DNA of 64,000 nucleotides, from positions 16,051-80,050 of the IMG/VR virus record IMGVR_UViG_3300025122_005335. One strand, 5' to 3'. A program made the translations under genes and the position numbers. Positions 1-64,000 of the stretch are shown piece after piece (positions within the stretch are counted from its first letter, which is position 1; each line of letters opens with the position of its first letter). Origin of the DNA: a virus. The notes below the pieces were generated by a model. The model was not told the origin of the DNA. It did not search any database and saw nothing but the letters and a program-made list of their open reading frames with translations.

Positions 1-106
1 CTAACTCAGATACGTCTTCTTTTAAGAATTTAGGAGTGGGGATAACTAGAATAAATTTATCCTTTCTTTCCTTGTTAAAAGGAGACTGGTTATAGTTCAC
101 AGGCAT
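1..106 (-). CDS. Truncated late gene, N-terminal 35 residues only
   Basis: The frame opens with ATG at 106 on the minus strand and runs off the left edge without a stop. The visible N-terminus (MPVNYNQSPFNKER, then a hydrophobic strand FILVIPTP) matches no family I can name. A late-type box ends 6 nt before the ATG and overlaps the end of the terminase gene, so this is probably a late structural gene. In T4 the terminase gene is followed by tail genes, but 35 residues cannot decide identity. Confidence 0.6.
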   Translation of the reverse strand, partial: MPVNYNQSPFNKERKDKFILVIPTPKFLKEDVSEL

Positions 107-111
107 TAATA

Positions 112-1854
112 CTATTTATTCAACCCTAAATCACTAATAGGGGCATAAGATCTTTGCGTTTGGAAATCACCAGCATTAACCCAACCACGCGATTTCATAA
201 CTCCTAGCTCGGCGTTATTTTCCATATCAAATTTTTCATTAAAAACCACTGTATCCAATTCTGCTTCTTCTATGTTTTCACTTAACCAGTTTTTTTGTAA
301 TGGTGTATGGATACCATAATCATATCTTTTTAATTCAGCTGGTCTTCCATTATCATCTTGTCGTAATACTTCATAATATCTTTGTACTACTTCGTTGTCT
401 AATACCATTAATGCCCAACCTAAAGCCATTACCCTATCATCTAGCATATTAATACCCGGTTTGGCGGCCCATTTACCATTTGGATATTTTACGAAGTTTT
501 TAATTTCAATAAGCGTTTCAATCTCTCTAATATTAACCGCTTTTAATTCATTTACAAAATATCTCATATTTGTAATACATCTATATTTTGTATTTGTATG
601 TGCTAAAACACCGACTTTATTATTTTTTATTTTTCCTTGATTCACCCCGTATGTTACAACATTGGCATAACGTAAATTAAAATATAATTGTTCGACAACT
701 TGAGCACCACAGTTATTTCTTTCTATTAAAGCAGGTGGTGAACCCCATTGTAATAAAATTTCGTATAATTTTTGTGTGAAATGAAAAGGGTTAATTTCAG
801 TACTATGATATACGGCTACTTGTTCTATATTTGTTAGGTCTTTTAAATCTAGTATTTGTATAACACTGGCATTTTGTCCTAATCCTTCAGCAATATCAAC
901 ACCAACAACATATATACCATGGTCATCTGGTTCTCTCCATATTCTGTAATGTTCTTCTTCCATGATAATTTTAGGCTTTACACAATTAATTTTTAAAAAT
1001 TCAAAAATTTCTTCATTAATTGCCATTTCCCCTGTTGATAAAAATTCACAACCAAATTCTTGATCGAAAGCTTCTTGGCTTCCAATTGTACGCATTGTTT
1101 CAATTTGCCATTTTTCGTCTCTACCGGGGATTTCATTCCATAGAATTCTATCAAACCCCCAACCATTAGTTTCTTCTATAGCACCATTCCATATTTTGTA
1201 AAAAAGATTATCTGTTCCATTAGCAGTTGATGCTATAAAAACTTTTGATTTTTTAGAAGAAGAAATTACAGGGTAAACAGATTTCCAAAAAGATTCAACT
1301 AAGTGAGGTTCAATAAATGCCAACTCATCAAGAACTAATACGTTAATAGATTGACCACGTGCTGCTGTTCCAGTGGTGGTGCTGATACCAATTGTTGTAC
1401 CATTTGTAAATTTTAAAGATTCTTTACCATATTCACTTACACCGGGTTTTAACCAGTTTGGTAGCTCTTCGTATGCCATTCTTATTCTAGAAAATATTTC
1501 TTTTGCAGTACCTTCTTTATTAGCTACAATTAATATACGTTGATCATTATTAAAACAAGCATGCCATAAAGTATAAATTGTCATCATTGTGGTTTTACCA
1601 ATTTGTCGTGATGCTAATAATATAAAGAAGCGATTATCTCTCATCTTTCTTAAAGATCGTTTCTGGCATGAGTGTAAACTTATTTTTTCTCGTCCTCTAT
1701 CTAAGTTTACTATGTAAAAGAAGTTTTCAGCAAAATAAAGCAAATTTTGTGTTGCTTTTTTGAGCTCTTTTAACATCTTCGGCGTCCATTCGAATTTTGA
1801 ATTTTCAGTAGGGAGGTTAGGGTTGCCTAGATAGTAATCTCTTTTATTTTCCAT
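112..1854 (-). CDS. gp17: Terminase large subunit (gp17-like)
   Basis: DNA-packaging motor and headful nuclease of a T4-like phage. The 580-residue length is near that of T4 gp17. Visible motifs are Walker A SRQIGKTT at about residues 82-89, Walker B VLVLDE at about 172-177, and a C-terminal RNase H-type nuclease with VGVDIAEG near 317 and a late acidic motif LDDRVMALG. The protein should act on the prohead portal with concatemeric DNA. Its upstream region carries a late box, consistent with packaging-stage expression. The start ATG at 1854 is the first in the frame and lies 8 nt from that box. Confidence 0.96.
   Translation of the reverse strand: MENKRDYYLGNPNLPTENSKFEWTPKMLKELKKATQNLLYFAENFFYIVNLDRGREKISLHSCQKRSLRKMRDNRFFILLASRQIGKTTMMTIYTLWHACFNNDQRILIVANKEGTAKEIFSRIRMAYEELPNWLKPGVSEYGKESLKFTNGTTIGISTTTGTAARGQSINVLVLDELAFIEPHLVESFWKSVYPVISSSKKSKVFIASTANGTDNLFYKIWNGAIEETNGWGFDRILWNEIPGRDEKWQIETMRTIGSQEAFDQEFGCEFLSTGEMAINEEIFEFLKINCVKPKIIMEEEHYRIWREPDDHGIYVVGVDIAEGLGQNASVIQILDLKDLTNIEQVAVYHSTEINPFHFTQKLYEILLQWGSPPALIERNNCGAQVVEQLYFNLRYANVVTYGVNQGKIKNNKVGVLAHTNTKYRCITNMRYFVNELKAVNIREIETLIEIKNFVKYPNGKWAAKPGINMLDDRVMALGWALMVLDNEVVQRYYEVLRQDDNGRPAELKRYDYGIHTPLQKNWLSENIEEAELDTVVFNEKFDMENNAELGVMKSRGWVNAGDFQTQRSYAPISDLGLNK
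113..119 (-). promoter_or_regulatory. Late promoter box (ATAAATA)
   Basis: On the minus strand AATAAATA ends 6 nt before the ATG at 106. The box overlaps the last codons and TAG stop of the terminase gene, so coding end and promoter share bases. It resembles the T4 gp55 late consensus TATAAATA. Confidence 0.6.
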
Positions 1855-1862
1855 TACACCAT

Positions 1863-1870
1863 TATTTAAA
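1863..1870 (-). promoter_or_regulatory. Late promoter box (TTTAAATA) of terminase
   Basis: On the minus strand TTTAAATA ends 8 nt before the terminase ATG at 1854. It is back-to-back with the plus-strand late box at 1880-1887, so two divergent late transcripts start within about 25 bp. Confidence 0.55.
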
Positions 1871-1879
1871 CCAGTATCG

Positions 1880-1887
1880 TATAAATA
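1880..1887 (+). promoter_or_regulatory. Late promoter box (perfect TATAAATA)
   Basis: This is an exact match to the T4 late consensus, ending 5 nt before the ATG at 1893. T4 late transcripts start about 6 nt after the box, which would put the first RNA base on the A of the start codon. Confidence 0.8.
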
Positions 1888-1892
1888 TAAAC

Positions 1893-3176
1893 ATGAACGC
1901 AGGGAAAAATCGTAAAAGAGATTTAGAACTTTTAAGTGAGGTGTATTCAGAAGCTATGGGTTACGCCGGTGGCCGTGGATCTGTTAATACTCAACCAGGT
2001 GCGGGTGGTACCGGAGATTACGATGATAGCACAGGGCAGATTACACAACGTGCTGAAGACCAAAACCCTTTAGAAAATCCGTTTGGAGAGAGTGAGGAGA
2101 CATACGAAGGTGAAGAAGAGAGCCAACAACGAAGAGCTGCGAGGCAATTGGAAGACGAGGGTTATACCGGAGGCAGGGCAGACAATAAAGGCAATTTGAT
2201 ATATAATAAAGGCACTTCGCATGCTCGAGTAGATACAGATGGGCAAATTAACGGCCAACCAGCGCAAGAGTTTTTTAGAGGAACCGGTACAGAAGATGCA
2301 GAAGATTTTGGAAGCCCTAATTCAAATAGATCAGGTTGGGGAAGTGATGCTTTTTCACACCCGGGTAGCAATGAGACAACTGATGAAGATGAAGGGGGAA
2401 TAATGGGTATAGATGATTGTGAAGATGAACCAGGTAAAATAGATGTAGTTATAAACCCAGCATCAGCGCACGGTATAAGAGATATTCTTAAAAATATTTT
2501 TAGTAAGGATGATGAAGATCAAGAAGATGATGATTGGATGGATGAGGAACCACCGGGGCTCAAATACGGCGTCGGTTCTGAAGAACCGGAAGGAATGAAG
2601 CATTATGATGATGCTGCACAAGCTCATAAAGCAGATGAAAGAGAAAATAGAAAAAATCTTCGCGCTCAAAATAGAATTGCTAAAAAATATGGTTTTAATC
2701 CTGACGAAAATGCTGAAGATACAGACGAATATGATACAAATCTTTTTAAACATCTTGATAAACGAAATACAGATGAGGCTGAGAAACAAGGTTTTGATCC
2801 AGGTTTAAAGAATGTTCGTCATAGTGATGAAGATGAAGTTGATCGAGAGGGAAGATATAAAGAACGTTGGGGTAAAGATCTAGACGACGAAAAAGATCGC
2901 GAAGGTAGTTCAAACGCTGGTGAATATACAAACGTAGATAAAGACGAATTTTGTGGACCATCTGGTGGTGCCGCAGATGGGACATACCCTGTTAATACAA
3001 GAAAAAGAGCAGAAGCTGCTAAACGGTTAGCGCATAATGCGCCAGACCCAGATGGAATAAAAAGATGCGCTGATAGAGCATTAGCTAAAGATTCTTATTA
3101 TTCTTCTAAAGGTGATAGAGCAATGACTCAAATAACTGAATCATATGAGCAAGTTTTAAAAAATGGCTTACTATAA
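1893..3176 (+). CDS. Acidic late protein with capsid-targeting-like leader
   Basis: Unrecognised 427-residue, very Asp/Glu/Gly-rich and probably disordered protein. It begins MNAGKNRKRDLELLSEVYSEA. The first 11 residues are the same as those of the gene at 3656, and the following LSE/YSE-A resembles the (L/I)-x-E site cut by T4 gp21 protease in capsid-targeting sequences. Acidic low-complexity composition suits a head-core or internal protein. The C-terminal 24 residues (SYYSSKGDRAMTQITESYEQ and following) resemble the start of the next gene, so the 3' end looks like a fused duplicate of that leader. Late expression is indicated by the perfect box 5 nt upstream. Confidence 0.8.
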   Translation: MNAGKNRKRDLELLSEVYSEAMGYAGGRGSVNTQPGAGGTGDYDDSTGQITQRAEDQNPLENPFGESEETYEGEEESQQRRAARQLEDEGYTGGRADNKGNLIYNKGTSHARVDTDGQINGQPAQEFFRGTGTEDAEDFGSPNSNRSGWGSDAFSHPGSNETTDEDEGGIMGIDDCEDEPGKIDVVINPASAHGIRDILKNIFSKDDEDQEDDDWMDEEPPGLKYGVGSEEPEGMKHYDDAAQAHKADERENRKNLRAQNRIAKKYGFNPDENAEDTDEYDTNLFKHLDKRNTDEAEKQGFDPGLKNVRHSDEDEVDREGRYKERWGKDLDDEKDREGSSNAGEYTNVDKDEFCGPSGGAADGTYPVNTRKRAEAAKRLAHNAPDPDGIKRCADRALAKDSYYSSKGDRAMTQITESYEQVLKNGLL

Positions 3177-3233
3177 ATCAAAAGGTGATAGAACAATGAC
3201 CGACTTATGCGAAGCATATAGTCAAATAGTCGG
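3095..3233 (+). repeat. Imperfect tandem repeat of RBS plus leader
   Basis: Two copies, about 3095-3157 and 3168-3233, share AAAGGTGATAGA(G/A)CAATGAC and encode related peptides (KGDRAMTQITESYEQV and KGDRTMTDLCEAYSQI). The ATGs lie 73 nt apart, in different frames. The first copy is read as the tail of the 1893 gene, the second as the start of the next gene. Confidence 0.75.
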
Positions 3234-3645
3234 TGAGCGAGAAATTGTAAACGAAAGAACGATAGCATCTTATGAAGGTGGTACCGAACGTCCGGTAGTT
3301 CAAGAAGTTCTTGGTGCTTTAGCTGGTGCTGCTGCTACAGGTGCTGCTTCAGCTTTAGGTGGTAAGGCCATGGATGCTATTACAGGAAATGAAGACCAAG
3401 AAGGCCCAGTGCAAGACTTTGAAGTTGGTTCATTTGTTAAGATTGATGATAGTCAAGGCGGTGGTTCAGGTGAGATAGTTGACATTTCAACAACAGAACC
3501 GGAGATGTATTGGATAGAAACAGATGACGATTCAACAAATGTTAGAGTACATAGAGATTTTCTAACGATTTCAAAAACAATTGCCGATGAAACGCGTCCA
3601 GAAGATGAACCCGGTCAATGGACCGCCGGAAGAACAGGACTATAA
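3196..3645 (+). CDS. Late protein with capsid-targeting-like leader and small beta-rich domain
   Basis: Unrecognised. I place the start at ATG 3196 because AAAGGTG, a good ribosome-binding site, lies 9 nt upstream; an alternative ATG at 3163 lacks one. The product then begins MTDLCEAYSQIVGE, where L-C-E-A fits a gp21-type cut. An Ala/Gly-rich helix (about residues 35-60) is followed by a region (GSFVKIDDSQ to VHRDFLTIS) whose pattern suggests a small KOW- or SH3-like barrel; that is inference. The stop codon lies inside the late box of the next gene. Confidence 0.75.
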   Translation: MTDLCEAYSQIVGEREIVNERTIASYEGGTERPVVQEVLGALAGAAATGAASALGGKAMDAITGNEDQEGPVQDFEVGSFVKIDDSQGGGSGEIVDISTTEPEMYWIETDDDSTNVRVHRDFLTISKTIADETRPEDEPGQWTAGRTGL

Positions 3646-3648
3646 ATA
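3641..3648 (+). promoter_or_regulatory. Late promoter box (perfect TATAAATA)
   Basis: The box ends 7 nt before the ATG at 3656. It contains the TAA stop codon of the preceding gene (3643-3645), so the two elements share bases. Confidence 0.75.
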
Positions 3649-3655
3649 AAATTTT

Positions 3656-4756
3656 ATGAACGCAGGAAAAAATAGAAAAAGAGACCTAACTCAAATAGAA
3701 GAGGCTTATGAGGCTGTTGTAGGTAACCCCCCTGGTAAAGCTGCACACAAGCAGCAACTTAAGCCGGGTAAACCTATTAACAGAACATATGAACGCGCCG
3801 GTAAAAAAGTTAAGGTAAAGGGTGGTAACACTGACATACCTGCTGAAAAACCGGATGGTTATCAAGGATTTGTCCATGACAACTCAGGACCTAACGGTGC
3901 AGACAATTTTAAAAGCACAGAATTAGATCCCGACAACCCAAAAGTTAAGTTAGATAACGAGTATGATGTTACAGAGTTATCAGATGAAGGTGCTGATCTT
4001 TATTTTAAGTCTGAAAATGAAAAAATTAACAAAGAGAGTATAAATACTAATATGGCTAAGAAAAGATCTATTTTTGACCGTTTATACGAAGAAGTTATTG
4101 ATGATGAGCAGATCGATGCTGTAGAATTAGGTATTGATACAGATGTTGTTGATGATGTTGACGTTGAAGACGAAGACACAGTTACTATAACAATTCCGAA
4201 AGAACTTGCACATCATTTACATGACGCATTAATGGACGTTATGGACGCTGCTGATGATATCGAAGATGTCGAGGATGACCTCGGTGACGAAGATGATTGG
4301 GACGGCGATGAGGATGCAGAAGAAACTGCGAATCAGAAGACCTATGGTGGTAACAAGGGTGATGATCCACGACACTTTGATCGTAAAACAGGTCGTAAGA
4401 CCCAAGATAAAGATTACGAGGGTGAAGAGGAAGAAGAAAATTTCAATTACTTTGGTGAAGAGATCGAAGCCGAGATTCTTGGAACACCTTTAGTCAATCA
4501 GAAGGAAGGTAACCCAACACCAGTAACTGGTAGCGCCAACGTTGTTCACACTCAGTATACATCCAAAGTCGGAAGTAAAGAGGGTGACGGCAAAAGCGGT
4601 ATTAAATTAGATCCTGAAGGTACTGATGAAGGAACACCTTTAGTTAACCAGAAGAAGGGTAACGCAATGTCAGTAAAAGGAAAATCTAATGTTGTTAAGA
4701 GCAAGATTAAGGGTGGCGGTAAAGGCGACCAAGAGTTCTTTCAGAAGAACAGCTAA
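3656..4756 (+). CDS. Acidic late protein, probable head-core type, containing a nested gene
   Basis: Unrecognised 366-residue acidic protein. It begins MNAGKNRKRDLTQIEEAYEA, sharing its first 11 residues with the gene at 1893 and carrying I-E-E-A, a gp21-like cut site. Residues 133 onward can also be made separately from an internal late promoter and ATG at 4052. A helix (TVTITIPKELAHHLHDALMD) is followed by an Asp/Glu tract and two copies of a GTPLVNQK repeat. Acidity, leader and late expression suggest a prohead core or internal protein such as T4 gp67/gp68, but no homology is claimed. A strong terminator follows the stop. Confidence 0.8.
   Translation: MNAGKNRKRDLTQIEEAYEAVVGNPPGKAAHKQQLKPGKPINRTYERAGKKVKVKGGNTDIPAEKPDGYQGFVHDNSGPNGADNFKSTELDPDNPKVKLDNEYDVTELSDEGADLYFKSENEKINKESINTNMAKKRSIFDRLYEEVIDDEQIDAVELGIDTDVVDDVDVEDEDTVTITIPKELAHHLHDALMDVMDAADDIEDVEDDLGDEDDWDGDEDAEETANQKTYGGNKGDDPRHFDRKTGRKTQDKDYEGEEEEENFNYFGEEIEAEILGTPLVNQKEGNPTPVTGSANVVHTQYTSKVGSKEGDGKSGIKLDPEGTDEGTPLVNQKKGNAMSVKGKSNVVKSKIKGGGKGDQEFFQKNS
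4039..4046 (+). promoter_or_regulatory. Internal late promoter (perfect TATAAATA)
   Basis: The exact late consensus lies inside the 3656-4756 reading frame and ends 5 nt before an in-frame ATG at 4052, the same geometry as the genes' own upstream promoters. Confidence 0.65.
4052..4756 (+). CDS. Nested in-frame product with its own promoter and leader
   Basis: An in-frame ATG within the larger gene would give 234 residues beginning MAKKRSIFDRLYEEVIDDEQ. This N-terminus again looks like a capsid-targeting leader, with L-Y-E-E as a possible gp21-type cut, and it is preceded by a perfect late box at the usual distance. The upstream part of the big frame also has its own leader, so the long gene looks like two genes joined in frame by loss of a stop, with the inner promoter kept. 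Whether both products are made is not known. Confidence 0.6.
   Translation: MAKKRSIFDRLYEEVIDDEQIDAVELGIDTDVVDDVDVEDEDTVTITIPKELAHHLHDALMDVMDAADDIEDVEDDLGDEDDWDGDEDAEETANQKTYGGNKGDDPRHFDRKTGRKTQDKDYEGEEEEENFNYFGEEIEAEILGTPLVNQKEGNPTPVTGSANVVHTQYTSKVGSKEGDGKSGIKLDPEGTDEGTPLVNQKKGNAMSVKGKSNVVKSKIKGGGKGDQEFFQKNS
4481..4697 (+). repeat. Internal coding repeat (GTPLVNQK)
   Basis: Two copies start at about 4481 and 4631. They encode GTPLVNQKEGNPTPVTG...NVV and GTPLVNQKKGNAMSVKG...NVV, with DNA identity high in the first 30 nt. This indicates an internal duplication at the C-terminus of the acidic protein. Confidence 0.7.
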
Positions 4757-4776
4757 TAAAAAATAGATATATTCTA

Positions 4777-4801
4777 AAGCCCCCGAAGGGGGCTTTTTTT
4801 T
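4777..4801 (+). terminator. Intrinsic terminator
   Basis: A perfect 8-bp stem AAGCCCCC / GGGGGCTT with a GAA loop is followed directly by a run of eight T. It ends the 1893-4756 late unit; the next late promoter box begins 3 nt downstream. Confidence 0.93.
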
Positions 4802-4803
4802 GC

Positions 4804-4810
4804 TTAAATA
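4804..4810 (+). promoter_or_regulatory. Late promoter box (TTAAATA)
   Basis: The box ends 5 nt before a GTG start at 4816 and directly follows the terminator. It is a weaker match to TATAAATA, but the spacing is the same as for other late genes. Confidence 0.55.
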
Positions 4811-4815
4811 TTAAC

Positions 4816-5232
4816 GTGAGCTTTGTTAAGTTTTTTACTGAAGGTGATGTTTCGAATTTTTGGTCACGAAAACCTAATACTGTGCGGAAATCCCCGGAGT
4901 GGTATCATCGAAATCGATATAATCTTGCTTCTACACAAAGTAGAGAACAGAAAGACGTGGTAGATGACCCAGCTAATAGAAAACATGCTCGAACAGTACC
5001 CGAATACAAGACAGAAAACATGAGTTTACCGGATGCCTATAAAGCTATAAAGAGTCAAGGTGGTCCAAAATCGATTCCAATAGGGTATTCAAATGTACGT
5101 CAATTAATGCAAAGATTTGGTATAAATCCCAGAAAGGTTATGGTTGGTAAGCCTGTGAGATTAAAAAATACAGGTGTTGCAATTGATTATAGACCAAACA
5201 ATACGTTTCATTTAGTAAGAACAGGAAGATAA
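4816..5232 (+). CDS. Small basic late protein with capsid-targeting-like leader
   Basis: Unrecognised 138-residue protein with a GTG start chosen from the late box 5 nt upstream. The N-terminus MSFVKFFTEGD is amphipathic and has F-T-E-G as a candidate gp21-type cut. The body is Arg/Lys-rich (RKPNTVRKSPEWYHRNRYN) and contains IGYSNVRQLMQRFGINPRKV, which could be a small helical DNA-binding element. Its stop overlaps the next start (TAATG), so the two genes are translationally coupled. Confidence 0.75.
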   Translation: MSFVKFFTEGDVSNFWSRKPNTVRKSPEWYHRNRYNLASTQSREQKDVVDDPANRKHARTVPEYKTENMSLPDAYKAIKSQGGPKSIPIGYSNVRQLMQRFGINPRKVMVGKPVRLKNTGVAIDYRPNNTFHLVRTGR

Positions 5233-6119
5233 TGGCTATTAATATGGACAGATATAAGGGTATTAACCAAATTATGCCCAAATTTTTGCCTGGTGTACCT
5301 ACTCCCGATCCTAGTGAGCCGGGTTCTATATACCCGGGTCCAAAACCATATAATCAATGTTTTAGATTTACTAATAAAGCAAATAATGCATGTGAAAGAA
5401 TTGTTATTGACAATTGGTGGGAAGAAATAATTGCATTATTTGGTCAAATTGTAACGTATTGGCAGAACCCTTATCAGACATTATCTGCTGATGGTCTCCC
5501 TAAGGGAGCTATTAACTTAGAGGGTGGTGGCCCTGGTAATATATATGGTGAAGAACCTACTAAGATCTTTAAAGATCCTAAGAACATAATTATAGCAGTT
5601 GAACTAAATGAAAATGCAGTAGTTTTACAAAAATATGGTTTTGATTCTGATGATGAATTAACAGCTTATGTACATATTAGTGCATTTTATAATGAATTTG
5701 GCTGGTTACAAGAACCTAAAGCAGGTGATGTGTTTGAATTAACAGAATATGGAGATGACAGACCTTATCCTCGAACTGGTAAGAAATTTGAAATAACTGA
5801 AAGACTGGACGAAGACGTTGCTAGGATAAATCCATTAGCAGGTCATTATGTGTGGATGATAAAAGCTAAACGTTATGATTATAGTTTTGAGCCTGGGTTG
5901 AGTGCTGAAGGTGGTAGCCAACAAGTGTACGATGATAAATTTTCTGGTCGTTTGGCTGACGGAGAGAACCCAAGATCATCACCTAAGAGTTATGAAGGTG
6001 ATCTTGAACAACTATCTAAAGCCATATTTGATTATTCTGGTTTCGATTATGACGACGTTTATGGGGGATATGGTAATACTGAAAATCCTGAGTCGGGGCC
6101 GTTCGGGCCTGGCTCTTAA
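5232..6119 (+). CDS. Probable virion neck or head-completion protein (gp14-like)
   Basis: 295 residues, coupled by TAATG to the preceding late gene. The middle part (AFYNEFGWLQEPKAGDVFEL, then KKFEITERLDED, then GHYVWMIKAKRYDYSFE) has the order seen in T4-like neck proteins: a pair of strands around a property-range motif followed by a strand ending in a Tyr/Phe-rich segment. The C-terminus is Gly/Asp-rich. This is recognition by pattern only; another small head-tail connector protein is possible. The gene is convergent with the next one and overlaps it by 4 nt. Confidence 0.5.
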   Translation: MAINMDRYKGINQIMPKFLPGVPTPDPSEPGSIYPGPKPYNQCFRFTNKANNACERIVIDNWWEEIIALFGQIVTYWQNPYQTLSADGLPKGAINLEGGGPGNIYGEEPTKIFKDPKNIIIAVELNENAVVLQKYGFDSDDELTAYVHISAFYNEFGWLQEPKAGDVFELTEYGDDRPYPRTGKKFEITERLDEDVARINPLAGHYVWMIKAKRYDYSFEPGLSAEGGSQQVYDDKFSGRLADGENPRSSPKSYEGDLEQLSKAIFDYSGFDYDDVYGGYGNTENPESGPFGPGS

Positions 6120-6427
6120 CTTCTAGATCGTTCATAGAAACTAGAATAATCTGGAAGCGCTTCTCCTTTAATTTTTGCAATAAACTCGTCTGCTTCACGA
6201 CAACTTTCAAACTCTTCTACTACTATAGAACCATCACTACCTTTAAACGTGTAATTTACGCTTTTGTCTTGCTTTTTTATAAAAGATAAAGTGTATACCA
6301 CTTCTTCCATTAACCCCCTAGTTGGGGCTCTTTTAGTCATTACTTGTTTCCCCGGAATAGTTGGTCCCCCTATTCGGACACCACCAGATCTGGGTATATG
6401 TATTACTGTATTAAGAATGTAATGCAT
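6116..6427 (-). CDS. Hypothetical protein, 103 aa
   Basis: Unrecognised. It begins MHYILNTVIHIPRSGG, has a basic middle, and ends in an acidic alpha/beta segment (SIVVEEFESCREADEFIAKI). It overlaps the upstream minus-strand gene by 17 nt, as expected for an early operon of small phage genes. Confidence 0.65.
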   Translation of the reverse strand: MHYILNTVIHIPRSGGVRIGGPTIPGKQVMTKRAPTRGLMEEVVYTLSFIKKQDKSVNYTFKGSDGSIVVEEFESCREADEFIAKIKGEALPDYSSFYERSRS

Positions 6428-6692
6428 CTTCTTGATATATAAATTCTTTAACGTTTCTTGCTGGGATTTTTACATCTCCCATTTTGTAATTTAAATATAC
6501 CGATTCATACATTTCAGATATATAATTTTTAAAAGCTAATGGTTTTATCCATGAATTATTCTTATTGACATCCATTCCCAATTTTTCTGCTTTGGCGGAA
6601 ACATAATTAACTGCGTCAAATAAACATAACCACCTTGAAGTTTCTTCATCAGACATTTCATCAAGCATTTTTTTCTTTGATAATTGTTGCAT
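6411..6692 (-). CDS. Hypothetical protein, 93 aa
   Basis: Unrecognised, predicted helical (SDEETSRWLCLFDAVNYVSA). It overlaps the upstream gene by 32 nt but has its own early promoter inside that gene, with the -10 box 8 nt before its ATG. Confidence 0.7.
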   Translation of the reverse strand: MQQLSKKKMLDEMSDEETSRWLCLFDAVNYVSAKAEKLGMDVNKNNSWIKPLAFKNYISEMYESVYLNYKMGDVKIPARNVKEFIYQEDALHS

Positions 6693-7047
6693 ACCCTTCT
6701 ATTATAGATGAAATCCGTCCAGCGTCAAATGTAAAATTACTTAATTTAGTATTTTTAATTGCGTTTTCTATTACTTGTATATTTAACTTTAAAATGTTAT
6801 GGTTGCTTTTTATATTTTTAGAATTTTGTTCCAAAATATCATCAAATATTGTACGAATTAAATTTTCTAGAATTTTGTCTTTGTTTTTGGCATCAAGAGT
6901 TGCTTTGGCTGCCATTATTCCTCTAGTGTAAGAATTCCTATACGGTGTATCTTCGTAACGTTCTTTCGTGGTTTCAACTGCTACTGGTGGAATTAGTGTA
7001 TTAGTTTGTTCGTTATATTCTAGTTTCTCGTTATTCATAGTCTTCAT
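6661..7047 (-). CDS. Hypothetical helical protein, 128 aa
   Basis: Unrecognised. The central and C-terminal parts are Asn/Lys/Ile-rich helix (KILENLIRTIFDDILEQNSK). It overlaps the upstream membrane protein gene by 17 nt. Its 3' part carries the early promoter of the next gene, so this short segment is constrained for both coding and promoter function. Confidence 0.7.
   Translation of the reverse strand: MKTMNNEKLEYNEQTNTLIPPVAVETTKERYEDTPYRNSYTRGIMAAKATLDAKNKDKILENLIRTIFDDILEQNSKNIKSNHNILKLNIQVIENAIKNTKLSNFTFDAGRISSIIEGYATIIKEKNA
6701..6728 (-). promoter_or_regulatory. Early promoter TTGACG-N16-TATAAT
   Basis: On the minus strand the -35 is at 6728-6723 and the -10 at 6706-6701, 8 nt before the ATG at 6692. 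It lies inside the coding region of the 6661-7047 gene. Confidence 0.65.
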
Positions 7048-7456
7048 TGGTTACAAAGTTGTGTTTTTCAAATGGGTCACCTTCTATAGGTGTTGTTTTT
7101 AGAAATGTCTTTGTACCTATATATATTTTTATACCAATGTTACATTTAGGGCATTCATATTCATTATCCTCTGATACAACTATAGGTACAAACGCGGGGG
7201 TATTACAAGTTTCCACAGGACAAATTACTTCCAACCCTTGTTTTGTAAATTCTTTTATACGTTCGTTCTCTAAAGTTCTAAACTCTACTTCCAATTTTGA
7301 TTTATTCCATCTAGTAAAAAGATCATATACAATAAACTGCAATAATATGGATAAACCAAAAACAGCCCAGAAGTTTAAACCTAAAAAATAGCAGCAACCA
7401 CCAATAAACGCACTAATAACAAATACTATAGTAAGGGATTTAACAATTTGTAACAC
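7031..7456 (-). CDS. Small membrane protein with zinc-ribbon tail
   Basis: The GTG start at 7456 is fixed by an early promoter whose -10 lies 6 nt upstream. Two hydrophobic helices (about residues 5-25 and 28-46) form a hairpin in the membrane. A soluble tail has two cysteine pairs, CPVETC at 79-84 and CPKC at 102-105, spaced as in a zinc ribbon. Function is unknown; early expression and membrane location would fit a host-takeover or exclusion role, which is inference. Confidence 0.75.
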   Translation of the reverse strand: MLQIVKSLTIVFVISAFIGGCCYFLGLNFWAVFGLSILLQFIVYDLFTRWNKSKLEVEFRTLENERIKEFTKQGLEVICPVETCNTPAFVPIVVSEDNEYECPKCNIGIKIYIGTKTFLKTTPIEGDPFEKHNFVTNEDYE

Positions 7457-7462
7457 GTAATT

Positions 7463-7490
7463 ATTATATGAAAATAATTCAAGATATCAA
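7463..7490 (-). promoter_or_regulatory. Early promoter TTGATA-N16-TATAAT
   Basis: On the minus strand the -35 is at 7490-7485 and the -10 at 7468-7463, 6 nt before the GTG at 7456. The predicted RNA start falls on or next to the start codon. The -35 overlaps the end of the neighbouring HTH gene. Confidence 0.8.
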
Positions 7491-7849
7491 CTTTGTTGAT
7501 CAATGTTTCTTGTGTAACCAGCTTCTTTTCCGAGCTTACTTATATACTGTCTAGACACCCCTAAATCTCTTGCAATATCAGTATATTTTTCACCTGATTC
7601 AATTCTTCTCATTATATTCTCGATTTTTTCTGGATTAACTGCACCCGGGCGTCGACCTCTTGGGTGGGTAACACCCTGGGAATCTGCTATTTTTTTGACA
7701 AGCCATGGTGATAAAAAGAAATCATTAGCTATTTTAGCAAATGTATCTCCACCAGCAATTCTAACATTAATAGCTTTTATTAAATCAGGTGACAATTTTT
7801 TTGAACCTAGCGGTCGTGCCATCTCATTAAAGTAAGTTACAAATGACAT
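7487..7849 (-). CDS. Tandem helix-turn-helix protein with capsid-targeting-like leader
   Basis: 120 residues. The N-terminus MSFVTYFNEMARPLGSKK is nearly the same kind of leader as MSFVKFFTEG of the gene at 4816. Two resolvase-type HTH units follow: about residues 20-58 (IAGGDTFAKIANDFFLSPWL) and 70-110 (GEKYTDIARDLGVSRQYISK). The start overlaps the upstream stop (TAATG), so it shares that gene's late promoter. A late DNA-binding protein with this leader may be packaged in the head and delivered with the DNA; that is inference. Confidence 0.8.
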   Translation of the reverse strand: MSFVTYFNEMARPLGSKKLSPDLIKAINVRIAGGDTFAKIANDFFLSPWLVKKIADSQGVTHPRGRRPGAVNPEKIENIMRRIESGEKYTDIARDLGVSRQYISKLGKEAGYTRNIDQQS

Positions 7850-8328
7850 TACTTAGGTAACTTGTTTATTGCTTGAGAACCACCAGCGTCTGGTGGAGCA
7901 GTTGGTGCACCAGTACTATTATCGTCTATTTCGGGACCTTCACTTTGATAAGGTTTCCTTTGAACTATAACATCTAAATTATTGGTCATAGACTCAATAA
8001 TATTTTTTATTTTTTTACATTTTTTAATAAACCCATCTAAACTTGCTGCAGCATTTTCGCTTTCAAAAACAACAGGATTTTGTTTTGTTTGCATTGCTTT
8101 TGCTTGCACGTTATCAGCAGCTAGATATAACCCGCCAAGATCTTCAACTATATGAGTTAAAGGAAAGGGTAACTGTAAGGGAGCTCTATCATTTTCATTT
8201 CTACCAGATGCTTGTAATAAATCTGCTACCGTGACATGAGAGGCTTTTTGTTCTCGAGTAGCAATACCTCTCACCCACTTATTATACATTTTTATTTGAT
8301 CTTCTTCTAAAAGTTTTTTACTACCCAT
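7849..8328 (-). CDS. Hypothetical late protein, 159 aa
   Basis: Unrecognised. It begins MGSKKLLEEDQIKMYNKW, with L-L-E-E a possible cut site. The C-terminal third is Pro/Gly-rich (STGAPTAPPDAGGSQ) and probably disordered. It is the first gene of a two-gene late unit with the HTH protein. A perfect late box lies 5 nt before its ATG. Confidence 0.75.
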   Translation of the reverse strand: MGSKKLLEEDQIKMYNKWVRGIATREQKASHVTVADLLQASGRNENDRAPLQLPFPLTHIVEDLGGLYLAADNVQAKAMQTKQNPVVFESENAAASLDGFIKKCKKIKNIIESMTNNLDVIVQRKPYQSEGPEIDDNSTGAPTAPPDAGGSQAINKLPK

Positions 8329-8333
8329 ATTAA

Positions 8334-8341
8334 TATTTATA
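8334..8341 (-). promoter_or_regulatory. Late promoter box (perfect TATAAATA)
   Basis: On the minus strand the box ends 5 nt before the ATG at 8328. It is separated by only 7 bp from the plus-strand box at 8349-8355, so two late polymerases would start back to back. Confidence 0.8.
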
Positions 8342-8348
8342 AAAAAGC

Positions 8349-8355
8349 ATAAATA
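8349..8355 (+). promoter_or_regulatory. Late promoter box (CATAAATA)
   Basis: The box ends 5 nt before the ATG at 8361. It is the divergent partner of the minus-strand box at 8334-8341. Confidence 0.75.
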
Positions 8356-8360
8356 TATAC

Positions 8361-8792
8361 ATGAGCTTTTTCGGTAAACATTTTGTTAGATTGTTAGAAC
8401 AAGAAGAAATAGAAGATACAGTAACAATTACTGACACAGAAGCTATGGAGACACAGTTAGATCCAGGCACAGAAGTAACAGATTATGAAGTGGATGCACC
8501 AACTCTAGACGGTGGTGAAATTACAGCACAGAGTAATGCAGCACAAGCCAGAGAATTAGTAGACATCATTGCCGCTATGGAAGAATTTACTAATTATCTT
8601 AATAGTGAAAAAGCTGATTCAGTTCAATCTCTCCTTCATGCAGCTAGTTGTGATACGCTTTTTAATAAAATTGCAGGTGCTGAAACTAAGAAGATAGCGA
8701 GAGTTGCAATGGAGTTAAGTTCACTAATTGAAAATCTTAAAGGGTATCTACATACTGTAGAAACAGGTCCAGGTGCCGGGCAAGCGCGTTAA
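8361..8792 (+). CDS. Acidic late protein with capsid-targeting-like leader
   Basis: Unrecognised, 143 residues. The amphipathic leader MSFFGKHFVRLLEQEE is followed by an acidic, Thr-rich linker and a C-terminal helical region (QARELVDIIAAMEEFTNYLN). It is a single-gene late transcript; the stop overlaps the convergent primase gene by 4 nt. Size, leader and composition resemble T4 internal head proteins in kind, not in sequence. Confidence 0.75.
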   Translation: MSFFGKHFVRLLEQEEIEDTVTITDTEAMETQLDPGTEVTDYEVDAPTLDGGEITAQSNAAQARELVDIIAAMEEFTNYLNSEKADSVQSLLHAASCDTLFNKIAGAETKKIARVAMELSSLIENLKGYLHTVETGPGAGQAR

Positions 8793-9826
8793 TTTATTTG
8801 AGACATCAGAACTTTACCCTTCAATCCTGAATGCGAGTGTTCGTCAATAAAGGTTGTAGGGATTTGATTTGTTTTAAGCCCCATTGCAATATCATTAAAA
8901 TCTTTATATTTTGTACCTAATTTTTTTGGCCAAATGAACACTTTATGTCCTTGATCTAATAAAATCGAAGTTTTGTTTTTTGCAGCTTGATCTTTCCATT
9001 GCGAATCTAACACTATTATTTTTTTGTGTAATGGAAATGCTTTGAGTTGGTTATGTTGAAGTTTTGTATACAAACTATCACTATTTTCAGTGATACCAGC
9101 TACTGCTACACCGTTAGAAACAAAGCATGCATCAATAGGGCCTTCAAAAATATAAATTGTGTCTTCTTTATCTGTTACCTGGTTAATATTAAAAATACTT
9201 TTTTCGCTTCTTATTTTAGATAGATATTTTGGGCTGTAAGAATGGTCTGTAAAAATTAATGTTCTTGTTTGATAATGAATTATTTTGTTGTTTGTATCAT
9301 AGAACGGTACAACTAATCTATTTTTGTGTGTTTTATCTTTTAAAGAAATATATAAAGCTTTTGGTTTGTTTATTGCTGTATCTAATTTTCGATTATTGAT
9401 ATAGTGCAATGCTTGCTTTATAATATTATTTCCTTTGTAATATTCGATTTGATTTTCGTCAAATAAATTAATACTATCTTCAGGTAATTTTTGTTTTAAT
9501 ATTTTTTCTACAAAAGTGTTTATTTGCTGTTCTTGATTAATATCTTTTGGTAATATATCAAATTCTTTACTTTCTTCTAATAATTTTTCATATGTTTCTC
9601 CAGATACCTCAATTATCCAATTTAAAGGACTTGAATGCCACCCACAATTGTGACAATGAAAATAGTTATCTTTTACTACGTAAAATAATCGTCGTTTTCT
9701 TCCCCAAGATTTACCTTCTCTACATACCGGGCAACCACCTTGATAGGTTTTAGCTAGTCTATTATACTTAGGTCTCCCTGCATATTGATAAAATTTTTGT
9801 ACTATATATGCCTCTGGTAACACCAT
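8789..9826 (-). CDS. gp61: DNA primase (gp61-like)
   Basis: Primase subunit of the T4-type primosome, making RNA primers with the gp41 helicase. An N-terminal zinc finger has C32-P-V-C35 and C58-H-N-C61. A TOPRIM-like catalytic core follows (IYIFEGPIDA with the Glu, IIVLDSQ with the Asp, and KDFNDIAMG). Length (345 aa) matches T4 gp61 (342 aa). It has an early promoter directly upstream and is the last gene of the minus-strand replication block. Confidence 0.92.
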   Translation of the reverse strand: MVLPEAYIVQKFYQYAGRPKYNRLAKTYQGGCPVCREGKSWGRKRRLFYVVKDNYFHCHNCGWHSSPLNWIIEVSGETYEKLLEESKEFDILPKDINQEQQINTFVEKILKQKLPEDSINLFDENQIEYYKGNNIIKQALHYINNRKLDTAINKPKALYISLKDKTHKNRLVVPFYDTNNKIIHYQTRTLIFTDHSYSPKYLSKIRSEKSIFNINQVTDKEDTIYIFEGPIDACFVSNGVAVAGITENSDSLYTKLQHNQLKAFPLHKKIIVLDSQWKDQAAKNKTSILLDQGHKVFIWPKKLGTKYKDFNDIAMGLKTNQIPTTFIDEHSHSGLKGKVLMSQIN

Positions 9827-9835
9827 ACCAAAGAT

Positions 9836-9863
9836 ATTATATATTACTTCTGCACGTCTTCAA
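9836..9863 (-). promoter_or_regulatory. Early promoter TTGAAG-N16-TATAAT of primase
   Basis: On the minus strand the -35 is at 9863-9858 and the -10 at 9841-9836, 9 nt before the primase ATG at 9826. It overlaps the 3' end of the 9844-10050 gene. Confidence 0.75.
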
Positions 9864-10050
9864 TGGAAACAATTCCTTTTCTTATAAATGCACCACTTGC
9901 TGGGTCAATCCAATGAGCTTCTGTATAAATTTTACCGCCTCTTTCTATTTTATGAATACGAGGAAAACACGACTCACCAGATATTGGGCTAGCGATTGGA
10001 ACTGCTCTAACCATTTGCATATTGTTAATGTTGTTATTCTGTTGTAGCAT
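9844..10050 (-). CDS. Hypothetical protein, 68 aa
   Basis: Unrecognised. After an Asn/Gln-rich start come short strands (MVRAVPIASP, RIHKIERGGKIYTEAHWID) suggesting a small beta domain. It lies between the exonuclease and primase genes in the same direction and overlaps the exonuclease gene by 17 nt. Confidence 0.65.
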   Translation of the reverse strand: MLQQNNNINNMQMVRAVPIASPISGESCFPRIHKIERGGKIYTEAHWIDPASGAFIRKGIVSIEDVQK

Positions 10051-10975
10051 ATCTGTTGTTTATATATTTATTATTTAATAGATTGACTTTATCTACAAGT
10101 TCTTGGATAATATCAGTTGAAAAGAATGAGTTAACCCATTTGTCTCTATTTGTTACTATACCGTCGATTCCCAATTCACAACACCTATTAAAGAATTTGG
10201 TTGAATCTTTTTTTGGCATACCCTGTTGTAATTGTTCCTTGTATGAAATTTCTTCTTCTTTATAGTATCTCCACCCATATTGTAGATCCATCATGTCATG
10301 ATTGTGTTCGTAGACTTTAAAGTTTTCTTTTGTTAAAATTTGATCCCAATGTGGTGTCTTGTTGTATTTTTCCAATAACTTTATCGCTCTTTTATGACCT
10401 ATTTTTGGTAATCCTTTTATATTATCACTGTTATCACCAATAATAGATTTGTAATCTAAAAAGTTTTGAAGAGATACCCCTTTAGTGAAGTTCTCAAAGT
10501 TTTCTTTTGTTATTGCTGCTTTTTGGATAGGGTTAAAAACCAGAGTATCCTGATCGATAAGTTGATACAAATCTTTGTCTACTGTAATAATTTGTTTCTT
10601 TCCATGTAACACTTCTGTTAACCAACTTATAACGTCATCAGCTTCTAACCTATATGGGTATATACTCTTTATTCCTAAGTGATCCATTAATTCTCTCAAC
10701 GTTTCATCATTTTTGTGAGCTTCTTTAGCTACTTCACCGTCTCTATTGCTCTTATAGTTTCCTTTTGATGTGGTTTTTCTGAAATTAGATGAAGGATATA
10801 GGAGTTTTTTATCCCATGCTGCATATATATGATCAGGTTTAAATTTATCTACATAAGATTTGACTGATCTTAAAAACATTAAGGTGGCCATATTAATATT
10901 ACCGTCTTTTATGTTTTTGTTTACCCAGAAAATTCTATAGAGTAAATTATTTGCGTCTAGAATAAGATTTTTCAT
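10034..10975 (-). CDS. rnh: 5'-3' exonuclease / RNase H (FEN family)
   Basis: Removes RNA primers and flaps from lagging-strand fragments. It begins with the first metal-binding Asp in LILDANNLLYR, has EADDVISWL near residue 112, DKDLYQL, and a helix-hairpin-helix with GDNSDNIKGLPKIGHKRA near 193-210, all diagnostic of the FEN/T4 RNase H family. Length of 313 matches T4 RNase H (305 aa). It overlaps the small gene upstream by 29 nt, in an operon with its own early promoter at 11175-11202. Confidence 0.93.
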   Translation of the reverse strand: MKNLILDANNLLYRIFWVNKNIKDGNINMATLMFLRSVKSYVDKFKPDHIYAAWDKKLLYPSSNFRKTTSKGNYKSNRDGEVAKEAHKNDETLRELMDHLGIKSIYPYRLEADDVISWLTEVLHGKKQIITVDKDLYQLIDQDTLVFNPIQKAAITKENFENFTKGVSLQNFLDYKSIIGDNSDNIKGLPKIGHKRAIKLLEKYNKTPHWDQILTKENFKVYEHNHDMMDLQYGWRYYKEEEISYKEQLQQGMPKKDSTKFFNRCCELGIDGIVTNRDKWVNSFFSTDIIQELVDKVNLLNNKYINNRYATTE

Positions 10976-11168
10976 TCTTTTTACCCTTTCTATTATTAGA
11001 TTTGTTGTTACCCTTATCAGAAAGTATAAAAAGTCTTTCTTTTACCGCTTTTTTCACCTTAGTTTTAGTGTTCGTAGAAGCAAATTCATACTTCGCAAAT
11101 TTTTCAACTAATGTATCGATTTCTTTTTCGTTTTTTGCTTTGAGGATCGTGTCTCTTAACGAATTCAT
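10947..11168 (-). CDS. Small basic hypothetical protein
   Basis: Unrecognised, 73 residues. The start is set at ATG 11168 because the early promoter -10 lies 6 nt upstream; an alternative TTG at 11174 would fall before the predicted RNA start. It begins MNSLRDTILKAKNEKEID and ends in a Lys/Arg/Asn-rich tail (KGNNKSNNRKGKKNEK) likely to bind nucleic acid. It is co-transcribed with the flap exonuclease. Confidence 0.7.
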   Translation of the reverse strand: MNSLRDTILKAKNEKEIDTLVEKFAKYEFASTNTKTKVKKAVKERLFILSDKGNNKSNNRKGKKNEKSYSRRK

Positions 11169-11174
11169 ACCCAA

Positions 11175-11202
11175 ATTATAGAGTATCTATATAGGATGTC
11201 AA
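11175..11202 (-). promoter_or_regulatory. Early promoter TTGACA-N16-TATAAT (perfect hexamers)
   Basis: On the minus strand the -35 is at 11202-11197 and the -10 at 11180-11175, 6 nt before the ATG at 11168. Both hexamers are sigma70 consensus. It should drive the small basic protein, the exonuclease and downstream genes. Confidence 0.88.
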
Positions 11203-11211
11203 CTAACTTTG

Positions 11212-11502
11212 TTAATTTGTTGCTTCATATTGAGCTTTAATAACGTTATATACAGCTTTGGGTAGAACTTCTACAAAGTCTACTATTCCTTCTTTTAGAC
11301 CGCTTTCAAAATCGTTTTTAGGTACTTCTATTTTTTGATTATGGGGTATTGTTAAAAATATATGTTTTTCGGGGGTAGTAAGTATATAAGCGCAAAAATG
11401 ACCAGCATAATCACCATTTTTTATAGCATATAAATATCTAGGTTTGGGTTTTTTGGTATTTCTTATAATATTCGATAATTTCATTCCATTCATTCCTATC
11501 AT
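11212..11502 (-). CDS. Hypothetical protein, about 96 aa
   Basis: Unrecognised. A small alpha/beta protein with RYLYAIKNGDYAGHFCAYIL and KHIFLTIPHNQKIEVP. The first ATG (11502) gives 65 nt of overlap with the dehydratase gene; an in-frame ATG at 11484 (MKLSNIIRN) is an alternative. It is the last gene of the sugar-nucleotide operon. Confidence 0.65.
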   Translation of the reverse strand: MIGMNGMKLSNIIRNTKKPKPRYLYAIKNGDYAGHFCAYILTTPEKHIFLTIPHNQKIEVPKNDFESGLKEGIVDFVEVLPKAVYNVIKAQYEATN

Positions 11503-12379
11503 TTATACTTCTTTTTGCAGAAAACCCTAAGTCTTTTATTTTATTAAAATTTAATGCATATCTATAATCATGACCAGGTCTATCAGTAATGTATTTAATT
11601 TTAGCAGAAGTATCCGTATATTTAGCAATCATTTTTGCTATTTCATTGTTTGATATTTCTTCTCCTGTCCCGATATTGTAAACTTCTCCTGACTTTCCCT
11701 TTTCAGAAACTAATATAATACCTTCAGCATGATCTTCTGCATGTATCCATTCACGTACATTATTACCGTCACCGTAAATTGAAATTTCTTTATCGTTTAT
11801 TGCTGAAAAAATAGATTTTGGTAGTAACTTCTCTGCATGTTGACCTATTCCAAAATTATTACAACAACGGGTAACTCGAATATCCATTCCATATGTCTTA
11901 CAAAATGACAATGCAATCAAATCTGAGCTAGCTTTTGAAGCTGAATAGGGTGAATTTGGTTTTAAAGGTTCATTTTCGTCCCAACTTTCAAGATTACCCG
12001 TTAATGCACCGTATACTTCATCGGTGGATACATGAACTACTGGCTTGTTATATTGTTTTGCTAAGTTCAATACGTTCATTGTACCTATTATATTGGTATG
12101 GGCAAATATATTAGGGTCTGAAATGCTATTATCTACGTGAGATTCAGCTGCTAAGTGAAATATTTTGTCAAATTTATGAATTCTGAAGACACTTCCTAAC
12201 ATTTTCTCATCTAATATGTCACCCTTTATATTCCAGGTGTTTGGAACTGACTTTTTATCTACATACTCACACGCGTATGTTTGTTTGTCATAAACAATTG
12301 AATTATATCCTCTTTTTTTGAGGCTTCTTATTAGGTGACCACCAATAAACCCATAACCACCTGTAACTAAAACATTCAT
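11438..12379 (-). CDS. dTDP-glucose 4,6-dehydratase-like (RmlB family)
   Basis: Extended short-chain dehydrogenase making a 4-keto-6-deoxy sugar nucleotide. The NAD-binding GGYGFIGGHL is at residues 7-16. STDEVYG at 118-124 supplies the Asp-Glu pair typical of dehydratases. The catalytic Tyr145-x3-Lys149 lies in SPYSASKAS. At 313 residues it is slightly short. It overlaps the next sugar gene (12376) by 4 nt, so the two are coupled and probably act in one pathway, for modification of host surface or virion glycans. Confidence 0.88.
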   Translation of the reverse strand: MNVLVTGGYGFIGGHLIRSLKKRGYNSIVYDKQTYACEYVDKKSVPNTWNIKGDILDEKMLGSVFRIHKFDKIFHLAAESHVDNSISDPNIFAHTNIIGTMNVLNLAKQYNKPVVHVSTDEVYGALTGNLESWDENEPLKPNSPYSASKASSDLIALSFCKTYGMDIRVTRCCNNFGIGQHAEKLLPKSIFSAINDKEISIYGDGNNVREWIHAEDHAEGIILVSEKGKSGEVYNIGTGEEISNNEIAKMIAKYTDTSAKIKYITDRPGHDYRYALNFNKIKDLGFSAKRSINDRNEWNEIIEYYKKYQKTQT

Positions 12380-13389
12380 ATATCTTTATCACCTAATTGA
12401 ATAATGCTTTCTTCTTGTCCTTTTTTATCTGCTATGTAACTTTTAACGGTTTTATCTAAAAATTCTTTATCAACAGTTGTAAATTTGTGTAAGTTCAAAT
12501 CAGAAGCTATCTTATTTGACAAAATACAATTACTTCTTTTAGCTACTGTAATATTTTCTTTATAAAATTGTTCTTCAGAATAAAAAGTAATGTCATGTAA
12601 CTTCCAATCCTTAGGTAACAGATTATTTTCGATTAATTGTTCTTTATTGTCATCAAAAACTTCAAATAACTCTTTGGAACTAAAAGTACCGCTACTTACT
12701 ACGTTGTATATACCAAATGGTGGCGGTTGAATCAACATATTATAGACAAAATTGAACAAATCATACAAATATGTTAAACTATTTGGTTCAGTTAAGATTT
12801 TTTTATAGCCTAACATTTTTGAAATAACGTTTTTTGGGTGATATATTTCACCAAAAGGCATTCTTATACGCAAATTATAACAATTAAAGCTACTTGTTAA
12901 GCTTAATTCACCGGCATGTTTTGTTTTACTGTACCAAGATGAATCTGGTTCAAATAATCCAAAATTTGGTACAACTTCTTCATCATATCCAGATTTATCA
13001 TCATTATACCCCGTAAAAATACAACCCGAAGAAATATTAACAAATGAAGGTATATTATTTGCTTGAGCTGCTGAAGCTAACGTTGTAGGTAGTACTGAAT
13101 TTAAAAGCCACACTAGTTCTTTTTCTTTTTCTGCATCATCAACGTTTTTTTCTCCTGTATAACCAGAACAATTAATAATAGCATCAAAAGATGTGCCTTC
13201 GCTGTTATAATTAGTTAAAAAATCTAAGAATAAATTATAATCTCTATAATTTATTTGTTCGCTAGAAATTGCATGTACTTCAAAATTTTCGTCTGCAGCT
13301 AAAAAATTACTAAGTTGGGATCCAATAAATCCCTTTCCTACAATTAGTACTTTTGTAATCGGTGAATTTAATTCGGAATTTTCGCTCAT
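12376..13389 (-). CDS. NAD-dependent epimerase/reductase (RmlD-like)
   Basis: Short-chain dehydrogenase fold with GKGFIGSQL near the N-terminus and a YSKTK (Y-x3-K) catalytic motif. The order NISSGCIFTG then GYDEEVVPNFG resembles dTDP-4-dehydrorhamnose reductases. It is coupled to the RmlB-like gene, so the pair would convert an NDP-hexose to a deoxy-sugar donor. The exact product cannot be told from sequence. Confidence 0.75.
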   Translation of the reverse strand: MSENSELNSPITKVLIVGKGFIGSQLSNFLAADENFEVHAISSEQINYRDYNLFLDFLTNYNSEGTSFDAIINCSGYTGEKNVDDAEKEKELVWLLNSVLPTTLASAAQANNIPSFVNISSGCIFTGYNDDKSGYDEEVVPNFGLFEPDSSWYSKTKHAGELSLTSSFNCYNLRIRMPFGEIYHPKNVISKMLGYKKILTEPNSLTYLYDLFNFVYNMLIQPPPFGIYNVVSSGTFSSKELFEVFDDNKEQLIENNLLPKDWKLHDITFYSEEQFYKENITVAKRSNCILSNKIASDLNLHKFTTVDKEFLDKTVKSYIADKKGQEESIIQLGDKDI

Positions 13390-13430
13390 AAAGATATTTT
13401 AATATTAATCCTATTGAGTTCCACCTGATA

Positions 13431-14189
13431 TTACCAGTATGTGATATTTAAATGGTTTGCTATACCGTATATTGTAGTATGAACAGGTTTGTCTATTACT
13501 TTTCTTATATGTTCTAAGTGAGGAGAGCTAGTTTCTTCACTTGCTACAATATATCCATGTTGGCCTTTAGTAAAAACATTGTCGATATACCATTTTCTTA
13601 CATTGACGTTTAATTCATCCCAAGCAAAAGCAGAAATTACTAAATCATATTTGTCTTTTACTTCATCATCAACAGAAATATTATAATTACCTAGATATTT
13701 TTTAACTAATTTAATTACATTTGGGTGATCGTAGTCATAATATGATTTTATATCGCAATATTGACTTAATAATAAGAGCAACCCACCGTACCCTCCTCCG
13801 ATTTCAACAATACTTGTTGGTTTGCAATTTGATAATATGTCACCCACTTGTTTTAAATAGCGAAGCGTTGATGGATCAATTGAAATCTTTTCATTATTGT
13901 TTCTATTAAAAAAATTTCCTTTAAATTTACGAGATGAGCTAATAAATTCATCCCCTCCCAGCTTATCATTAATTAGATAACGGTTATCTTTTAATAATTC
14001 AGGATAATGTGTTTCTATATGACGTAAATATAAAGAACCCCTTTGTTTATCGACGTGACTTAAAATTGTTGTGTATTCACCTGAAATTTTAAATCTAGAA
14101 AACACTTTTTCATTTTCTGAAGCTTGTTTACATATGTCGTAATACAGTTTTGCTTCTCGTTCTTCTACTACCCAAACACGGTTACCCAT
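13431..14189 (-). CDS. Putative sugar O-methyltransferase
   Basis: A Rossmann-type SAM-binding motif (SIVEIGGGYGGLLLLL) lies in the middle of 252 residues, with DLVISAFAWDELN as the following acidic/catalytic strand. The long N-terminal part before the SAM motif is as in the putative sugar O-methyltransferase family. It is upstream of the RmlD/RmlB-like pair, so it may methylate the same sugar. TATAAT lies 6 nt before its ATG, but the -35 is poor. Confidence 0.75.
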   Translation of the reverse strand: MGNRVWVVEEREAKLYYDICKQASENEKVFSRFKISGEYTTILSHVDKQRGSLYLRHIETHYPELLKDNRYLINDKLGGDEFISSSRKFKGNFFNRNNNEKISIDPSTLRYLKQVGDILSNCKPTSIVEIGGGYGGLLLLLSQYCDIKSYYDYDHPNVIKLVKKYLGNYNISVDDEVKDKYDLVISAFAWDELNVNVRKWYIDNVFTKGQHGYIVASEETSSPHLEHIRKVIDKPVHTTIYGIANHLNITYW

Positions 14190-14203
14190 AAACGTATTAT
14201 ATA

Positions 14204-14548
14204 TTATTCTAAGCTAGGTCCACCCATGGGACCAAACTGACTCATAACCACTTTGTGTAACAAGTTGCATAAAGCATCATGTTGCATGTTATTAGTATGA
14301 ATCATCTTTACTACACCGTTTCCATTTATATCATAACCAAGCATAATACAACAATCCATATATTCTTTTAATATCCTATCGAGTTCTTTGTGATTAGAAA
14401 GCTTTCTTTGGTTTTCTGCTGTAAATTTTCTACTTACTAATGTTTCAAATGCTTGCTTAATTTCTTTTTCAGAAAGGTCTTCTAGGGCCTTCTGCTTAGG
14501 TGCCGGTGTTGGTGACGGTGGCGTACCATTATCTTGTTTTGTGCTCAT
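14204..14548 (-). CDS. Hypothetical protein, 114 aa
   Basis: Unrecognised. A Pro-rich N-terminal tail (GTPPSPTPAPKQK) precedes a helical domain (DLSEKEIKQAFETLVSRKFT, then YMDCCIMLGYDINGNG). It sits in the gp45 operon and overlaps its upstream neighbour by 20 nt. I looked for a gp33-like clamp-binding C-terminus and saw none. Confidence 0.65.
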   Translation of the reverse strand: MSTKQDNGTPPSPTPAPKQKALEDLSEKEIKQAFETLVSRKFTAENQRKLSNHKELDRILKEYMDCCIMLGYDINGNGVVKMIHTNNMQHDALCNLLHKVVMSQFGPMGGPSLE

Positions 14549-14879
14549 TTTTCTTTTTATAGTAAGGTGATAACTTGTTATTATTATTTACGCCCCAACT
14601 AACAATTAATTGTTCAATTACGGATTCCATCGATGGTGTATATAATTTAAAATTAGTAGGTATATTAATTCCACCATCGCTAAATTCAAAAACAGTATCA
14701 AAATCACTGTCGTAATTACTGTAACACGTACAAAAAATAGATTCTTCTCCGGGATTTATTAAAATTACCCATCTTCTTTTATCGTTTTTATCAAAATCGT
14801 TAAAAACGTCTAGTATGATAAACCCGTTGTCTCTTAATCTTTTTTTAAAGTAACCACATGTTTTAAGTTTATTTTTCAT
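14529..14879 (-). CDS. Hypothetical protein, 116 aa
   Basis: Unrecognised small alpha/beta protein (RRWVILINPGEESIFCTCYS, then VFEFSDGGI). Its ATG directly abuts the clamp gene stop, indicating co-expression with gp45. The C-terminus is Lys/Asn-rich. Confidence 0.65.
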   Translation of the reverse strand: MKNKLKTCGYFKKRLRDNGFIILDVFNDFDKNDKRRWVILINPGEESIFCTCYSNYDSDFDTVFEFSDGGINIPTNFKLYTPSMESVIEQLIVSWGVNNNNKLSPYYKKKNEHKTR

Positions 14880-15599
14880 CTATACTTGAAGCCCAGGGAC
14901 GATATATTTTAACATTACATTATCACTTGACACTTCAAAAGTACTTAGTCCTTGTTCTGTATTAATCCTTACTATAATTTCATTTTGATTTGTACTAGCT
15001 AACAAACGAACAATATCAAAATGTATCGGGAAGCTAAGATTGTCTGCATCTGTTTCATCACAAACTTTTATTGAATAACTATCGACAGAAGAATTAGACC
15101 TGTCTGTAATTTCAGCAAATATTTCTCCGTTGTCAATATTAAAATATAATTTTTCCGACTCAGCTACAAAAGCAGCTCCTTTAGCTAGTTCGCTAATTTT
15201 AGACGAATTAATTTTAAATTCGATATTAAATGGTAGATTTAAAATCTTTTGTACACTTAATTTTGGAGCTTGAATAATATTATCATCTAAAAAATGATAT
15301 TTAAATCGCAATTGCTTATCCTTATATGATATACAATTTTCTTTATATTGTAATTTTACTTCACTTAGTTCAATAAATGATAAAATCTTTTCTAATTTTC
15401 TTACGTTAGGTATATTTAAAATTAAATTGTTTTCTACTTCCAAATTATATGATGCATATACTATCAACCCTTGCTCATTGTTTGTAATGCACTCTAGTTT
15501 ATTGTTTTTACTTTTAATAATAATAGCTTCAGTCAATGCACTTATCGGACGCAAATAATCTGTAACAAATTGATTTTTATTTTTGATGTTTATGATCAT
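14880..15599 (-). CDS. gp45: Sliding clamp (gp45-like)
   Basis: Processivity clamp tethering polymerase, and in T4 also the late sigma factor gp55, to DNA. The 239-residue length (T4 gp45: 228) and the two-domain strand pattern fit, and it ends NVMLKYIVPGLQV, typical of these clamps. It has its own early promoter 5 nt upstream despite lying behind the gp32 unit. The clamp loader genes (gp44/62) are not in this window. Confidence 0.87.
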   Translation of the reverse strand: MIINIKNKNQFVTDYLRPISALTEAIIIKSKNNKLECITNNEQGLIVYASYNLEVENNLILNIPNVRKLEKILSFIELSEVKLQYKENCISYKDKQLRFKYHFLDDNIIQAPKLSVQKILNLPFNIEFKINSSKISELAKGAAFVAESEKLYFNIDNGEIFAEITDRSNSSVDSYSIKVCDETDADNLSFPIHFDIVRLLASTNQNEIIVRINTEQGLSTFEVSSDNVMLKYIVPGLQV

Positions 15600-15604
15600 A
15601 CCTA

Positions 15605-15632
15605 ATTATAGATACTCCTTTAAGAAGAACAA
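15605..15632 (-). promoter_or_regulatory. Early promoter TTGTTC-N16-TATAAT of sliding clamp
   Basis: On the minus strand the -35 is at 15632-15627 and the -10 at 15610-15605, 5 nt before the gp45 ATG. AAGGAG also occurs in the spacer, upstream of the predicted RNA start. Confidence 0.7.
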
Positions 15633-15633
15633 C

Positions 15634-16119
15634 TTACTTTTTTTCTTGCAAAAGATTTGCAATTTTATTTACTTTAGCTTCTATGTCAGATAATCTGTTA
15701 AAAATATCTTGTGCAGTAGCAGAATTATCAAAATTAAATTCAAATTGATTTGGATCGTGTTGGGTGGTTTCAGCCACGGGTTGAGGTTGGTGTTGTTGGT
15801 GGGGTTGACCCATTTGGGGTTGCATTTGAGGATTACCCACCAAGTTTAGAATATCTCTATCCATCACCTCTTTGTTTATTTGTTTTGCTTTTAACCCTGA
15901 AGACTGTTCAATAATATTTGAGTTTACTTCATTAAGTTCATTATGCATTGCACCGAACATACCCCTAATGGCCATTGCATCCTCCATAGGATTACCCTGA
16001 GAGCTTTCGCTCTCAGGGTTATAATTTGGATCCAACCCAGCGCTATAATTTACATCTGTACGTTTCGGTTGAGCGTGCGGATCCGGACCTTGTCCTACAG
16101 GCTGTTGGGGTTGTTCCAT
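15634..16119 (-). CDS. Gln/Pro-rich hypothetical protein downstream of gp32
   Basis: Unrecognised. 161 residues of low complexity (HQQHQPQPVAETTQ) with a helical middle and a C-terminal coiled coil (DIFNRLSDIEAKVNKIANLL). The start overlaps the gp32 stop (TAATG), so it is translated with SSB and may act at forks. The message carries a perfect GNRA-capped hairpin early in the gene. Confidence 0.7.
   Translation of the reverse strand: MEQPQQPVGQGPDPHAQPKRTDVNYSAGLDPNYNPESESSQGNPMEDAMAIRGMFGAMHNELNEVNSNIIEQSSGLKAKQINKEVMDRDILNLVGNPQMQPQMGQPHQQHQPQPVAETTQHDPNQFEFNFDNSATAQDIFNRLSDIEAKVNKIANLLQEKK
15994..16019 (-). other. Coding-region RNA hairpin with GNRA loop
   Basis: As RNA from the minus strand, an 11-bp perfect stem ACCCTGAGAGC / GCTCTCAGGGT is capped by GAAA. 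It encodes PESESSQG and has no U-tract, so it is not an intrinsic terminator. A processing, stabilising or attenuating role between gp32 and its distal gene is possible. Confidence 0.7.
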
Positions 16120-16976
16120 TATTCGATATTGTCTAAGCTATTCAACAAACTTGCAATATCATCGTCGTCCTCGTCACCGTCATCATCTCCGGTTTTGTCA
16201 GCCGGCTTATCGGGTTCTGGTGCCGTCTCAAGAACTTTTGTTGATGTTTGTTGGGTATTAGCACTTTCATCAGTACTTATACAGAAGAAATGTTCGTTCA
16301 ACAATTCTTTTAGTTCATCATAGCTCTTTACTGTAAAGACTGTTTCAAGGTCTGTCATGGCTTCATACAGTTCTTTTGCCTTTTTAGTGTCAACACCTTC
16401 AACTGCCTTAGGCATCCCAAATTTAGATGATACATATGTTGGGAAATCACCTTGCTTTTCAACTTTGATACGAAAGTCGACACCATTTTTACTTAAATCA
16501 AAGATACGAGGACCTAACTCTTCGGCCTCCTCACCTTGCATAGCTTCCATGACGACTTTATGTAACTGTCTTCCAAAGCGCAACAACTTAATTGTGCCAT
16601 TATTGTCAGGGTTAACTGGGTCATTAATGACATAAACGTTAACTAACCAATTTTCACGCCGTAAAATTGATTTAGCCTTCTCTTTTTCTTCTAGAGTACC
16701 TGTCTTAGTGATGCGATAACGTGTTTCACCAATAGGATCACGTTCACCCCACGTTTGAGGACTGATTTGATTAATGTATTGGCCTGTAGCAAATGAAGTC
16801 CACCCATGTGTATAGTAATGGAAAAATGTTTTGCTTGGGTCTTTTATGTTAGGCAACAAACGCACTGTGTACGTATTACCAACTTCTGTACGCAAAAACT
16901 GAGAACGATTGGAATTCCCTCCGTCCTTAGTCATTTCGGTTTTTATGCTTTCAAATAATGATTTAATATCTGTCAT
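16119..16976 (-). CDS. gp32: Single-stranded DNA-binding protein (gp32-like)
   Basis: Coats ssDNA at forks and recombination intermediates. The core (RSQFLRTEVGNTYTVRLLPN, then FFHYYTHGW and RENWLVNVYVINDP) and the very acidic tail ending DDDDIASLLNSLDNIE match gp32 organisation and length (285 vs 301 aa). The T4 zinc-binding His/Cys set is absent; the only Cys is near the end. It has its own early promoter and, unusually for this genome, a structured leader. Confidence 0.93.
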   Translation of the reverse strand: MTDIKSLFESIKTEMTKDGGNSNRSQFLRTEVGNTYTVRLLPNIKDPSKTFFHYYTHGWTSFATGQYINQISPQTWGERDPIGETRYRITKTGTLEEKEKAKSILRRENWLVNVYVINDPVNPDNNGTIKLLRFGRQLHKVVMEAMQGEEAEELGPRIFDLSKNGVDFRIKVEKQGDFPTYVSSKFGMPKAVEGVDTKKAKELYEAMTDLETVFTVKSYDELKELLNEHFFCISTDESANTQQTSTKVLETAPEPDKPADKTGDDDGDEDDDDIASLLNSLDNIE

Positions 16977-17029
16977 TTTAATTTTTATTAGTTATTTTTA
17001 ATTTTTGTTCGTATGGTAACACTGTTACC
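16977..17029 (-). promoter_or_regulatory. gp32 mRNA leader: hairpin plus A/U-rich tract
   Basis: From the predicted start near 17035 the RNA has a hairpin GGTAAC-AGT-GTTACC (17029-17015), followed by about 35 nt of almost pure A/U to the gp32 ATG. T4 gp32 represses its own translation by nucleating on a folded element and spreading over an unstructured A/U leader. This layout is a simple analogue. Confidence 0.6.
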
Positions 17030-17041
17030 GTTACTTCCATT

Positions 17042-17069
17042 ATTATATATTATCCGACAATAGAATCAA
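17042..17069 (-). promoter_or_regulatory. Early promoter TTGATT-N16-TATAAT of gp32
   Basis: On the minus strand the -35 is at 17069-17064, within the end of the gp59-like gene, and the -10 at 17047-17042. It is the only early promoter found here that lies far (65 nt) from its start codon. Confidence 0.72.
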
Positions 17070-17712
17070 CTTTATTTTTACAGTGATTTACCACTTTTTC
17101 AAAAAATAATTTGGTTTCTTTCTTTTTATTGTAGAATTTTACTCGATGCTGACTAATATCTGCTATAACATCTTTGAGCATGAAATTTAATATATCTTTG
17201 TCATGGCTTTTTAGTTGTTTTTCGAAATTCTCGTACATAAACAGTAGATATATGGAAACATTTCCGGATTTAAGGTGAGAACAGAATATATTCAGGTTAT
17301 CTGTGGGGTTTTCCTTATATGAAACGTAATTATGGAACGTAATCTTGTTTTCTATGCAATATCGGGTTATAAACAATGCGGATTCTTGAAAGAACTGTTT
17401 TGTTTCTTGGGAATTTATATCTTGCTTGTTAAGCTTATTGATATAATCGAAATATAGCTTACATGCCTTTAAAGATGTATAAAATTTTAGATCTAAACTT
17501 GGTTTGTCGGTGTATACTTCATAAGGTGCCTTAAAAAACGTCTCTACGTTTATGTGATTATGCTTATTAAAAAACTGAGCAAGTTTTTTGCAAAACATTT
17601 GTTTGTCTTCAGTAAGATTTTCGAAATTGTTCCTAAATTTGTATGGTTTATTTTGTATTACTCTAGAAACTTTAAGGTGTATATTGTAAATTAGCTTTTC
17701 AAATTCAGTCAC
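17050..17712 (-). CDS. gp59: Helicase loader (gp59-like)
   Basis: 220 residues, all helical, Lys/Asn-rich, directly upstream of gp32 as in T4 (217 aa). The segment NLNIFCSHLKSGNVSIYLLF matches the T4 gp59 pattern of a buried helix, short turn and FETF-like helix. It would load gp41 onto gp32-coated DNA. The GTG start at 17712 is supported by a -10 box 6 nt upstream. Position and helix pattern carry the call. Confidence 0.68.
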   Translation of the reverse strand: MTEFEKLIYNIHLKVSRVIQNKPYKFRNNFENLTEDKQMFCKKLAQFFNKHNHINVETFFKAPYEVYTDKPSLDLKFYTSLKACKLYFDYINKLNKQDINSQETKQFFQESALFITRYCIENKITFHNYVSYKENPTDNLNIFCSHLKSGNVSIYLLFMYENFEKQLKSHDKDILNFMLKDVIADISQHRVKFYNKKKETKLFFEKVVNHCKNKVDSIVG

Positions 17713-17718
17713 CTACTC

Positions 17719-17745
17719 ATTATAACACATTTCTCACATAATCAA
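17719..17745 (-). promoter_or_regulatory. Early promoter TTGATT-N15-TATAAT of gp59-like gene
   Basis: On the minus strand the -10 is at 17724-17719, 6 nt before the GTG at 17712. The best -35 gives a 15-nt spacer, the only departure from 16 among the early promoters found. Confidence 0.55.
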
Positions 17746-18027
17746 TTTCTTTTTGTTGCTGTTTATGTATTTCATAATGTATTTACTTTTATGAAGTGAC
17801 GGATCATAGTGTAAAAACAGCCGTACCATTTCAAAATCAGTGTCAACGTCTATTATTTCCTTAAACAACGTACGTAATTTAGAGTCTTTTAATAAAAGAA
17901 TAAAGATATTGGGTAAATTTACTTTTTTGTTGTTAATTATGGAAATAAAAGAACAGAACCCCATAAAAGCATGGGCCGTTTCTTTACTTCTTGTCGATTC
18001 TACGGGATTGTGGTCTTCGTTTTTCAT
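17734..18027 (-). CDS. Hypothetical protein, 97 aa
   Basis: Unrecognised helical protein between the DHH phosphoesterase and the gp59-like gene. T4 has gp33 at the comparable position, but no clamp-binding C-terminus is present (it ends YINSNKKKLIM). It overlaps the DHH gene by 4 nt (ATGA), showing translational coupling. Confidence 0.65.
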   Translation of the reverse strand: MKNEDHNPVESTRSKETAHAFMGFCSFISIINNKKVNLPNIFILLLKDSKLRTLFKEIIDVDTDFEMVRLFLHYDPSLHKSKYIMKYINSNKKKLIM

Positions 18028-18926
18028 AGTCCCGCTGGTTTAAACAGTTTTGTAAACTTTAAAAGTGTTTCGTTTATTTTTCCTCCTGCTGAGTCGGTAT
18101 GACCACCACCATTACAAAGCTTTGATGCTAATTTGTTTAAATTTGTTTTTTCGCCAGGTTTTTTCCTAAAACTGACTGATTTTGATTTACAATTAATGAT
18201 AAACACAATATCAGCCTTGTGGATTTTCAGTAACCCCGATGCTACTTCGTTAATATTATGGTCACACATACAAGATATAACCTTTTTCTGGTTTCCATCA
18301 ATATTTGTTGTTAGTGTAAATACGTCACATTCTTGTAAAAACGATTTTATTTTTCGATTTGCAAGAGTAATCATGTTTTTCTGAAACAATGTAAACTCTT
18401 TGAACCCTTCTTTAAACTCTTCAACAAACTTCTGCACTCTATTACCTGTATAACTCCACAAAACTTGATTAAGCCCAATACTTTCTTTTAAAGCTAACTT
18501 ATATGAATCGTAATCATTTACTAGCTCAATTAATTTAGCTTTTTGTTTGTTTAATTTGGAACTTGTACTTTTGTCCTTACAAAGAAGGTGTTTTAATACT
18601 AACTTTGTAGTAGAAGGGTAGTTACTATCTAATATTAATTGTGGTTTTCCAAAGTTAACATAGCTGTCTTTACCATTATGGTGGTCAATAACAATAATAT
18701 TTTTGTAATTAAGTATGTCACTGTGTTCACTTACATTTAAATCACAAATATATATGTTATCGTATTCGGAAATTTTATTATTGGTTAAAAAATTTAGAAA
18801 ATCTTCTCTAAAGTTTTTGTGTGTAGTTGTCTTATAGGGGGATTCACCTAATAACCACCCCAACACCATTAAACTACCCACACCGTCTAAATCCGAATCA
18901 GTAAATACGTAATTTTTACTGTTCAT
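18024..18926 (-). CDS. DHH/DHHA1-family phosphoesterase
   Basis: 300 residues. Motif I is FTDSDLDGVGSLM (residues 8-20), motif II CDLNVSE, motif III IDHHNG with D81-H82-H83, and the DHHA1 part ends with GGGHTDSAGG. The family includes RecJ exonuclease and NrnA-type nanoRNases. Its size fits an NrnA-like enzyme that degrades short oligonucleotides. Location between gp41 and gp59 genes suggests work on replication products such as primers or nucleotide recycling. Confidence 0.85.
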   Translation of the reverse strand: MNSKNYVFTDSDLDGVGSLMVLGWLLGESPYKTTTHKNFREDFLNFLTNNKISEYDNIYICDLNVSEHSDILNYKNIIVIDHHNGKDSYVNFGKPQLILDSNYPSTTKLVLKHLLCKDKSTSSKLNKQKAKLIELVNDYDSYKLALKESIGLNQVLWSYTGNRVQKFVEEFKEGFKEFTLFQKNMITLANRKIKSFLQECDVFTLTTNIDGNQKKVISCMCDHNINEVASGLLKIHKADIVFIINCKSKSVSFRKKPGEKTNLNKLASKLCNGGGHTDSAGGKINETLLKFTKLFKPAGL

Positions 18927-18956
18927 TGTTAATAATTAGTAAATTTTTCATCATTC

Positions 18957-20288
18957 TCAACTATTTGCTAAGGCTTCTATTGAATTCATTACATCTTGAG
19001 TTGAATTGTTTATGTCACCTTGATCACCGTCTGTTATAGTTAGTGTTGGGTAGTGTATACTTAGTTCGGTGGCACCATAGTTAGCTCCAAACCGGTTTTT
19101 CATAACACCAAGCCTAATTTGATCTAACCCCCTATCTTCTTCATCTTGATAAATAGAAAATATTGCATCTGCAGTCATGGCGAGCCCCATACTTTCACCT
19201 ATTGTGTCTAATCCCGGGTCTTGAGTATCATATCCCGACCTATTTAACTGTGTGGCAGTAATAATAGGGCAGTTATGGGTATAAGATAACGCTCTAACTT
19301 GTTCAGTAGCATATTTTACCCTTTCATAACTATTATTACCAATTGGTGAGTGCATTAGGTTAACATAATCAAGAACAAAAGCATCAATTTTAATTCCTTT
19401 CTGTTTTACCTTTTTCATAAATGCTCCCAACTGTGAAGCTGTAATGGTACTAGGTGGAAATTCTTTAATCAAAATTTTACCCTTAGGGTTTGATGTAACT
19501 TGTTCTTTTAACTTGTTTCTTAGTTCAGGAATTTCTAGTCTTAAGCTGTTTATTTCAATTCCTGTTAAATTACCAGCTAACCGTCTAGCATACATGAATT
19601 CACTCATTTCTAGTGATACTACTAACACCGTTTTTCCTTGTTTTGCTATGTTTACTGCTATGTTACCCAAAAAAACCGATTTACCGACATTAGTTTCACC
19701 TGCGAACACATATATTGCTCTACCATTTTCTAGGAATCCCCCATCTAACTTATCATCTACCCACCCCCACCCGGAAGATATCGTGGGTTCTTCAATTTGG
19801 AGATTATCAATTAACTTTTCGTGGTCTAAAATAAGGTCTAGACCTAAATCTACTGATAAATTTATACCACAACACTGTTCAAACTTGTCAAATATAATAG
19901 TAGGCTCTACTTTACCTTTACTACAGTCATCCGCTACTTCAAGCATTGTATGATACACGGCTTTTTCTTTTAGAAACCGTTCTGTATTAGCATACAATTC
20001 ATCTTCATTATAATTTTTATCTAATTTTTCAATTTTTAGTAGCGTTTCTTTTAAGTTTACTTTTAGTTCTTGTGTAATACAATAAGAAGCAATTTCTGTA
20101 GCAGAAGGAATAGTTTGTCTCTTAATAAAAAACGCTTTTATAATGCTAATAATGCTTTTAAAGTGTTTATTAGTAAAATATACTGGTTGAATATGGTCTA
20201 TTATTGATCCCAAATATCTAGAATCAGTAAAACTTTTATACAATACTACATTCTCATAGTAATCTAAATCTAACGATTTGTCCGACAT
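18957..20288 (-). CDS. gp41: Replicative DNA helicase (gp41, DnaB-like)
   Basis: Hexameric 5'-3' helicase of the fork. Walker A GETNVGKS is at residues 197-204, Walker B IDAFVLDYVNLM near 310, and the DnaB arginine-finger region MKNRFGANYG lies near the C-terminus. Length 443 is slightly below T4 gp41 (475). It is the first gene of the unit reading gp41, DHH, hypothetical, gp59-like, and has an early promoter 7 nt upstream. Confidence 0.95.
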   Translation of the reverse strand: MSDKSLDLDYYENVVLYKSFTDSRYLGSIIDHIQPVYFTNKHFKSIISIIKAFFIKRQTIPSATEIASYCITQELKVNLKETLLKIEKLDKNYNEDELYANTERFLKEKAVYHTMLEVADDCSKGKVEPTIIFDKFEQCCGINLSVDLGLDLILDHEKLIDNLQIEEPTISSGWGWVDDKLDGGFLENGRAIYVFAGETNVGKSVFLGNIAVNIAKQGKTVLVVSLEMSEFMYARRLAGNLTGIEINSLRLEIPELRNKLKEQVTSNPKGKILIKEFPPSTITASQLGAFMKKVKQKGIKIDAFVLDYVNLMHSPIGNNSYERVKYATEQVRALSYTHNCPIITATQLNRSGYDTQDPGLDTIGESMGLAMTADAIFSIYQDEEDRGLDQIRLGVMKNRFGANYGATELSIHYPTLTITDGDQGDINNSTQDVMNSIEALANS

Positions 20289-20295
20289 ATAAACC

Positions 20296-20323
20296 AGTAT
20301 AGACTATATACTTGAATGATCAA
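20296..20323 (-). promoter_or_regulatory. Early promoter TTGATC-N16-TATACT of gp41
   Basis: On the minus strand the -35 is at 20323-20318 and the -10 at 20301-20296, 7 nt before the gp41 ATG. It overlaps the end of the upstream epimerase gene. Confidence 0.72.
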
Positions 20324-21386
20324 CAAGCGATTCTTGGTTGATTTGATCCCAAATCCAATCGTACGTCTGTTGTATGCCTTTAATAAGAGGATAGTGTGGT
20401 GACCAATCGAGTTTTTCTTGAATAAGTTTGTTGTCACTATTTCTGCCTCTTACTCCTAGTGGCCCTTCAATATATTTTCTACCTAATTTTTTACCGGCTA
20501 CGGTTTCTGCAGTTTCTACTAATGCGTTAATAGTCACCATTTCATCTGATCCTAAATTTACTGGACCTGACCAGTCTGACTCCATCAATTTTCTTATACC
20601 ATTAATACATTCATCTATATATAGAAAGGAACGTGTTTGTGTACCGTCACCCCATATTTCGATATCTTCGCCTTCTTTGGCTAACGCCACTTTTCTGCAA
20701 ATAGCAGCTGGAGCTTTTTCTCTACCACCTTTCCACGTACCTTTAGGACCATAAATGTTATGAAATCTAGCAATACGAACAGGTATATTGTAATTTCGTT
20801 CATATGCTAGATAGAGCCTTTCGGAAAATAACTTCTCCCAACCGTATTCGCTATCAGGTGCAGCAGGGTATGCTGAACTTTCTTCACAATTAGGATTATC
20901 AGCATCTAATTGATTGTGTTCAGGGTACATACATGCAGAACTGCTATAAAAAATCTTAGTTGTTACCTGTTCATATGGCATAACTCGAGAATCATTATAC
21001 CAGGGGGTTTTAACAAATTGGTTAAGCCGGTTGATTGCATCTAGGATATGTAAATTAATAGTTGCTGAGTTTCTCATAACGTTTGCATCATGCTCACCGG
21101 TAAAAATATACCCGGCACCACCCATATCAGCAGCTAGCTGATATATTTCATCAAATTGCCCTTGATATTGTTTCGGTACTGTACCATAATAGCTCCCTGT
21201 TCTAATACATCTTTCAACTATATCTTTTTCTGTTAAATCCCCTGTAATAAATTCATCGGCTTCTGATTTTCCGTAATCTGGGTGTTTAAGATCTACACCA
21301 CGTACCCAATAACCTTCTTTTTTAAGCCTACTTACAAGATGGTTACCAATAAACCCACCTGCTCCACATACTAAAGCTGTCTTCAT
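20304..21386 (-). CDS. Sugar-nucleotide epimerase, GDP-mannose 3,5-epimerase-like
   Basis: 360-residue extended SDR with CGAGGFIGNHL at 7-17, QLAADMGGAGYIFTGEH, FYSSSACMYPE and the YGWEK catalytic motif. The MGG-x-GYI and SSSACMYPE strings are characteristic of GDP-mannose 3,5-epimerases. It would supply an L-sugar donor (GDP-L-galactose or GDP-L-gulose) for glycan building. It has its own early promoter and sits alone between the methyltransferase-like gene and gp41. Confidence 0.85.
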   Translation of the reverse strand: MKTALVCGAGGFIGNHLVSRLKKEGYWVRGVDLKHPDYGKSEADEFITGDLTEKDIVERCIRTGSYYGTVPKQYQGQFDEIYQLAADMGGAGYIFTGEHDANVMRNSATINLHILDAINRLNQFVKTPWYNDSRVMPYEQVTTKIFYSSSACMYPEHNQLDADNPNCEESSAYPAAPDSEYGWEKLFSERLYLAYERNYNIPVRIARFHNIYGPKGTWKGGREKAPAAICRKVALAKEGEDIEIWGDGTQTRSFLYIDECINGIRKLMESDWSGPVNLGSDEMVTINALVETAETVAGKKLGRKYIEGPLGVRGRNSDNKLIQEKLDWSPHYPLIKGIQQTYDWIWDQINQESLVDHSSI

Positions 21387-21392
21387 ACAACT

Positions 21393-21420
21393 ATTATATT
21401 ATTTTAAATTTAGATATCAA
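21393..21420 (-). promoter_or_regulatory. Early promoter TTGATA-N16-TATAAT
   Basis: On the minus strand the -35 is at 21420-21415 and the -10 at 21398-21393, 6 nt before the epimerase ATG at 21386. The -35 overlaps the end of the upstream gene. Confidence 0.8.
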
Positions 21421-21980
21421 CTAAATTTTGTAGAAGCAATCATTACATGATCAGGAGTAGCAGTAGATATAAATTCAAATTTATAATCTGGGTTTATATC
21501 TTTTAATTTATTTTTAACAAGTGGTATTTCAGAAGCTCGTAGAAATGTTGGTATATCATCCATAATAATTGTACTTGTTTTATTTTTAAATAACGTTTTT
21601 ATAAGATCTAATTCTTCATTTAAAGGTATACCACCACCTTCGTCATGTGCATCGAGCCAAAAAGTAGCATCGGTATCAATTTTAGGTAGTAATTTTGTTA
21701 AAAATTGTACTGAACTACACTTATAAATCTCAACACACTCGGGTTTAACAATTTTATCATTATCAACCATTTCACTAATGAGATTGCTACAATAATCTAC
21801 CCTATATCCAAATATATCACATGAATAAAGTTTTGTATAACCAGCATTAATAGCGCTAGTTAAACCAATACCTTTGTGACACCCTGTCTCTATAAAAGTG
21901 TTGCTTTCAGATTTATATTTTTTAAAAAAATCAAATTGTTTTTTGTTATTATCCTCTAATGTTTCTCTATAATCGTTCAT
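21417..21980 (-). CDS. Class I methyltransferase-like protein
   Basis: The start at 21980 (MNDYRETLED) leaves 1 nt after the upstream stop; an ATG at 22016 would overlap it. SNTFIETGCHKGIGLTSA matches SAM motif I, and TFWLDAHDEGGG supplies the acidic downstream motif seen in FkbM/TylF-like O-methyltransferases. It is coupled to the class II amidotransferase gene. Substrate is unknown; a sugar or small metabolite is most likely. Confidence 0.68.
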   Translation of the reverse strand: MNDYRETLEDNNKKQFDFFKKYKSESNTFIETGCHKGIGLTSAINAGYTKLYSCDIFGYRVDYCSNLISEMVDNDKIVKPECVEIYKCSSVQFLTKLLPKIDTDATFWLDAHDEGGGIPLNEELDLIKTLFKNKTSTIIMDDIPTFLRASEIPLVKNKLKDINPDYKFEFISTATPDHVMIASTKFS

Positions 21981-21981
21981 A

Positions 21982-22656
21982 TTAATTAAAAATTGCAAAG
22001 GGGTTACTATCTTCAAATTTTACTATTTCAATAACCCCATATCCTGGATTATGTTTACTAGCATATCTTTCAAAGAACATTTGATATGCCCACCCATCAA
22101 GTAGTGGTTTGCTACCTTCAAATTGTACAGATGAAAATGTGTCTCCTTTTGTAAATAATGTACTGCCGTTTTTGGTTAAAAAAAGCTTACTATTTTCTTC
22201 ATCCCATACCCAACATGCATGAGTCCCCTTAAATGCTGAAAATGTTTCATAAAATATTTCATGATCTTCTTCAGGTGGAATCGGTAATAGGTCTAATTGT
22301 TCCATATATGCTGCTATATATGAACTATCTACTTCTTTGGTATCTGTTGATTCTACCACTTCTGTATAATTCGTAAGAACCCCATTGTGAGCAACATACC
22401 ACCTACCATAATGAAATGGATGTGAAGTATTTTCACTATATTTTCTAACTGAGTTAGTTGGAGCTTGATCATGTGCAAGATAATAATCCCAATCTTCTTG
22501 ATATAGTAAGTCTAAATCTACTAATTTGTTTTTAAAAACAAATATATCATGATTTTTTATACCGCAAAAGCTGAAAGCAAACCCACCTCGATCTTTATTG
22601 AGTTCATATAATTTAATAAATTCTTCTCGAGATGCTGTACCATAAATTGCGCACAT
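21982..22656 (-). CDS. Class II glutamine amidotransferase, stand-alone
   Basis: 224 residues starting MCAIYG, so Cys2 would be the N-terminal nucleophile after Met removal. KDRGGFAFSFCG and AHNGVLTNYTE are the Ntn-hydrolase glutaminase motifs. No synthase domain is attached, so the ammonia acceptor must be on another protein. Possible partners are the phage QueC (archaeosine-type chemistry, as in Gat-QueC fusions) or an amino-sugar pathway. It has an early promoter that interleaves with an opposing late promoter. Confidence 0.82.
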   Translation of the reverse strand: MCAIYGTASREEFIKLYELNKDRGGFAFSFCGIKNHDIFVFKNKLVDLDLLYQEDWDYYLAHDQAPTNSVRKYSENTSHPFHYGRWYVAHNGVLTNYTEVVESTDTKEVDSSYIAAYMEQLDLLPIPPEEDHEIFYETFSAFKGTHACWVWDEENSKLFLTKNGSTLFTKGDTFSSVQFEGSKPLLDGWAYQMFFERYASKHNPGYGVIEIVKFEDSNPFAIFN

Positions 22657-22664
22657 ATGTTTAT

Positions 22665-22692
22665 ATTATATAGTATTGAATAAATATTTCAA
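22665..22692 (-). promoter_or_regulatory. Early promoter TTGAAA-N16-TATAAT of amidotransferase
   Basis: On the minus strand the -35 is at 22692-22687 and the -10 at 22670-22665, 8 nt before the ATG at 22656. Its spacer contains the plus-strand late box at 22680-22686. Confidence 0.82.
22680..22686 (+). promoter_or_regulatory. Late promoter box (GAATAAATA) inside an early promoter
   Basis: The box ends 7 nt before the ATG at 22694 and lies entirely in the spacer of the opposing early promoter. Early and late polymerases cannot bind both at once. Confidence 0.72.
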
Positions 22693-22693
22693 T

Positions 22694-23245
22694 ATGAAAG
22701 ATCAGGATACCCAATTTCTTTATGAATCTTATCAAAAAACAATAATAGAAGGTCGGAAAAAACAATTTACAGATAGGGTAAGAAAAACCTTGGTAGATCC
22801 GGATACTGGTGAAGAAAGAAAAGAGTCTTATTATGAAATGATGATGAGGATAAAGGGTATCCGAGGTGGTGGTGGAGCAAGAAGTAGAGCTACTAGATTC
22901 AAAAAAGCAGTATCTAAAGATAAAGTTGCTTTAGGAAAACGTAAATTTAAGGTTGCAGACAAGGCTTACGAAACACCATTAAAAGGTTTACAAAAAAATG
23001 TAGTAAGTTTTGTAGAGATTAGGCCCTCTACTGCAAAAGAAATTTTAGATTTTTTATCAAAAATAGAAGATAAAAAAGAAGCAGAGAGAGTTCTAAAAGA
23101 TATGATCTTAGACGGGTTTTTAGATGAAGTTTTTAAAGATGAAGAAGCCCCAGAACCTGAAGTGGATCCTGATAAATTAGGTGAAATTGAAGCGTTTCAT
23201 GATCCTGCTGGCCCTGAAGCCGTTGATGATTTAGAAGATTATTGA
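22694..23245 (+). CDS. Late protein with capsid-targeting-like leader, isolated among early genes
   Basis: The start is ATG 22694; an upstream ATG at 22676 precedes the late box and would not be transcribed from it. The leader MKDQDTQFLYESYQK is nearly the same as MKNKDTQLIWEAYDK of the unrelated protein at 50249-50986, and L-Y-E-S fits a gp21-type cut. A basic, Gly/Arg-rich part (RGGGGARSRATRFKKA) precedes a helical domain (IRPSTAKEILDFLSKIEDK) and an acidic tail. Probably a DNA-binding virion protein. Confidence 0.78.
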   Translation: MKDQDTQFLYESYQKTIIEGRKKQFTDRVRKTLVDPDTGEERKESYYEMMMRIKGIRGGGGARSRATRFKKAVSKDKVALGKRKFKVADKAYETPLKGLQKNVVSFVEIRPSTAKEILDFLSKIEDKKEAERVLKDMILDGFLDEVFKDEEAPEPEVDPDKLGEIEAFHDPAGPEAVDDLEDY

Positions 23246-23889
23246 AAAAATTCCATATTGTGTTCTTTAGCATCTGGCATATCGTTATATCGGCCTTCAT
23301 ATTCAAAATTACACTCTAAATCAATATTACTTGCAAATAATGTTCCTGGGTTTATAGTGGGCCAGGTGTCGTAAACAAATTCAAAGTTTTTATTTACAAA
23401 ATCTAAGAGCCAAGGTTTAAATCTATGCATATGCTCACTATCATGTAATATTATACAATCACATCTACCCGCCGATTCTTTAACCCAATTAGCTCTATTA
23501 TCATAACCACCTGTATCAACAAAAATTAAATCGTAAAAACTTTCTATTTTTTTATAGTATGGTGTACCTTTAACAAAAATACTTTGAGTTTCTAAAGTAA
23601 TTTTATAATTTTCATTTTCATATTTTTTCTTCATATTGTCATACCAATATGCTGGTGGGCTATTAAAATACTCAATACCCCAAACTTTTGCTTTACCGTT
23701 TTTTGTTAGATAACAAAAATAACTACTGCTACCATCACCGGTTCCACATTCTAAAATATTAAGTTTTTGATTGTTTTTATTTTTATATAAAAATTCTACA
23801 ATATACTTTAAAAAGGGTATATGAGAAGAATATGCAGTATTGTTTGCATAACCGGTTTTTGATAATTCTTCTTTGTTAAAAACATGCAT
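23239..23889 (-). CDS. Class I SAM-dependent methyltransferase
   Basis: 216 residues with LNILECGTGDGSSSYFCYL (SAM motif I), VWGIEYFN (acidic motif II) and DLIFVDTGG (motif IV position), then CDCIILHDSEHMHR. The pattern suits small-molecule or sugar O-methyltransferases of the Methyltransf_24 type. Its ATG shares bases with the QueC stop, so the two are coupled. Whether it methylates a glycan or a base-modification intermediate is open. Confidence 0.78.
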   Translation of the reverse strand: MHVFNKEELSKTGYANNTAYSSHIPFLKYIVEFLYKNKNNQKLNILECGTGDGSSSYFCYLTKNGKAKVWGIEYFNSPPAYWYDNMKKKYENENYKITLETQSIFVKGTPYYKKIESFYDLIFVDTGGYDNRANWVKESAGRCDCIILHDSEHMHRFKPWLLDFVNKNFEFVYDTWPTINPGTLFASNIDLECNFEYEGRYNDMPDAKEHNMEFFQ

Positions 23890-24683
23890 TAAGGGCCCCT
23901 AGTGCCTTCTCTACTTAAAAACACTTCTTCTGGGAAAGGGACACATTTGTTTTGTTTCCAAAATTCTGTTAAATCTTGGTTATATGGTTGAGGGTCAATA
24001 TAACCTGCATCGGCAAACCCTTTAATTCTTAAACTACTGCTTGGGGTTGATGCATCAGCAATTTCGTCACCACTATAACAGGTGTATGTATATTTGTAAT
24101 CAACTTTACTTGATGCTCCATACTCTACAATTGCTTTTTTGTCCATTGCTAAAAGAGGACACATAAGTTTGATTTGTTCTTTTCTATTCAAATCGATTAA
24201 TGCTTGAAATTGCTCCCTAAATTGTTCACTACCATCCCAATAACCAGCAAGACTATCTACTTGAGTTGCTCCATGATATACGGTATCGGCACCAATTGAT
24301 TCAGCATGTGCACATGCAATAGATAAAAATATTTGATTTCTAAATGGAACATAACTTACTGGTTGTGCTTCACCTATCATATCTTTTACATCTGGATTTT
24401 CTATTTCTTCATTAGTTAGTGAACTGGTTGTTATTAGTTCTTTCAAAAAGGTTACATCTATAATTTTATGATATATTTTTGTATCTTCAAAATTATGACT
24501 AAAACTTACCAGTTTAGCATGTTCAATTTGAATTTTAGCACATTCTATTTCACGTTTATGACGTTGGCCATAATCGAAAGTAATGCAATGTAATTCTCCT
24601 GAATTAAATTGAGCCATTCTTAGCATTGCAGCACTATCCATACCACCACTAAAAATCATTACACTTTTGTTTTTGTTAGACAT
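23889..24683 (-). CDS. queC: 7-cyano-7-deazaguanine synthase (QueC) with altered zinc site
   Basis: Converts CDG to preQ0 using ATP and ammonia. The PP-loop FSGGMDSAAML is at residues 11-21, VPFRNQIFLSIA near 112-123, and RIKGFADAGYIDPQPYNQ is the conserved C-terminus. Cellular QueC binds zinc with four Cys; here only C202 (TCYSGDE) remains, and the expected C-x2-C-x2-C stretch reads as Ala/Ser/Thr/Pro. It lies between the carbamoyltransferase and a methyltransferase. Either the site is dispensable in this lineage or the enzyme has shifted function. Confidence 0.9.
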   Translation of the reverse strand: MSNKNKSVMIFSGGMDSAAMLRMAQFNSGELHCITFDYGQRHKREIECAKIQIEHAKLVSFSHNFEDTKIYHKIIDVTFLKELITTSSLTNEEIENPDVKDMIGEAQPVSYVPFRNQIFLSIACAHAESIGADTVYHGATQVDSLAGYWDGSEQFREQFQALIDLNRKEQIKLMCPLLAMDKKAIVEYGASSKVDYKYTYTCYSGDEIADASTPSSSLRIKGFADAGYIDPQPYNQDLTEFWKQNKCVPFPEEVFLSREGTRGP

Positions 24684-24701
24684 AACTATATGATATAATA
24701 G

Positions 24702-26306
24702 TTACCAATGTTTACCATAATAAAAATCTTCAATTATGAGATAATCCATTTGCGTTGATTCTAACACTTTAACAGCATCAGAAATTGTATTTAGAATAGG
24801 TTTACCGGCAATGTTAAATGAAGTATTCAATAACACCCCATGACCGGCATGTTTATTAAATTGAGTTAACAAATCATATAGCCATTCATTTTGTTCTCTT
24901 GTTACTGTTTGTACTCTGGCAGTACCATCTATATGTGTGATGGAAGATAATTTTTTTCTCCACTCTTTTTTTACTTTAGGACAATAAAGCATGTGTTTGG
25001 ATTCCTCTTCCCATTCAAAATATTTGGATACATCTTCTAATCTTACAACAGGTGCAAATGGCCTGTACCATTCTCTATTTTTAACTTTAAAATTTAAAAT
25101 ATCTTTCATTTCAGGAAAAGCCGGGTTACAAAAAATAGATCTGTTACCTAATGCTCTTGGCCCGTGTTCACATCTCCCTCTTGCGCAACCAAAAATTTTC
25201 CCGTTTGCTAATTCAGATGCTATAATACTAAGATCAACAGGTTTTGCAGAGTTACTTTCTATCCAAGCTGGGTAAGTGTTTATATCTAATAGTTCAGTAC
25301 CACCGTAAGTTATATCTATTGGGGTCGCCGGTTTATTAAACCCGGCTAATAACCCTAAAGCAATACCACAATCATTAGTATTAGGAGCAACAAAACTTGG
25401 TCTTTCAGGAAACATTTCTTTTATTTTTGTAGCAAGTAGAATATTAAGTCCACACCCACCTGTTATAATAATAGGTAAATCTTTATACTTTTCGATGTAA
25501 GGCATAGCTACTTCGAAAAAACAATCTTCGAAAGCTTGTTGTGATGTTGCTGCTACGTCCCAGCTAATTTCCTTTTCTAAACGTTTATTATCATCAAAAA
25601 CTAAATTACAATTTTTCCCAATTATATCGGTTAATTTTCTAACGTAGTCTTCACCGTCTGGTTTTGCATAATAAAATTCTTTAAAATAAGGTAACCAGTC
25701 TTTTCTTACTTTACCGTAATTACAAAGACCCATAATTTTACCACTATAAACTAAATTACCATCTGATATCCATTCTTGTTTAATATCTGGACAATAGTGA
25801 GCAAAACACATATATGGGAAACCGAAATCATGATCATAGTTATGACGGTCTGCAGGGTTGGTTTTATCTAAATAGCTTACACCGTCTTTTCTATCAGCTG
25901 TAAAAATATTAAAAAAGCCATCATTACCACCACCATCAAAACTAAAAATTATTGCTTTTGAAAAATTAGATTGATAAAATGACCCACTAGCGTGTGCATG
26001 GTGATGCCAGCCTTCTAAAACATTTTTAGCAGGTATAAAATCTTTATAGCTGTAAGTTATATCATTATGCACACACTCTGTATTGATGTGTAATAGATTA
26101 TCAAAAGGTGGTTCGTACCCTAATTCTTTTTCAATATATTGCAATATTGCATAGACAGCTTCTTCTCTATTTGCTAGAGGTTTATATTGAGCTAACCCAA
26201 TATTTTTTATGTTAAAAAATCGTTCAAATTCTATAACATAATATTCGCCGTTATCTTCAAGTACAATTGCTCCGTTATGCGAACCATAAATCGCAATATT
26301 AGCCAT
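24702..26306 (-). CDS. Carbamoyltransferase (NodU/TobZ/CmcH family)
   Basis: 534 residues. The N-terminal Kae1-like part has HHHAHASGSFYQS (metal-binding His), IFSFDGGGNDG (ATP site) and IITGGCGLNILLATK. The C-terminal YrdC-like part has KIFGCARGRCEHGPRALGNRS, a family hallmark, and LNTSFNIAGKPI near the end. These enzymes transfer a carbamoyl group from carbamoyl phosphate to hydroxyls of sugars or natural products. Acceptor unknown: surface sugar, or modified nucleoside given the QueC gene next to it. Co-directional with uvsX, 7 nt apart. Confidence 0.93.
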   Translation of the reverse strand: MANIAIYGSHNGAIVLEDNGEYYVIEFERFFNIKNIGLAQYKPLANREEAVYAILQYIEKELGYEPPFDNLLHINTECVHNDITYSYKDFIPAKNVLEGWHHHAHASGSFYQSNFSKAIIFSFDGGGNDGFFNIFTADRKDGVSYLDKTNPADRHNYDHDFGFPYMCFAHYCPDIKQEWISDGNLVYSGKIMGLCNYGKVRKDWLPYFKEFYYAKPDGEDYVRKLTDIIGKNCNLVFDDNKRLEKEISWDVAATSQQAFEDCFFEVAMPYIEKYKDLPIIITGGCGLNILLATKIKEMFPERPSFVAPNTNDCGIALGLLAGFNKPATPIDITYGGTELLDINTYPAWIESNSAKPVDLSIIASELANGKIFGCARGRCEHGPRALGNRSIFCNPAFPEMKDILNFKVKNREWYRPFAPVVRLEDVSKYFEWEEESKHMLYCPKVKKEWRKKLSSITHIDGTARVQTVTREQNEWLYDLLTQFNKHAGHGVLLNTSFNIAGKPILNTISDAVKVLESTQMDYLIIEDFYYGKHW

Positions 26307-26313
26307 AATGTTT

Positions 26314-27399
26314 TTATTTACCGTACTTATAGGCAGATTTCAACTTTTTATCCAACTCAGGAATAATGAATTTTTCCCAAAGATCTATATCTTTTTTCCA
26401 AGTTTTATAGTAACCGATTTTATCTCCCGCTTTGAATTTATCATCCTTACTCTCCATACCTATTTGATAGGTACTACCTGTCTGCGTTAGTATCCCATGA
26501 TTAACAGCCATGTCTCGTAACCCGCTATACCTATCTAAGCCAGTTTTAAAATTGAGGTAAATTTCAGCCTGTAAAAATGGTGGTACAAATCGATTTTTTG
26601 TGGTTAAAAATCTTAATGTAGCACCCGAGTAGTTGCGAGCTTCTGCTAGAATCTCGTCATCTTCATTAGAAGCGTCTTGTCTTTCTTTTTTATTAGCCAA
26701 TTGTACTAGTACACTAGCCATATACTGTGGGCCGCTTCCACCGGAAGCTGTTTTTACTAGGGTAGGGTGTAAAGCACCTGGGTTGTCATATGTATGATTA
26801 CTAAACAAAATTGTCGTACCAGATAGACCAGCTTTATATGTAAGTATTCTCATCATAGATTTGAGTTGTTTAGCTCTTAGCCCCATATCCATGGCACTTT
26901 TATCTTTTGCTGCATCTTCTACTTCTTTTTGTGATGCTAAATTACCTAAAGAATCAATACTTATAATAAATTTTCCTTGTAACCCCTTTTCAATAATGCT
27001 GTCTAATAAAGCCACAACTTGATTTCGGCATTGCTCAACGGTATATACAGGGACGTATTTTGTTTTAGTTGCATCTAACCCTACCCCTTCTGAGCTTTCT
27101 TTATCTACGGCAAATTCGGTATCAAATATAATAGGGTGCAAACCCATTTTTTGAGCATTACCTAAAATCTTATTAATAATGTATGTTTTGCCAGATTGTG
27201 AAGGCCCTGAAAACCCAACCAACCTTCCTTTCGGTACCCCACCTTCACGACACGAACCACCAATGATTGCATTCAATGCATAACACCCTGTATCATACCA
27301 AGTATCCACATTTGATAGTGCATTTTCACTCAAATATGTCGCTTCAGGATTTAATTTATTTAAACTTGCAAATACGCTTTCTATATCATCTTTAGCCAT
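26314..27399 (-). CDS. uvsX: UvsX, RecA-like recombinase
   Basis: Forms filaments on ssDNA for strand exchange and recombination-dependent replication. Walker A GPSQSGKT is at residues 65-72, FIISIDSLGNLAS is Walker B, and TILFSNHTYDNPG followed by SGGSGPQYMASVLVQL is the loop region typical of UvsX. Length of 361 is close to T4 UvsX (391). A strong early promoter lies 6 nt upstream, preceded by a terminator. Confidence 0.95.
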   Translation of the reverse strand: MAKDDIESVFASLNKLNPEATYLSENALSNVDTWYDTGCYALNAIIGGSCREGGVPKGRLVGFSGPSQSGKTYIINKILGNAQKMGLHPIIFDTEFAVDKESSEGVGLDATKTKYVPVYTVEQCRNQVVALLDSIIEKGLQGKFIISIDSLGNLASQKEVEDAAKDKSAMDMGLRAKQLKSMMRILTYKAGLSGTTILFSNHTYDNPGALHPTLVKTASGGSGPQYMASVLVQLANKKERQDASNEDDEILAEARNYSGATLRFLTTKNRFVPPFLQAEIYLNFKTGLDRYSGLRDMAVNHGILTQTGSTYQIGMESKDDKFKAGDKIGYYKTWKKDIDLWEKFIIPELDKKLKSAYKYGK

Positions 27400-27405
27400 T
27401 CACAT

Positions 27406-27433
27406 ATTATAATTTATAATACATTATTTTCAA
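27406..27433 (-). promoter_or_regulatory. Early promoter TTGAAA-N16-TATAAT of uvsX
   Basis: On the minus strand the -35 is at 27433-27428 and the -10 at 27411-27406, 6 nt before the uvsX ATG. It starts 2 nt after the U-tract of the preceding terminator. Confidence 0.85.
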
Positions 27434-27435
27434 GT

Positions 27436-27461
27436 AAAAAAAAGCGCCCTTTCGGGCGCTT
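27436..27461 (-). terminator. Intrinsic terminator (GAAA loop)
   Basis: On the minus strand an 8-bp stem AAGCGCCC / GGGCGCTT with a GAAA loop is followed by eight T. It ends the transcript carrying gp43, QueD and the 27475-27843 gene before the uvsX promoter. Confidence 0.93.
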
Positions 27462-27474
27462 ACCAACATTTTAA

Positions 27475-27843
27475 TTAATCATCAAACAATTTTACCACCT
27501 CAGGTTCGTCGGGTGTATCCGTATCCACCTGAGCGTCGGGTGCAGTAAGGGTTGTTATAATCGTATCATATTGGGTTTTTAGTTTACCGTCTAAATGATC
27601 AGCACAGTCACTATCCACTATAGTGGCTTTATTGAACGTCCAGGTTGTACCGGCATCTCGTCCTTCGGGGGTTAGAAATTCTCTAAAAAACATGGGCACT
27701 GTTTGTACTTGAAGTTGACTTTGTTCATTAGGCTGTACAAAAATGGTACAAGGGTTTTTAATTTTTAAAGCTGTATCTGTGTCTTCCACCACTTCACCGA
27801 TAATGGTACGCCCGACTGAATCTACAAAAATCTTAAGGTTCAT
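27475..27843 (-). CDS. Hypothetical protein, possibly LSm-like fold
   Basis: 122 residues. The N-terminal strands (MNLKIFVDSVGRTIIGEVVE, then ALKIKNPCTIFVQ and VQTVPMFFREFL) resemble the bent barrel of Sm-like proteins. The C-terminus is acidic (DTPDEPEVVKLFDD). It is the last gene before a terminator in the polymerase transcript. Fold assignment is inference from strand pattern. Confidence 0.68.
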   Translation of the reverse strand: MNLKIFVDSVGRTIIGEVVEDTDTALKIKNPCTIFVQPNEQSQLQVQTVPMFFREFLTPEGRDAGTTWTFNKATIVDSDCADHLDGKLKTQYDTIITTLTAPDAQVDTDTPDEPEVVKLFDD

Positions 27844-27872
27844 AACAATATTTTATTTTAATCTAAATTAAA

Positions 27873-28433
27873 TCAACTAGTAATTATTCTGTCGTCATAC
27901 TCAATAACTCCTTTATCATCACGATACTTCGCAATCTCATTACCACGATAGTCCCAAAAGTTCTTATGCTCAGCATCAGAAATAGAATCTTTGTAACAGT
28001 CTGTAAAACAATTAGGAGTCTCATACAATCTAATATGATCAATCCACAAGTGCTGATATGGAGCAAACAAAATATTTTGAGCTAGGAACACTTCTTTAAC
28101 TAAATTCTCTACTGATGGGTTACAATATTCTTCACCACCACTTAGTGACATTTTATACAACTTACTATCTACACTAGCAGCGGCATCAATTAAAAGAGTA
28201 TCTTTAGGATTTAAAATAGCTCCATGATCTAAAATATCATCAATCCATTGACAACCTACACGCTTAATCTCTTTAAAATCAATAGCGTAACCAATATCTT
28301 CCATCTGACTAAAACCAAATGTTAATTCAAATAGGTACGTATGCCCATGCACATTAAAACATTTCATACGCTCATTCATCACTCGATGCATTGAATCAAA
28401 TGTCCCTTTTCTTGTTATTGTTTGTTTACTCAT
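27873..28433 (-). CDS. queD: 6-carboxytetrahydropterin synthase (QueD), canonical copy
   Basis: Second step of the preQ0 pathway, turning dihydroneopterin triphosphate into 6-carboxy-tetrahydropterin. FDSMHRV supplies the first zinc His, C-FNVHGH the catalytic Cys and the other two zinc His, and CNPSVENLVKEVF the substrate-binding helix. At 186 residues it is longer than the usual 120-140. It overlaps the polymerase gene by 8 nt, so it is co-expressed with replication genes. Confidence 0.9.
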   Translation of the reverse strand: MSKQTITRKGTFDSMHRVMNERMKCFNVHGHTYLFELTFGFSQMEDIGYAIDFKEIKRVGCQWIDDILDHGAILNPKDTLLIDAAASVDSKLYKMSLSGGEEYCNPSVENLVKEVFLAQNILFAPYQHLWIDHIRLYETPNCFTDCYKDSISDAEHKNFWDYRGNEIAKYRDDKGVIEYDDRIITS

Positions 28434-31020
28434 TTTCTGCTAAAATACTAAATAAGTCGCACTGTACTGCTTGATTGGGTAAATAACATTTCCAATTTAC
28501 CGCATTATAAAATCTTTCTAAAGGTGTAAAAATTAATTTTTCGTATATTTTGTCGTAGTTAGGTTTAAAATATTCATCAAATTCTTTTGGCCATTCATAT
28601 TTGTATGCTATAGCATCAATATTATACCTATTTGGTTTTTTAATGTAAAAATACCTCACTTTATCCCCTGATGCAATGCTTTCATACTTTTTATCAAGCT
28701 TATGTAATTTTAGCATTTTATTATAAAAATATGCTGCTTTACAATGTATAGGCATACCTTTAACTGTTTTCATTCCATCACATTGTCCCGCGTATTTTTC
28801 GTATCCTCTAATACCCATAACTGTTGCTATTTCTGTAATAGGTAATGATTTGAATTTTTCATACACTTCAGCCATAGCTTCATTTGTTTTTTGATAATCT
28901 TGCGTTTTAAGCATTATTTGTATGACATTTTTCATATATGGTTTTAATGAATTAGGTAATGTTGTTCTAACTACTTCTACCCCCGTATATTTTGTTTTGT
29001 TTATTTTTGCACCTTCATCATCCAAAATATTCATCACATATCTTTTTTTCTGCAAAAACACACCCACTTCTCCAATACATTCTCGTTTAAACAAAAATCT
29101 ACAATCTTTACTATTAAACGTTTTTTTACCCCACTTTATAATTTCATGATTTAGATACTTTACTAACTCAATTTCCATTTTATAAATGTCATCATGAACT
29201 TCCCCTTTTTCGTTTTTAAAGTTTAAACCTAAATGTTTAATCAAAAGTTCAATTGATGCATATGATGAATCTGTATCATTGTAGATAATTGGATCATTTG
29301 CTTTCAACTCTTTGTCACTCAACCCAGTTTTGTTTTTAATATAGTTTCTGATAATTATATTACTTTGTTTGATTACTGCTTGCCCTGTTAGTGTTACTGA
29401 TGATGCAATATCATCATCACCAACTGGTGCGTTTTTATTCCCAAAGTAACCGTATATTGAGTTAATTAAAATTTTAATTGTAAGTTGTTTTGTACCTAAA
29501 CGCTGTACATCGACCCCGGTTTCCTCATAGTCCGGATCTCTTTTTTTCATTACTGCATGTTTCTTTTTTAGTTCAACATATTCATCTTTTACTACTAACC
29601 GTTTACTATAGTAGTAATCTAAAATTTCTGGAATAATTCCCTTTTCTTGTTGATGAAATACAATATTTGCTTTTGATATTGTTAACTTATAATCTTTTAC
29701 CATTTTTATGAATTTAGGTATTGTAAATTCCTTTACTTTACCGTTTACCATTTCCATCACCACTTGATTGTCAGTTTTTTCTAAAATTTTTCCAACTTTA
29801 GTTTCTGGTGATAAGTTTAATGATATCATTACATTTGGGTATAGACTGTTTGCATCAAATGATAAAATGTAATTTTGAAACCCTTGTTGTGGTTCACTAA
29901 CATATGCACCCGGGTTCTTACCAGTATCCTGACCTCTGATAAATGTAGGTATGATTTGTTGTTTGTGTCTTGCTCGTATACAAAATGCCCCGTTGATTAC
30001 AGATAGTGCCCCCATTGCTGCATCAAATGTAACACACCCAACATATGCTAACATTCGTATTAAACCCAAATATTGTAATTTTATTTCTAATTTTACTAAC
30101 AAGTTTACATCCTGAATATTATAATCAATAAATTTGTTCCAATCTTTATCAGATAATGTTGCAAGATCCATTCCTTCAAATTCTACTTTTCGTTCACCTA
30201 ATTCTTGTTCCCCAATTGCATCTAGTTTATATGATTCTCTCAAAGGTGCAAATTTTTTGTATATATCCAAATAATCTAACAAAGCAATACCTTCAATATA
30301 CCACCTTATTTGTTGTCTACCAAAAGCACCTTGAAGACTTCTATAATATACATTTTTTACAGGAGATAATCTTTTCATCTGTTCTTCACCCATAATTCTT
30401 TCACATCTTTTAACAATATAAGGAATGTCAAAAAATTCAGAGTTCCAGCCACTTAAAATATCTGGATAGTCATTTTCTAAATAATCTAAAAATTTACTAA
30501 ACAATACTCTTTCTGTTTCGCAGTAAGTATATTTTAAATTTTTCCTACCCTTACCTGTATATTCTTTGGTACCCCAAGTATAAAATTTATTTTTCAAATT
30601 ATCATAAACCGTTATGACATTTATTGGGTGGTTGGCATTTTCAATATTAGGAAACCCATCAGGTGAATAAGTTTCAATATCCAATAACAACATTTTTATG
30701 GGATGTTTTGTAAATTCATCTGTCTCGTTTACTTGCCAAAAATTATCTAACAAAAATTGTTGTTTGATTGGTAAATTTTCAAACAATCTTTTAATTTGAT
30801 TGTTTCTAATAAATTGTCTTCTTTCTGATTCTCTTTTAAATGTAACCTTTCTTAGAGGGCTTTTGAATATAGACGTTGCATTTGAATGTCGTTTGTCTTT
30901 TGGTTCAATATACAAATATGGGTTATAACTTTGAATTACTTCAATTCTTTTTCCATCTTCATCCCAAGTAAACAGTCTCATTTGTTCTTGAGAAGGTTCA
31001 TAAACTACATTCCTATACAT
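28426..31020 (-). CDS. gp43: DNA polymerase, family B (gp43)
   Basis: Replicative polymerase with proofreading. Exonuclease motifs are LLLDIETYSPDG (Exo I, near 110), ILSGWNSEFFDIPYIVKR (Exo II) and DYNIQDVNLLVKL (Exo III). Polymerase motifs are LSFDANSLYPNVMISLN (A), KILINSIYGYFGN (B) and IIYNDTDSSYASIE (C). Length 864 compares with 898 in T4; no intein or split is seen. The C-terminus QAVQCDLFSILAE could be the clamp-binding tail. Expressed from an early promoter 8 nt upstream. Confidence 0.97.
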   Translation of the reverse strand: MYRNVVYEPSQEQMRLFTWDEDGKRIEVIQSYNPYLYIEPKDKRHSNATSIFKSPLRKVTFKRESERRQFIRNNQIKRLFENLPIKQQFLLDNFWQVNETDEFTKHPIKMLLLDIETYSPDGFPNIENANHPINVITVYDNLKNKFYTWGTKEYTGKGRKNLKYTYCETERVLFSKFLDYLENDYPDILSGWNSEFFDIPYIVKRCERIMGEEQMKRLSPVKNVYYRSLQGAFGRQQIRWYIEGIALLDYLDIYKKFAPLRESYKLDAIGEQELGERKVEFEGMDLATLSDKDWNKFIDYNIQDVNLLVKLEIKLQYLGLIRMLAYVGCVTFDAAMGALSVINGAFCIRARHKQQIIPTFIRGQDTGKNPGAYVSEPQQGFQNYILSFDANSLYPNVMISLNLSPETKVGKILEKTDNQVVMEMVNGKVKEFTIPKFIKMVKDYKLTISKANIVFHQQEKGIIPEILDYYYSKRLVVKDEYVELKKKHAVMKKRDPDYEETGVDVQRLGTKQLTIKILINSIYGYFGNKNAPVGDDDIASSVTLTGQAVIKQSNIIIRNYIKNKTGLSDKELKANDPIIYNDTDSSYASIELLIKHLGLNFKNEKGEVHDDIYKMEIELVKYLNHEIIKWGKKTFNSKDCRFLFKRECIGEVGVFLQKKRYVMNILDDEGAKINKTKYTGVEVVRTTLPNSLKPYMKNVIQIMLKTQDYQKTNEAMAEVYEKFKSLPITEIATVMGIRGYEKYAGQCDGMKTVKGMPIHCKAAYFYNKMLKLHKLDKKYESIASGDKVRYFYIKKPNRYNIDAIAYKYEWPKEFDEYFKPNYDKIYEKLIFTPLERFYNAVNWKCYLPNQAVQCDLFSILAENE

Positions 31021-31028
31021 GTGAGTTA

Positions 31029-31056
31029 ATTATAGTTTACTCTTCAAATATTTCAA
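31029..31056 (-). promoter_or_regulatory. Early promoter TTGAAA-N16-TATAAT of gp43
   Basis: On the minus strand the -35 is at 31056-31051 and the -10 at 31034-31029, 8 nt before the polymerase ATG. It abuts the plus-strand late box at 31057-31063. Confidence 0.85.
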
Positions 31057-31063
31057 GTAAATA
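31057..31063 (+). promoter_or_regulatory. Late promoter box (GTAAATA)
   Basis: The box ends 5 nt before the ATG at 31069. It is a variant of the late consensus but has the standard spacing; it touches the early gp43 promoter on the other strand. Confidence 0.5.
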
Positions 31064-31068
31064 ATACT

Positions 31069-31938
31069 ATGAATGAAGGTCTGCTAGAAGGATTAAAAGA
31101 AATACCCAAAATAATAAACTTTACTTGGAAAGATAAAAATATTAGGGATAATAAACACCCGGTTATACAGAATGGGTTAAAAAGGATGATTGAGATAAAT
31201 CCGGATTGGGATGTTGTAATTAGTGATGACGATGATATAGAAAAGTATCTAAAAGAAAACTTGTCTTTAAAAAACTATACTGATATTAAAGATAGACACG
31301 TTGTTGAAAAAACAGATTTGTGGAGACTTGTAAAGTTATACAATGAAGGAGGGGTATATCACGATTTGGACAGATATTGTAATATTCCTATGAATTCAAT
31401 TATTACAAAAAATGTAAAATTTGTTTTACCAACACATGAAGATTATGGGTTTACTCACTGCTTTATGGCTACATCACCTGAAAATCCTATATTTTTAAAA
31501 GCCATTCATGATAATATTAAAAAAAGAAAAGATTTAGGAAGCAAAGAAATGGTAAATAAGGTATTGATATTGGGTGCAGTTACTTGGTGTGAAACCGTTT
31601 TTAATACTCTTTTTGATTATACAGATTATTCATACTATGAAGAAAATAATGGTGTAGATTGGAGGATGATGGAGGATGATATCAGACAACCACTACATGC
31701 ATGTAAATACACAACAACTTATAGAGAAGTACCCTGGAATTTCACCATGACATTTTGTCTTAGTGCTGATAAAGGGTTAAAACCTGCAGGTGCTTTTGAA
31801 GTTAGTAAAAAAATTGCAAAGCAAGAAAATGGTGAATTTTTAACTTACGATCAACAAGAATTGTTTTATGACTATAGACGTGACTTCTATAATACTTTTA
31901 AAATTAAACATTGGGCAAAAGAGAATAAGATCCATTAA
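31069..31938 (+). CDS. Glycosyltransferase with DXD motif (GT32-like)
   Basis: 289 residues. IPKIINFTWKDK at the N-terminus and KTDLWRLVKLYNEGGVYHDL with a following Asp (a D-x-D) are hallmarks of the Gly_transf_sug family of mannosyl- and galactosyl-transferases. It is a lone plus-strand gene between polymerase and the next glycosyltransferase, with a late-type box, so it may decorate virion proteins or the surface late in infection. Convergent overlap of 4 nt with the next gene. Confidence 0.85.
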   Translation: MNEGLLEGLKEIPKIINFTWKDKNIRDNKHPVIQNGLKRMIEINPDWDVVISDDDDIEKYLKENLSLKNYTDIKDRHVVEKTDLWRLVKLYNEGGVYHDLDRYCNIPMNSIITKNVKFVLPTHEDYGFTHCFMATSPENPIFLKAIHDNIKKRKDLGSKEMVNKVLILGAVTWCETVFNTLFDYTDYSYYEENNGVDWRMMEDDIRQPLHACKYTTTYREVPWNFTMTFCLSADKGLKPAGAFEVSKKIAKQENGEFLTYDQQELFYDYRRDFYNTFKIKHWAKENKIH

Positions 31939-33164
31939 ATTTTATTCTCTTTTAATGAGTTGAGGTGTTTGCGTTCTGGTGCACCATGTGGAAATTTATA
32001 TGATTCATAGAATTTTCCTATGTTTTGTGGTTTTTCTAAAAATCTAGATTCAGCAAAGTTTCTACCCTTTACAGATTCTTGAATAAATCTTCTTTCATCT
32101 TTCAAAACGAGGTTGATTTGATCGATCATTTCATCACCTGTTTTAAATTTAATGGGTGCATTTTCATATGTACAAATATCTTGACAAGCAATTGGTAGAC
32201 CATAGCAACTTGACTCTAAATGTTTTAGATCGCTCTTAGATTTGTTGAAGTTATTATCAATTAATGGGGCCACCATCATATTACCATTTAAAGTATAAAC
32301 TTTTTCCGGATAATCGAATAACTCACACCATGGGTGATATTCTATTTTACCGGTTTGTACTAAATCTACTAAATTACGCGGTATAGCTCCTAAAAATACC
32401 CACTGATAGTCTTTTATTGTCTTTCTAATAACGTCATTAACATGGTGGAAGTCATCTTTACCTTTTACTCTGTTATCTACATCAATGTGTGCACCCGATC
32501 CAGACCAGATAACTCTAGGTTTGTGTTTATTACGTTCATAATCTCTTTCGATTTTGTCTCTGTTATAAAAATTACCCATCCAAAATTTAGGAACATAATT
32601 CGGTATAACTGTTATCTTAGCATTATCTAACTTAGATGAATAATAGTCTTTCATAAACTTGCATGTTACTGTCATTTCATCGCAAAGTTCCATAATTTCT
32701 TGGATGCCTTCGCGAATTTCGTCGTCTGTAAAAGCAAATTTATATTTGTTGTAGTCAGGTATATCTTCTCTAAATGCTAAATCGTCGATTTCATAAATTA
32801 ATCTAAAACCTACTTGAGATGAAATTTCTTTTAGGTACTTTACAAACTTTCTTTGGTCGGGTGAAGCTTGTCGTTGAACTTTGATTGATTCTGTATTTCT
32901 GTAATGTTGTGGGTCGATTGTCATACAGGTAGAGGTGTGTACCATGCATTTACCGCTTGCATTTAGTAAGTATTCGGGCCATATAATTCTCCAAAAACCA
33001 CATCCACCGTAATCGGCGACATAATTCATAAAACGAGAAACAGGTGCAGGTTGATTATCTACAGGTATAGGGTTAGGTTGTTTAGTTTGTAGAGCAAAAT
33101 TAGATTGATATGGGTTTGATTTTGCAAAAGGTTGACCACCTTGCATAAATGGTGATTGAAACAT
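31935..33164 (-). CDS. Glycosyltransferase, group 1-like
   Basis: 409 residues. A Gln/Pro-rich N-terminal tail of about 40 residues precedes a GT-B type body: YVADYGGCGFWRIIWPEYLL, FRLIYEIDDL, then KITVIPNYVPKFW, RVIWSGSGAHIDV, and a C-terminal donor-site stretch KHLESSCYGLPIACQD. Similar genes occur in marine T4-like phages near gp46/gp47. Acceptor unknown. A possible late box lies 8 nt upstream. Confidence 0.75.
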   Translation of the reverse strand: MFQSPFMQGGQPFAKSNPYQSNFALQTKQPNPIPVDNQPAPVSRFMNYVADYGGCGFWRIIWPEYLLNASGKCMVHTSTCMTIDPQHYRNTESIKVQRQASPDQRKFVKYLKEISSQVGFRLIYEIDDLAFREDIPDYNKYKFAFTDDEIREGIQEIMELCDEMTVTCKFMKDYYSSKLDNAKITVIPNYVPKFWMGNFYNRDKIERDYERNKHKPRVIWSGSGAHIDVDNRVKGKDDFHHVNDVIRKTIKDYQWVFLGAIPRNLVDLVQTGKIEYHPWCELFDYPEKVYTLNGNMMVAPLIDNNFNKSKSDLKHLESSCYGLPIACQDICTYENAPIKFKTGDEMIDQINLVLKDERRFIQESVKGRNFAESRFLEKPQNIGKFYESYKFPHGAPERKHLNSLKENKI

Positions 33165-33172
33165 GTTTGATT

Positions 33173-33179
33173 TATTTAC
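33173..33179 (-). promoter_or_regulatory. Possible late promoter box (GTAAATA)
   Basis: On the minus strand GTAAATA ends 8 nt before the ATG at 33164. It is the same variant as at 31057-31063 but with longer spacing, so it is weaker evidence. Confidence 0.35.
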
Positions 33180-33186
33180 TTACGTG

Positions 33187-35001
33187 TTAGTCTTTATCAA
33201 TTTCTGTATACTTAACTCTTCGAGTAATTCCATTGCTTTTTTCCAGATATATTACTTCACCTGTAGCAGCTTTAACACTTTCTTTCCTATGACTAATAAC
33301 ATATACACATTCCTTATATTTTTCTACTCTTTCTCTTAAAATAGATGTGACTAAATCTACCCCTCTTTCATCTAGACTACTATCAAATAGTTCATCATAG
33401 ATACTAAAGTTAAACGTTACGTCTCCTTGAAGTCTTCTAATATCCATGAAAGCAAACAAGCATGCTAAATCGATATTTTTTCTTTCTGCACCCGAAAAAT
33501 TAAAATAAGAACAGAGTTTATTTTTTTCATTTATAATTTGTTCTTCAAAATATTCATTGAAAATACAAATACAATTACTGTCCATCTTTTTTAAATAATA
33601 AGCAAGTTTTTGATTGAAGACGTGTAAAATTTGTTTTACAATATATGATTTCACACCTTCTTCTGATACAATATATTTTACAACATCAAACATGTTAATT
33701 TTCTTTTTAACTGTTTCGAGTTTTGATTTTATCTCTTTAACTTTGTTATTGTAATTGGTAATTATGGTATCTAAATTTGTATCTTCTGAATCTAATTCTT
33801 TTATATCAACCTTTAGTTGATCTTGCCAATCGAGAAGTTGCTTTGCTTTTTGTTTTAGAAGTTTTTGATTGGTTAATTCATCATTACCTCGTTTAATTTT
33901 TTTACGAAGTTTGTTAATACCCCTATTCAGTTTGTCTTCGTCAGAAACCACCGAATTATAATCTTTAGTAAATGTTTTAATTTCGGATTCAACATCGTCT
34001 ATACTTTTATTAGTTATTTTTATTTCATTTTTTATATGGTCTTTATCGTCGTTATCGATTTGACGTAAACAAGTGGGGCATATTTCTTCGTTTGTACCTA
34101 TTTTTACTAAATTTGATTTTAATTGGTTGCGTGAAGCTTTTAGTTCACTTATTTTATCTCTTTTTACGGTTTTTATTTTATCTAAATCTTTTAATTTATG
34201 TTCAAACTTGGAAATAAGTTTTTCATTTTCTTCAATTATTATATCTTTTATGTTCAATAACTTATTTTTTATTTCTAAAAGTTCGTGTTCATTATTTTTT
34301 TGGCGGGTTTTATATTTTTCTTTTTTATTTTTACGTTCTTCTACTATTTGTATTTTTTGATCTTTAAAATTATCTAAAGAAGTAACATTTTCATCAAACC
34401 TAGTTGATTCTATATCAAAATCTTTTTTGGTTTCATTATAATCGTTTCTTAAATGTGAAATCATGTCACCAAAAATTTGTAAATTGAAAATACCTTCTAT
34501 AAATTTTCGTTTTTCTACCTTCTTCTTAGCCATAAACGGTATAGTATTGTTTACAGTCATAATAACACAATTTTGAAAAACATCCTCACTACAATAAATT
34601 AGATCTTTAATAAATTCGTTTGTATTAATAATTGAATCTCTTGTTATGTCTTGTTCATTTTTGTAAATGTAGCATTTTGACGGGGAAAGGGTTCTATTAA
34701 TGGAATACGAATTGGTTTCCTGTGGGGTAACAACTTTGAAATTTATAAGTACCGAACATGTAGTGTTAGTAAGATTGTTAGGTATGAGTTCTTTCTTTAA
34801 ATCTCTTAAAGTGGAGCCAAATATAACAAAATTAATTGCATCAGCTATTGTACTTTTACCTACACCGTTTCTTCTGTCTTCTTTATCTTTATTAGAACCC
34901 GTAATAATATTAAACCCGCAATTGAACTTTACCTTTACTGGGTCATTACCTACTGAGAGAAAATTTTGAATAGTAACATCTTCGAAGAAGATTTGCTTCA
35001 T
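33187..35001 (-). CDS. gp46: Recombination endonuclease subunit gp46 (SbcC/Rad50-like)
   Basis: SMC-type ATPase that works with gp47 to resect DNA ends. Walker A NGVGKSTI is at residues 45-52. Long coiled coils flank a zinc hook C308-P-T-C311. The signature FSGAERKNIDLACLFAF and Walker B region SIYDELFDSSLDERG are near the C-terminus. Length of 604 is close to T4 gp46 (560). TATAAT lies 8 nt before the ATG but without a clear -35. Confidence 0.95.
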   Translation of the reverse strand: MKQIFFEDVTIQNFLSVGNDPVKVKFNCGFNIITGSNKDKEDRRNGVGKSTIADAINFVIFGSTLRDLKKELIPNNLTNTTCSVLINFKVVTPQETNSYSINRTLSPSKCYIYKNEQDITRDSIINTNEFIKDLIYCSEDVFQNCVIMTVNNTIPFMAKKKVEKRKFIEGIFNLQIFGDMISHLRNDYNETKKDFDIESTRFDENVTSLDNFKDQKIQIVEERKNKKEKYKTRQKNNEHELLEIKNKLLNIKDIIIEENEKLISKFEHKLKDLDKIKTVKRDKISELKASRNQLKSNLVKIGTNEEICPTCLRQIDNDDKDHIKNEIKITNKSIDDVESEIKTFTKDYNSVVSDEDKLNRGINKLRKKIKRGNDELTNQKLLKQKAKQLLDWQDQLKVDIKELDSEDTNLDTIITNYNNKVKEIKSKLETVKKKINMFDVVKYIVSEEGVKSYIVKQILHVFNQKLAYYLKKMDSNCICIFNEYFEEQIINEKNKLCSYFNFSGAERKNIDLACLFAFMDIRRLQGDVTFNFSIYDELFDSSLDERGVDLVTSILRERVEKYKECVYVISHRKESVKAATGEVIYLEKSNGITRRVKYTEIDKD

Positions 35002-35023
35002 AAAATATAATTATACGTATATC

Positions 35024-35782
35024 CTATGAGGATCTACTTTTATTTTTTAGTTTTTGTATGATATCTTTTTTAGAAAAAACATCAATTAAATCTTTTATTT
35101 CACATTTGGTTTTCATATAAAAGACTTTCATACCTCTTAATACTCTCTCTTCTAGATCGTCTTTATATCTTTCCACGTGATCATGAAATATTATTTTATT
35201 TTCTACAGATGTTACGTGTGGAAACCAAAGAAACGGTGTGGATAAGTTTTTTTGTGATATTCTGTACGATAAATCTGACCACTCCATTGCAGCTCTATAC
35301 CTTTCATCAAAAAATCCCACTTTCTTAAAAATATCTTTATGTAAATAAACTAAATTAGCAGCGGTTCCATAATTTAATGTTAGTGTATTGTCTCCTAAGT
35401 CTATAGTTAGTCGTGTATTTTCATCTAACCCTCTTGGATCATCTTCATTATCACAAAAATATAAAGCTTTTAACTTTGTTTTATTGGCAACGTCTATGTA
35501 ATCTTGGAAAACACTGTCATCAATTATTTCTACTGTATCATTTATTATAAAAACGTGTTCAATAGTTTCATCTTTTAGTAGTTCCCTAATTCCCATATTG
35601 TAACAAGCACTTGGGTACTTGGTATACGTGGGACTTATGTATTTTTTTACGGACTTGTTAAAATCAGTTTTTTTACCGTCGTTCACAACAACGGTTTTGT
35701 CTAAAACCGGTGTGAGCCCCCTTAAACACTTTTTTAATTGAGAACCACCTAATGTTAAAACAACTATTCCTATTCCTTGCAT
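35024..35782 (-). CDS. Glycosyltransferase family 2-like
   Basis: 252 residues. MQGIGIVVLTLGGSQLKKCL, TVVVNDGKKTD, and ACYNMGIRELL followed by HVFIINDTVEI are the nucleotide-sugar binding strands and the D-x-x position of GT-A enzymes; GFFDERYRAAMEWSDLSYRI is the acceptor-side motif common in this group. It lies between gp46 and gp47, overlapping gp47 by 13 nt, so a sugar gene has been inserted inside the gp46-gp47 pair. Confidence 0.82.
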   Translation of the reverse strand: MQGIGIVVLTLGGSQLKKCLRGLTPVLDKTVVVNDGKKTDFNKSVKKYISPTYTKYPSACYNMGIRELLKDETIEHVFIINDTVEIIDDSVFQDYIDVANKTKLKALYFCDNEDDPRGLDENTRLTIDLGDNTLTLNYGTAANLVYLHKDIFKKVGFFDERYRAAMEWSDLSYRISQKNLSTPFLWFPHVTSVENKIIFHDHVERYKDDLEERVLRGMKVFYMKTKCEIKDLIDVFSKKDIIQKLKNKSRSS

Positions 35783-36831
35783 TGTTTATATAAATCTACT
35801 GTATATTCTATTACTTCTTTTTTGTTGTTAACGTCTAACATGTTTATAAAATTGGTAATTGCTGTTTGATAATCTACACCCGAGTATTCGTACTCTAATT
35901 CACCTTCTACAGAAAATTTATTGTAATTAATTTCGTAATCAACAGTAATTGTGAAGGGTTTTAGGTTGTTTAAACATATCATGATGATATCTAAGTCGTC
36001 TGCTTGTACGTTTTTATCAATAACCAACTTTATTATATTGCCCTTTATTAATTTTCTTAGTTCAGGGGTTATACCATCGAAGGAAATAAGCTCACTTAGT
36101 AATATTTTTTTGTGTTTTGGCGATACCGTGTTTTTATAAAAAACAGGTTCTTGTATTTTATCAAAATCCAAAATATAGAACCCTTTTTCGCTTTCTGCAT
36201 CTCCAAAATCCATTTGGAATGGGTTACCTAGGTAAAGAATTTTACCATCTTTAAATTTACGTTCATCTTTTAAGTGAAAGTGCCCTGTAATTACCATTTT
36301 TGATTTTTTTAATAGAGAATGGGGGTTATCTCCACTGTCACATACCTTAAAATTGTTCATTTTAAAATTTTCTAGCTCAAAATGGCCAAATATAAGATCA
36401 GATTTTGGTATTTTTTTAATTTGTTCGCCCCAGGGTACAAAAGTTATTGTTTTATTGTGAATTTCTTCTGTGTGTAGCTTGTCAATAACGCTTATATTAT
36501 TCCAACCATTCAATAATGACAGTGAATTAACGCAACTAGTATCTTTATAATAGCAGTCGTGGTTACCGGTGATCATTACGATGTTATAATCCTTTAATAT
36601 ATCAAAAAATTGTTTTGCAATTTGTAGACTGTTAACAGCTATTTCATCTCTGTAGTGAAATAGATCACCACAAATCATAATATCTTTTATTTTTAATTTT
36701 TTTAAGTTTTTATCTAACCATTTACCCCAATCAAGCAGAATTTTATGCCAATTACTCTTGTTTTGGTGGATTCCTAAATGTATGTCTGATATGCAACAAA
36801 TTTTTGATTGTTTGAAATTTATAGTAACCAC
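35770..36831 (-). CDS. gp47: Recombination endonuclease subunit gp47 (SbcD/Mre11-like)
   Basis: Metallophosphoesterase nuclease partner of gp46. ISDIHLGIHQNK, MICGDLFHYRDE, MITGNHDCYYK and FGHFELENF, then VITGHFHLKDER, are the five phosphodiesterase motifs. Length of 353 matches T4 gp47 (339). The GTG start at 36831 begins directly at the conserved first strand. No good early promoter was found upstream. Confidence 0.95.
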   Translation of the reverse strand: MVTINFKQSKICCISDIHLGIHQNKSNWHKILLDWGKWLDKNLKKLKIKDIMICGDLFHYRDEIAVNSLQIAKQFFDILKDYNIVMITGNHDCYYKDTSCVNSLSLLNGWNNISVIDKLHTEEIHNKTITFVPWGEQIKKIPKSDLIFGHFELENFKMNNFKVCDSGDNPHSLLKKSKMVITGHFHLKDERKFKDGKILYLGNPFQMDFGDAESEKGFYILDFDKIQEPVFYKNTVSPKHKKILLSELISFDGITPELRKLIKGNIIKLVIDKNVQADDLDIIMICLNNLKPFTITVDYEINYNKFSVEGELEYEYSGVDYQTAITNFINMLDVNNKKEVIEYTVDLYKQCKE

Positions 36832-36856
36832 TTTAAATATAATATATTAATTACAA

Positions 36857-37864
36857 ATGAGTACAACCCTTGTTACAGCAATTTATTATGGAGAAAGAGA
36901 AGGTGAGTTTGGAGGTCGGTGTTGGCAAGAGCAATACTATTTTTCTTCTTTTCAAAACATTTATAATTTTAACTTACCCACAGTAGTTTTTTGCGATAAG
37001 CGCGGCTATGAGAAAATTTTAAAATATTTTGACTACTTAGATTATATTGGTATTCCAAATAAATGGACAATCATTGTAAGCGAATTAGGAGACTTTAAAT
37101 TTAAAGATATTATAGGTTCACATAGAACTAGAGTTATTGAGTGGGAAAAGAAACAAACAGAAATAAGAAAAAAAGAAAACCCTGACGAACCTGGATTTTT
37201 TCATGCTCGTTGTGAAATACTTTGTCACAGAAAACTTTATTTTGTAAAAGAAGTAGCAGAAAAGAACCCGTTTAATACGGATAATTTTGTATGGGTTGAT
37301 TCCGGGTGCACCCATTGGGGATTAAACCCACATAGTTTAGGTGGTGTGGAAATTAATAACTTTTTTAACAAAAAACATTATTACCCATACAATAAAAACA
37401 ACGTGTTTACACCTGATGTGGGTAAAGGTATAGACAATTTAATTACTAAGCACAAATTTGTTGAAACCAAACATGGTAATCTTTGGTATAATTTACACCA
37501 CGTTAAGCTTTTGTCAAAACTATTAGAAACAGATTATGGTTTTGAAGAATCAAACAGTCATCTAATACACCAATTAGTTGGTGGTGTGATAGGAATTCAC
37601 CCTAGTGAGTTTAAACCGTTATTTGATTTCTACGAAAAGGCTTTATTACTTTTAACTAGTACAGAACCACCTAACACGGACTTTTTTACAGAAGAAATTA
37701 TTTTATCAGCTTACTATAAAATAAGAAATCAGTTTACGTTAGATTTTGAGGAATGGAACCATGATGTAAAAAGCGACCCAAGTTGGGTTGATTTCGGTGA
37801 TGAAGACCGAACACGGGTAAAGTGTTTTTACAAAGTATGGGACGAGTTTAAACAATTCGCGTAA
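36857..37864 (+). CDS. HtrL/YibB-like protein, probable glycosyltransferase
   Basis: 335 residues. It begins TTLVTAIYYGEREGEFGG, and NFVWVDSGCTHWGL in the middle is the key motif. It is a paralogue of the gene at 56492 (VVWVDAGVTEW, KNNIFTP, LGG). The family is thought to be GT-A-like and linked to polysaccharide synthesis; that is knowledge of the family, not shown here. A TTTAAATA at 36832-36839 could act as a late box, giving an 11-nt leader. Confidence 0.68.
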   Translation: MSTTLVTAIYYGEREGEFGGRCWQEQYYFSSFQNIYNFNLPTVVFCDKRGYEKILKYFDYLDYIGIPNKWTIIVSELGDFKFKDIIGSHRTRVIEWEKKQTEIRKKENPDEPGFFHARCEILCHRKLYFVKEVAEKNPFNTDNFVWVDSGCTHWGLNPHSLGGVEINNFFNKKHYYPYNKNNVFTPDVGKGIDNLITKHKFVETKHGNLWYNLHHVKLLSKLLETDYGFEESNSHLIHQLVGGVIGIHPSEFKPLFDFYEKALLLLTSTEPPNTDFFTEEIILSAYYKIRNQFTLDFEEWNHDVKSDPSWVDFGDEDRTRVKCFYKVWDEFKQFA

Positions 37865-38350
37865 TCAATTATAATAGGCCTCATTTTCGTCCGTGGGTTT
37901 AACATAAACTGTTGTTTGTGCGTTTTGGCCATCGTTTAACGACTCTTCGTAAATTCTTTCTTTATATTCATTAAGAGCTTCATGGTGTCGTTTTTCTTTT
38001 TTAATTCGATTAATAAATGCATGAAACGCAATTGTAGTAAAATATGAAAAAGGATTGTATTTGTTACCATTTGAATCTGTTGCTTCTAAATTGAATTTTT
38101 TATTGAAAAGAGCTGTAAACATTTTTACAACTGCATCACCGATCATTTCATCTTTGTAGCTATAATTTATAAAATTAGGCGCATAACTTAAACCGTGAGC
38201 AATTTTTGTTATCATTTCACCAAGCTCATTTCCACATACGTCGGTTTTATAATAAGTTGCAATTGCTTCTTTGAATTCTTTTGAATTAACGTAATGTTCT
38301 TTACTTTTAGGTTTAATTTTAACGCCGTTTTTAGGTTTTTTTGCTTGCAT
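37865..38350 (-). CDS. gp55: Late-gene sigma factor (gp55-like)
   Basis: Phage sigma that directs host RNA polymerase to TATAAATA promoters. NPFSYFTTIAFHAFINRIKKEKRH closely matches T4 gp55 ([22 protein letters not shown]), the region-2-like core. KDEMIGDAVVKMF corresponds to the upstream helix. Length 161 vs 185 in T4. The T4 C-terminal clamp-binding motif (LDFLYE type) is not evident; this protein ends DENEAYYN. Early promoter 11 nt upstream. Confidence 0.9.
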   Translation of the reverse strand: MQAKKPKNGVKIKPKSKEHYVNSKEFKEAIATYYKTDVCGNELGEMITKIAHGLSYAPNFINYSYKDEMIGDAVVKMFTALFNKKFNLEATDSNGNKYNPFSYFTTIAFHAFINRIKKEKRHHEALNEYKERIYEESLNDGQNAQTTVYVKPTDENEAYYN

Positions 38351-38361
38351 GGCTATCTTTA

Positions 38362-38389
38362 ATTATAATATTGTTATGTATAAGTTCAA
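38362..38389 (-). promoter_or_regulatory. Early promoter TTGAAC-N16-TATAAT of gp55
   Basis: On the minus strand the -35 is at 38389-38384 and the -10 at 38367-38362, 11 nt before the ATG at 38350. Confidence 0.8.
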
Positions 38390-38394
38390 CACTA

Positions 38395-39831
38395 TCATTC
38401 GTATAAATCTTTTATTTTTACACATATGTTTTCTTGTGTATATAAATCTATTCTTTTATCGGAATGAACTTCACCATACCGCAACTGGTCTGCAATATCA
38501 ACTATAGTTAATTTGTTTTTGCTTTCGTGCAAACGAAGTCCACGACCGATCGACTGTAAGATTTTAATTTTAGCTTTACCGCCACTAGCAAAAACAATGT
38601 AATGTAAATTATTGATACTGATACCAGTAGAGAAAATCCTGCTAATAGCAATACAAATAATATTATCATCCCGCTCAATAAGTTTTTTAACTTTATCACG
38701 CTCTTCAACATCTACTTCTCCTCTTATAAAATATATTTTTTTTTCTTTATCGTTATTACTTAGTTCTTTGTAAAGTGCTTCTCCATGTCTTATATAATCT
38801 ACTAAAATTAGAGAATTGTTTTTTACGCCTGTTGTAAGTTTTTTTATTATATTATTTCGAAATACGTTTTCGAAAAGAAATTCAAATTCTTGTCTATATC
38901 TTTCACCTGGGTCTGATATATCGATAGAATACTTGGGTCGTTGTTTGTAATGTAATCTCACTACTTGTGCAACAGCATTAGTAACAAAATTTTCTATACG
39001 AAGTTCATAACTCTTTTTTTGGTATATAACTGGACCAATTTTACCTATTATGTTCCACTGATCTGAATTATTATCTGGTAACGTTCCTGTAAATCCAAAC
39101 TTATTTTCTGTTCTTATATTTTTTATAATTTTGTTTACTTTATTTGACCTTCTTACTTTATGACACTCATCAATTACTAATATATCTACGTGTTCTACCC
39201 AGTCTAAATTTGTTTTTTCGCTTTGTAAAATACCTAAATTAGCAATAATAACATTATTTGTTAGATCAACGGGTGAGTTACCGGTCCATTTACCGACTGA
39301 AAATGAAACATTATACTTTTTAAAATCATTGAACGTTTGATTTACTAATCCTAAATCGGGAACTATAACTAAAACTTTCCACGTGTCTTTATTCACTTCT
39401 TGGTAGATTCTTTCCAGCATACTAGCCATGGCTAATGTCTTACCACCAGCAGTTGCTAACATAACAACACCTCTTCCTTTATCTAAACACTCATTTACAA
39501 TTTCTTTTTGATAATCTCTTAATTGTAAAGAAAGTTTACCATTACCACCATGAAGTATTTGAGGTTTAATAATTTCTTTAATACTATTTTCTAGATGTAT
39601 TTTATCTGAAGGAAATTCTTTTTTAATAAATTGAATTATATTAGCTGTAAGACCAACTTCATATTTACCCGCGGGGGTTATAACATAAGTTCTTGCAGGC
39701 ATATATCTACCATACCTTCTAGCAAATCTAGCACCCTCATTTTCAAAAGAGAAATGTTCTCTTATTATGTTAAGGTTATCTGTTTTTAGAAAAGCTTGAC
39801 GTTTTCTTTTATCGTAGTGAAATACTACCAT
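38395..39831 (-). CDS. uvsW: UvsW helicase
   Basis: Superfamily 2 helicase that unwinds R-loops and branched DNA and, in T4, switches off origin replication. Walker A MLATAGGKTLAMA (near 125), DEAH-like LVIDECHKVRRS, FGFTGTLPD (motif III), and the C-terminal motif VI QSIGRGLRLHESKN are all present. Length of 478 is close to T4 UvsW (503). In T4 UvsW is a late protein; here an early-type promoter lies 7 nt upstream. Confidence 0.94.
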   Translation of the reverse strand: MVVFHYDKRKRQAFLKTDNLNIIREHFSFENEGARFARRYGRYMPARTYVITPAGKYEVGLTANIIQFIKKEFPSDKIHLENSIKEIIKPQILHGGNGKLSLQLRDYQKEIVNECLDKGRGVVMLATAGGKTLAMASMLERIYQEVNKDTWKVLVIVPDLGLVNQTFNDFKKYNVSFSVGKWTGNSPVDLTNNVIIANLGILQSEKTNLDWVEHVDILVIDECHKVRRSNKVNKIIKNIRTENKFGFTGTLPDNNSDQWNIIGKIGPVIYQKKSYELRIENFVTNAVAQVVRLHYKQRPKYSIDISDPGERYRQEFEFLFENVFRNNIIKKLTTGVKNNSLILVDYIRHGEALYKELSNNDKEKKIYFIRGEVDVEERDKVKKLIERDDNIICIAISRIFSTGISINNLHYIVFASGGKAKIKILQSIGRGLRLHESKNKLTIVDIADQLRYGEVHSDKRIDLYTQENICVKIKDLYE

Positions 39832-39838
39832 TACATTG

Positions 39839-39866
39839 ATTGTAAAATATTTACCGTGTTTTTCAA
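39839..39866 (-). promoter_or_regulatory. Early promoter TTGAAA-N16-TACAAT of uvsW
   Basis: On the minus strand the -35 is at 39866-39861 and the -10 at 39844-39839, 7 nt before the ATG at 39831. It follows a terminator by about 11 nt. Confidence 0.72.
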
Positions 39867-39877
39867 GATAAATATTT

Positions 39878-39909
39878 AAAAAAATACCCCCGTCTACGAA
39901 TAGACGGGG
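39878..39909 (-). terminator. Intrinsic terminator (TTCG loop)
   Basis: On the minus strand a 9-bp stem CCCCGTCTA / TAGACGGGG with a TTCG tetraloop is followed, after GTA, by seven T. It ends the membrane-protein transcript upstream of uvsW. Confidence 0.88.
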
Positions 39910-39936
39910 TGTTTTAGAATTGTTAGAAGATTATAA

Positions 39937-40227
39937 TTATTTAACTTCCCAACTCAATCCATTTGTCCATTTAAGAACGTGATTAAGTATCCACGCATAA
40001 ACCCAGCCACCTAACCACCCAGCAATACCAAATCCGACAATACTCGGTATAGTACTTGTAACAGTCTCTCCTATTGTATGTACGGCTCCATCGACGTCAC
40101 CTAATGTACCAGCAGCAAGCAATGCTAACACTGGTAAAACAATGACCTTTACAGCTCCGGTGAATGCGCCCAGCAAACCGACTACATTTGCTACGGACAG
40201 CACTCCAACTTTAGTTAATTTCTTCAT
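39937..40227 (-). CDS. Small late membrane protein, 96 aa
   Basis: Unrecognised. Three hydrophobic Gly/Ala-rich helices (about residues 10-28, 30-42 and 60-82, ending VYAWILNHVLKW) indicate an integral inner-membrane protein. It is paired with the DUF4282-like membrane protein upstream and followed by a terminator. TTAAATA lies 7 nt before its ATG. Late timing and membrane location would be compatible with a role in lysis or envelope remodelling; that is a guess. Confidence 0.7.
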   Translation of the reverse strand: MKKLTKVGVLSVANVVGLLGAFTGAVKVIVLPVLALLAAGTLGDVDGAVHTIGETVTSTIPSIVGFGIAGWLGGWVYAWILNHVLKWTNGLSWEVK

Positions 40228-40234
40228 TACCGTT

Positions 40235-40241
40235 TATTTAA
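40235..40241 (-). promoter_or_regulatory. Late promoter box (TTAAATA)
   Basis: On the minus strand the box ends 7 nt before the ATG at 40227. It is a modest match and could instead be chance in AT-rich DNA. Confidence 0.45.
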
Positions 40242-40256
40242 GCGAAACCCCTTCAT

Positions 40257-40499
40257 TTATTTGCTATACCCACCACGTATTTTCTTTAATTCCTTATGGA
40301 TTTCGAAAATAACCAACAGTAATTCAGCGTAAATGCGACAAACAATAGGACCACCTATAGCAATAGCTAACCCCTCGAGTAAACCAGCAGTAAAGGCTGT
40401 AAATAACCCAACAATAATAGCAACAACGGCCCCAATATAAGAGATTATCTTTAAGATCCCGGGAGTGATCATGTATTCGTAATTTAAGAATGCTTTCAT
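40257..40499 (-). CDS. DUF4282-like small membrane protein
   Basis: 80 residues. YEYMITPGILKIISYIGAVV, a second hydrophobic helix, and CRIYAELLLVIFEIHKELKK match the layout of DUF4282 proteins (two transmembrane helices, then R-x-Y-x-E-L-L and an amphipathic tail). Function of that family is unknown. A late box lies 6 nt upstream. The pair with the next membrane protein forms a small late unit ended by a terminator. Confidence 0.78.
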   Translation of the reverse strand: MKAFLNYEYMITPGILKIISYIGAVVAIIVGLFTAFTAGLLEGLAIAIGGPIVCRIYAELLLVIFEIHKELKKIRGGYSK

Positions 40500-40505
40500 G
40501 AAAAT

Positions 40506-40512
40506 TATTTAT
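40506..40512 (-). promoter_or_regulatory. Late promoter box (CAATAAATA)
   Basis: On the minus strand the box ends 6 nt before the ATG at 40499. Confidence 0.6.
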
Positions 40513-40530
40513 TGATATGCTCCAAAAATT

Positions 40531-40996
40531 TATATTAATAATAAGGCTCTTGGGAGACTCCCAGTAATTATTCAGGTAACTCTTCTTTGGACAAATTACC
40601 ACCAAATTGTTCATATTCTGGTGTGGTAATATCGATATTGTCTTTTGCTAACATTTTTTTAAAATAATCAATGTATAATCTATCAAATAACCCCCATCTC
40701 ACAAGTTCTACGTATTGAATTAACGGTGAATCAGTTTGATCTTCTTCTCTAGTTAAAAATGTACCACCTTTACCTTGTCTACAAGCAACGTAATTCCATT
40801 TTTTAGAATATTTCCTTAAGTCTTCATCTGTTTCTAATACCCACCCAGAAAAATCACCCTCTTTACTCTTTAAAAGTTCGATAAATCTATCTTTATTCCA
40901 TATTGCTGCTTGAAGAGAGTTCCGATATTCGTTATTATTAGATATTCTCCCAAAATTTGTATTATTAATAGGGCCTTCGGAGACTCCCAATAATGG
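40531..40996. repeat. Pair of imperfect about 35-nt repeats
   Basis: About 40531-40566 (between genes) and 40960-40996 (inside the glycosyltransferase-like gene) share GGAGACTCCCA-TAAT with similar flanks. In the gene it encodes PLLGVSEGPINN; just after the gene's stop the other copy would read LLGVSQEPYY. The outer copy also folds as a short hairpin, without a U-tract. Confidence 0.45.
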
Positions 40997-41392
40997 TAAG
41001 TCAGGCCCTGGCATTGATACACAACGCATTTTTGTTATATCGTTCCTTTCCATGTAGTTTAGTGCATGGTAAAAGTTATTTGATTCTACAGGATTAACTA
41101 TTATTTGGTCTTCCACCATGAATAACACATATTTTGTTGTAATTTTCTTTAACCCTTCTAAGACCATGGGCTTAAAATGGGTGGCATTTTCATCCCATTC
41201 AACGTTTGTAACAACGCAGTTTACGTTTTTGCTTTTAAAGTTTTGCTTGTTGCTTATTGTATACACTTCATATGGGCATTTCCAATTTTTCTTGTGGTAA
41301 AAGTCCCATATCTTAAGAATAGGTTGGTAAGTATCAGAACTTAATACTAAAATAGAACAATCAAAGTTGGGTTTCATATAAGCATAGTTCAT
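40568..41392 (-). CDS. Putative glycosyltransferase
   Basis: 274 residues. CSILVLSSDTYQPILKIWDF, KYVLFMVEDQIIVNP (a D-x-D-like acidic pair), and QAAIWNKDRFIELLKSKEGD followed by SGWVLE fit GT-A-like enzymes common in marine phages. It is last in an operon UvsY, KdsC-like, nucleotidyltransferase, this gene, and overlaps the previous gene by 32 nt from the first ATG; ATG 41377 (MKPNFDC) is an alternative start. Confidence 0.68.
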   Translation of the reverse strand: MNYAYMKPNFDCSILVLSSDTYQPILKIWDFYHKKNWKCPYEVYTISNKQNFKSKNVNCVVTNVEWDENATHFKPMVLEGLKKITTKYVLFMVEDQIIVNPVESNNFYHALNYMERNDITKMRCVSMPGPDLPLLGVSEGPINNTNFGRISNNNEYRNSLQAAIWNKDRFIELLKSKEGDFSGWVLETDEDLRKYSKKWNYVACRQGKGGTFLTREEDQTDSPLIQYVELVRWGLFDRLYIDYFKKMLAKDNIDITTPEYEQFGGNLSKEELPE

Positions 41393-42092
41393 CTAGGCTT
41401 CCTACAACATGTTGTTTTTCATGTTGTTTAAATTTATAGTCATATATTATATATTGTCTATCTAACAAATCATTATACGTTAAAGATACATATATTTCAT
41501 CTTCACCCACACTATTTGGCCATGTATATCCTTTTTTTCTTGCATTAATGAAAGAACTAAAAAATAAATCGGGTGATTTCCAATAATGTGTACCGATGAG
41601 ACCGTGGTTTGATATAACTTGCTTTTCTGTAAAGTTGGTTGCAATAGATTGTTGGGTGGTTGCAATGTAACTATAGTGTGGATCACATGTGTTGACTGTT
41701 ATAACTGCTCCATCCGGGTCTTTTTCTTTTAAAAATTTTAAAAATCTTTCGGGTTCCCAATCTAATATTTGGTCTACGTTTGTTTGTAGTAGTGGTTTTG
41801 AATCATCTATAAATCCTTTTATTTTATATAGTGTTTCTGCAGGGCCACTAGTTACTTCATCTATAATTTGTATTTTAGCATCGGGACAAAAGTCAGTTAT
41901 ATGGTTATATGCACCGTATTTTTCTTCGTGTTCCTTTAATACAATAAAATAATACGTTCCTGGTAACCCAATACTTTCGTAAGCTCTTTGGACCATTGAT
42001 TTACCTTGTATATCTATAAAAGGTTTGGGGGTATCGATTCCTACTTCTTTAAAAGCTGAACTTTTACCAGCCATAGGTATAACAATGTTCAT
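41361..42092 (-). CDS. Sugar-phosphate nucleotidyltransferase
   Basis: The start is ATG 42092 (MNIVIPMAGKSSAF), 1 nt after the upstream stop; a longer frame upstream overlaps the neighbour and lacks homologous sequence. The N-terminal PMAGKSSAFKEVGIDTPKPF is the nucleotide-binding G-x-G-x-R/K...PK signature of NTP_transferases, and LLQTNVDQILDW holds the metal-binding Asp. It should make an NDP-sugar for the neighbouring glycosyltransferase. It pairs with the KdsC-like phosphatase. Confidence 0.85.
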   Translation of the reverse strand: MNIVIPMAGKSSAFKEVGIDTPKPFIDIQGKSMVQRAYESIGLPGTYYFIVLKEHEEKYGAYNHITDFCPDAKIQIIDEVTSGPAETLYKIKGFIDDSKPLLQTNVDQILDWEPERFLKFLKEKDPDGAVITVNTCDPHYSYIATTQQSIATNFTEKQVISNHGLIGTHYWKSPDLFFSSFINARKKGYTWPNSVGEDEIYVSLTYNDLLDRQYIIYDYKFKQHEKQHVVGSLDELCLYETQL

Positions 42093-42093
42093 T

Positions 42094-42576
42094 TTATGAT
42101 TTAATAGTGTTTTTAATATATTCAAATAGGTGAGCTGCAACACCACCACCACCGTTTACAGGTAAGACACAAGAAATTTTTTGTATTTCGGATATCGCAT
42201 CTTTAGGACAAAAAGCATAACCAACTTCTTTCATAATATCTAAGTCTTGTATATCATCTCCTACAAAAGCCACGTCTTGTTTAGGTGTATTATACTCAAA
42301 ACATATGTCATTGAGTTTGGTTACTTTGTTTTCACCGTTTCTGTGTACAACATTAAGCATTTCAAATTTCCTTCTTTTAGCAAATCCTGGATTTATGTCT
42401 AAACTTCCTGTAAACAAGGCTACTTTAATTGAAAGTTCATTATAAAAGCGTCTTAATGCTGTAATATCTTTTTGATTATATCTTTTCCACAGTACTTCTC
42501 CTTCTTGGTTATATGCTGCGGTACCATCTGTTAATACCCCATCAATATCAAATAAAATTAGTCTTAAGTCGTTCAT
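42094..42576 (-). CDS. KdsC-like HAD phosphatase
   Basis: 160 residues. LILFDIDGVLTDG has the catalytic D-x-D, ALFTGS is motif II, GENKVTKLNDIC motif III, and VAFVGDDIQDLDIM motif IV; PVNGGGGVAAHLFEYI closes the protein as in KDO-8-phosphate phosphatase. No cap domain is present, matching subclass C0 tetramers. Together with the nucleotidyltransferase it suggests an activated acidic or seven/eight-carbon sugar. Overlaps UvsY by 4 nt. Confidence 0.87.
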   Translation of the reverse strand: MNDLRLILFDIDGVLTDGTAAYNQEGEVLWKRYNQKDITALRRFYNELSIKVALFTGSLDINPGFAKRRKFEMLNVVHRNGENKVTKLNDICFEYNTPKQDVAFVGDDIQDLDIMKEVGYAFCPKDAISEIQKISCVLPVNGGGGVAAHLFEYIKNTIKS

Positions 42577-42971
42577 TGAGTTTCTAATTTTTGTATTTCA
42601 ATAATATTTCTAATATCAAAACCAATTGAACTCAAAATTCTTTCTACTCTTTCAAGATAATCAATTAAAAGCAGGTTTTCTTCAATTTCTGAATTGATAT
42701 TTTTTATAAAATCGGAATTTTCAGCAACCTTTTCGGCTGCTGGTGTTGAAAGCCTAACATTACTTTGTTCTTGTATTTTTTTTGTAACTTCAACTAACCT
42801 ATCCTTCTTTTTCTTTCTTAAAATATTGACTTCATGTTTATGTCTCATTAATCTTCCAACCCATATGTGTCTTCTACCAGGTAATTGTAATTGAACGTCT
42901 TTCAAGTTAAATTCATCAATAGATAAATGTTCAACAAGTTCTTTTGAATAGGTTTCTAATATATCAGACAT
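42573..42971 (-). CDS. uvsY: UvsY recombination mediator
   Basis: 132 residues (T4: 137). RHKHEVNILRKKKKDRLVEV matches the basic helix of T4 UvsY, and NLLLIDYLERVERILSSIGF with the following IRNIIEIQKLE matches its C-terminal oligomerisation helix. It loads UvsX onto gp32-coated ssDNA. Linked with uvsW and gp55 as in T4. Its early promoter overlaps the start of the divergent 43003 gene. Confidence 0.85.
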   Translation of the reverse strand: MSDILETYSKELVEHLSIDEFNLKDVQLQLPGRRHIWVGRLMRHKHEVNILRKKKKDRLVEVTKKIQEQSNVRLSTPAAEKVAENSDFIKNINSEIEENLLLIDYLERVERILSSIGFDIRNIIEIQKLETQ

Positions 42972-42981
42972 TTAATTAAAT

Positions 42982-43009
42982 ATTATCACATATTTACAAT
43001 AGATGTCAA
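42982..43009 (-). promoter_or_regulatory. Early promoter TTGACA-N16-GATAAT of uvsY
   Basis: On the minus strand the -35 is at 43009-43004 and the -10 at 42987-42982, 10 nt before the uvsY ATG. The -35 lies within the first three codons of the plus-strand gene at 43003. Confidence 0.7.
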
Positions 43010-43563
43010 TATATAAAAACGCATTTTTAAAGGCTTTGTTACTAGATGATGGTAATGTGGCTGGTTCTGGTGGTGCTTTAGGTGATTGGACACAATCTCA
43101 CTTTTCTGGAGACTTTTATGCCCCGGGTGATGCTAGAAGGCCTTTTGGTATGGGTGCAATGCAAAGAAGGGCCGGTACTAGTAAGAAGAAAAAAAAGAAA
43201 AAGAAAAAGAAGGGTAAGAAGAAAAAGTCTACAATAAAAGAATATAGAAATATTGAACCTACGGGTGATGGAGGGCAACCTCAGATTAGCCCCGAAACAC
43301 AGGAATTACTTACTATAGTAAAAGAAACTAGGACCTCTGCAGAATTTGGTCTAGCAGAATATAAAGTAGCAGAAATTTGGAACGGGTGGGGTGACGAACT
43401 TCAAAAAAAAATTAAACGTGAAATACATGCAATTAATGGACCACATATGGGAACTTCAGAGGAAGACATTCTTTTATTGCTTATACGTCTAGCTGAAAAA
43501 AAATCAGAAGATGATGAAGGGGATATTGATCCAAACGGTGGTTGGGGTGGTTTGTCCATATAA
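43003..43563 (+). CDS. Late-type protein with poly-lysine tract
   Basis: Unrecognised, 186 residues. The leader MSIYKNAFLKALLLDDG resembles the other capsid-targeting-like leaders but has LLD instead of L-x-E. Residues 60-77 hold 16 lysines, broken only by Gly, like a histone tail. The C-terminal half is a helical domain (PETQELLTIVKETRTSAEFG, then DILLLLIRLAEKK). A protein of this kind could neutralise packaged DNA. It ends in a Gly/Trp-rich tail. Confidence 0.75.
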   Translation: MSIYKNAFLKALLLDDGNVAGSGGALGDWTQSHFSGDFYAPGDARRPFGMGAMQRRAGTSKKKKKKKKKKGKKKKSTIKEYRNIEPTGDGGQPQISPETQELLTIVKETRTSAEFGLAEYKVAEIWNGWGDELQKKIKREIHAINGPHMGTSEEDILLLLIRLAEKKSEDDEGDIDPNGGWGGLSI

Positions 43564-43580
43564 ATTAATTAAATTTTTTG

Positions 43581-43991
43581 GTGGATAACTACGGTCACTG
43601 GACTTATAATCTCGAAGAGAAAGAGATACCCGACACCTTCTACGGTTTTATTTACCAGATAACGAATACAACTAACGACAGGAAATATATTGGTAAAAAA
43701 CAATCAACTACAATTCTAAAACGACCACCTCTTAAGGGTAGAAAAAACAAAAGGCATGTGGTTAAGGAAACAGATTGGAAAATATATACTGGTTCATCAG
43801 ATAAGTTAAATGAAGACATTCAAAAGTTAGGTAAAGACAAGTTTAAGTTTGAAATACTGAGATTCTGTCAAAGTAAAAGTGAACTTGCGTATTATGAAGC
43901 AAAAATGCAATTTGATAAAGATGTCTTATTAAAAGAAGATTATTACAACGGTATTATTAACTTAAGATTGGGTAAAATAAAAAAAACTTGA
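43581..43991 (+). CDS. GIY-YIG nuclease (Seg-like)
   Basis: About 137 residues. GTG 43581 or TTG 43578 could start it. FYGFIYQITN and RKYIGKKQS form the GIY-YIG core, a Lys/Arg-rich region and TDWKIYTGSS follow, and LAYYEAKMQFDKDVLL contains the catalytic Glu helix. The short form without extra DNA-binding modules is common in T4-like phages, where it is usually labelled Seg-like homing endonuclease; it may be a fixed phage nuclease rather than an active mobile gene. Confidence 0.82.
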   Translation: MDNYGHWTYNLEEKEIPDTFYGFIYQITNTTNDRKYIGKKQSTTILKRPPLKGRKNKRHVVKETDWKIYTGSSDKLNEDIQKLGKDKFKFEILRFCQSKSELAYYEAKMQFDKDVLLKEDYYNGIINLRLGKIKKT

Positions 43992-44021
43992 TTTCATACG
44001 TAACTATTTTAATATGACTTT

Positions 44022-44591
44022 GTGAGACTTAGCTTACCAGAATACAATATTGTATTAATTGACTTCCAAGACATACATAAAAAATATGAAAAGGATTTAT
44101 TGGATGATATTCACAATTATCAATTGATGGACAGCTTGGTAGAGTCTCAATTTATTAATAAAGACATAAAAAAGTTGTTATTTCATCATACCATAAAGAA
44201 TTGCGTAGAATATATTAATAAAGTTAATTCAAAGAATAAGGTGGTATTATACTTTAACAATACTCAGTTTTATGAAAGCGAAATTTTAAAATATATCGAT
44301 GAAAGAGATTATTTAAAACTAATTACAAACCTATTACTTAAAATACGTAATTTATTACCAATAAAAACAGTAATTTCACATAGAAGTTTGATGTTCTTCA
44401 AAGAGTTAATAAAAAAAGATGATGGAAGAGCAAAAGGAACCGTATTAAAAATATATTCTACGTTGCAAAAATTTAAAATAGAGAATTTTACATTTGCCAG
44501 GGTTAAGAAGTTTGCTAAAAAATATGATTTGACCTTTTTATCGAACGAATATTTTAATAATATTAAAACTAAGCAGCTTCTTTTTAAATGA
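44022..44591 (+). CDS. Hypothetical protein, 189 aa
   Basis: Unrecognised. Lys/Ile/Asn-rich alpha/beta protein starting from GTG 44022 (MRLSLPEYNIVLIDFQDIHK). The order IVLIDFQD, KVVLYFNNTQ, KTVISHRSLM resembles a Rossmann-type or P-loop-like sheet without a P-loop. Codon bias and composition fit its neighbours. No late box or leader is seen. Confidence 0.6.
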   Translation: MRLSLPEYNIVLIDFQDIHKKYEKDLLDDIHNYQLMDSLVESQFINKDIKKLLFHHTIKNCVEYINKVNSKNKVVLYFNNTQFYESEILKYIDERDYLKLITNLLLKIRNLLPIKTVISHRSLMFFKELIKKDDGRAKGTVLKIYSTLQKFKIENFTFARVKKFAKKYDLTFLSNEYFNNIKTKQLLFK

Positions 44592-44595
44592 TAGA

Positions 44596-44602
44596 ATAAA
44601 TA
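44596..44602 (+). promoter_or_regulatory. Late promoter box (GAATAAATA)
   Basis: The box ends 6 nt before the ATG at 44609. It should drive the coupled set 44609-48328. Confidence 0.72.
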
Positions 44603-44608
44603 TAAGAA

Positions 44609-45028
44609 ATGAAATTTGATCGTGCTATAGCCGAAGGGTTTTCTACATACGTAAAAGAGGATAAAGATCGAAAAGGAACCATTTCATTAAAAGATGCTGA
44701 AGAAATTAAAGACTTAGCATATGCAATATTGGGTCTTAAAGATGAATTAGGTTCTGACTATAGAGATCTAACATCAAAAGCAGCTAGAGTTTTGGTTCCT
44801 ATTGAAATGATGCTAAGATATTCAGGTGAAGAAGATGAAGAGCTGACATCTCCTGGTGGTGATACAGATAAACAAGAGCAACAAGATTTCGAATCGGTGA
44901 ATCCGGATGAATTGGCGTCTAAGTTAGCTGAAACTGATCCAGACGTTCAACAAGCAATGGATAATCAAAAGAAGGCGGTTATAGATAATATTGATCAACA
45001 TACAGCTGAAATAAAAAAGGGATTCTAA
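44609..45028 (+). CDS. Late protein with capsid-targeting-like leader, 139 aa
   Basis: Unrecognised. The leader MKFDRAIAEGFSTYVKE contains I-A-E-G, an ideal gp21-type site. The body is a helical bundle (EIKDLAYAILGLKDELGSDY) followed by an acidic linker and a final helix. First gene of a late operon with a proline-rich protein, a nuclease-like protein and a ligase-like protein. Confidence 0.78.
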   Translation: MKFDRAIAEGFSTYVKEDKDRKGTISLKDAEEIKDLAYAILGLKDELGSDYRDLTSKAARVLVPIEMMLRYSGEEDEELTSPGGDTDKQEQQDFESVNPDELASKLAETDPDVQQAMDNQKKAVIDNIDQHTAEIKKGF

Positions 45029-45030
45029 TA

Positions 45031-45405
45031 ATGAAGATACATAGTAAATTTTTCACATTAATAAAAAAGAAACGCGAAGTTTTAAAAGAGCAAATGCCAA
45101 TGGCACCCCCACCTGCTGCACCTGCTGCGCCCCCCGCACCTGCAGCTCCTGGTACAGAAACCGTAACTGATACAGAAACTGTTGATATTCAAGAACCGGA
45201 ACCCGAATTTAAAGAATTAACACCTGAAGGTGAAGTAGAGTTAATTAGATTAATTAGAAAAGCATTAGTATTAGAGCCTACTGAAGGTACAATTCCCCCT
45301 AAAATTCTAGATGAAGAAATCAATGAAAATAATGGCCGGGTAATGTTAGCAAGAATGAAAGAATTTTTAAATACATATTCTGATGATCCCGATATTAACT
45401 ACTAA
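45031..45405 (+). CDS. Late protein with Ala/Pro-rich linker, 124 aa
   Basis: Unrecognised. A basic leader MKIHSKFFTLIKKKREVLKE, with L-K-E as candidate cut, precedes a Pro/Ala linker (APPPAAPAAPPAPAAP) and a helical C-terminal domain (EGEVELIRLIRKALVL). The start is 3 nt after the previous stop and the stop overlaps the next ATG (TAATG), so expression is tightly coupled. Confidence 0.75.
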   Translation: MKIHSKFFTLIKKKREVLKEQMPMAPPPAAPAAPPAPAAPGTETVTDTETVDIQEPEPEFKELTPEGEVELIRLIRKALVLEPTEGTIPPKILDEEINENNGRVMLARMKEFLNTYSDDPDINY

Positions 45406-46937
45406 TGAAAAAAAACAAGAAAAAGTTTAAAACATTAACTGAATTATATGGTCAGATAAATCAAAAGTTGCCGCCTCTACGGAGACAAGCTATTTTGATG
45501 AATGAATGGACAATAACAGCTTCTGACGAGGTAGGTGGGGTGGTTGATTTAGGGGATGTTGATGAAAAATTTTACAACCGGTTAAGAAAAGATATAATAA
45601 ACCATCGTGGTGGTGCAAAAGATCTTATAGATAAACTAGTTGCTGGTGGTAACTGGGCTTCAGGCATGCCTAATCGTGAATACCAATCTAAAATTCTTTT
45701 ACCGGTACATGAACTTTGCACCGGTAAAGACGATCTAGTTCAAGAGGTTGATATTGATGGTTTAAAAAATCTAATAAAGGATAAAAAATCCTTAACTGGG
45801 TTTCGTGATGATTTAATAGAAGCAATTGATAAAAATACGGCTTTTAATTTTAATAGTTCTTTAGAAGAAGCTGCTAGAACAGCATTTATAGGTGATGTGC
45901 CCGGATTAGTATCTGAATTATTTGCATTAGATTATCAACAGTCAGGTGTTTCTGTAGGGAAGGGGGAATTAGTAGCTACATTATTTTCTAATGCTGTAAA
46001 AGGAAAAAGTGGTGATTTATATATTGATGGCTTAGGTGATGTTGAGGTAAAAGGTACTAAAGGTCGTCCCGGTAAGACGGGTGGTACAGCACACAGTGCT
46101 ATGAAAGAGTTACCACGAATGCTTAAAGATAGAGGGCATGATGTATTTACTGGGAAAGAAAAACAAAAATATCTTGTTAATCTTACTAGTGCTATAAATG
46201 AATTGCGATCATATATTAAAATTCAAATAGAAAAAAACGAAGCTGAAGTGGGTAATAATCTTATAGAATTGGCAAACTATATCAAGGAGTTTACCGCCCC
46301 AGAAAATCTAGAAAACATAACATATGAAGAGTTATTTAATGGATTTAAACTTAATGCAGCAAGCAGTTTAAATTCTTCTGGGCTTACAGGCCAACAACTA
46401 AAAGCTTCACATAATAAACTAGGAAAGTTAACTAAGGCATATCAAGATTATATAAGATCAAGAGAAACAATATTAACACCTGACCAAGAATCTTATTCAT
46501 GGGGCGACATAGTTAAACAATATTTCCTCAGCGATTGGGGATTATCAAAAGATGCCTTGATTGATGGTTTTGTTGTTTTAGCTAATGAAAAAGAAGAATC
46601 TTTTAATGTAGGAGAATTAAGAGAAGCTTTAGATGTAATTTTAGATAAAGATACTCGAAAGGGTTTATTAGGACCAGCTGGTAAAAAAATTCTTTCAGCT
46701 ATTATTGGTACTATTCATTCTGTATTATATCAGAACTACGAAGATTTTAAAGTTATGTTATTGGTAAATTCTACTACACACCAAGCACTACCGTTAACTT
46801 ATGAAGGGGATAACTTAACAGAAAGAATGATTAATCATTATGATACAATTTCATCTTTAGTAGATGGTAATCGATTGAGAATTACATTATCTTTAGACTC
46901 CAGAAATAAAGGTTTAAGCTTTGAATTTATTGAGTGA
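45405..46937 (+). CDS. Putative PD-(D/E)XK nuclease with leader, 510 aa
   Basis: The N-terminus MKKNKKKFKTLTELYGQ is a basic capsid-targeting-like leader (L-T-E). Around residues 186-221 lies GKGELVATLFSNA (E188), then SGDLYIDGLGDVEVKG with D204 and E214-V-K216: the Glu, Asp and E-x-K arrangement of restriction-like nucleases. The rest is a helical protein with no domain I know. It is coupled upstream and downstream (TGATG) and adjacent to a ligase-like protein, suggesting DNA processing. Catalytic residues are inferred, not proven. Confidence 0.65.
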   Translation: MKKNKKKFKTLTELYGQINQKLPPLRRQAILMNEWTITASDEVGGVVDLGDVDEKFYNRLRKDIINHRGGAKDLIDKLVAGGNWASGMPNREYQSKILLPVHELCTGKDDLVQEVDIDGLKNLIKDKKSLTGFRDDLIEAIDKNTAFNFNSSLEEAARTAFIGDVPGLVSELFALDYQQSGVSVGKGELVATLFSNAVKGKSGDLYIDGLGDVEVKGTKGRPGKTGGTAHSAMKELPRMLKDRGHDVFTGKEKQKYLVNLTSAINELRSYIKIQIEKNEAEVGNNLIELANYIKEFTAPENLENITYEELFNGFKLNAASSLNSSGLTGQQLKASHNKLGKLTKAYQDYIRSRETILTPDQESYSWGDIVKQYFLSDWGLSKDALIDGFVVLANEKEESFNVGELREALDVILDKDTRKGLLGPAGKKILSAIIGTIHSVLYQNYEDFKVMLLVNSTTHQALPLTYEGDNLTERMINHYDTISSLVDGNRLRITLSLDSRNKGLSFEFIE

Positions 46938-48328
46938 TGAAATTTGAACACGAATTAATATTTGAAAAATATACTAATAGGGTATTAGTTAATGAAGGTG
47001 GTGCTGCCGGCCACATGTTACACCCTTTTGACTTACCTGATGTAACTTCAGGTGATACGTTGATAGACAAATTTAAAGAAACTGTTCGTATTTTAGATGA
47101 TGTCGGTGGTTCAATAAAAATAGATGGTACTAACGTAAGCTTTAAATTAGTAACGGGGGACAATGGCGTTAAACAATTTGCTTTAGACAGAGGTTCCATG
47201 TCCGAGTTAGATGTAAATGGTGTAACAATAGAAAAGTTACCAGAGCGTTTTCTCCCTCAAGGTGGTACACCACATGGCATGGTTGCTGCAGGTAGAACGT
47301 TGTTAACTATTATGAACCAGTCATTACCGTATATAAGTGATGAATTAAGAAAGTTAGGATTATGGGAAGACCCTACAAAGTTTATTAATGCTGAATTTGT
47401 ACAAGGCACTACTAATGTAGTTGAGTATGATAAAGACTTTTTAGCATTTCATGGTATAAATCAATTTTTAGAAAAACACAATCGTCAAGGGGAATTAGTT
47501 CGTCCTGGTTTGGAAAGGGAACAAATTGTAGACCCTGTTACAGGTCAAGTAAAATTAGAAAAGGGGGGCTCTAAAGCTGTACCTTATAGTCAAGAAGCTT
47601 TAGATCAATTAGCTGAGCAAGTTAAACCAATAGCAAAAAATTATAATTTTGAGATTCTTACAAAAGCAACAGTAAAGAAAAAAGGTCACCCCAACTTTAA
47701 TACCCCTTTAAGTCAAAACGTATCAATAAAAATTTCGGATAAAGAAGAAGAAACCGACCCTACAACAGGCGAAACAAGAATAATAACGAATGAAGAAGTT
47801 ATAACCCAGCCTTTAAGAAAGTGGTTAGATAGTGCTGTTAACCCTAGAGATTATATGCTTACTACTACAAGTGGTAGAAAAGAAAGAGCAGTAGGTAAGA
47901 CAAATTATTTAGATGTTATTGATAGTGTTACGACCGGTAAACCACTAAACAAGATGTATATAGAACAAGATATAGAACCAGCAATAAATGGTGCTATGAT
48001 TTATCATGCAACTAAGGAACTAGGAAATGAACTATTAAACCACTACACTTCTGTTTTAGGTGATGCAAGTGCGCATGAAGGCATTGTTGTACCCACCAAC
48101 CCACCTTATAAAATTACTGGTGAATTTATCATACAAGGTATGCAAAGCAAATTTAGACAAGCTGCGCAAGCTGATGAAGACGACCAATCAGCACCTGGGA
48201 TAAATTTTGGTAAAGGTTATCAAAATGTAAATGCACAGTCTGCAAATTATGCAGCAAGTAATAAAGACCCTGGTGGTACCCCATACACACGGTATCCTGG
48301 GCCTGGTAAAGGCGTTTATCTTCAATAA
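46937..48328 (+). CDS. Ligase-like nucleotidyltransferase with capsid-targeting-like leader
   Basis: 464 residues; ATG 46937 overlaps the previous stop. The leader MKFEHELIFEKYTNRVLVNE carries I-F-E and L-V-N-E. GGSIKIDGTNVSFKL has K61-x-D-G, the adenylation motif I of ligases and capping enzymes. FINAEFVQGTTN resembles motif III and AHEGIVVP motif IV; GEFIIQGMQSKFR could hold the motif V lysine. No OB domain is obvious. It may seal or repair nucleic acid from inside the virion. The C-terminus is Asn/Gly/Pro-rich. Confidence 0.68.
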   Translation: MKFEHELIFEKYTNRVLVNEGGAAGHMLHPFDLPDVTSGDTLIDKFKETVRILDDVGGSIKIDGTNVSFKLVTGDNGVKQFALDRGSMSELDVNGVTIEKLPERFLPQGGTPHGMVAAGRTLLTIMNQSLPYISDELRKLGLWEDPTKFINAEFVQGTTNVVEYDKDFLAFHGINQFLEKHNRQGELVRPGLEREQIVDPVTGQVKLEKGGSKAVPYSQEALDQLAEQVKPIAKNYNFEILTKATVKKKGHPNFNTPLSQNVSIKISDKEEETDPTTGETRIITNEEVITQPLRKWLDSAVNPRDYMLTTTSGRKERAVGKTNYLDVIDSVTTGKPLNKMYIEQDIEPAINGAMIYHATKELGNELLNHYTSVLGDASAHEGIVVPTNPPYKITGEFIIQGMQSKFRQAAQADEDDQSAPGINFGKGYQNVNAQSANYAASNKDPGGTPYTRYPGPGKGVYLQ

Positions 48329-48336
48329 TTAATAAT

Positions 48337-49617
48337 ATGGGTTTCTTAAGATATCACCCGAGATTGGGTGATTTACAAGGTCCTGATTGTACCATTTTTA
48401 ATTACGATACGGTATATTTGCTTTGTGAAGAAGGACCTGTCGTATATGAACATAGCATTGGTGGTTATATAGCACCACAATTGGGTGGTAGGATTCGTGA
48501 TATAGATTGGTATTATTTTTTTAAAGAAATAGAAGAACTAAAACCAAAATTAATAGTCTTACCCGAGTGTTACGTAAATGGTAATTACCCCGATTTTAAA
48601 GCAAAAATAGAAAACGAATTAAGACAACTTGGATACGATGAAGATAAAATATGGGTATATATTCAAAAAGAACAAAATTTTTATCATGGAGAAATACATG
48701 TAGAACCGGAATGGCAATACACAGATGATGTTTATTACAGTAATATTATTTACCACACTATAGGGCATAATGTTCCTGCTACTGATCATGAAATATATAC
48801 AAAATTTCAAGGATATAAATTTTGCAAGCAAGGGTTTTTATGTGAATCGTTTCATAAACTATATGCATTAAGACATACAACCCCGGAACTTCAATTTGAA
48901 AAAAGATTACAAGCTAATATAAAACCTGGTGAATTAATTTTTTACGGTAATCAAAGTACTAGTAATAGACCTATTATTTTTGAAGCAATTGCTCATAGTA
49001 AAAAATTAAATGCAAAAAATATAGTCTATGGAAACGAAAATTTGACTGATTTGGTTTTAGCTAACCAAGGAATAGGTTTATCTTGCGATGGTTTGGTTTT
49101 TTCTACGATTAGAGATACTGAATTTGGTGTAAATGCTACACCGTCTATAAAAATAACTAGAGCATGTTCTGATTTATTGGATAAAAATAATATCCATATG
49201 TTTAGATCAAGATATTGGAAACAGGTTCCTAATACTCTAGTACCAAGTGAAGACACCAAAAATAAGTTTACAAAAATTTTAGAAGATGCATACGAAGAAT
49301 ATATGGATTGCGTTTTTAAGGACAGAAAAAAAGCGTTAAGACAAATCAAATATCAATTTATTATAACTTTATTACAAAAATTTTATAATATAGAGCTTTT
49401 TTTGTTTGATATTTTATTTGGTGATGGTTTAGAAGAATTTATCGATACAATGCCTTTGAATGTGGATTATTCGGTATTTAAAAAAGCTGCAAAACCACAA
49501 TATTTACAAAGTAATGAAAGAGAAAAAATGTGTTCAGGTTATATTGATCAGTTAATAAAATTGTTTGATAGGAAATTTAAAAGTAAATACGATCGATTTT
49601 ATAGAGATATAAATTGA
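48337..49617 (+). CDS. Hypothetical protein, 426 aa
   Basis: Unrecognised. It begins MGFLRYHPRLGDLQGPDC and has alpha/beta character early (PKLIVLPECYVNGNYP, KPGELIFYGNQSTSNRPIIF), with a long helical C-terminus. NQSTSNRPIIFEAIAHSKKL and IVYGNENL suggest a nucleotide- or sugar-binding Rossmann half. It shows no leader. It could be another enzyme of the surface-glycan set, but nothing decides this. Confidence 0.62.
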   Translation: MGFLRYHPRLGDLQGPDCTIFNYDTVYLLCEEGPVVYEHSIGGYIAPQLGGRIRDIDWYYFFKEIEELKPKLIVLPECYVNGNYPDFKAKIENELRQLGYDEDKIWVYIQKEQNFYHGEIHVEPEWQYTDDVYYSNIIYHTIGHNVPATDHEIYTKFQGYKFCKQGFLCESFHKLYALRHTTPELQFEKRLQANIKPGELIFYGNQSTSNRPIIFEAIAHSKKLNAKNIVYGNENLTDLVLANQGIGLSCDGLVFSTIRDTEFGVNATPSIKITRACSDLLDKNNIHMFRSRYWKQVPNTLVPSEDTKNKFTKILEDAYEEYMDCVFKDRKKALRQIKYQFIITLLQKFYNIELFLFDILFGDGLEEFIDTMPLNVDYSVFKKAAKPQYLQSNEREKMCSGYIDQLIKLFDRKFKSKYDRFYRDIN

Positions 49618-49623
49618 TAAATA
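49617..49623 (+). promoter_or_regulatory. Late promoter box (GATAAATA)
   Basis: The box ends 6 nt before a GTG start at 49630 and overlaps the stop codon of the preceding gene. Confidence 0.68.
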
Positions 49624-49629
49624 TTATTA

Positions 49630-50259
49630 GTGAGAACGTTTAAACGCTATTTTTTAAATGAAGAAGACAAACCTTTTATAAAAGATAAGATTGTTAATAG
49701 AACCGTTGCGCTCGTCCCGGGGAGCTTCAAACCACCCCATAAAGGTCACTTTGAAATGTTTAAACATTATGCAAGAAATGCTGATGAAGTATATGTTGTG
49801 ATCAGTGAACCTCAAAACCCAAAAAGTGTACGACGAACACCAGAAGGAAGATATATACCTGCAGAAATAGCACAGCAAATATTTCAAATATATGCGGAAA
49901 ATGAAGGTATTAGAAATATTCAATTTATAACCGACCCTGCACCCGTTAAGTTTGTATATGATTATTTTGCAGAAAGAACACAACCAGGGGATAAGATTAT
50001 TTTAGGTGTTGGTGGTAAAGGTGAAGACGCTGCTAGATACAAAAATGCAGCAAAATATGCACCTGAAGGGGTACAATTTGATATAGATGTTTTTCCAACC
50101 GTTGGGGGGGATGAACCACTTAGTGCATCAGATATACGAAACAAATTAGATAGTTTAACCCCTGAAGAGTTATTACCTTATATACCTGATTCTCTACGTA
50201 ATAATGAAACGGTCGTAAATACTGTTTATAATTTACTAACAACCCTTCCTACTGATTAG
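49630..50259 (+). CDS. Cytidylyltransferase/NMNAT-like enzyme with capsid-targeting-like leader
   Basis: 209 residues from GTG 49630. The leader MRTFKRYFLNEEDKPF (L-N-E) is followed by VALVPGSFKPPHKGHFEMFK, where H-x-G-H is the nucleotide-binding motif of the superfamily. VGGDEPLSASDIRNKL supplies the ISS-like second motif. It could adenylylate NMN (NAD synthesis) or activate a phosphorylated sugar or lipid precursor. A late virion-type leader on a metabolic-looking enzyme is unexpected. Confidence 0.8.
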   Translation: MRTFKRYFLNEEDKPFIKDKIVNRTVALVPGSFKPPHKGHFEMFKHYARNADEVYVVISEPQNPKSVRRTPEGRYIPAEIAQQIFQIYAENEGIRNIQFITDPAPVKFVYDYFAERTQPGDKIILGVGGKGEDAARYKNAAKYAPEGVQFDIDVFPTVGGDEPLSASDIRNKLDSLTPEELLPYIPDSLRNNETVVNTVYNLLTTLPTD

Positions 50260-50986
50260 AAAGTTCTTCTTTAGTTTCAATTTCTGGGGTCGTAGGATCT
50301 GGTAGAACGTCCGGTCTTTCGACTATTTGTTCTACCTTTTTCGAAACTCCTGCCATTGACCGCTCAAAACGCTTAGCTAAAGATACCCATTCCAAGGCTT
50401 TACTTTCAACTTGACTATACTCTTTAAGTGAATTCAGGGTTCGTGCACCAGTTATCAAAGGTGTTAAAAATTGACTCTTAACAAGATACACTACAAATTT
50501 GAATATAGGCATAAAAAGCCAGCCACTATATTGTGCAACTTGTCCAGCGCGTCGACAAAAATCATCATCAATACGTTTGACATCGAAACCTGCTATATGT
50601 GATATTATCGTAGCTAAATCAATACTAGCAGCACTGTTAGGATTAAGCTGCGTGATAGCATTCCATGCTTGTTCCTCAGCGTCCCAATCTTCGTCGTCCG
50701 TCCCAATCGACCAGTCCATGCACATGAAATCTACAAGATCTTCTTTCCTTATATTGCTCGCTACACTACCAGCAACCGAAAGGATATTAACAAATTCATC
50801 TCTTATTTGATTGCACTGCTGGAGTTTTTCTTCATCTGATACTCTTTCACCTGTCGAAGTGTTATAGTCGTCTCTTAATACATTGTTTATTTTATTTGTG
50901 AATAAACCGATTAACCCTCCAGCGCGACCACCAATTGGTTGTTTATCATATGCTTCCCATATTAGTTGTGTGTCTTTATTTTTCAT
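50249..50986 (-). CDS. Late-type protein sharing leader with the 22694 gene
   Basis: Unrecognised, 245 residues. The leader MKNKDTQLIWEAYDKQP is shared with the otherwise unrelated protein at 22694 (MKDQDTQFLYESYQK); I-W-E-A fits a gp21-type cut. The body is helical with a hydrophobic segment (GWLFMPIFKFVVYLVKSQF) that may be membrane-associated. It is 1 nt after the upstream gene, and both genes end in KEELSN, encoded by a direct repeat. Confidence 0.72.
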   Translation of the reverse strand: MKNKDTQLIWEAYDKQPIGGRAGGLIGLFTNKINNVLRDDYNTSTGERVSDEEKLQQCNQIRDEFVNILSVAGSVASNIRKEDLVDFMCMDWSIGTDDEDWDAEEQAWNAITQLNPNSAASIDLATIISHIAGFDVKRIDDDFCRRAGQVAQYSGWLFMPIFKFVVYLVKSQFLTPLITGARTLNSLKEYSQVESKALEWVSLAKRFERSMAGVSKKVEQIVERPDVLPDPTTPEIETKEELSNQ

Positions 50987-51008
50987 ACTAATTAGAAAGT
51001 TCTTCTTT
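50252..51008. repeat. Direct 21-nt repeats flanking a gene
   Basis: 50252-50272 and 50988-51008 are the same except for one base (ct[g/a]attagaaagttcttc and following). They lie at the 3' ends of two consecutive minus-strand genes and bracket 50249-50986. This could be a footprint of gene insertion or duplication. Confidence 0.75.
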
Positions 51009-51323
51009 GTATTTTGCTTTTTGATTAGAACAAATTGCTAATGCTCTTTTTAAAACATTATTATAATTTTCTTCGTTTTCTTCATCATCACCATCACCTT
51101 TATGTTGGGTAATAAATTTTAAAAGAGATAGTTCGTCACTAGATAAATCGTAAGGTTTACCACCTATCTCAACGGTGTGTTTTTTTTCATCTTTTTCCGA
51201 AGGCTTTAGTACTGTTAAATTTGACTGTGGGTAATCTGCAAAGTCGGCAGCTTGTGGGCCCATATTAAATGCTAATGCACCAGATTCAAAAATCTTTTGC
51301 ATCTTGAAGTCATCTGGATTCAT
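50988..51323 (-). CDS. Late protein with capsid-targeting-like leader, 111 aa
   Basis: Unrecognised. The leader MNPDDFKMQKIFESGALAF contains I-F-E-S, an ideal gp21-type site. An acidic C-terminal half has a helical region (SDELSLLKFITQHKGDGDDE). A late-type box lies 6 nt upstream, divergent from another late box. The last residues KEELSN repeat those of the downstream gene. Confidence 0.72.
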   Translation of the reverse strand: MNPDDFKMQKIFESGALAFNMGPQAADFADYPQSNLTVLKPSEKDEKKHTVEIGGKPYDLSSDELSLLKFITQHKGDGDDEENEENYNNVLKRALAICSNQKAKYKEELSN

Positions 51324-51329
51324 TTCTAG

Positions 51330-51336
51330 TATTTAA
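51330..51336 (-). promoter_or_regulatory. Late promoter box (TTAAATA)
   Basis: On the minus strand the box ends 6 nt before the ATG at 51323. It is divergent from the plus-strand box at 51347-51354. Confidence 0.55.
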
Positions 51337-51346
51337 TAGAGATTGT

Positions 51347-51354
51347 TATAAATA
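51347..51354 (+). promoter_or_regulatory. Late promoter box (perfect TATAAATA) with leader
   Basis: The start codon (GTG 51385) is 30 nt downstream, so the RNA would have a leader of about 25 nt, unlike most late genes here. AGAGAGA at about 51364-51370 may aid ribosome binding. Confidence 0.68.
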
Positions 51355-51384
51355 ACTATAGTTAGAGAGAACAACGGATACACG

Positions 51385-51840
51385 GTGAAAACAACATTTA
51401 ACGATAAGATCGACAGCCTTATGAAAATTCATGAAGGTGATGGGTTATCTTGGCAGACTAACCCAAAAGCTCCTCATGATTATACTGGTTCAATGACAGG
51501 TGGTGATACTGATGCTGAAAATGCTGATCCTGATGCTGATGAAGAAGAAAAAGACAAAAAACCACAAAAGCAAAAAGATATAGAAAGTCTCAGAGCATTA
51601 AAAGCAGACCCTGATATTGAACATGCAGTAAAAAATTACGGTACGGTGAGAAAATATCAGAAAATGTTGGATAGAAAAATTAATAAATTACGAGGTAAAG
51701 ATCGTCGCGAAGAGGATGCAGAAAGTTGGGTTGATCCGGCTCATAAGGGTGATTGTACACCTATGTCAAAAGCGTCTTGTACCCCTCGTAGAAAAGCATT
51801 CGCGAGAAGAGCAAAAGCTGGGGATTTTAAGAAAAAGTAA
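51385..51840 (+). CDS. Late protein, acidic then basic, with capsid-targeting-like leader
   Basis: Unrecognised, 151 residues from GTG. The leader MKTTFNDKIDSLMKIHEGDG has I-H-E-G. An acidic low-complexity part (DADEEEKDKKPQKQ) is followed by a basic helical part and a tail AHKGDCTPMSKASCTPRRKA with two Cys. Mixed acidic/basic layout resembles internal head proteins. It is 2 nt from the next gene. Confidence 0.75.
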   Translation: MKTTFNDKIDSLMKIHEGDGLSWQTNPKAPHDYTGSMTGGDTDAENADPDADEEEKDKKPQKQKDIESLRALKADPDIEHAVKNYGTVRKYQKMLDRKINKLRGKDRREEDAESWVDPAHKGDCTPMSKASCTPRRKAFARRAKAGDFKKK

Positions 51841-51842
51841 TA

Positions 51843-52052
51843 ATGAATTTTTTTAACGTTTGGCCTAAATCAGATAATTTCACTCACGAATTAGTTGTTG
51901 AATATAAAGACCTTGTACACTATGTGAGAAATCTTCCTGAGGGTACTGAAGAAATACAAACAGTTGACGACAAACTAAAAGATTTAGAGAAACAAATTAT
52001 ACAAAAATTTGGTCGCCAAGTAATTAAAGATGTTTGGATGTCTATCGAATAA
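51843..52052 (+). CDS. Small protein with leader-like N-terminus, 69 aa
   Basis: Unrecognised. It begins MNFFNVWPKSDNFTHELVVE, with a hydrophobic start like other leaders, and continues as a helical pair (DDKLKDLEKQIIQKFGRQVI). It directly follows and is probably co-expressed with the 51385 gene. Convergent with the outer-membrane protein gene across a terminator. Confidence 0.68.
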   Translation: MNFFNVWPKSDNFTHELVVEYKDLVHYVRNLPEGTEEIQTVDDKLKDLEKQIIQKFGRQVIKDVWMSIE

Positions 52053-52076
52053 AAAAGGGCTTACTTACGTAAACCC
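52051..52076 (-). terminator. Intrinsic terminator of the outer-membrane protein gene
   Basis: On the minus strand GGG-TTTAC-GTAA-GTAAGCCC forms a stem with one mismatch, followed by six T. It is downstream of the 52100-52783 gene. The stem is weaker than the other terminators. Confidence 0.6.
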
Positions 52077-52099
52077 CTGACTCCCTAATTTTATTCTTA

Positions 52100-52783
52100 T
52101 TAGAAAGAATATCTAACGCCGACTCCAACTGACCAACCATCTTCGTCTCCGAATGGCGAATCGTCACTATTAAGATAATACGTGTTTACATATGGATCCC
52201 AATCTCCCCATTCGAGGTTAAGGGTACCACCGAACTTTTGATAATCGTAATTATCCATAGCACCGAACTCTACATACGGAGTAAGGCTTAACCAATCCCC
52301 GATAAGATCAAATGATTTACCGGTTATATCAACAGTAACACCTTGATAATCAAGGTCATTATTATCCCAAAGTGTCAGACCAACATCTGCCCATTTACCA
52401 ACAACGGGTAAACTTTCAAATGTTACTCCTACACCATACTCTGTACTATCGATTGCAGCATTGTGATGTTGTAGTTCTACAGAAGCTTCAAAAGAAAAAG
52501 CTCCGGCGTCGACACCGCGTCTAAGCCCTAAAACGGTATGGTTGACACTGTCACCCCCACCTAACCTAGGAACGTTGTGAACCCCACCAAAAGCATATGC
52601 CCAGTCTAAATTCAATCCCCCAACAACACCAATACCAAGTGCATCATCGGAATAATTTAAACCACGAACATGGTGTTCAGTAGCGTATTGTACTTCACCA
52701 ACAACGCTTAAGTCGCCAGCATTAGTGTTCTGCATGGTAATACCAGCAGCCATCATAATAGAAAAAAGTAATGTTTTCCTCAT
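52100..52783 (-). CDS. Phage-encoded outer-membrane beta-barrel protein
   Basis: 227 residues. The N-terminus MRKTLLFSIMMAAGITMQ is a Sec signal peptide with an A-x-A-like site at TNA before GDLSV. The mature part alternates polar and apolar residues in amphipathic strands with Gly/Asn/Asp turns and ends GVGVRYSF, the C-terminal aromatic needed for BAM-mediated assembly. It resembles small Gram-negative porin-like proteins rather than any phage virion protein. A late-type box lies 10 nt upstream. Insertion in the host outer membrane is likely; purpose unknown. Confidence 0.85.
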   Translation of the reverse strand: MRKTLLFSIMMAAGITMQNTNAGDLSVVGEVQYATEHHVRGLNYSDDALGIGVVGGLNLDWAYAFGGVHNVPRLGGGDSVNHTVLGLRRGVDAGAFSFEASVELQHHNAAIDSTEYGVGVTFESLPVVGKWADVGLTLWDNNDLDYQGVTVDITGKSFDLIGDWLSLTPYVEFGAMDNYDYQKFGGTLNLEWGDWDPYVNTYYLNSDDSPFGDEDGWSVGVGVRYSF

Positions 52784-52793
52784 ATATTGTCAT

Positions 52794-52800
52794 TATTTAT
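52794..52800 (-). promoter_or_regulatory. Late promoter box (TAATAAATA)
   Basis: On the minus strand the box ends 10 nt before the ATG at 52783, giving a leader of about 4 nt. Confidence 0.5.
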
Positions 52801-52853
52801 TAGTTCCTTTAAAAGTTAAACTAGATATGTCTTCAGAACTATCAACTGTGATT

Positions 52854-52861
52854 GATAAATA
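52854..52861 (+). promoter_or_regulatory. Late promoter box (GATAAATA)
   Basis: The box ends 23 nt before the ATG at 52885. It shows that the small histone-like gene starts at 52885 and not at the upstream TTG, which overlaps the box. Confidence 0.6.
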
Positions 52862-52884
52862 ATAAAAAACATATATATACTCTT

Positions 52885-53070
52885 ATGGATACACAAAAAC
52901 AAGAAATTTTAGATACGGTTGCTTCATATATTAAAAACGTTGATCTTTATGTAGAGAAGAACAATAAATCTGCTTCAACTAGAGCTCGTAAAGCATTAGC
53001 TGATCTTGTTAAATTGGCAAGGGATGAACGTAAAAGTATATTAGAGGCAAGAAAAAGTAATGTTAAGTAA
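52885..53070 (+). CDS. Small histone H1-like (Hc1-like) protein
   Basis: 61 residues starting MDTQKQEILDTVASYIK. KSASTRARKALADLVKLARD matches the core of Hc1/H1-like bacterial histone proteins, which also appear in T4-like phages. It is basic and helical and should bind DNA non-specifically. The stop overlaps the start of the protease-like gene by 11 nt. Late box 23 nt upstream. Confidence 0.78.
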   Translation: MDTQKQEILDTVASYIKNVDLYVEKNNKSASTRARKALADLVKLARDERKSILEARKSNVK

Positions 53071-53509
53071 TTTTTCTAATATATATAGACAGTATATTAT
53101 CAATGAAATTAATGTTGATGAAGATGATATAGTTGGTTTAGTAGAACGCATTTATATTGATGGTATAGGTGATGTAGATGCAAAAATAGATTCTGGTAAT
53201 GGTGCATATAATGTAATACACGGGGATGTATTACGTAAAAGGGGTGATAATATAATTGTAAAAACCGTTAACGGTGTAAAATTAAAAAAGAAAGTTGTTG
53301 ATAAAGTTGTCATTCATATAGGATCAGGGAATAAAGAAGTAAGACCTGTTGTAAATTTTGATATAAAATTAGGTGATGAAGAATATAAAGACATACCTTT
53401 TTCTATTGCAAATAGAAGTGAAAATGAATATGGTATTTTAGTTGGTAAACAATTTCTTTCAAAAATAGATAAACTTATAGATGTTGATAAAGAGTTTGAA
53501 CAAGACTAA
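53060..53509 (+). CDS. Retropepsin-like aspartic protease with capsid-targeting-like leader
   Basis: 149 residues. The leader MLSNFSNIYRQYIINEINVD has I-N-E. VDAKIDSGNGAYNVIHGDVL holds the D-S-G catalytic loop, and ANRSENEYGILVGKQFLSKI is the closing strand-turn typical of the RimB/zinc-protease-like retropepsins (PF05618). One D-S-G per chain implies a homodimer. Substrate could be virion or host proteins. T4 uses an unrelated serine protease (gp21) for its head, so this is an extra enzyme. Confidence 0.78.
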   Translation: MLSNFSNIYRQYIINEINVDEDDIVGLVERIYIDGIGDVDAKIDSGNGAYNVIHGDVLRKRGDNIIVKTVNGVKLKKKVVDKVVIHIGSGNKEVRPVVNFDIKLGDEEYKDIPFSIANRSENEYGILVGKQFLSKIDKLIDVDKEFEQD

Positions 53510-53517
53510 GTCTTGAT

Positions 53518-54261
53518 ATGTCCATTGAAAGTTCTGAAGTAGTCGGTGTTTTTCCAACACCGTTTATGTTTGTAACAGTAGATGAAGAAACAAGAAAAAA
53601 AGTTTTAAAAGAAGTTTTAAAAGAATTTAAAACAAATTGTGAAGATGCAGCAACTCACTTTAAAGCAGGTAAATATGTAGAGCAATTAGAAGGGTTAAAA
53701 TCTTTTTGTAAAGCAACCGGTACAAATACATATCAATCAAACCCCGACTTACAAAAAAGAGAAGAATTTTCATTTTTTAATGATATTATTTTTGATGCGT
53801 GTAGAATTTGGGAAGAACAAACTAATATTAACGTTGAAACTTTTGACATTAATCTAATGTGGTGTAACTTTTATAGATCACCGGGTGGTCAAAATAATGA
53901 ACATTTTCATCCTAATAGTTTTTTGAGTTGCGTTTTTATTCTAGAAGACCCTAGTATTGAACCTATAGACGGGGTTAGACATAAGCTGGGTTCTACCACC
54001 TTTTACTCACCAGTTAATCAAAATTTTGTTATATCACCCAGTATAGGGGAACGAGGATCTCCGTATTATAACCCAACTATGCTCCCTGATGTAAAAAAAG
54101 GTGACTTGCTTATGTTTCCTAGTTGGTTAAGGCATTCCGCGGACCCATATCATCTTGCCCCGGTTGTAGATCAAGATCAATTCAGAATTACCATATCTGC
54201 TAATATTATGATAAGGGGTGATGCTGGAAAGATAGAAACTTTAACGCACCATAATTATTAA
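53518..54261 (+). CDS. 2-oxoglutarate/Fe(II) oxygenase-like protein
   Basis: 247 residues. EHFHPNSFLSCVFIL supplies the first metal ligands, GDLLMFPSWLRHSADPY the distal His, and FRITISANIMIRG the 2OG-binding Arg, in the order of the putative 2OG-Fe(II) oxygenase family (TIGR02466-type) common in marine phages. Substrate is not known; protein, nucleic acid or metabolite hydroxylation are all possible. Convergent with the next gene by 4 nt. Confidence 0.85.
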   Translation: MSIESSEVVGVFPTPFMFVTVDEETRKKVLKEVLKEFKTNCEDAATHFKAGKYVEQLEGLKSFCKATGTNTYQSNPDLQKREEFSFFNDIIFDACRIWEEQTNINVETFDINLMWCNFYRSPGGQNNEHFHPNSFLSCVFILEDPSIEPIDGVRHKLGSTTFYSPVNQNFVISPSIGERGSPYYNPTMLPDVKKGDLLMFPSWLRHSADPYHLAPVVDQDQFRITISANIMIRGDAGKIETLTHHNY

Positions 54262-54812
54262 TCCATAACAAACACTTCTACCAATTTATCTATTACTGCT
54301 TGGTCATTGGAAAGATCAATTTTTGTTTTTTCTTGTTGTTGTAGTTTTTCCATCTCTTTTAATCTTTCATTACTCAAATCTTCATAATCACCATATACAT
54401 TTTCTTCACCAATTACGTCGAAGGTAATATCTAAGTCGTGTGCACTTGATTCTAAAGCCGGTACATATTCACCGATATCATGAAATACTAAATTGAAAAG
54501 TTGTTTTGTTTCATAATTAGCCTTATTTTTACTCCTACCAACAAAATCTTCAATATCATCGATACTTACTTTTCCTTTTAATTGTCCAATTGGGTCCGTT
54601 AGTGACCCATAACACATTATAAAAAGATAGCGCTTAGTTATCATAGCGCAATCTTTAATTACAAAGTAAGCTGGTTTTTGCTTAATTACAATACCTGTTT
54701 CGGGTTCTTCAGCAGCTTTACGAGCTGGTCCCCATAAATTTTTCTCTCTGAGAGTACAAGCTTTTAAAACAGCTTTTTCAAATCCAAATGTATCTGTACT
54801 TTTATTTCCCAC
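54258..54812 (-). CDS. Hypothetical late protein, 184 aa
   Basis: Unrecognised. GTG start at 54812 set by a late box 5 nt upstream. It has an alpha/beta N-terminal half (PAYFVIKDCAMITKRYLFIM) and an acidic helical C-terminus (SNERLKEMEKLQQQEKTKID). The leader-type N-terminus is absent. It is divergent from the 54856 gene across paired late boxes. Confidence 0.68.
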   Translation of the reverse strand: MGNKSTDTFGFEKAVLKACTLREKNLWGPARKAAEEPETGIVIKQKPAYFVIKDCAMITKRYLFIMCYGSLTDPIGQLKGKVSIDDIEDFVGRSKNKANYETKQLFNLVFHDIGEYVPALESSAHDLDITFDVIGEENVYGDYEDLSNERLKEMEKLQQQEKTKIDLSNDQAVIDKLVEVFVMD

Positions 54813-54817
54813 GACTA

Positions 54818-54824
54818 TATTTAT
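54818..54824 (-). promoter_or_regulatory. Late promoter box (AAATAAATA)
   Basis: On the minus strand the box ends 5 nt before the GTG at 54812. Confidence 0.68.
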
Positions 54825-54843
54825 TTGATAAAAAAGTAAATCA

Positions 54844-54850
54844 ATAAATA
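54844..54850 (+). promoter_or_regulatory. Late promoter box (CAATAAATA)
   Basis: The box ends 5 nt before the GTG at 54856, facing away from the box at 54818-54824. Confidence 0.68.
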
Positions 54851-54855
54851 TTTAT

Positions 54856-55194
54856 GTGAAGACGTACCCTGTTGGTGCAACCGTTGAAATTGATAAACTC
54901 TTAAGTAACAAGTTGAGAGACATATATGGTGCATCGCTTAGATTACAGTTAGATGATTCATTCCCCGGCTCTTCTTTAAATGACCCTCTAGAAGCAACGT
55001 TATTACAGGAACCTAAACTACACCCTCAAGATAAAATATGGGTATATAAAGCGAATATTACAGGTACAAATATAGACATACCTTTACGTCAAGATGAATT
55101 TGATGTAGTAAGTTTAACTGAAAATTTATATACAGGTTACCACAAACAAATTAAATTACCTTCATTTAAAAGCTATGTTGAATTTTTTACATAG
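54856..55194 (+). CDS. Hypothetical late protein, 112 aa
   Basis: Unrecognised, from GTG. MKTYPVGATVEIDKLL followed by VYKANITGTNIDIPLRQDEF suggests a small beta-barrel. It shows no leader. The stop overlaps the convergent folE gene by 8 nt. Single-gene late transcript. Confidence 0.68.
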   Translation: MKTYPVGATVEIDKLLSNKLRDIYGASLRLQLDDSFPGSSLNDPLEATLLQEPKLHPQDKIWVYKANITGTNIDIPLRQDEFDVVSLTENLYTGYHKQIKLPSFKSYVEFFT

Positions 55195-55831
55195 TTTGTA
55201 CGAAGTGATAAAACTCAGCTCTTGTTTTTTCATCATCATAAAACGAGCCACTTAGTTTTGATGTTTTCATCATACAACCATCGTGTTTTACACCCCTTAA
55301 ACAAGCACATGTATGTGTTGCACTAATTACTACAGCAACACCAGCATTCTTTTCACATATATCATTAATTGCACTATGTATTTGAATTGTTAACCCTTCT
55401 TGAATTTGAGGTCTTCTTGCATAATACTCTACAATGCGATTAAGTTTACTTAAACCAATAACTCTACCTTCTAAACTAGGAATATAAGCAACGTGTGCTT
55501 GACCCGTAAAAGGTAAATGATGATGACTGCAAAGACTTTTAACAGGAATACCACCTTGAAAAACAATACCATCATATCCATCTGATGGAAATGAAGTTAT
55601 TCTTGGTGGTTGTGAATAACACCCAACGGCCATATCATTAACAAATGCTTTTGCAACTCTCATTGGTGTGTTGTCGCTATTCGCATCATTTCTCCAATCA
55701 AAACCTAAAGCATCCAAATAAGCTTCATATGCTTTTGATGCTTTATTAATAATAGTTTGTTTTTCTTCTTCGGTTCTAGGAGATGAACTATTAGCTTTTG
55801 GTAATAAAAATTCTTTTACTCTATCAGACAT
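55187..55831 (-). CDS. folE: GTP cyclohydrolase I (FolE)
   Basis: First step to 7-deazaguanines: GTP to dihydroneopterin triphosphate. KSLCSHHHLPFTG supplies zinc Cys and His, GLSKLNRIVEYYARRPQIQE is the family signature, and THTCACLRGVKH gives the second zinc Cys. Length of 214 is typical. With two QueD, QueE and QueC in this window, preQ0 rather than folate is the likely product. Early promoter TTGAAT-N16-TATAAT 8 nt upstream. Confidence 0.95.
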   Translation of the reverse strand: MSDRVKEFLLPKANSSSPRTEEEKQTIINKASKAYEAYLDALGFDWRNDANSDNTPMRVAKAFVNDMAVGCYSQPPRITSFPSDGYDGIVFQGGIPVKSLCSHHHLPFTGQAHVAYIPSLEGRVIGLSKLNRIVEYYARRPQIQEGLTIQIHSAINDICEKNAGVAVVISATHTCACLRGVKHDGCMMKTSKLSGSFYDDEKTRAEFYHFVQTM

Positions 55832-55839
55832 ATAATTTA

Positions 55840-55867
55840 ATTATATTCACTTTACTTTTAGATTCAA
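55840..55867 (-). promoter_or_regulatory. Early promoter TTGAAT-N16-TATAAT of folE
   Basis: On the minus strand the -35 is at 55867-55862 and the -10 at 55845-55840, 8 nt before the folE ATG. It is divergent from the late box at 55871-55878. Confidence 0.82.
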
Positions 55868-55870
55868 GGT

Positions 55871-55878
55871 TTTAAATA
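55871..55878 (+). promoter_or_regulatory. Late promoter box (TTTAAATA)
   Basis: The box ends 5 nt before the ATG at 55884 and starts 4 nt from the -35 of the folE early promoter. Confidence 0.6.
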
Positions 55879-55883
55879 TCTAG

Positions 55884-56492
55884 ATGCCTTTTATTCATCC
55901 TCTTAAACTTCTATTTGTGCATATTCCTAAAAATGGAGGTACTTCAATTGAGAAAAAATTTGATATCAACGACAATTCTTTAGAATGTTGTTATAGATTA
56001 GAAGAGTTACCTTATTATTGTAAAGAAAAAGACGATACTTTGATTTTTTCACCCCAACATTTTACTCCGAGTTTAATTAAAGAATATTACGAAGGGTTTT
56101 TAAAGACATACAAAAAGTTTACCGTAGTAAGAGACCCCTATACTCGCGCCATTTCTGAATATTTGTTTAGAGAAAGAACCCTTACTGAATTTAATGATTC
56201 TCATTTTTTATCCTGGTGGAAAAACTTTATAAAATCCAAATCAGACCATAGTTTACAACAAAGTGAATATTTTAAGAATATAAACTATGATTTTATTCTT
56301 AGATTTGAAACGTTAATACAAGATTTTAACTCTATGTGTGAAAAGTTAGATATACCGCCTGGTTTGCCCCATATAAATAAGTCTCATATTAGTTCTTCTG
56401 AATGCATCTCTTTACTTTCGGAAGAATCCATTAAATTCATTAATGAATATTATAGAGAGGATTTTACAAATTTTGGCTATAAATTATTATAA
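55884..56492 (+). CDS. Sulfotransferase-like protein
   Basis: 202 residues. LLFVHIPKNGGTSIEKKF is the 5'-phosphosulfate binding loop of PAPS-dependent sulfotransferases, and KFTVVRDPYTRAISEYLF the 3'-phosphate binding motif (R-D-P...S). The short size fits the bacterial/phage sulfotransferase family 2 group. It would sulfate a sugar or glycan. The stop overlaps the ATG of the HtrL-like gene by one base, implying joint function on the same glycan. Late box 5 nt upstream. Confidence 0.85.
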   Translation: MPFIHPLKLLFVHIPKNGGTSIEKKFDINDNSLECCYRLEELPYYCKEKDDTLIFSPQHFTPSLIKEYYEGFLKTYKKFTVVRDPYTRAISEYLFRERTLTEFNDSHFLSWWKNFIKSKSDHSLQQSEYFKNINYDFILRFETLIQDFNSMCEKLDIPPGLPHINKSHISSSECISLLSEESIKFINEYYREDFTNFGYKLL

Positions 56493-57577
56493 TGAAACCT
56501 ATTCTCGTTACTTGTGTATATGATGCTAGATCTGATTGGCTCGTAGGAGGTAAAGATAATGATGAAGAACTATATGAAGGTTCTTTAAGAAATTTATCAA
56601 ATTTTAAAATGCCTATGCATTTGTATTGCTGGCCTCATGAGGTGGAATTAATGACAAGCATTGTAAAACCGTATTTTGATGAATTTAAAATTATAGGTTT
56701 AGATTTATTTGAATGGCCTAGATCCTATGAAATGTTAGAAACAAAAAATAAATTTGTATGGCACAAACTTCAAGACGGTAAAGATGATGGTAAAATATAT
56801 ATGTATAGTCCTAGAAACGAGCTTTTATGTCATTGGAAACTTCAATGGTGTCTGGCAGCTAAGGAAAATGAATGGGGTTGTGATAGAGTTGTGTGGGTGG
56901 ATGCTGGTGTTACTGAATGGTGTAAAATCCCAGTATCATTAGGGGGTGCTGAATACCTTTATAGTCATAACGGTGCTTTAGCTAACCAATACCCTGATTC
57001 TCATTTTTACCCGGAAAACAAAAATAATATTTTTACTCCGAAATTCACAGAAGGGTTAAAACGAATTTGGAAAGATAAAAAATGGTTTAATCTTACTCAA
57101 GATGCGTGTAATGATAGGCTTCAAGAATTTGATTGGAATACACACGACCATTTTACTAGTACAACACTACAAAAAATAATGGGCTGGGAACAATTTGGTA
57201 CACACCTTTCAGAAGAAGATGGTGAGAAGAAACAATTTCATTTAAATTCTTCCAAAGTAAAAAATATACACAAAGAATTTGGTGCAGAATATCCGTTTTG
57301 GACAGTGGGTACTATATTTGGTGGTGAATTTGAAGAATTGGAAAATGTTATTTTACCCTTATACATGAAATTATTGGATGCATTTACCGATAATCATAGT
57401 ATACCACCTATAACCGAAGAACCTTATTATAGCGTTATAGCTGAAGAAAAGGGATATAATTTATTTTGGTTTGATACTTGGTCTCACGATAAAGAAGATG
57501 AGCCATGTTGTCACGTTGTGGGAGTAAAGCCTTTTTACACCACGGTACTTGATATTATTAATTATACAAATGATTAA
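56492..57577 (+). CDS. HtrL/YibB-like protein, probable glycosyltransferase
   Basis: 361 residues. ILVTCVYDARSDWLVGG at the N-terminus, CDRVVWVDAGVTEW in the middle, and KNNIFTPKFTEGLKRIW and YPFWTVGTIFGGEFEEL further on are paralogous to the gene at 36857. The WVD-(A/S)-G motif lies where GT-A enzymes bind metal and sugar nucleotide. It is coupled to the sulfotransferase. Function is inferred from family knowledge and context. Confidence 0.7.
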   Translation: MKPILVTCVYDARSDWLVGGKDNDEELYEGSLRNLSNFKMPMHLYCWPHEVELMTSIVKPYFDEFKIIGLDLFEWPRSYEMLETKNKFVWHKLQDGKDDGKIYMYSPRNELLCHWKLQWCLAAKENEWGCDRVVWVDAGVTEWCKIPVSLGGAEYLYSHNGALANQYPDSHFYPENKNNIFTPKFTEGLKRIWKDKKWFNLTQDACNDRLQEFDWNTHDHFTSTTLQKIMGWEQFGTHLSEEDGEKKQFHLNSSKVKNIHKEFGAEYPFWTVGTIFGGEFEELENVILPLYMKLLDAFTDNHSIPPITEEPYYSVIAEEKGYNLFWFDTWSHDKEDEPCCHVVGVKPFYTTVLDIINYTND

Positions 57578-57580
57578 ATA
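57574..57580 (+). promoter_or_regulatory. Late promoter box (TTAAATA)
   Basis: The box ends 8 nt before the ATG at 57589 and overlaps the stop codon of the previous gene. Confidence 0.5.
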
Positions 57581-57588
57581 TTAATATC

Positions 57589-58035
57589 ATGAAGAACTTT
57601 GACAGTATCTTAACCGAATGTTTAAAAAACAAAGGGTTAAAATATATCCGGTTCAAAGTAGACCCTACTTTAAACAAAGGATTCGAAATGTCGTGGAGTT
57701 ACGAAGGGTTTGTGCTACAAGAACTTACAAATGAAGCATGCGGTGGTGTACCGGGAGGTTTACCACCCATTTTAAAGGTGCTCATGCCCGGCGGACCGTT
57801 ACCTGGTATTTTTGATATTAAAAAACCTGTTTTAACACCTTCTAAACCTAAATCAGTACATATGTTTAAAAAATATATTGCTAAGAAAATGAAAGATCAA
57901 ATAAGCGGTAAAGAGTTAGAACAAATCAAAAATACCAATAGTATCGATGATATTGAGCACTATCTTAAACAGAGCGGTGTCCAAGATGGTGAACTAACAA
58001 AAATCTATAAAAAATTATTGAAACATGCCACTTAA
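57589..58035 (+). CDS. Late protein with capsid-targeting-like leader, 148 aa
   Basis: Unrecognised. The leader [16 protein letters not shown] contains L-T-E. A Gly/Pro-rich hydrophobic middle ([20 protein letters not shown]) precedes a helical basic C-terminus ([17 protein letters not shown]). The stop overlaps the next small gene by 11 nt. Confidence 0.72.
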
Positions 58036-58264
58036 AAAAGGAAAAACAGACTCTATTATTAGTAGTAATATAAAAAAATTAAAAGGGGAAAATTATCCTC
58101 AAGACCAAGCAGTTGCTATTGCTATGAGTGAAGCTGGTAAAAAGAAACGTAAGAAAGTTAAAGAATCCAATAGCAAAATGGATAAAATAGCTAGTAAATA
58201 TGTTGATAACCGTGTTAAGTCGCATTTATCTGAAATGTATCACGAAGATGAGGATGACGTTTAG
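58025..58264 (+). CDS. Small basic protein, 79 aa (common phage family)
   Basis: [19 protein letters not shown] followed by [20 protein letters not shown] matches a family of small phage proteins of unknown function that pair K-K-G-K-S/T with QAVAIA-x-S-x-AG. The tail is acidic. Basic N-terminal half suggests nucleic-acid binding in the head. Translated from overlap with the preceding gene. Confidence 0.75.
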
Positions 58265-58306
58265 AATAAATGATAGATAGAGACGACACTCTTTTAGGTA
58301 TATAAG

Positions 58307-58334
58307 TTGACTCTATTTGTACCTAATTTATAAT
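58307..58334 (+). promoter_or_regulatory. Early promoter TTGACT-N16-TATAAT
   Basis: The -35 is at 58307-58312 and the -10 at 58329-58334, 6 nt before the ATG at 58341, so RNA should start at or beside the start codon. This fixes the queD-like start. Confidence 0.87.
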
Positions 58335-58340
58335 AGAGGC

Positions 58341-59168
58341 ATGAAATTTCAGAGTACTAAAGTTATTGAATTAGGTAGCTGTGCTTTTAGGCAACCTAAA
58401 GCCAATCATTCTCATTGTAGATTTATACACGGTTACAGACTTACAGCTAAATTTTGGTTTAGCGCTAACGAACTAGACGAACATAATTGGGTGGTAGATT
58501 TTGGTGGGCTAAAAGGTCTTAAAGATAAATTAAGAAATCAATTTGATCATACAACTTGTATTGCAGCAGATGATCCAGCATTACCCGTTTTTAAAGAATT
58601 AGAAAAAGCCGGGGCATGTGATTTGAGAGTAATGCCAACTGGTACAGGGATTGAAAGAATTGCTCAGTGGTGCTACGATACCGCAGACTTTTTTATTAAA
58701 GCAGCTACTAATAATAGATGTTGGGTTGAAAATGTTGAAGTCTCTGAGCATGAAGATAATAGTGCTGTATTTACTAGGATAGTTACCCAAACTATGAGAT
58801 ATAGTGATGAATACAAATCTGAAGATGTTGATTGGAATGCATATAGAGAGGCAGAAGCATGTGGCCCACAAGCTAATCCTAAAGATTTTGTAAAATCCAC
58901 ACCGGTGCATGAATTAGGTGAAGCTAATGATCCTATAGTACAAGGGCCCCCACTGCCAGATAATACACCTTCAGAGGCAGAGCAGCAAGCTAGTCAGGAA
59001 GCTAAAGATGATGAAGCTCAACGTAACTTACCGGGTGCTAAAAGAACAAAATCTGTTGGTGCAAGAATTGGACCAGCTCCTGTATCGCACGATTTAAGTG
59101 ATCCATTTGCTGGTACTAGCTGGGGGTCAGATAAACCAGGTGATCCTTATGCACCTAAAAGGGGTTAA
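58341..59168 (+). CDS. Divergent QueD/PTPS-like protein with C-terminal extension
   Basis: 275 residues from ATG 58341; an upstream TTG at 58317 lies inside the promoter. SHCRFIHGYRLTAKFWF aligns with the C-x3-HGH strand of QueD, but the last His is Tyr and the usual first zinc His motif is replaced by CAFRQPKANHSH. VVDFGGLKGLKDKL and TGTGIERIAQWC are the other PTPS motifs. About 90 disordered C-terminal residues are extra. The zinc site may be rebuilt from the NHSHC histidines. Early gene; a second QueD lies at 27873. Confidence 0.78.
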   Translation: MKFQSTKVIELGSCAFRQPKANHSHCRFIHGYRLTAKFWFSANELDEHNWVVDFGGLKGLKDKLRNQFDHTTCIAADDPALPVFKELEKAGACDLRVMPTGTGIERIAQWCYDTADFFIKAATNNRCWVENVEVSEHEDNSAVFTRIVTQTMRYSDEYKSEDVDWNAYREAEACGPQANPKDFVKSTPVHELGEANDPIVQGPPLPDNTPSEAEQQASQEAKDDEAQRNLPGAKRTKSVGARIGPAPVSHDLSDPFAGTSWGSDKPGDPYAPKRG

Positions 59169-59353
59169 TGATTGAAAAAGAAAAAGACCCACTTATTGAT
59201 AAATTAGCAGGGGATGTTTTCTCAAAAATGGCTGAAATAGGTAAGCCATTTGACAAAGGTACAGATCACCCGGCCGCTCATATAGTATCCCCGGAAGATG
59301 CTGTTAGAGAGCTCTTAAAAATTCAAAAAGACCAAGCACCTGACTCAAAATAA
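59168..59353 (+). CDS. Hypothetical protein, 61 aa
   Basis: Unrecognised. It overlaps the preceding stop by one base (TAATG) and so is coupled to the QueD-like gene. It is helical and charged (DPLIDKLAGDVFSKMAEIGK). It could be a partner of that enzyme; no family recognised. Confidence 0.62.
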   Translation: MIEKEKDPLIDKLAGDVFSKMAEIGKPFDKGTDHPAAHIVSPEDAVRELLKIQKDQAPDSK

Positions 59354-59354
59354 A

Positions 59355-59957
59355 TTGCCCATATACCATTCAAAGGGATTTCCAGAATCAAAATTGGCAC
59401 ACAAATATCTAGATGGATTAAAAGGTGTAGAGATTGGCGGATCGTATCATAATGCGTGGGGTTTAGATATTATTAACGTCGATCGAGCTGATCCACCAGA
59501 AGGTAATGGCTCTAGAGAAGTGTGCGGTGAAGATTTACCAGTGCATGTAGTTGCAAATGGTGATGAATTACCATTTGAGGACAAATTTTTTGACTTTGTT
59601 ATTTCGTCTCATGTACTTGAACACATATTTGATCCAATAAAAGCTTTAAAAGAATGGCAAAGGGTAGCGCGTCGATATATTTTTATTATTGTACCGCATA
59701 GAGATAGATGTGGTGATAAACAAAGATCAATTACATTAGCCAGTGAACTAAATAGAAGATATTACAATTTATTAAAAGAATCGGATGAAGGGGATTCATC
59801 CATAGATGCTCATCACAATGTTTGGACCACAAAATCATTTTTAAACCTATGCAAAACTTTTGAATTTAACGTTATTGACTACTTAGATGTAGACGATAAA
59901 GTTGGTAATGGTTTTGCTATAGTAATTGAAACCGGTCAAACATCAGATAATACATGA
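59355..59957 (+). CDS. SAM-dependent methyltransferase-like protein
   Basis: 200 residues from TTG 59355, 1 nt after the upstream stop. GVEIGGSYHNAWGLDIINVD is SAM motif I with the acidic motif II, LPFEDKFFDFVISSHVLEH is the Methyltransf_11 motif, and YIFIIVPHRDRC follows. In the operon of the QueD-like protein, it could act on a deazapurine or a sugar. Overlaps the convergent PhoH gene by 22 nt. Confidence 0.8.
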   Translation: MPIYHSKGFPESKLAHKYLDGLKGVEIGGSYHNAWGLDIINVDRADPPEGNGSREVCGEDLPVHVVANGDELPFEDKFFDFVISSHVLEHIFDPIKALKEWQRVARRYIFIIVPHRDRCGDKQRSITLASELNRRYYNLLKESDEGDSSIDAHHNVWTTKSFLNLCKTFEFNVIDYLDVDDKVGNGFAIVIETGQTSDNT

Positions 59958-60673
59958 ACAATGTGTTTTAGTATTTTACTTCTAACTATATCATCACTTC
60001 CAAAATAAAATGTCGATATACCGTGGGTCTTACTTATATCATTGTCAAATGCTTCAATGATAGAAGAAAACCCAGATTTACCATTAATGTCTGATTGATT
60101 AGAATCACCAATTACAACATATTTAGATCCTTGACCAAACCTTGTTAAAATGGTCGTTATTTCTTGTTTTGTAAGATTTTGAGCTTCATCTACTATTACC
60201 ATTGATTTATTAAATGTTAACCCCCTAGTAAAATTTACAGGTAAACATTTAATATATTCCTTTTTAAACAAAGAGTTAGCTGTGGTCTTTGTTACCAATT
60301 CATCCAATTTATCCATTAACGGTAAAGAATAAGGAAGGAATTTTTCATCAAGCACTCCCGGTAAATGTCCGATTTTTTGATTAGCAGACTCCACAACACT
60401 TCTCAAATATATTATTTGTTCCATTTTATTTGCTGCTAAAAGAGTTAGACCCCCGAAAACAGATAAATATGTTTTTGCAGTGCCTGCGAACCCATCAGCA
60501 AAAACAATTTTAGTATCTTCAGCTAGAAGAGTTTGTATAAACTCTTTTTGATTTCGTGTAAAATCAAATTTATTTTTAACGTTAAAGTTTAAATCCCAGT
60601 TACCATGTAAATCTGTAGTGTGTAACTGTTCCGACTCGAAAACCGCGGCTAGCCGCGAGCGTTTTGTTGCCAT
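59936..60673 (-). CDS. phoH: PhoH-like ATPase
   Basis: 245 residues. FADGFAGTAKTYLSVFGG is Walker A, KSMVIVDEAQNLTKQEI is Walker B with the D-E-A-Q box, and YVVIGDSNQSD is the conserved sensor. PhoH is frequent in marine phages, often discussed with phosphate stress, though its biochemical role is unresolved. The ATG at 60673 follows a late-type box by 8 nt, facing the early queE promoter. Confidence 0.92.
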   Translation of the reverse strand: MATKRSRLAAVFESEQLHTTDLHGNWDLNFNVKNKFDFTRNQKEFIQTLLAEDTKIVFADGFAGTAKTYLSVFGGLTLLAANKMEQIIYLRSVVESANQKIGHLPGVLDEKFLPYSLPLMDKLDELVTKTTANSLFKKEYIKCLPVNFTRGLTFNKSMVIVDEAQNLTKQEITTILTRFGQGSKYVVIGDSNQSDINGKSGFSSIIEAFDNDISKTHGISTFYFGSDDIVRSKILKHIVHVLSDV

Positions 60674-60681
60674 ACTATTAA

Positions 60682-60688
60682 TATTTAA
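60682..60688 (-). promoter_or_regulatory. Late promoter box (TTAAATA) of phoH
   Basis: On the minus strand the box ends 8 nt before the phoH ATG. It is 2 nt from the -35 of the divergent queE promoter. Confidence 0.48.
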
Positions 60689-60690
60689 TC

Positions 60691-60718
60691 TTGATACCCC
60701 GTTTGTTGTAAGTATTAT
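60691..60718 (+). promoter_or_regulatory. Early promoter TTGATA-N16-TATTAT of queE
   Basis: The -35 is at 60691-60696 and the -10 at 60713-60718, 7 nt before the ATG at 60726. Same geometry as the queD-like promoter at 58307. Confidence 0.75.
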
Positions 60719-60725
60719 TATTGAT

Positions 60726-61469
60726 ATGAGTGATAGTCAAGAAACAATTTATTTGTCTGATGATAAAATATTTTATACTGTAGAAGGAGAAGGCGAGCTT
60801 GTAGGGTACCCCTCTGTGTTTATGCGGCTTTCGATGTGTAATTTAACATGTCAGGGATTTGCCTCAGAATCCTCACCACACGGTTGTGATAGTTTTATTT
60901 CGTGGAGGGTTAAAAATAAAATGACTCTTGGTGAGGTTGTTTCCATGATGGAAGATAACGGGTATAAAGATCATATGTACAATGGTGCAATTTGGAAAAT
61001 TACTGGTGGTGAACCGTTAGTACAACAAAAAGCATTACTTAAGTTGTTACATTATATTGAAGTTGAATGGGGATGGGTTCCTCGAATAGACTTTGAAACT
61101 AATGCAACTATTATGCCTGATAAAGAATGGTCCAGAGTAGGTGCAACATTTACAACATCTCCTAAAATGAGTAATAACGGAGACCCTGTAGATAGGCGCT
61201 ATAAACCTGAGGTTTTAGAGTGGCATGCTAATAGAGGATCTGGTTTTAAGTTCGTTATTGATAAAGAGTCAGATATAGATGAAGTCTTCGGTAAGTTTAT
61301 TGTACCGTTTGATATACCAACTGGGCAGGTTTGGTTAATGCCTTGTTGTGGTAGTAGAGAGGAACATATAGAAAAGGCTCCTATGGTTGCTGAACTAGCT
61401 AAGAAGTATAGATTTAATTTTAGCCCCAGATTGCACTTATTGGTGTGGGGTATGGCATTAAAAGTTTAA
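60726..61469 (+). CDS. queE: 7-carboxy-7-deazaguanine synthase (QueE), radical SAM
   Basis: 247 residues from ATG 60726; an upstream frame extension lies in and before the promoter. FYTVEGEGELVGYPSVFMRL is the typical N-terminus. The [4Fe-4S] cysteines read C-x3-C then 11 residues to C (MCNLTC...HGCDS) instead of C-x3-C-x2-C, i.e. an insertion in the cluster loop. WKITGGEPLVQ is the GGE SAM motif and RIDFETNATI follows. It converts CPH4 to CDG, upstream of QueC. Confidence 0.9.
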   Translation: MSDSQETIYLSDDKIFYTVEGEGELVGYPSVFMRLSMCNLTCQGFASESSPHGCDSFISWRVKNKMTLGEVVSMMEDNGYKDHMYNGAIWKITGGEPLVQQKALLKLLHYIEVEWGWVPRIDFETNATIMPDKEWSRVGATFTTSPKMSNNGDPVDRRYKPEVLEWHANRGSGFKFVIDKESDIDEVFGKFIVPFDIPTGQVWLMPCCGSREEHIEKAPMVAELAKKYRFNFSPRLHLLVWGMALKV

Positions 61470-61508
61470 GCCTGATAGATTAAACCAGCAACTTTAATAA
61501 AATATATT

Positions 61509-62348
61509 ATGTCTAATAGTGGTTGGGTCGTTCCAAATTTTTATAAAGCTCCTCAGGATTCATTGTTTGATAAAGAGTTCGATTATTTTGTAAGCTTGGG
61601 TCATAGGTGTTGTGTTGGTCAAGCACTTAACTACATGCGTAAATCTTCTTTTCCGTTTGATTGGCAAGTAACAAAAATGTCTGCCCTAGCAAATATTTTT
61701 AAAAATGAATTTAAAAACTTTTATCCTGATAGCGGTGTAGATTTTGCTCATGTGATCTACTATCAGGATGAAAATAATCAAGAAACTGATAGAATTAATG
61801 AAGAAGCAACATATGAAATATATAATCGCCGTAGTAAGAGATTAGTTAAGTTAATCAAAGAGAACGAACGGAGATTGCTGTTTGTCCGACACAAGTATGT
61901 TTGGTATTGGTCTAAACATCCCGACCATGCTGCTCAATATGATGCAAACCCCGTAGATTACGATATTCAACAGTTAGTTGAAGTTTCAGACATTTTAAAG
62001 AACCAATATGGTAATGATAAGTTTGAAATTTTATATGTTTATCAAGATATGAATGATTTTAAAGAGTTTGATTGGAATGAAAGAGGGGAAATTGATCAAG
62101 AGTCCTTTAAATTGCCCTCCGGTTCAGAACAAATGGAACAAGCTAAACAATTTACGTATGTTGAACAGTTGGGTTTCAAAGATAAACATATTACACCCGT
62201 TGTAGTAAAACCCAATAACGTCAGAGTAGAGGGTAATGCAATGTGCAGTGCTATAAATTCGTTTGTTAATCTTTCTACTGTTCAAGATTTTGATCTCCCT
62301 TATGGGTTTGAACAATATAAACTTACTAGAAACATTGACATTGAATAA
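61509..62348 (+). CDS. DUF1796-like putative cysteine peptidase
   Basis: 279 residues. FDYFVSLGHRCCVGQALNYM followed by SFPFDWQVTKM is the signature of DUF1796, annotated as a papain-like putative cysteine peptidase. KRLVKLIKENERRLLFVRH and EILYVYQD are the other conserved strands. Family members often lie in polysaccharide clusters, as here next to glycosyltransferases, so peptidase activity is uncertain. The next gene overlaps its 3' end. Confidence 0.78.
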   Translation: MSNSGWVVPNFYKAPQDSLFDKEFDYFVSLGHRCCVGQALNYMRKSSFPFDWQVTKMSALANIFKNEFKNFYPDSGVDFAHVIYYQDENNQETDRINEEATYEIYNRRSKRLVKLIKENERRLLFVRHKYVWYWSKHPDHAAQYDANPVDYDIQQLVEVSDILKNQYGNDKFEILYVYQDMNDFKEFDWNERGEIDQESFKLPSGSEQMEQAKQFTYVEQLGFKDKHITPVVVKPNNVRVEGNAMCSAINSFVNLSTVQDFDLPYGFEQYKLTRNIDIE

Positions 62349-63123
62349 TTTTCACCATTCAGGGGAATTGGGTGACATAATTTATTCACTCCCGACAGTT
62401 AGAGCTTTAGGCGGGGGTAATTTTTATATTTCAAACGAATATTCAGGTATGCATCTTAATACAAGATTTGACCAAAATCTTTTTGATAATGTAAAAGAAA
62501 TATTAGAACCTCTTCCTTATATAAACGATGTTTGCTTTGATTTCCCTCATGGTGAATTTATTGACCTAAATGTATTTAGAAAAGGGTACGAAGATTGGAT
62601 TGCTGGAAAATTAACCGATGATCAAGCTGTACTCATACGAACAACAAATATTATATCACTACATAAACAACACTTTAACATTGGGAATGTTTCTTCTTCA
62701 CCGTGGCTTTTTGCAAATAAAAAACCCATAGAAAACAAACCCATTATTATTAATAGAACACACCGATATAACAATTATAAATTTCCATGGAAACAAATAA
62801 TACAGAGATTTGGTGATAAATGTGGTTTTGTGGGATTTGAAGGTGAACATGAAGCATTTTGCAATGATATCTCACCTGTAGACCATGTTAAAACAGATAC
62901 GCTCAAAGAATTGATAGAAATTATTAATGGAGGTAAAGTTTTTATTGGTAACCAGTCTTTTTGTTATTCTTTATGTCAAGGATTAAAAAAATATTCAATA
63001 CTTGAAACTGATAGCCATATGAATAATTGTAGATATAAAAGATGTGGTAATTTAGTTGAATCTATCGATACCGATACTATAATATTTTTTATACAAAAGA
63101 AATTAGATAAACATGGACTTTAA
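62341..63123 (+). CDS. Glycosyltransferase family 9-like protein
   Basis: 260 residues, probably from TTG 62341 overlapping the preceding stop by 8 nt; no ATG gives a sensible N-terminus. FHHSGELGDIIYSLPTVRAL resembles the N-terminal G-D-x-I/V-x-x-L-P-x-x-x-x-L of heptosyltransferases. CGFVGFEGEHEAFCNDI and KVFIGNQSFCYSLCQGLKK are the donor-site strands. It would add a sugar to LPS or a similar glycan. Confidence 0.72.
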   Translation: MNNFHHSGELGDIIYSLPTVRALGGGNFYISNEYSGMHLNTRFDQNLFDNVKEILEPLPYINDVCFDFPHGEFIDLNVFRKGYEDWIAGKLTDDQAVLIRTTNIISLHKQHFNIGNVSSSPWLFANKKPIENKPIIINRTHRYNNYKFPWKQIIQRFGDKCGFVGFEGEHEAFCNDISPVDHVKTDTLKELIEIINGGKVFIGNQSFCYSLCQGLKKYSILETDSHMNNCRYKRCGNLVESIDTDTIIFFIQKKLDKHGL

Positions 63124-64000
63124 TTTTAATATTACTATGCCTGAAGCTCTAGTTAATGGGGCAATAGATTATGATTTTGTTTTTTGTGGTTTTGAGGATG
63201 ATAATAGGCAGTTAGTTAAAAGATTTGATTTAAAAACTGTTAGTAAAGAGCATTGTTTTTCGTTCTCCTGTTCTTCTGAACCTGTATTTTTAATTATTTG
63301 GCCGCATAAAGGGGGAGAGTGGTTAGAGTCAATTGAGGTAGGGTTAGATTCCAAAATCACACCACCGAAATATTGTAACGGTTCAATTAATATTGAAGAC
63401 CACAAAAAAAGAATTCTTTATATTGGTCAAAGTGGTTCTAGTGGTTATGCTAATGCTGCAAAAGGTTACATTACAGACTTTTTTATTAAAGGGTTTAATA
63501 TTGAATGGCTGCCTCTAGTGTTTGATGATACTAAAGAGTGTAGTAGTTATGTGGATATATTATGTGAAAGTTTAAAAATTAAAGAAGTTGGAAACAATTA
63601 TGATGAGGTATATTTACATTGTACCCCTGATTTGTGGCCTAGTTATATAAAAACATACGGTGATAATTTCAAAGGTGCAACTGTTACAGGTGTGTCGGTG
63701 TGGGAGACAGATTTACTTCCTGAAGAATGGTTAAATGCGCTTAATAGTGTAGATTTCAATATTGTACCATCTACCTTTAATAAAGATGTTTATACGAACT
63801 CAGGTGTAATTAAGCCTGTTATTGTAAGACAACATTTATTTTATAAACAGTATCTACCAGAAAAAACCAATATAAATATTATTACGAACAATTGCGTTGA
63901 AATGGTACCGGAAAAATATACATTTTATAATATAAGTGAATTCAATAATAGAAAAGGTATAGAAGATGCGATAGAAGTTTTTTCTGATGTTTTTGGAGAC
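63114..64000 (+). CDS. Glycosyltransferase, GT1/GT4-like, truncated at the window end
   Basis: The frame opens at ATG 63114 (MDFNFNITMPEALVNG), overlapping the previous gene by 10 nt, and stays open to the end (295 codons). KRILYIGQSGSSGYANAAKG begins the N-terminal Rossmann half. VDFNIVPSTFNKDVYTNSG and FYNISEFNNRKGIEDAIEVF are typical of the second domain of GT-B enzymes. It belongs to the terminal glycosyltransferase run. Confidence 0.78.

Follow-up and report, generated by a model that had tools for sequence, protein, structure and literature searches.

A predicted nested late gene, with two promoters and one reading frame, conserved across relatives of a T4-like virus

How many proteins does one open frame encode? 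At positions 3656-4756 of the window, by which we mean the whole 64,000-nucleotide stretch analysed here (16051-80050 in a virus record of 80,050 bases), an open reading frame finder calls one protein, whereas the sequence evidence says two, and says so across a wide range of aquatic phages. The first-pass annotation of this DNA had reported a late promoter box inside the frame, followed by an in-frame ATG, and had proposed either two nested products with the same C-terminus or a recent in-frame fusion of two genes. The internal box and the ATG are indeed where they had been placed, on the plus strand; the nested product has a leader of its own, starting exactly as described there; and the host frame has its own external promoter candidate. 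The features of the locus are the following.

3641..3648, plus strand: external late box TATAAATA, 7 nt before the ATG of the long product at 3656
3656..4756, plus strand: long product of 366 aa, an open frame from ATG to stop
3656..4051, plus strand: long-only part of 132 codons, with an N-terminal helix-like leader MNAGKNRKRDLTQIEEAYEAV, under purifying selection
4039..4046, plus strand: internal late box TATAAATA, separated by 5 nt from the internal ATG (-13 to -6)
4052, plus strand: predicted transcript start at the first base of the internal ATG, from the spacing of T4 late boxes
4052..4756, plus strand: nested short product of 234 aa, beginning MAKKRSIFDRLYEEV, its ATG in frame with that at 3656 and its stop in common
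4481..4546, plus strand: first copy of a C-terminal repeat, GTPLVNQKEGNPTPVTGSANVV, from repeat comparison
4631..4696, plus strand: second copy of the repeat, GTPLVNQKKGNAMSVKGKSNVV, 76% identical to the first
4776..4796, plus strand: strong intrinsic terminator 3' of the shared stop, common to both predicted messages

The upstream gene has its stop codon (3643-3645) within the external box, for which the predicted transcript start lies at about 3654, leaving a 2-nt leader. The TATAAATA box is not enriched by itself in the window (8 sites vs 16 expected); the arrangement TATAAATA-N5-ATG occurs 3 times vs 0.44 expected, a count reached by one of 100 shuffles, and its remaining two copies are ordinary gene starts (1893, and 8328 on the minus strand). 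RNA structure at the starts showed nothing unusual.

We hold it highly probable that an old in-frame nested gene is being maintained here, with two late promoters, one frame, one terminator, and two proteins. In T4 the late box covers -13 to -6, counted from the transcript start (PMC1524935). Given this span and the 5-nt gap, position +1 would be the A of the ATG at 4052, and we predict an inner message without a leader. The outer promoter would produce a message with a leader of about 2 nt, translated into the long protein, and the inner one a message translated from its very first base into the short protein, which would be the C-terminal part of the long one. If starts are set by the 5' end instead of a ribosome-binding site, the long message would yield the long protein for the most part, and the short protein would come from the short message; as Shine-Dalgarno-led starts seem to be generally lacking, the internal AUG would be poorly used within the long message, and promoter use would set the isoform. 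The sequence and spacing of the internal box fit a T4-type late promoter, and the same box also stands ahead of the lineage's sheath, tube, terminase, and neck-region genes. We infer that a gp55-type late sigma factor would use these promoters, that translation would be leaderless, and that both proteins would be made.

Searches with the nested half yielded about 80 viral contigs, and the resulting sample of 85 sequences falls into 49 clusters at about 90% identity, with protein identity ranging from 100% down to about 30%. These clusters are not independent events, and losses may be under-counted since the relatives were found via motifs inside the nested half. The first-pass annotation had advised looking in relatives for a stop codon between about 4020 and 4052. 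There is no stop codon between the halves in any of the 85 sequences, three of which have a contig edge before the long start. A recent fusion of two formerly separate genes, the internal promoter being a relic of the second, would account for a second half that has its own promoter and leader, like a free gene, and an old fusion could indeed be the origin of the locus. The frame is joined in all the relatives, the most distant of them at about 30% identity, however, and no split version was found. We therefore rejected a recent fusion, one of the two outcomes initially proposed, and give it a negligible probability.

The same relatives bear on the internal box. Of the 49 clusters, 48 have the motif NHTAAATA at exactly -13 to -6, counted from the internal ATG, as TATAAATA in 33, ACTAAATA in six, AATAAATA in four, GATAAATA and CCTAAATA in two each, and ATTAAATA in one. 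In the sole exception (L080) the exact spacing is absent and TATAAGTA lies 8 nt upstream instead. Absence of the box from relatives had been named in the first-pass annotation as grounds for refuting a nested gene, and this part of the test could be run: the box is kept. Such conservation of a predicted promoter across divergent clusters is the decisive evidence for the observation, and two nested in-frame products with a shared C-terminus, behind an external and an internal late promoter, are thus supported, their expression being a prediction. Where relatives carry CTAAATA variants, the encoded residue changes from Ile to Leu, yet the box pattern persists. These variants match the late box of phage Aeh1, which is CTAAATA and begins at -12 (PMC1524935). 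Elsewhere in these contigs the late boxes mostly read ATAAATA, which suggests that CTAAATA is tolerated and does not mark a switch of the whole lineage.

Could the long protein be the sole product, the box reflecting the coincidence of a conserved Ile-Asn or a binding site with another role? The residues that the box encodes (Ile-Asn) are conserved as protein in most groups, and part of the box conservation could be at the protein level, though silent positions are conserved too. We measured synonymous constraint segment by segment, as codon identity at shared residues. In group A (8 sequences) the segment covering box and ATG takes first place, its codons being all identical against an average of 0.61; it also leads in groups A and B taken together (0.95 vs 0.58) and when 32 sequences are compared (0.96 vs 0.54). 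Group B and the freshwater group each have it among their top segments, level with the codons just downstream, and codons right after the ATG are also strongly conserved in some groups. Against a single long product stand, first, these fixed silent positions. Second, codons with the change to Leu retain the TAAATA box, and the gap to the ATG is still exactly 5 nt. Third, the internal Met is as conserved as the best residues. We also scanned 360 long open reading frames of these loci (121,766 codons) for internal in-frame [AC]TAAATA placed 4-7 nt before an ATG, and 42 of the 43 sites found are this gene. Exact placement in 48 of 49 clusters, synonymous conservation, and this near-exclusive occurrence led us to reject a chance box, and a long protein alone seems quite improbable.

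The geometry of the internal start is that of the lineage. The 49 loci hold 190 non-internal NATAAATA boxes close to starts, and the gap is 5 nt in 106 of them, 6 nt in 29, and 7 nt in 12; the box-to-start gap is 14-35 nt in T4 and 18-36 nt in cyanophage B23, whereas here it is mostly 5-7 nt. Late boxes stand 5-7 nt before the starts of many late genes of the window, e.g., at 1893, 3656, 4816, 8328 (minus strand), 8361, 44609, 49630, and 54812 (minus strand). Shine-Dalgarno-like sites precede 4 of 75 genes of the window, compared with 22 of 36 in a T4 region and 28 of 52 in HTVC008M. With boxes this close to the starts and such sites nearly absent, we predict leaderless late mRNAs. A generally leaderless phage, as this one seems to be, would explain how a promoter alone can make an isoform.

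TATAAT-like boxes end 5-9 nt before non-late starts in 13 of 15 cases (5 of 15 in a scrambled control), as at 7456, 9826, 14189, 21386, 22656, 27399, and 55831, all on the minus strand. Early messages may hence be leaderless too, which is suggestive only. In the literature searched, leaderless late messages were not reported for T4-like phages, which does not prove that they are absent.

The scarcity of Shine-Dalgarno-like sites also bears on whether ribosomes might enter at the second ATG of one long message, the inner box being no promoter. Internal initiation of translation is annotated for gene 21 of T4, and in some relatives a G-rich stretch (GGAGGG) lies 13 nt ahead of the internal ATG. 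That is too far off for a normal ribosome-binding site, however, and the stretch is not conserved; the element that is conserved is a late box at promoter spacing. We consider internal entry on a single message an unlikely explanation and retain the two-promoter reading.

The upstream half is under selection as well. Its dN/dS values are 0.04-0.42, purifying in 21 of 21 pairs, and those of the nested part are 0.05-0.45. This led us to discard an untranslated or decaying upstream half, and purifying selection on the long-only N-terminus argues that both products are maintained. In nearly all clusters the long start is preceded, at a distance of 4-11 nt, by a late-type box, several of these boxes being just beyond the 8-nt limit of our script and read by eye; it is absent in two (L020 and L021). 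A terminator-like hairpin follows the stop in all 46 clusters with enough sequence. As read from the DNA, the unit is an outer predicted promoter, an inner predicted promoter, and a terminator.

The leaders of neighbouring genes resemble each other. The end of gene 1893-3176 (3094-3146) copies the leader region of the next gene (3167-3219) with 74% identity over 53 nt (YYSSKGDRAMTQITESYEQVL vs YYKSKGDRTMTDLCEAYSQIV), as if the leader had been duplicated. The leader MNAGKNRKRDL is common to genes 1893 and 3656, and a relative (L005, gene at 4526) has MNYYKSKADKALKQIEEAY at its long start, resembling gene 3163. Leaders seem to have been swapped between neighbouring genes.

The genome is T4-like, with a terminase and head-closure-like proteins (PHROG match) and with sheath- and tube-like proteins recognised by eye; terminase matches in cultured phages reach at most about 37% identity, and no cultured member of this phage group was found. 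WhiB, looked for as a clue to the host, was not found. In one relative (L088) the terminase frame (2936-5704, minus strand) encodes 922 aa vs 571-580 aa in others, and the sequence right after its LLTSRQLGK motif looks like the start of an intein. In related contigs the nested gene adjoins the terminase and lies near a head-closure-like gene. Its short product has a conserved SIFDxLYE leader and a conserved EVTITLxxELAxxLH segment, and its C-terminal repeats carry GTPLVNQK and GKxNKV-type motifs, the latter also in distant relatives. The product is acidic and mostly disordered in an AlphaFold model, of which the best part is a helix near 182-200, with a weak helix at 5-22 in the long-only leader; the mean pLDDT of 47.6 makes the model unfit for a fold search. 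Searches of cultured phage genomes (tblastn), PHROGs, Pfam, PDB, and GTDB gave no useful match, although the BLAST low-complexity filter may mask weak ones, and a profile search of HTVC008M, phiM9, B23, and ACP17 gave no credible match.

A gp21-type protease gene is present in five of nine related contigs, with a scaffold-like gene beside it in the two that were read, which argues that the nested gene is neither. Leader-to-leader similarity, considered as a sign of a targeting signal shared by the two N-termini, proved only partial, with 8 of 48 cases below 0.05 by shuffling, the two N-termini being alike in the window and in three relatives (L040, L102, L099) and not in most clusters. In T4 internal head proteins the gp21 protease cuts off the capsid-targeting leader behind a site of the L/I-x-E type; here LYE or IEE occurs in the leaders of many relatives but not all, and LYA, LYD, and LYS also occur. 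With a shared acidic disordered tail, a differing N-terminal module, and short helix-like leaders, both proteins might be head-core or internal head proteins, an assignment that we make tentatively, at a little under an even chance. The nested gene may also be real and its proteins not belong to the head, acting, e.g., as late packaging or host-takeover accessory proteins. That possibility is a substantial one: searches of PHROGs, Pfam, and PDB gave no homology support for a head role, acidic disordered tails are not specific to heads, and the neighbour is a terminase. The late promoters, the terminase and head-closure-like neighbourhood, and the helix-like leaders lean towards the head, none of them decisively.

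Helix-like leaders ending in L/I/F-x-E, a loose pattern, occur in 14 of 21 late-box genes and in 32 of 74 others. Short late proteins with such leaders include those at 4816, 8361, 22694, 44609, 49630, 50986 (minus strand), 51385, and 57589, and the set is possibly a large group of targeted head proteins.

Nested products of this kind are already known, with precedents in T4 and lambda. T4 gene 17 (gp17', gp17'') and the internal product of gene 21 are likewise shorter in-frame products of a late gene with the same C-terminus, and gene 17 is annotated with 'internal transcription and in-frame translation'. These are different genes without sequence relation to ours, and T4 has no TATAAATA within 40 nt of the internal starts, whereas here a perfect box stands at leaderless spacing throughout the lineage. 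The textbook nested head gene is C/Nu3 of lambda, in the head-assembly region, where an in-frame start with a shared C-terminus separates a protease from a scaffold by translation. Unlike in lambda, the nested start here has its own predicted promoter, and protease and scaffold-like genes are separate in related contigs; no family match identified the long product as a protease or the short one as a scaffold. T4 internal proteins with a capsid-targeting sequence are likewise late, with a short N-terminal leader followed by variable sequence, and no sequence relation to them was found. A comparable mechanism is known for VirF21, whose shorter in-frame form comes from an mRNA with no leader or almost none, started at an internal promoter (PMC5101355); VirF21 is a single case in a bacterial regulator, whereas ours is a deeply conserved viral late gene. 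What is new is the gene itself, together with how deeply it is conserved, its fixed leaderless geometry, and the leaderless layout behind it, common to the lineage.

The locus offers a clean and conserved case of a predicted internal viral promoter with fixed leaderless geometry. It points to a T4-like lineage with leaderless late, and perhaps early, mRNAs, whereas late messages of T4 have leaders and ribosome-binding sites. In a lineage where leaderless messages are the rule, the start of transcription would be the start of translation, and one internal late promoter would suffice to create a stable second protein, so that promoters would choose between the long and short isoforms of a head-associated protein; we see this as an attractive possibility, with chances approaching even. 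The link between transcription start and protein start would thereby become directly testable in a phage.

Follow-up and report, generated by a model that had tools for sequence, protein, structure and literature searches.

Outer-membrane pores encoded by viruses have been described before. An OmpL-like porin is reported from marine viruses of oxygen-minimum zones (PMC8115048) and, like the gene treated here, is an outer-membrane porin gene with a predicted barrel on uncultivated marine virus contigs. That porin is reportedly linked to amtB-glnK and traced to Flavobacteriales, whereas the present gene is solitary, with a promoter box and a terminator to itself. In the databases, Caulobacter phages (CcrSC, C1) and Acinetobacter phage AB1I1M-1 encode porins of the TorF/Gcw_chp family (PF09694). 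CcrSC gp344, noted as 'Conserved hypothetical protein 2001', matches the Gcw_chp Pfam family at 1.3e-19, and the AB1I1M-1 protein does so at 7.3e-16; the open-access literature that we searched yielded no paper on Gcw_chp or TorF-family proteins in phages, and none that uses the term 'phage-encoded porin'. Predicted phage barrels also fill the list of BFVD viral models matching our own; among the best are a protein that Aeromonas phage phiAS5 carries under the name 'Outer membrane protein' and several from uncultured Caudovirales. The initial annotation of this DNA had called the hallmarks of cellular outer-membrane proteins rare in lytic phages, which is too strong, since phage outer-membrane barrels, TorF porins included, are already in databases and in print.

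The known phage TorF genes have neighbourhoods that differ from that of the present gene: a UTP-glucose-1-phosphate uridylyltransferase in AB1I1M-1, and PnuC with a ribosylnicotinamide kinase in CcrSC (L090). In the latter phage the porin directly precedes the PnuC-like transporter and the kinase, and the three may form a two-membrane uptake set for nicotinamide riboside. Gcw_chp records under the name 'Acinetobacter phage MD-2021a' were rejected as a phage precedent, because they look like contigs of a host chromosome (catB, catM, ilvD). A further point of comparison is provided by the 12-stranded oligosaccharide porins KdgM and NanC, in which basic residues line the pore to accommodate acidic sugars.

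The virus and its probable barrel gene

The window, that is, the whole stretch of DNA analysed, comprises 64,000 nucleotides (positions 16,051 to 80,050) of the 80,050-base IMG/VR virus record IMGVR_UViG_3300025122_005335. The record encodes T4-type replication and packaging proteins, namely a terminase large subunit, ssDNA-binding protein, clamp, DnaB-like helicase, UvsX-like recombinase and DNA polymerase, as well as an SbcC-like subunit, a helicase and a GTP cyclohydrolase. Sinorhizobium phage phiM9 and Pelagibacter phage HTVC008M are among the top matches listed for the terminase (36-37% identity), and for a 15-kb stretch the phage collection contained nothing close at the DNA level. The virus is a T4-like phage for which environmental DNA is the sole source.

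The gene of interest is an intact open reading frame for 227 residues, ATG to TAA, at 52100..52783 on the minus strand, flanked by a convergent 69-aa ORF on one side and a divergent gene for a histone-like Hc1 protein on the other. A Sec signal peptide fits the N-terminus, MRKTLLFSIMMAAGITMQNTNA/GD, both by eye and in a crude rule-based scan; it would span codons 1-22 (52718..52783, minus strand), with predicted cleavage after NTNA and with a basic start, a hydrophobic core and an Ala at -1 that are all common to the homologues. The same rule picked out seven candidates in the window, and only this protein also has an aromatic end, its C-terminus reading ...GVGVRYSF. Both features proposed in the initial annotation are borne out by the homologues, in that the signal-peptide pattern is kept in all eight sequences and the terminal phenylalanine, F227, is invariant in them.

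Relatives of the gene were found in ten IMG/VR contigs at 59-100% identity, one copy being identical, one 93% and eight 59-61%, and the eight distinct proteins make up the alignment (A4). The five pairs for which dN/dS was computed (NG86) gave 0.038/0.267, 0.308/1.593, 0.163/1.096, 0.023/0.074 and 0.058/0.562. Because dN lies well below dS in every one of them, the reading frame is more than a chance ORF and is under purifying selection.

Used as a query, the window protein matched no protein family at E<=10 in Pfam, PHROGs or NCBIfam; over the eight homologues, NCBIfam gave no match and the only hints in Pfam were KdgM (E 0.061 in one of eight) and Dicty_CAD (0.17 in two of eight). Searches of phage, plasmid and bacterial genome collections turned up no homologue. 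The eight tblastn matches to phages at E<=10 were dismissed as chance (E no better than 0.1, identities of 21-30%, at most 50% of the query covered), as were two plasmid matches at E 2, and a single sequence match among solved structures (E 0.55) led nowhere; a search of solved structures with the alignment gave no match. By these sequence searches the family is new to the databases consulted, while virus-made outer-membrane pores as such are already known.

The initial annotation had also raised the possibility that the gene is a captured fragment of a host porin. The predicted barrel is complete with 12 strands, both end hallmarks are present, the gene is under purifying selection, and the collections searched yielded no cellular homologue; recent capture from a host is therefore not supported. 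A search with the barrel protein of bacterial genome contigs found no homologue, and 148 sampled genomes from the phylum of Phaeodactylibacter luteus (G006, locus L010) yielded none at E<=0.01, a search that ran without a positive control. One of seven genomes reached through the loci gave a match, which at E 0.43 is at chance level.

Predicted fold and probable distant kinship

Given the eight-sequence alignment, AlphaFold2 returned a best model (pLDDT 69.2, pTM 0.67) with a signal helix followed by 12 long strands at residues 23-34, 48-58, 63-73, 79-93, 96-108, 112-122, 132-141, 146-155, 165-176, 179-190, 195-209 and 212-226, the mature barrel occupying 52103..52717 on the minus strand and ending at Phe227. 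The other four models were poorer (pLDDT 50, 30, 28 and 27), and a model from the single sequence was discarded (mean pLDDT 38.8). The strands are antiparallel and even in number, as closure of a barrel demands, with 12 counted in this one of five models, which also superposes over whole barrels. As to the amphipathic strands of the initial annotation, the alternation of residues along them is equalled by 150 of 2000 shuffles and reaches a z of 0.9-2.0 over the eight homologues, which is not significant. For this reason the barrel assignment is based on the alignment-driven fold prediction, by which the protein very probably forms a barrel of 12 strands in the host outer membrane. The outer-membrane beta-barrel of the initial annotation is thus well supported.

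Superposition with VIA-align ranked KdgM first (Z 19.7, 166 of its 170 residues aligned at 2.0 A), followed by NanC (Z 18.8), NalP, EstA, VhGalP (Z 17.8) and FapF, and the copper transporter PcoB still superposed at Z 14.5; KdgM, NanC and VhGalP are monomeric porins. With so many barrels scoring well, the comparisons made with the model point to a 12-strand barrel in general and to no particular kinship. A KdgM/NanC-like fold is thus what the model contains, but a shared fold is not proof of common descent: identity to KdgM and NanC is only 8-11%, the KdgM family (PF06178) stays below its Pfam cut-off, and the mature phage proteins are strongly acidic (net charge -20 to -24), in contrast to the basic pore lining of KdgM and NanC.

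A link to the TorF/Gcw_chp porins was suspected because of a motif, TEHxVRGLNYSxD, which aligns with SxYxFRGxxQT of TorF. TorF proteins taken from plasmid and phage records served for profile-profile comparison, in which E fell from 0.046 (two phage rows) to 3.2e-5 (six phage rows against 12 of TorF) and, over the full length, to 2.9e-6 (eight against 25); the 25-row profile retained L168 ('Acinetobacter phage MD-2021a') and left out L102, which had been in the 12-row set. Since aligned signal peptides add to such full-length scores, the mature part was compared alone. Against the 25 rows it gave P 9.6e-4 over 150 collinear columns with a probability of 22%, whereas the match to the first 12-row set was weak (P 0.012 and 0.029). 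None of 300 plain and none of 300 parity-preserving column shuffles reached the mature score; 4 of 30 rotations did, but these four keep most of the matched block intact and were not counted as negative.

As single queries, most phage proteins score about as low against TorF as the E. coli controls, but over longer collinear stretches, the controls ompF, ompA, nanC, ompW and elfC giving short or off-register matches only, and just two phage sequences (L115, L116) stand out. True TorF members reach scores far beyond these (E 1e-19 to 1e-47). Given this gap, and the fact that ompF, ompA or nanC of E. coli match TorF as well as most of the phage sequences do singly, we regard the barrel protein as probably a very divergent relative of the TorF/Gcw_chp porins as judged from sequence, and not as a member. 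The two groups have in common a Sec signal, a similar length (213-329 aa in the 25-row set), a terminal Phe in many proteins, a profile match over 150 collinear mature columns with the N-terminal RG motif, and the existence of phage-borne copies. They differ in that the present family lies below the reporting limits of Pfam and NCBIfam and has no significant pairwise similarity to TorF. PF09694 did not reach its gathering cut-off in any of the eight homologues and matched nowhere in the 80-kb record, and no credible solved relative of TorF was found among solved structures. A scan for PF09694 of 96 small genomes from the phylum of G001 also returned nothing and was judged irrelevant.

Conservation, expression and proposed role

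The pattern of conservation within the barrel is informative as to its role. With both ends taken as periplasmic, the usual porin topology, the invariant positions across the eight sequences number 20 of 29 in the extracellular loops, 45 of 70 in the outer strand halves, 28 of 77 in the inner halves and 5 of 28 in the periplasmic turns; these counts come from few lineages and are not independent events. In host porins the surface loops are usually the most variable part. Here, under the assumed topology, the cell-surface end would be the most conserved part of the barrel, which is unusual. Because this end is the most conserved and the protein is strongly acidic, the sequences favour a defined mouth or a site for a ligand over a captured porin fragment in decay.

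Such constraint at the surface might also be expected if the barrel served superinfection exclusion, blocking or mimicking a receptor so that progeny and competitors fail to adsorb to infected cells and debris. The surface location implied by the predicted fold and an apparently late expression could be fitted to this role as well. Receptor-contact surfaces, however, usually diversify, and the loops of this family hardly change between sequences of 59-61% overall identity; they are, moreover, very short in the model (2-13 residues), and expression late in infection would be late for exclusion. We regard exclusion as a live rival of low probability and favour an effect on permeability.

The evidence for late expression is a promoter-type box, AATAAATA, at 52794..52801 on the minus strand (read 52801-52794), 18 nt upstream of the ATG. 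It is found 16-18 nt upstream of the start and is identical in nine of nine upstream regions compared, amid divergent flanking DNA, so that the late-type box of the initial annotation stands. Across the window, 10 of the 23 NATAAATA sites sit 9-30 nt upstream of a possible start codon, as do 2.9% of positions in a control unmatched for A+T content; because the total of 23 is below the block-shuffle mean of 66, A+T richness does not by itself account for the motif. At the other end of the gene, the terminator claimed for it is confirmed as an intrinsic hairpin (52055..52078, minus strand) that begins 21 nt beyond the stop codon, with a stem of 10 pairs at 52078-52055 and a T run after it. The hairpin is kept in relatives, its 8-bp stem surviving a compensatory pair change (GGGCTTGC/GCAAGCCC in L114 versus GGGTTTAC/GTAAGCCC in the window).

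A late-type box is also what would be expected of virion genes, which would fit a virion or periplasmic component that merely resembles an outer-membrane barrel. Against such a component stand the N-terminal signal and terminal Phe of all eight sequences, the porin-like predicted fold and the TorF-like profile, and we hold this explanation to be very improbable.

The reading that we prefer, with a probability of about 0.55, is that the gene encodes a late-made, 12-stranded, porin-type outer-membrane barrel of a T4-like phage, which alters permeability. Transcription would start late from the AATAAATA box, as the motif suggests, and the product would be exported by Sec with loss of its first 22 residues. 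From what is typical of this protein class, the host BAM machinery would then insert the barrel by way of its C-terminal ...YSF strand. Conservation and charge together point to a narrow, acidic, probably cation-preferring pore with a functionally constrained mouth at the cell surface, and pore function of the predicted barrel is moderately supported. The likely effect would be a changed outer-membrane permeability of the infected cell, serving the passage of small solutes or cations or the osmotic balance ahead of lysis. This would add an unannotated family to the virus-made outer-membrane pores and, if the pore is real, would imply that some T4-like phages remodel the outer barrier of their host late in infection. 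An intact gene that brings a promoter box and a terminator of its own should lend itself readily to a test of function, and the conserved outer mouth offers a specific site at which to probe it.

Neighbouring genes and the wider window

In eight of the ten contigs, namely the eight more distant ones, the barrel gene is divergently adjoined by a gene for a small, one-helix MscS-like protein, roughly 130 residues long and built on an MscS beta-domain (PF00924; for example L110:5155-5547, L115:5545-5937 and L117:5562-5966, minus strand). Six loci (L110, L112, L115-L118) have in addition a convergent gene for a His-rich protein with a lipobox-like start, LTGC or FTGC (L110:6356-6652, L115:6745-7053, L117:6746-7036, minus strand). 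These His-rich proteins might bind metal. MscS-like genes of this kind occur in 37 viral loci and fall into two groups about 50% identical to each other; the four or five proteins scanned, drawn from both groups, all pass the PF00924 cut-off.

This neighbourhood raises the question of whether the barrel, the MscS-like inner-membrane protein and the His-rich lipoprotein form one envelope cassette that serves turgor control or egress by venting solutes or weakening the envelope ahead of lysis. The recurrent divergent MscS-like gene and the convergent lipobox gene would fit such a cassette, but adjacency is not interaction: the 80-kb record of the window has no match to the MscS-like gene and no His-rich lipoprotein gene beside the barrel, and a further 29 viral loci carry an MscS-like gene with no barrel homologue in the flanks examined. 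We accordingly rate the cassette as doubtful. Slightly more speculative still is a late-expressed kit of three parts, in which the acidic pore of the outer membrane, the MscS-like protein as a minimal one-helix channel of the inner membrane and the His-rich lipoprotein would jointly set ion or solute flow across both membranes of the infected cell; were it true, it would amount to a viral trans-envelope vent, which we did not find described in the literature searched. Viral channels of mechanosensitive type are on record for large DNA viruses (PMC6163359) and for gp51 of the Antarctic phage PANV1 (PMC9239159), and the MscS-like neighbour bears on a question raised by the former, namely whether such channels function and contribute to the replication of the virus.

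In the four of these 29 loci that were inspected, the MscS-like gene, of the second group, follows long genes that by eye resemble tail-fibre genes, a position for which a holin-like role might be considered. A crude scan for ORFs with a signal peptide and an aromatic end near the second-group genes found none in any of the 29 loci.

In the window itself, the divergent neighbour of the barrel gene is the Hc1 gene (histone H1-like; 52852-53070, plus strand; PF07432, E 8e-13), probably starting at the ATG at 52885 and conserved as a 60-aa gene in relatives. It is directly followed by a gene for a retropepsin/zinc-protease-like protein (53060-53509, plus strand; PF05618, E 1.2e-8), likewise conserved in relatives. 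Further along lies a phage GTP cyclohydrolase I gene (55187-55831, minus strand), for which the nearest genome-contig matches (L008, L009) are 59% identical; these are in metagenome-assembled genomes, and the contigs may be mis-binned phage DNA. Three regions (11438-14189, 20304-26306 and 40568-42576) contain, by eye, many epimerase-, carbamoyltransferase-, sugar-nucleotide- and HAD-like genes, and these clusters suggest a phage-encoded modification of surface sugars or of DNA.
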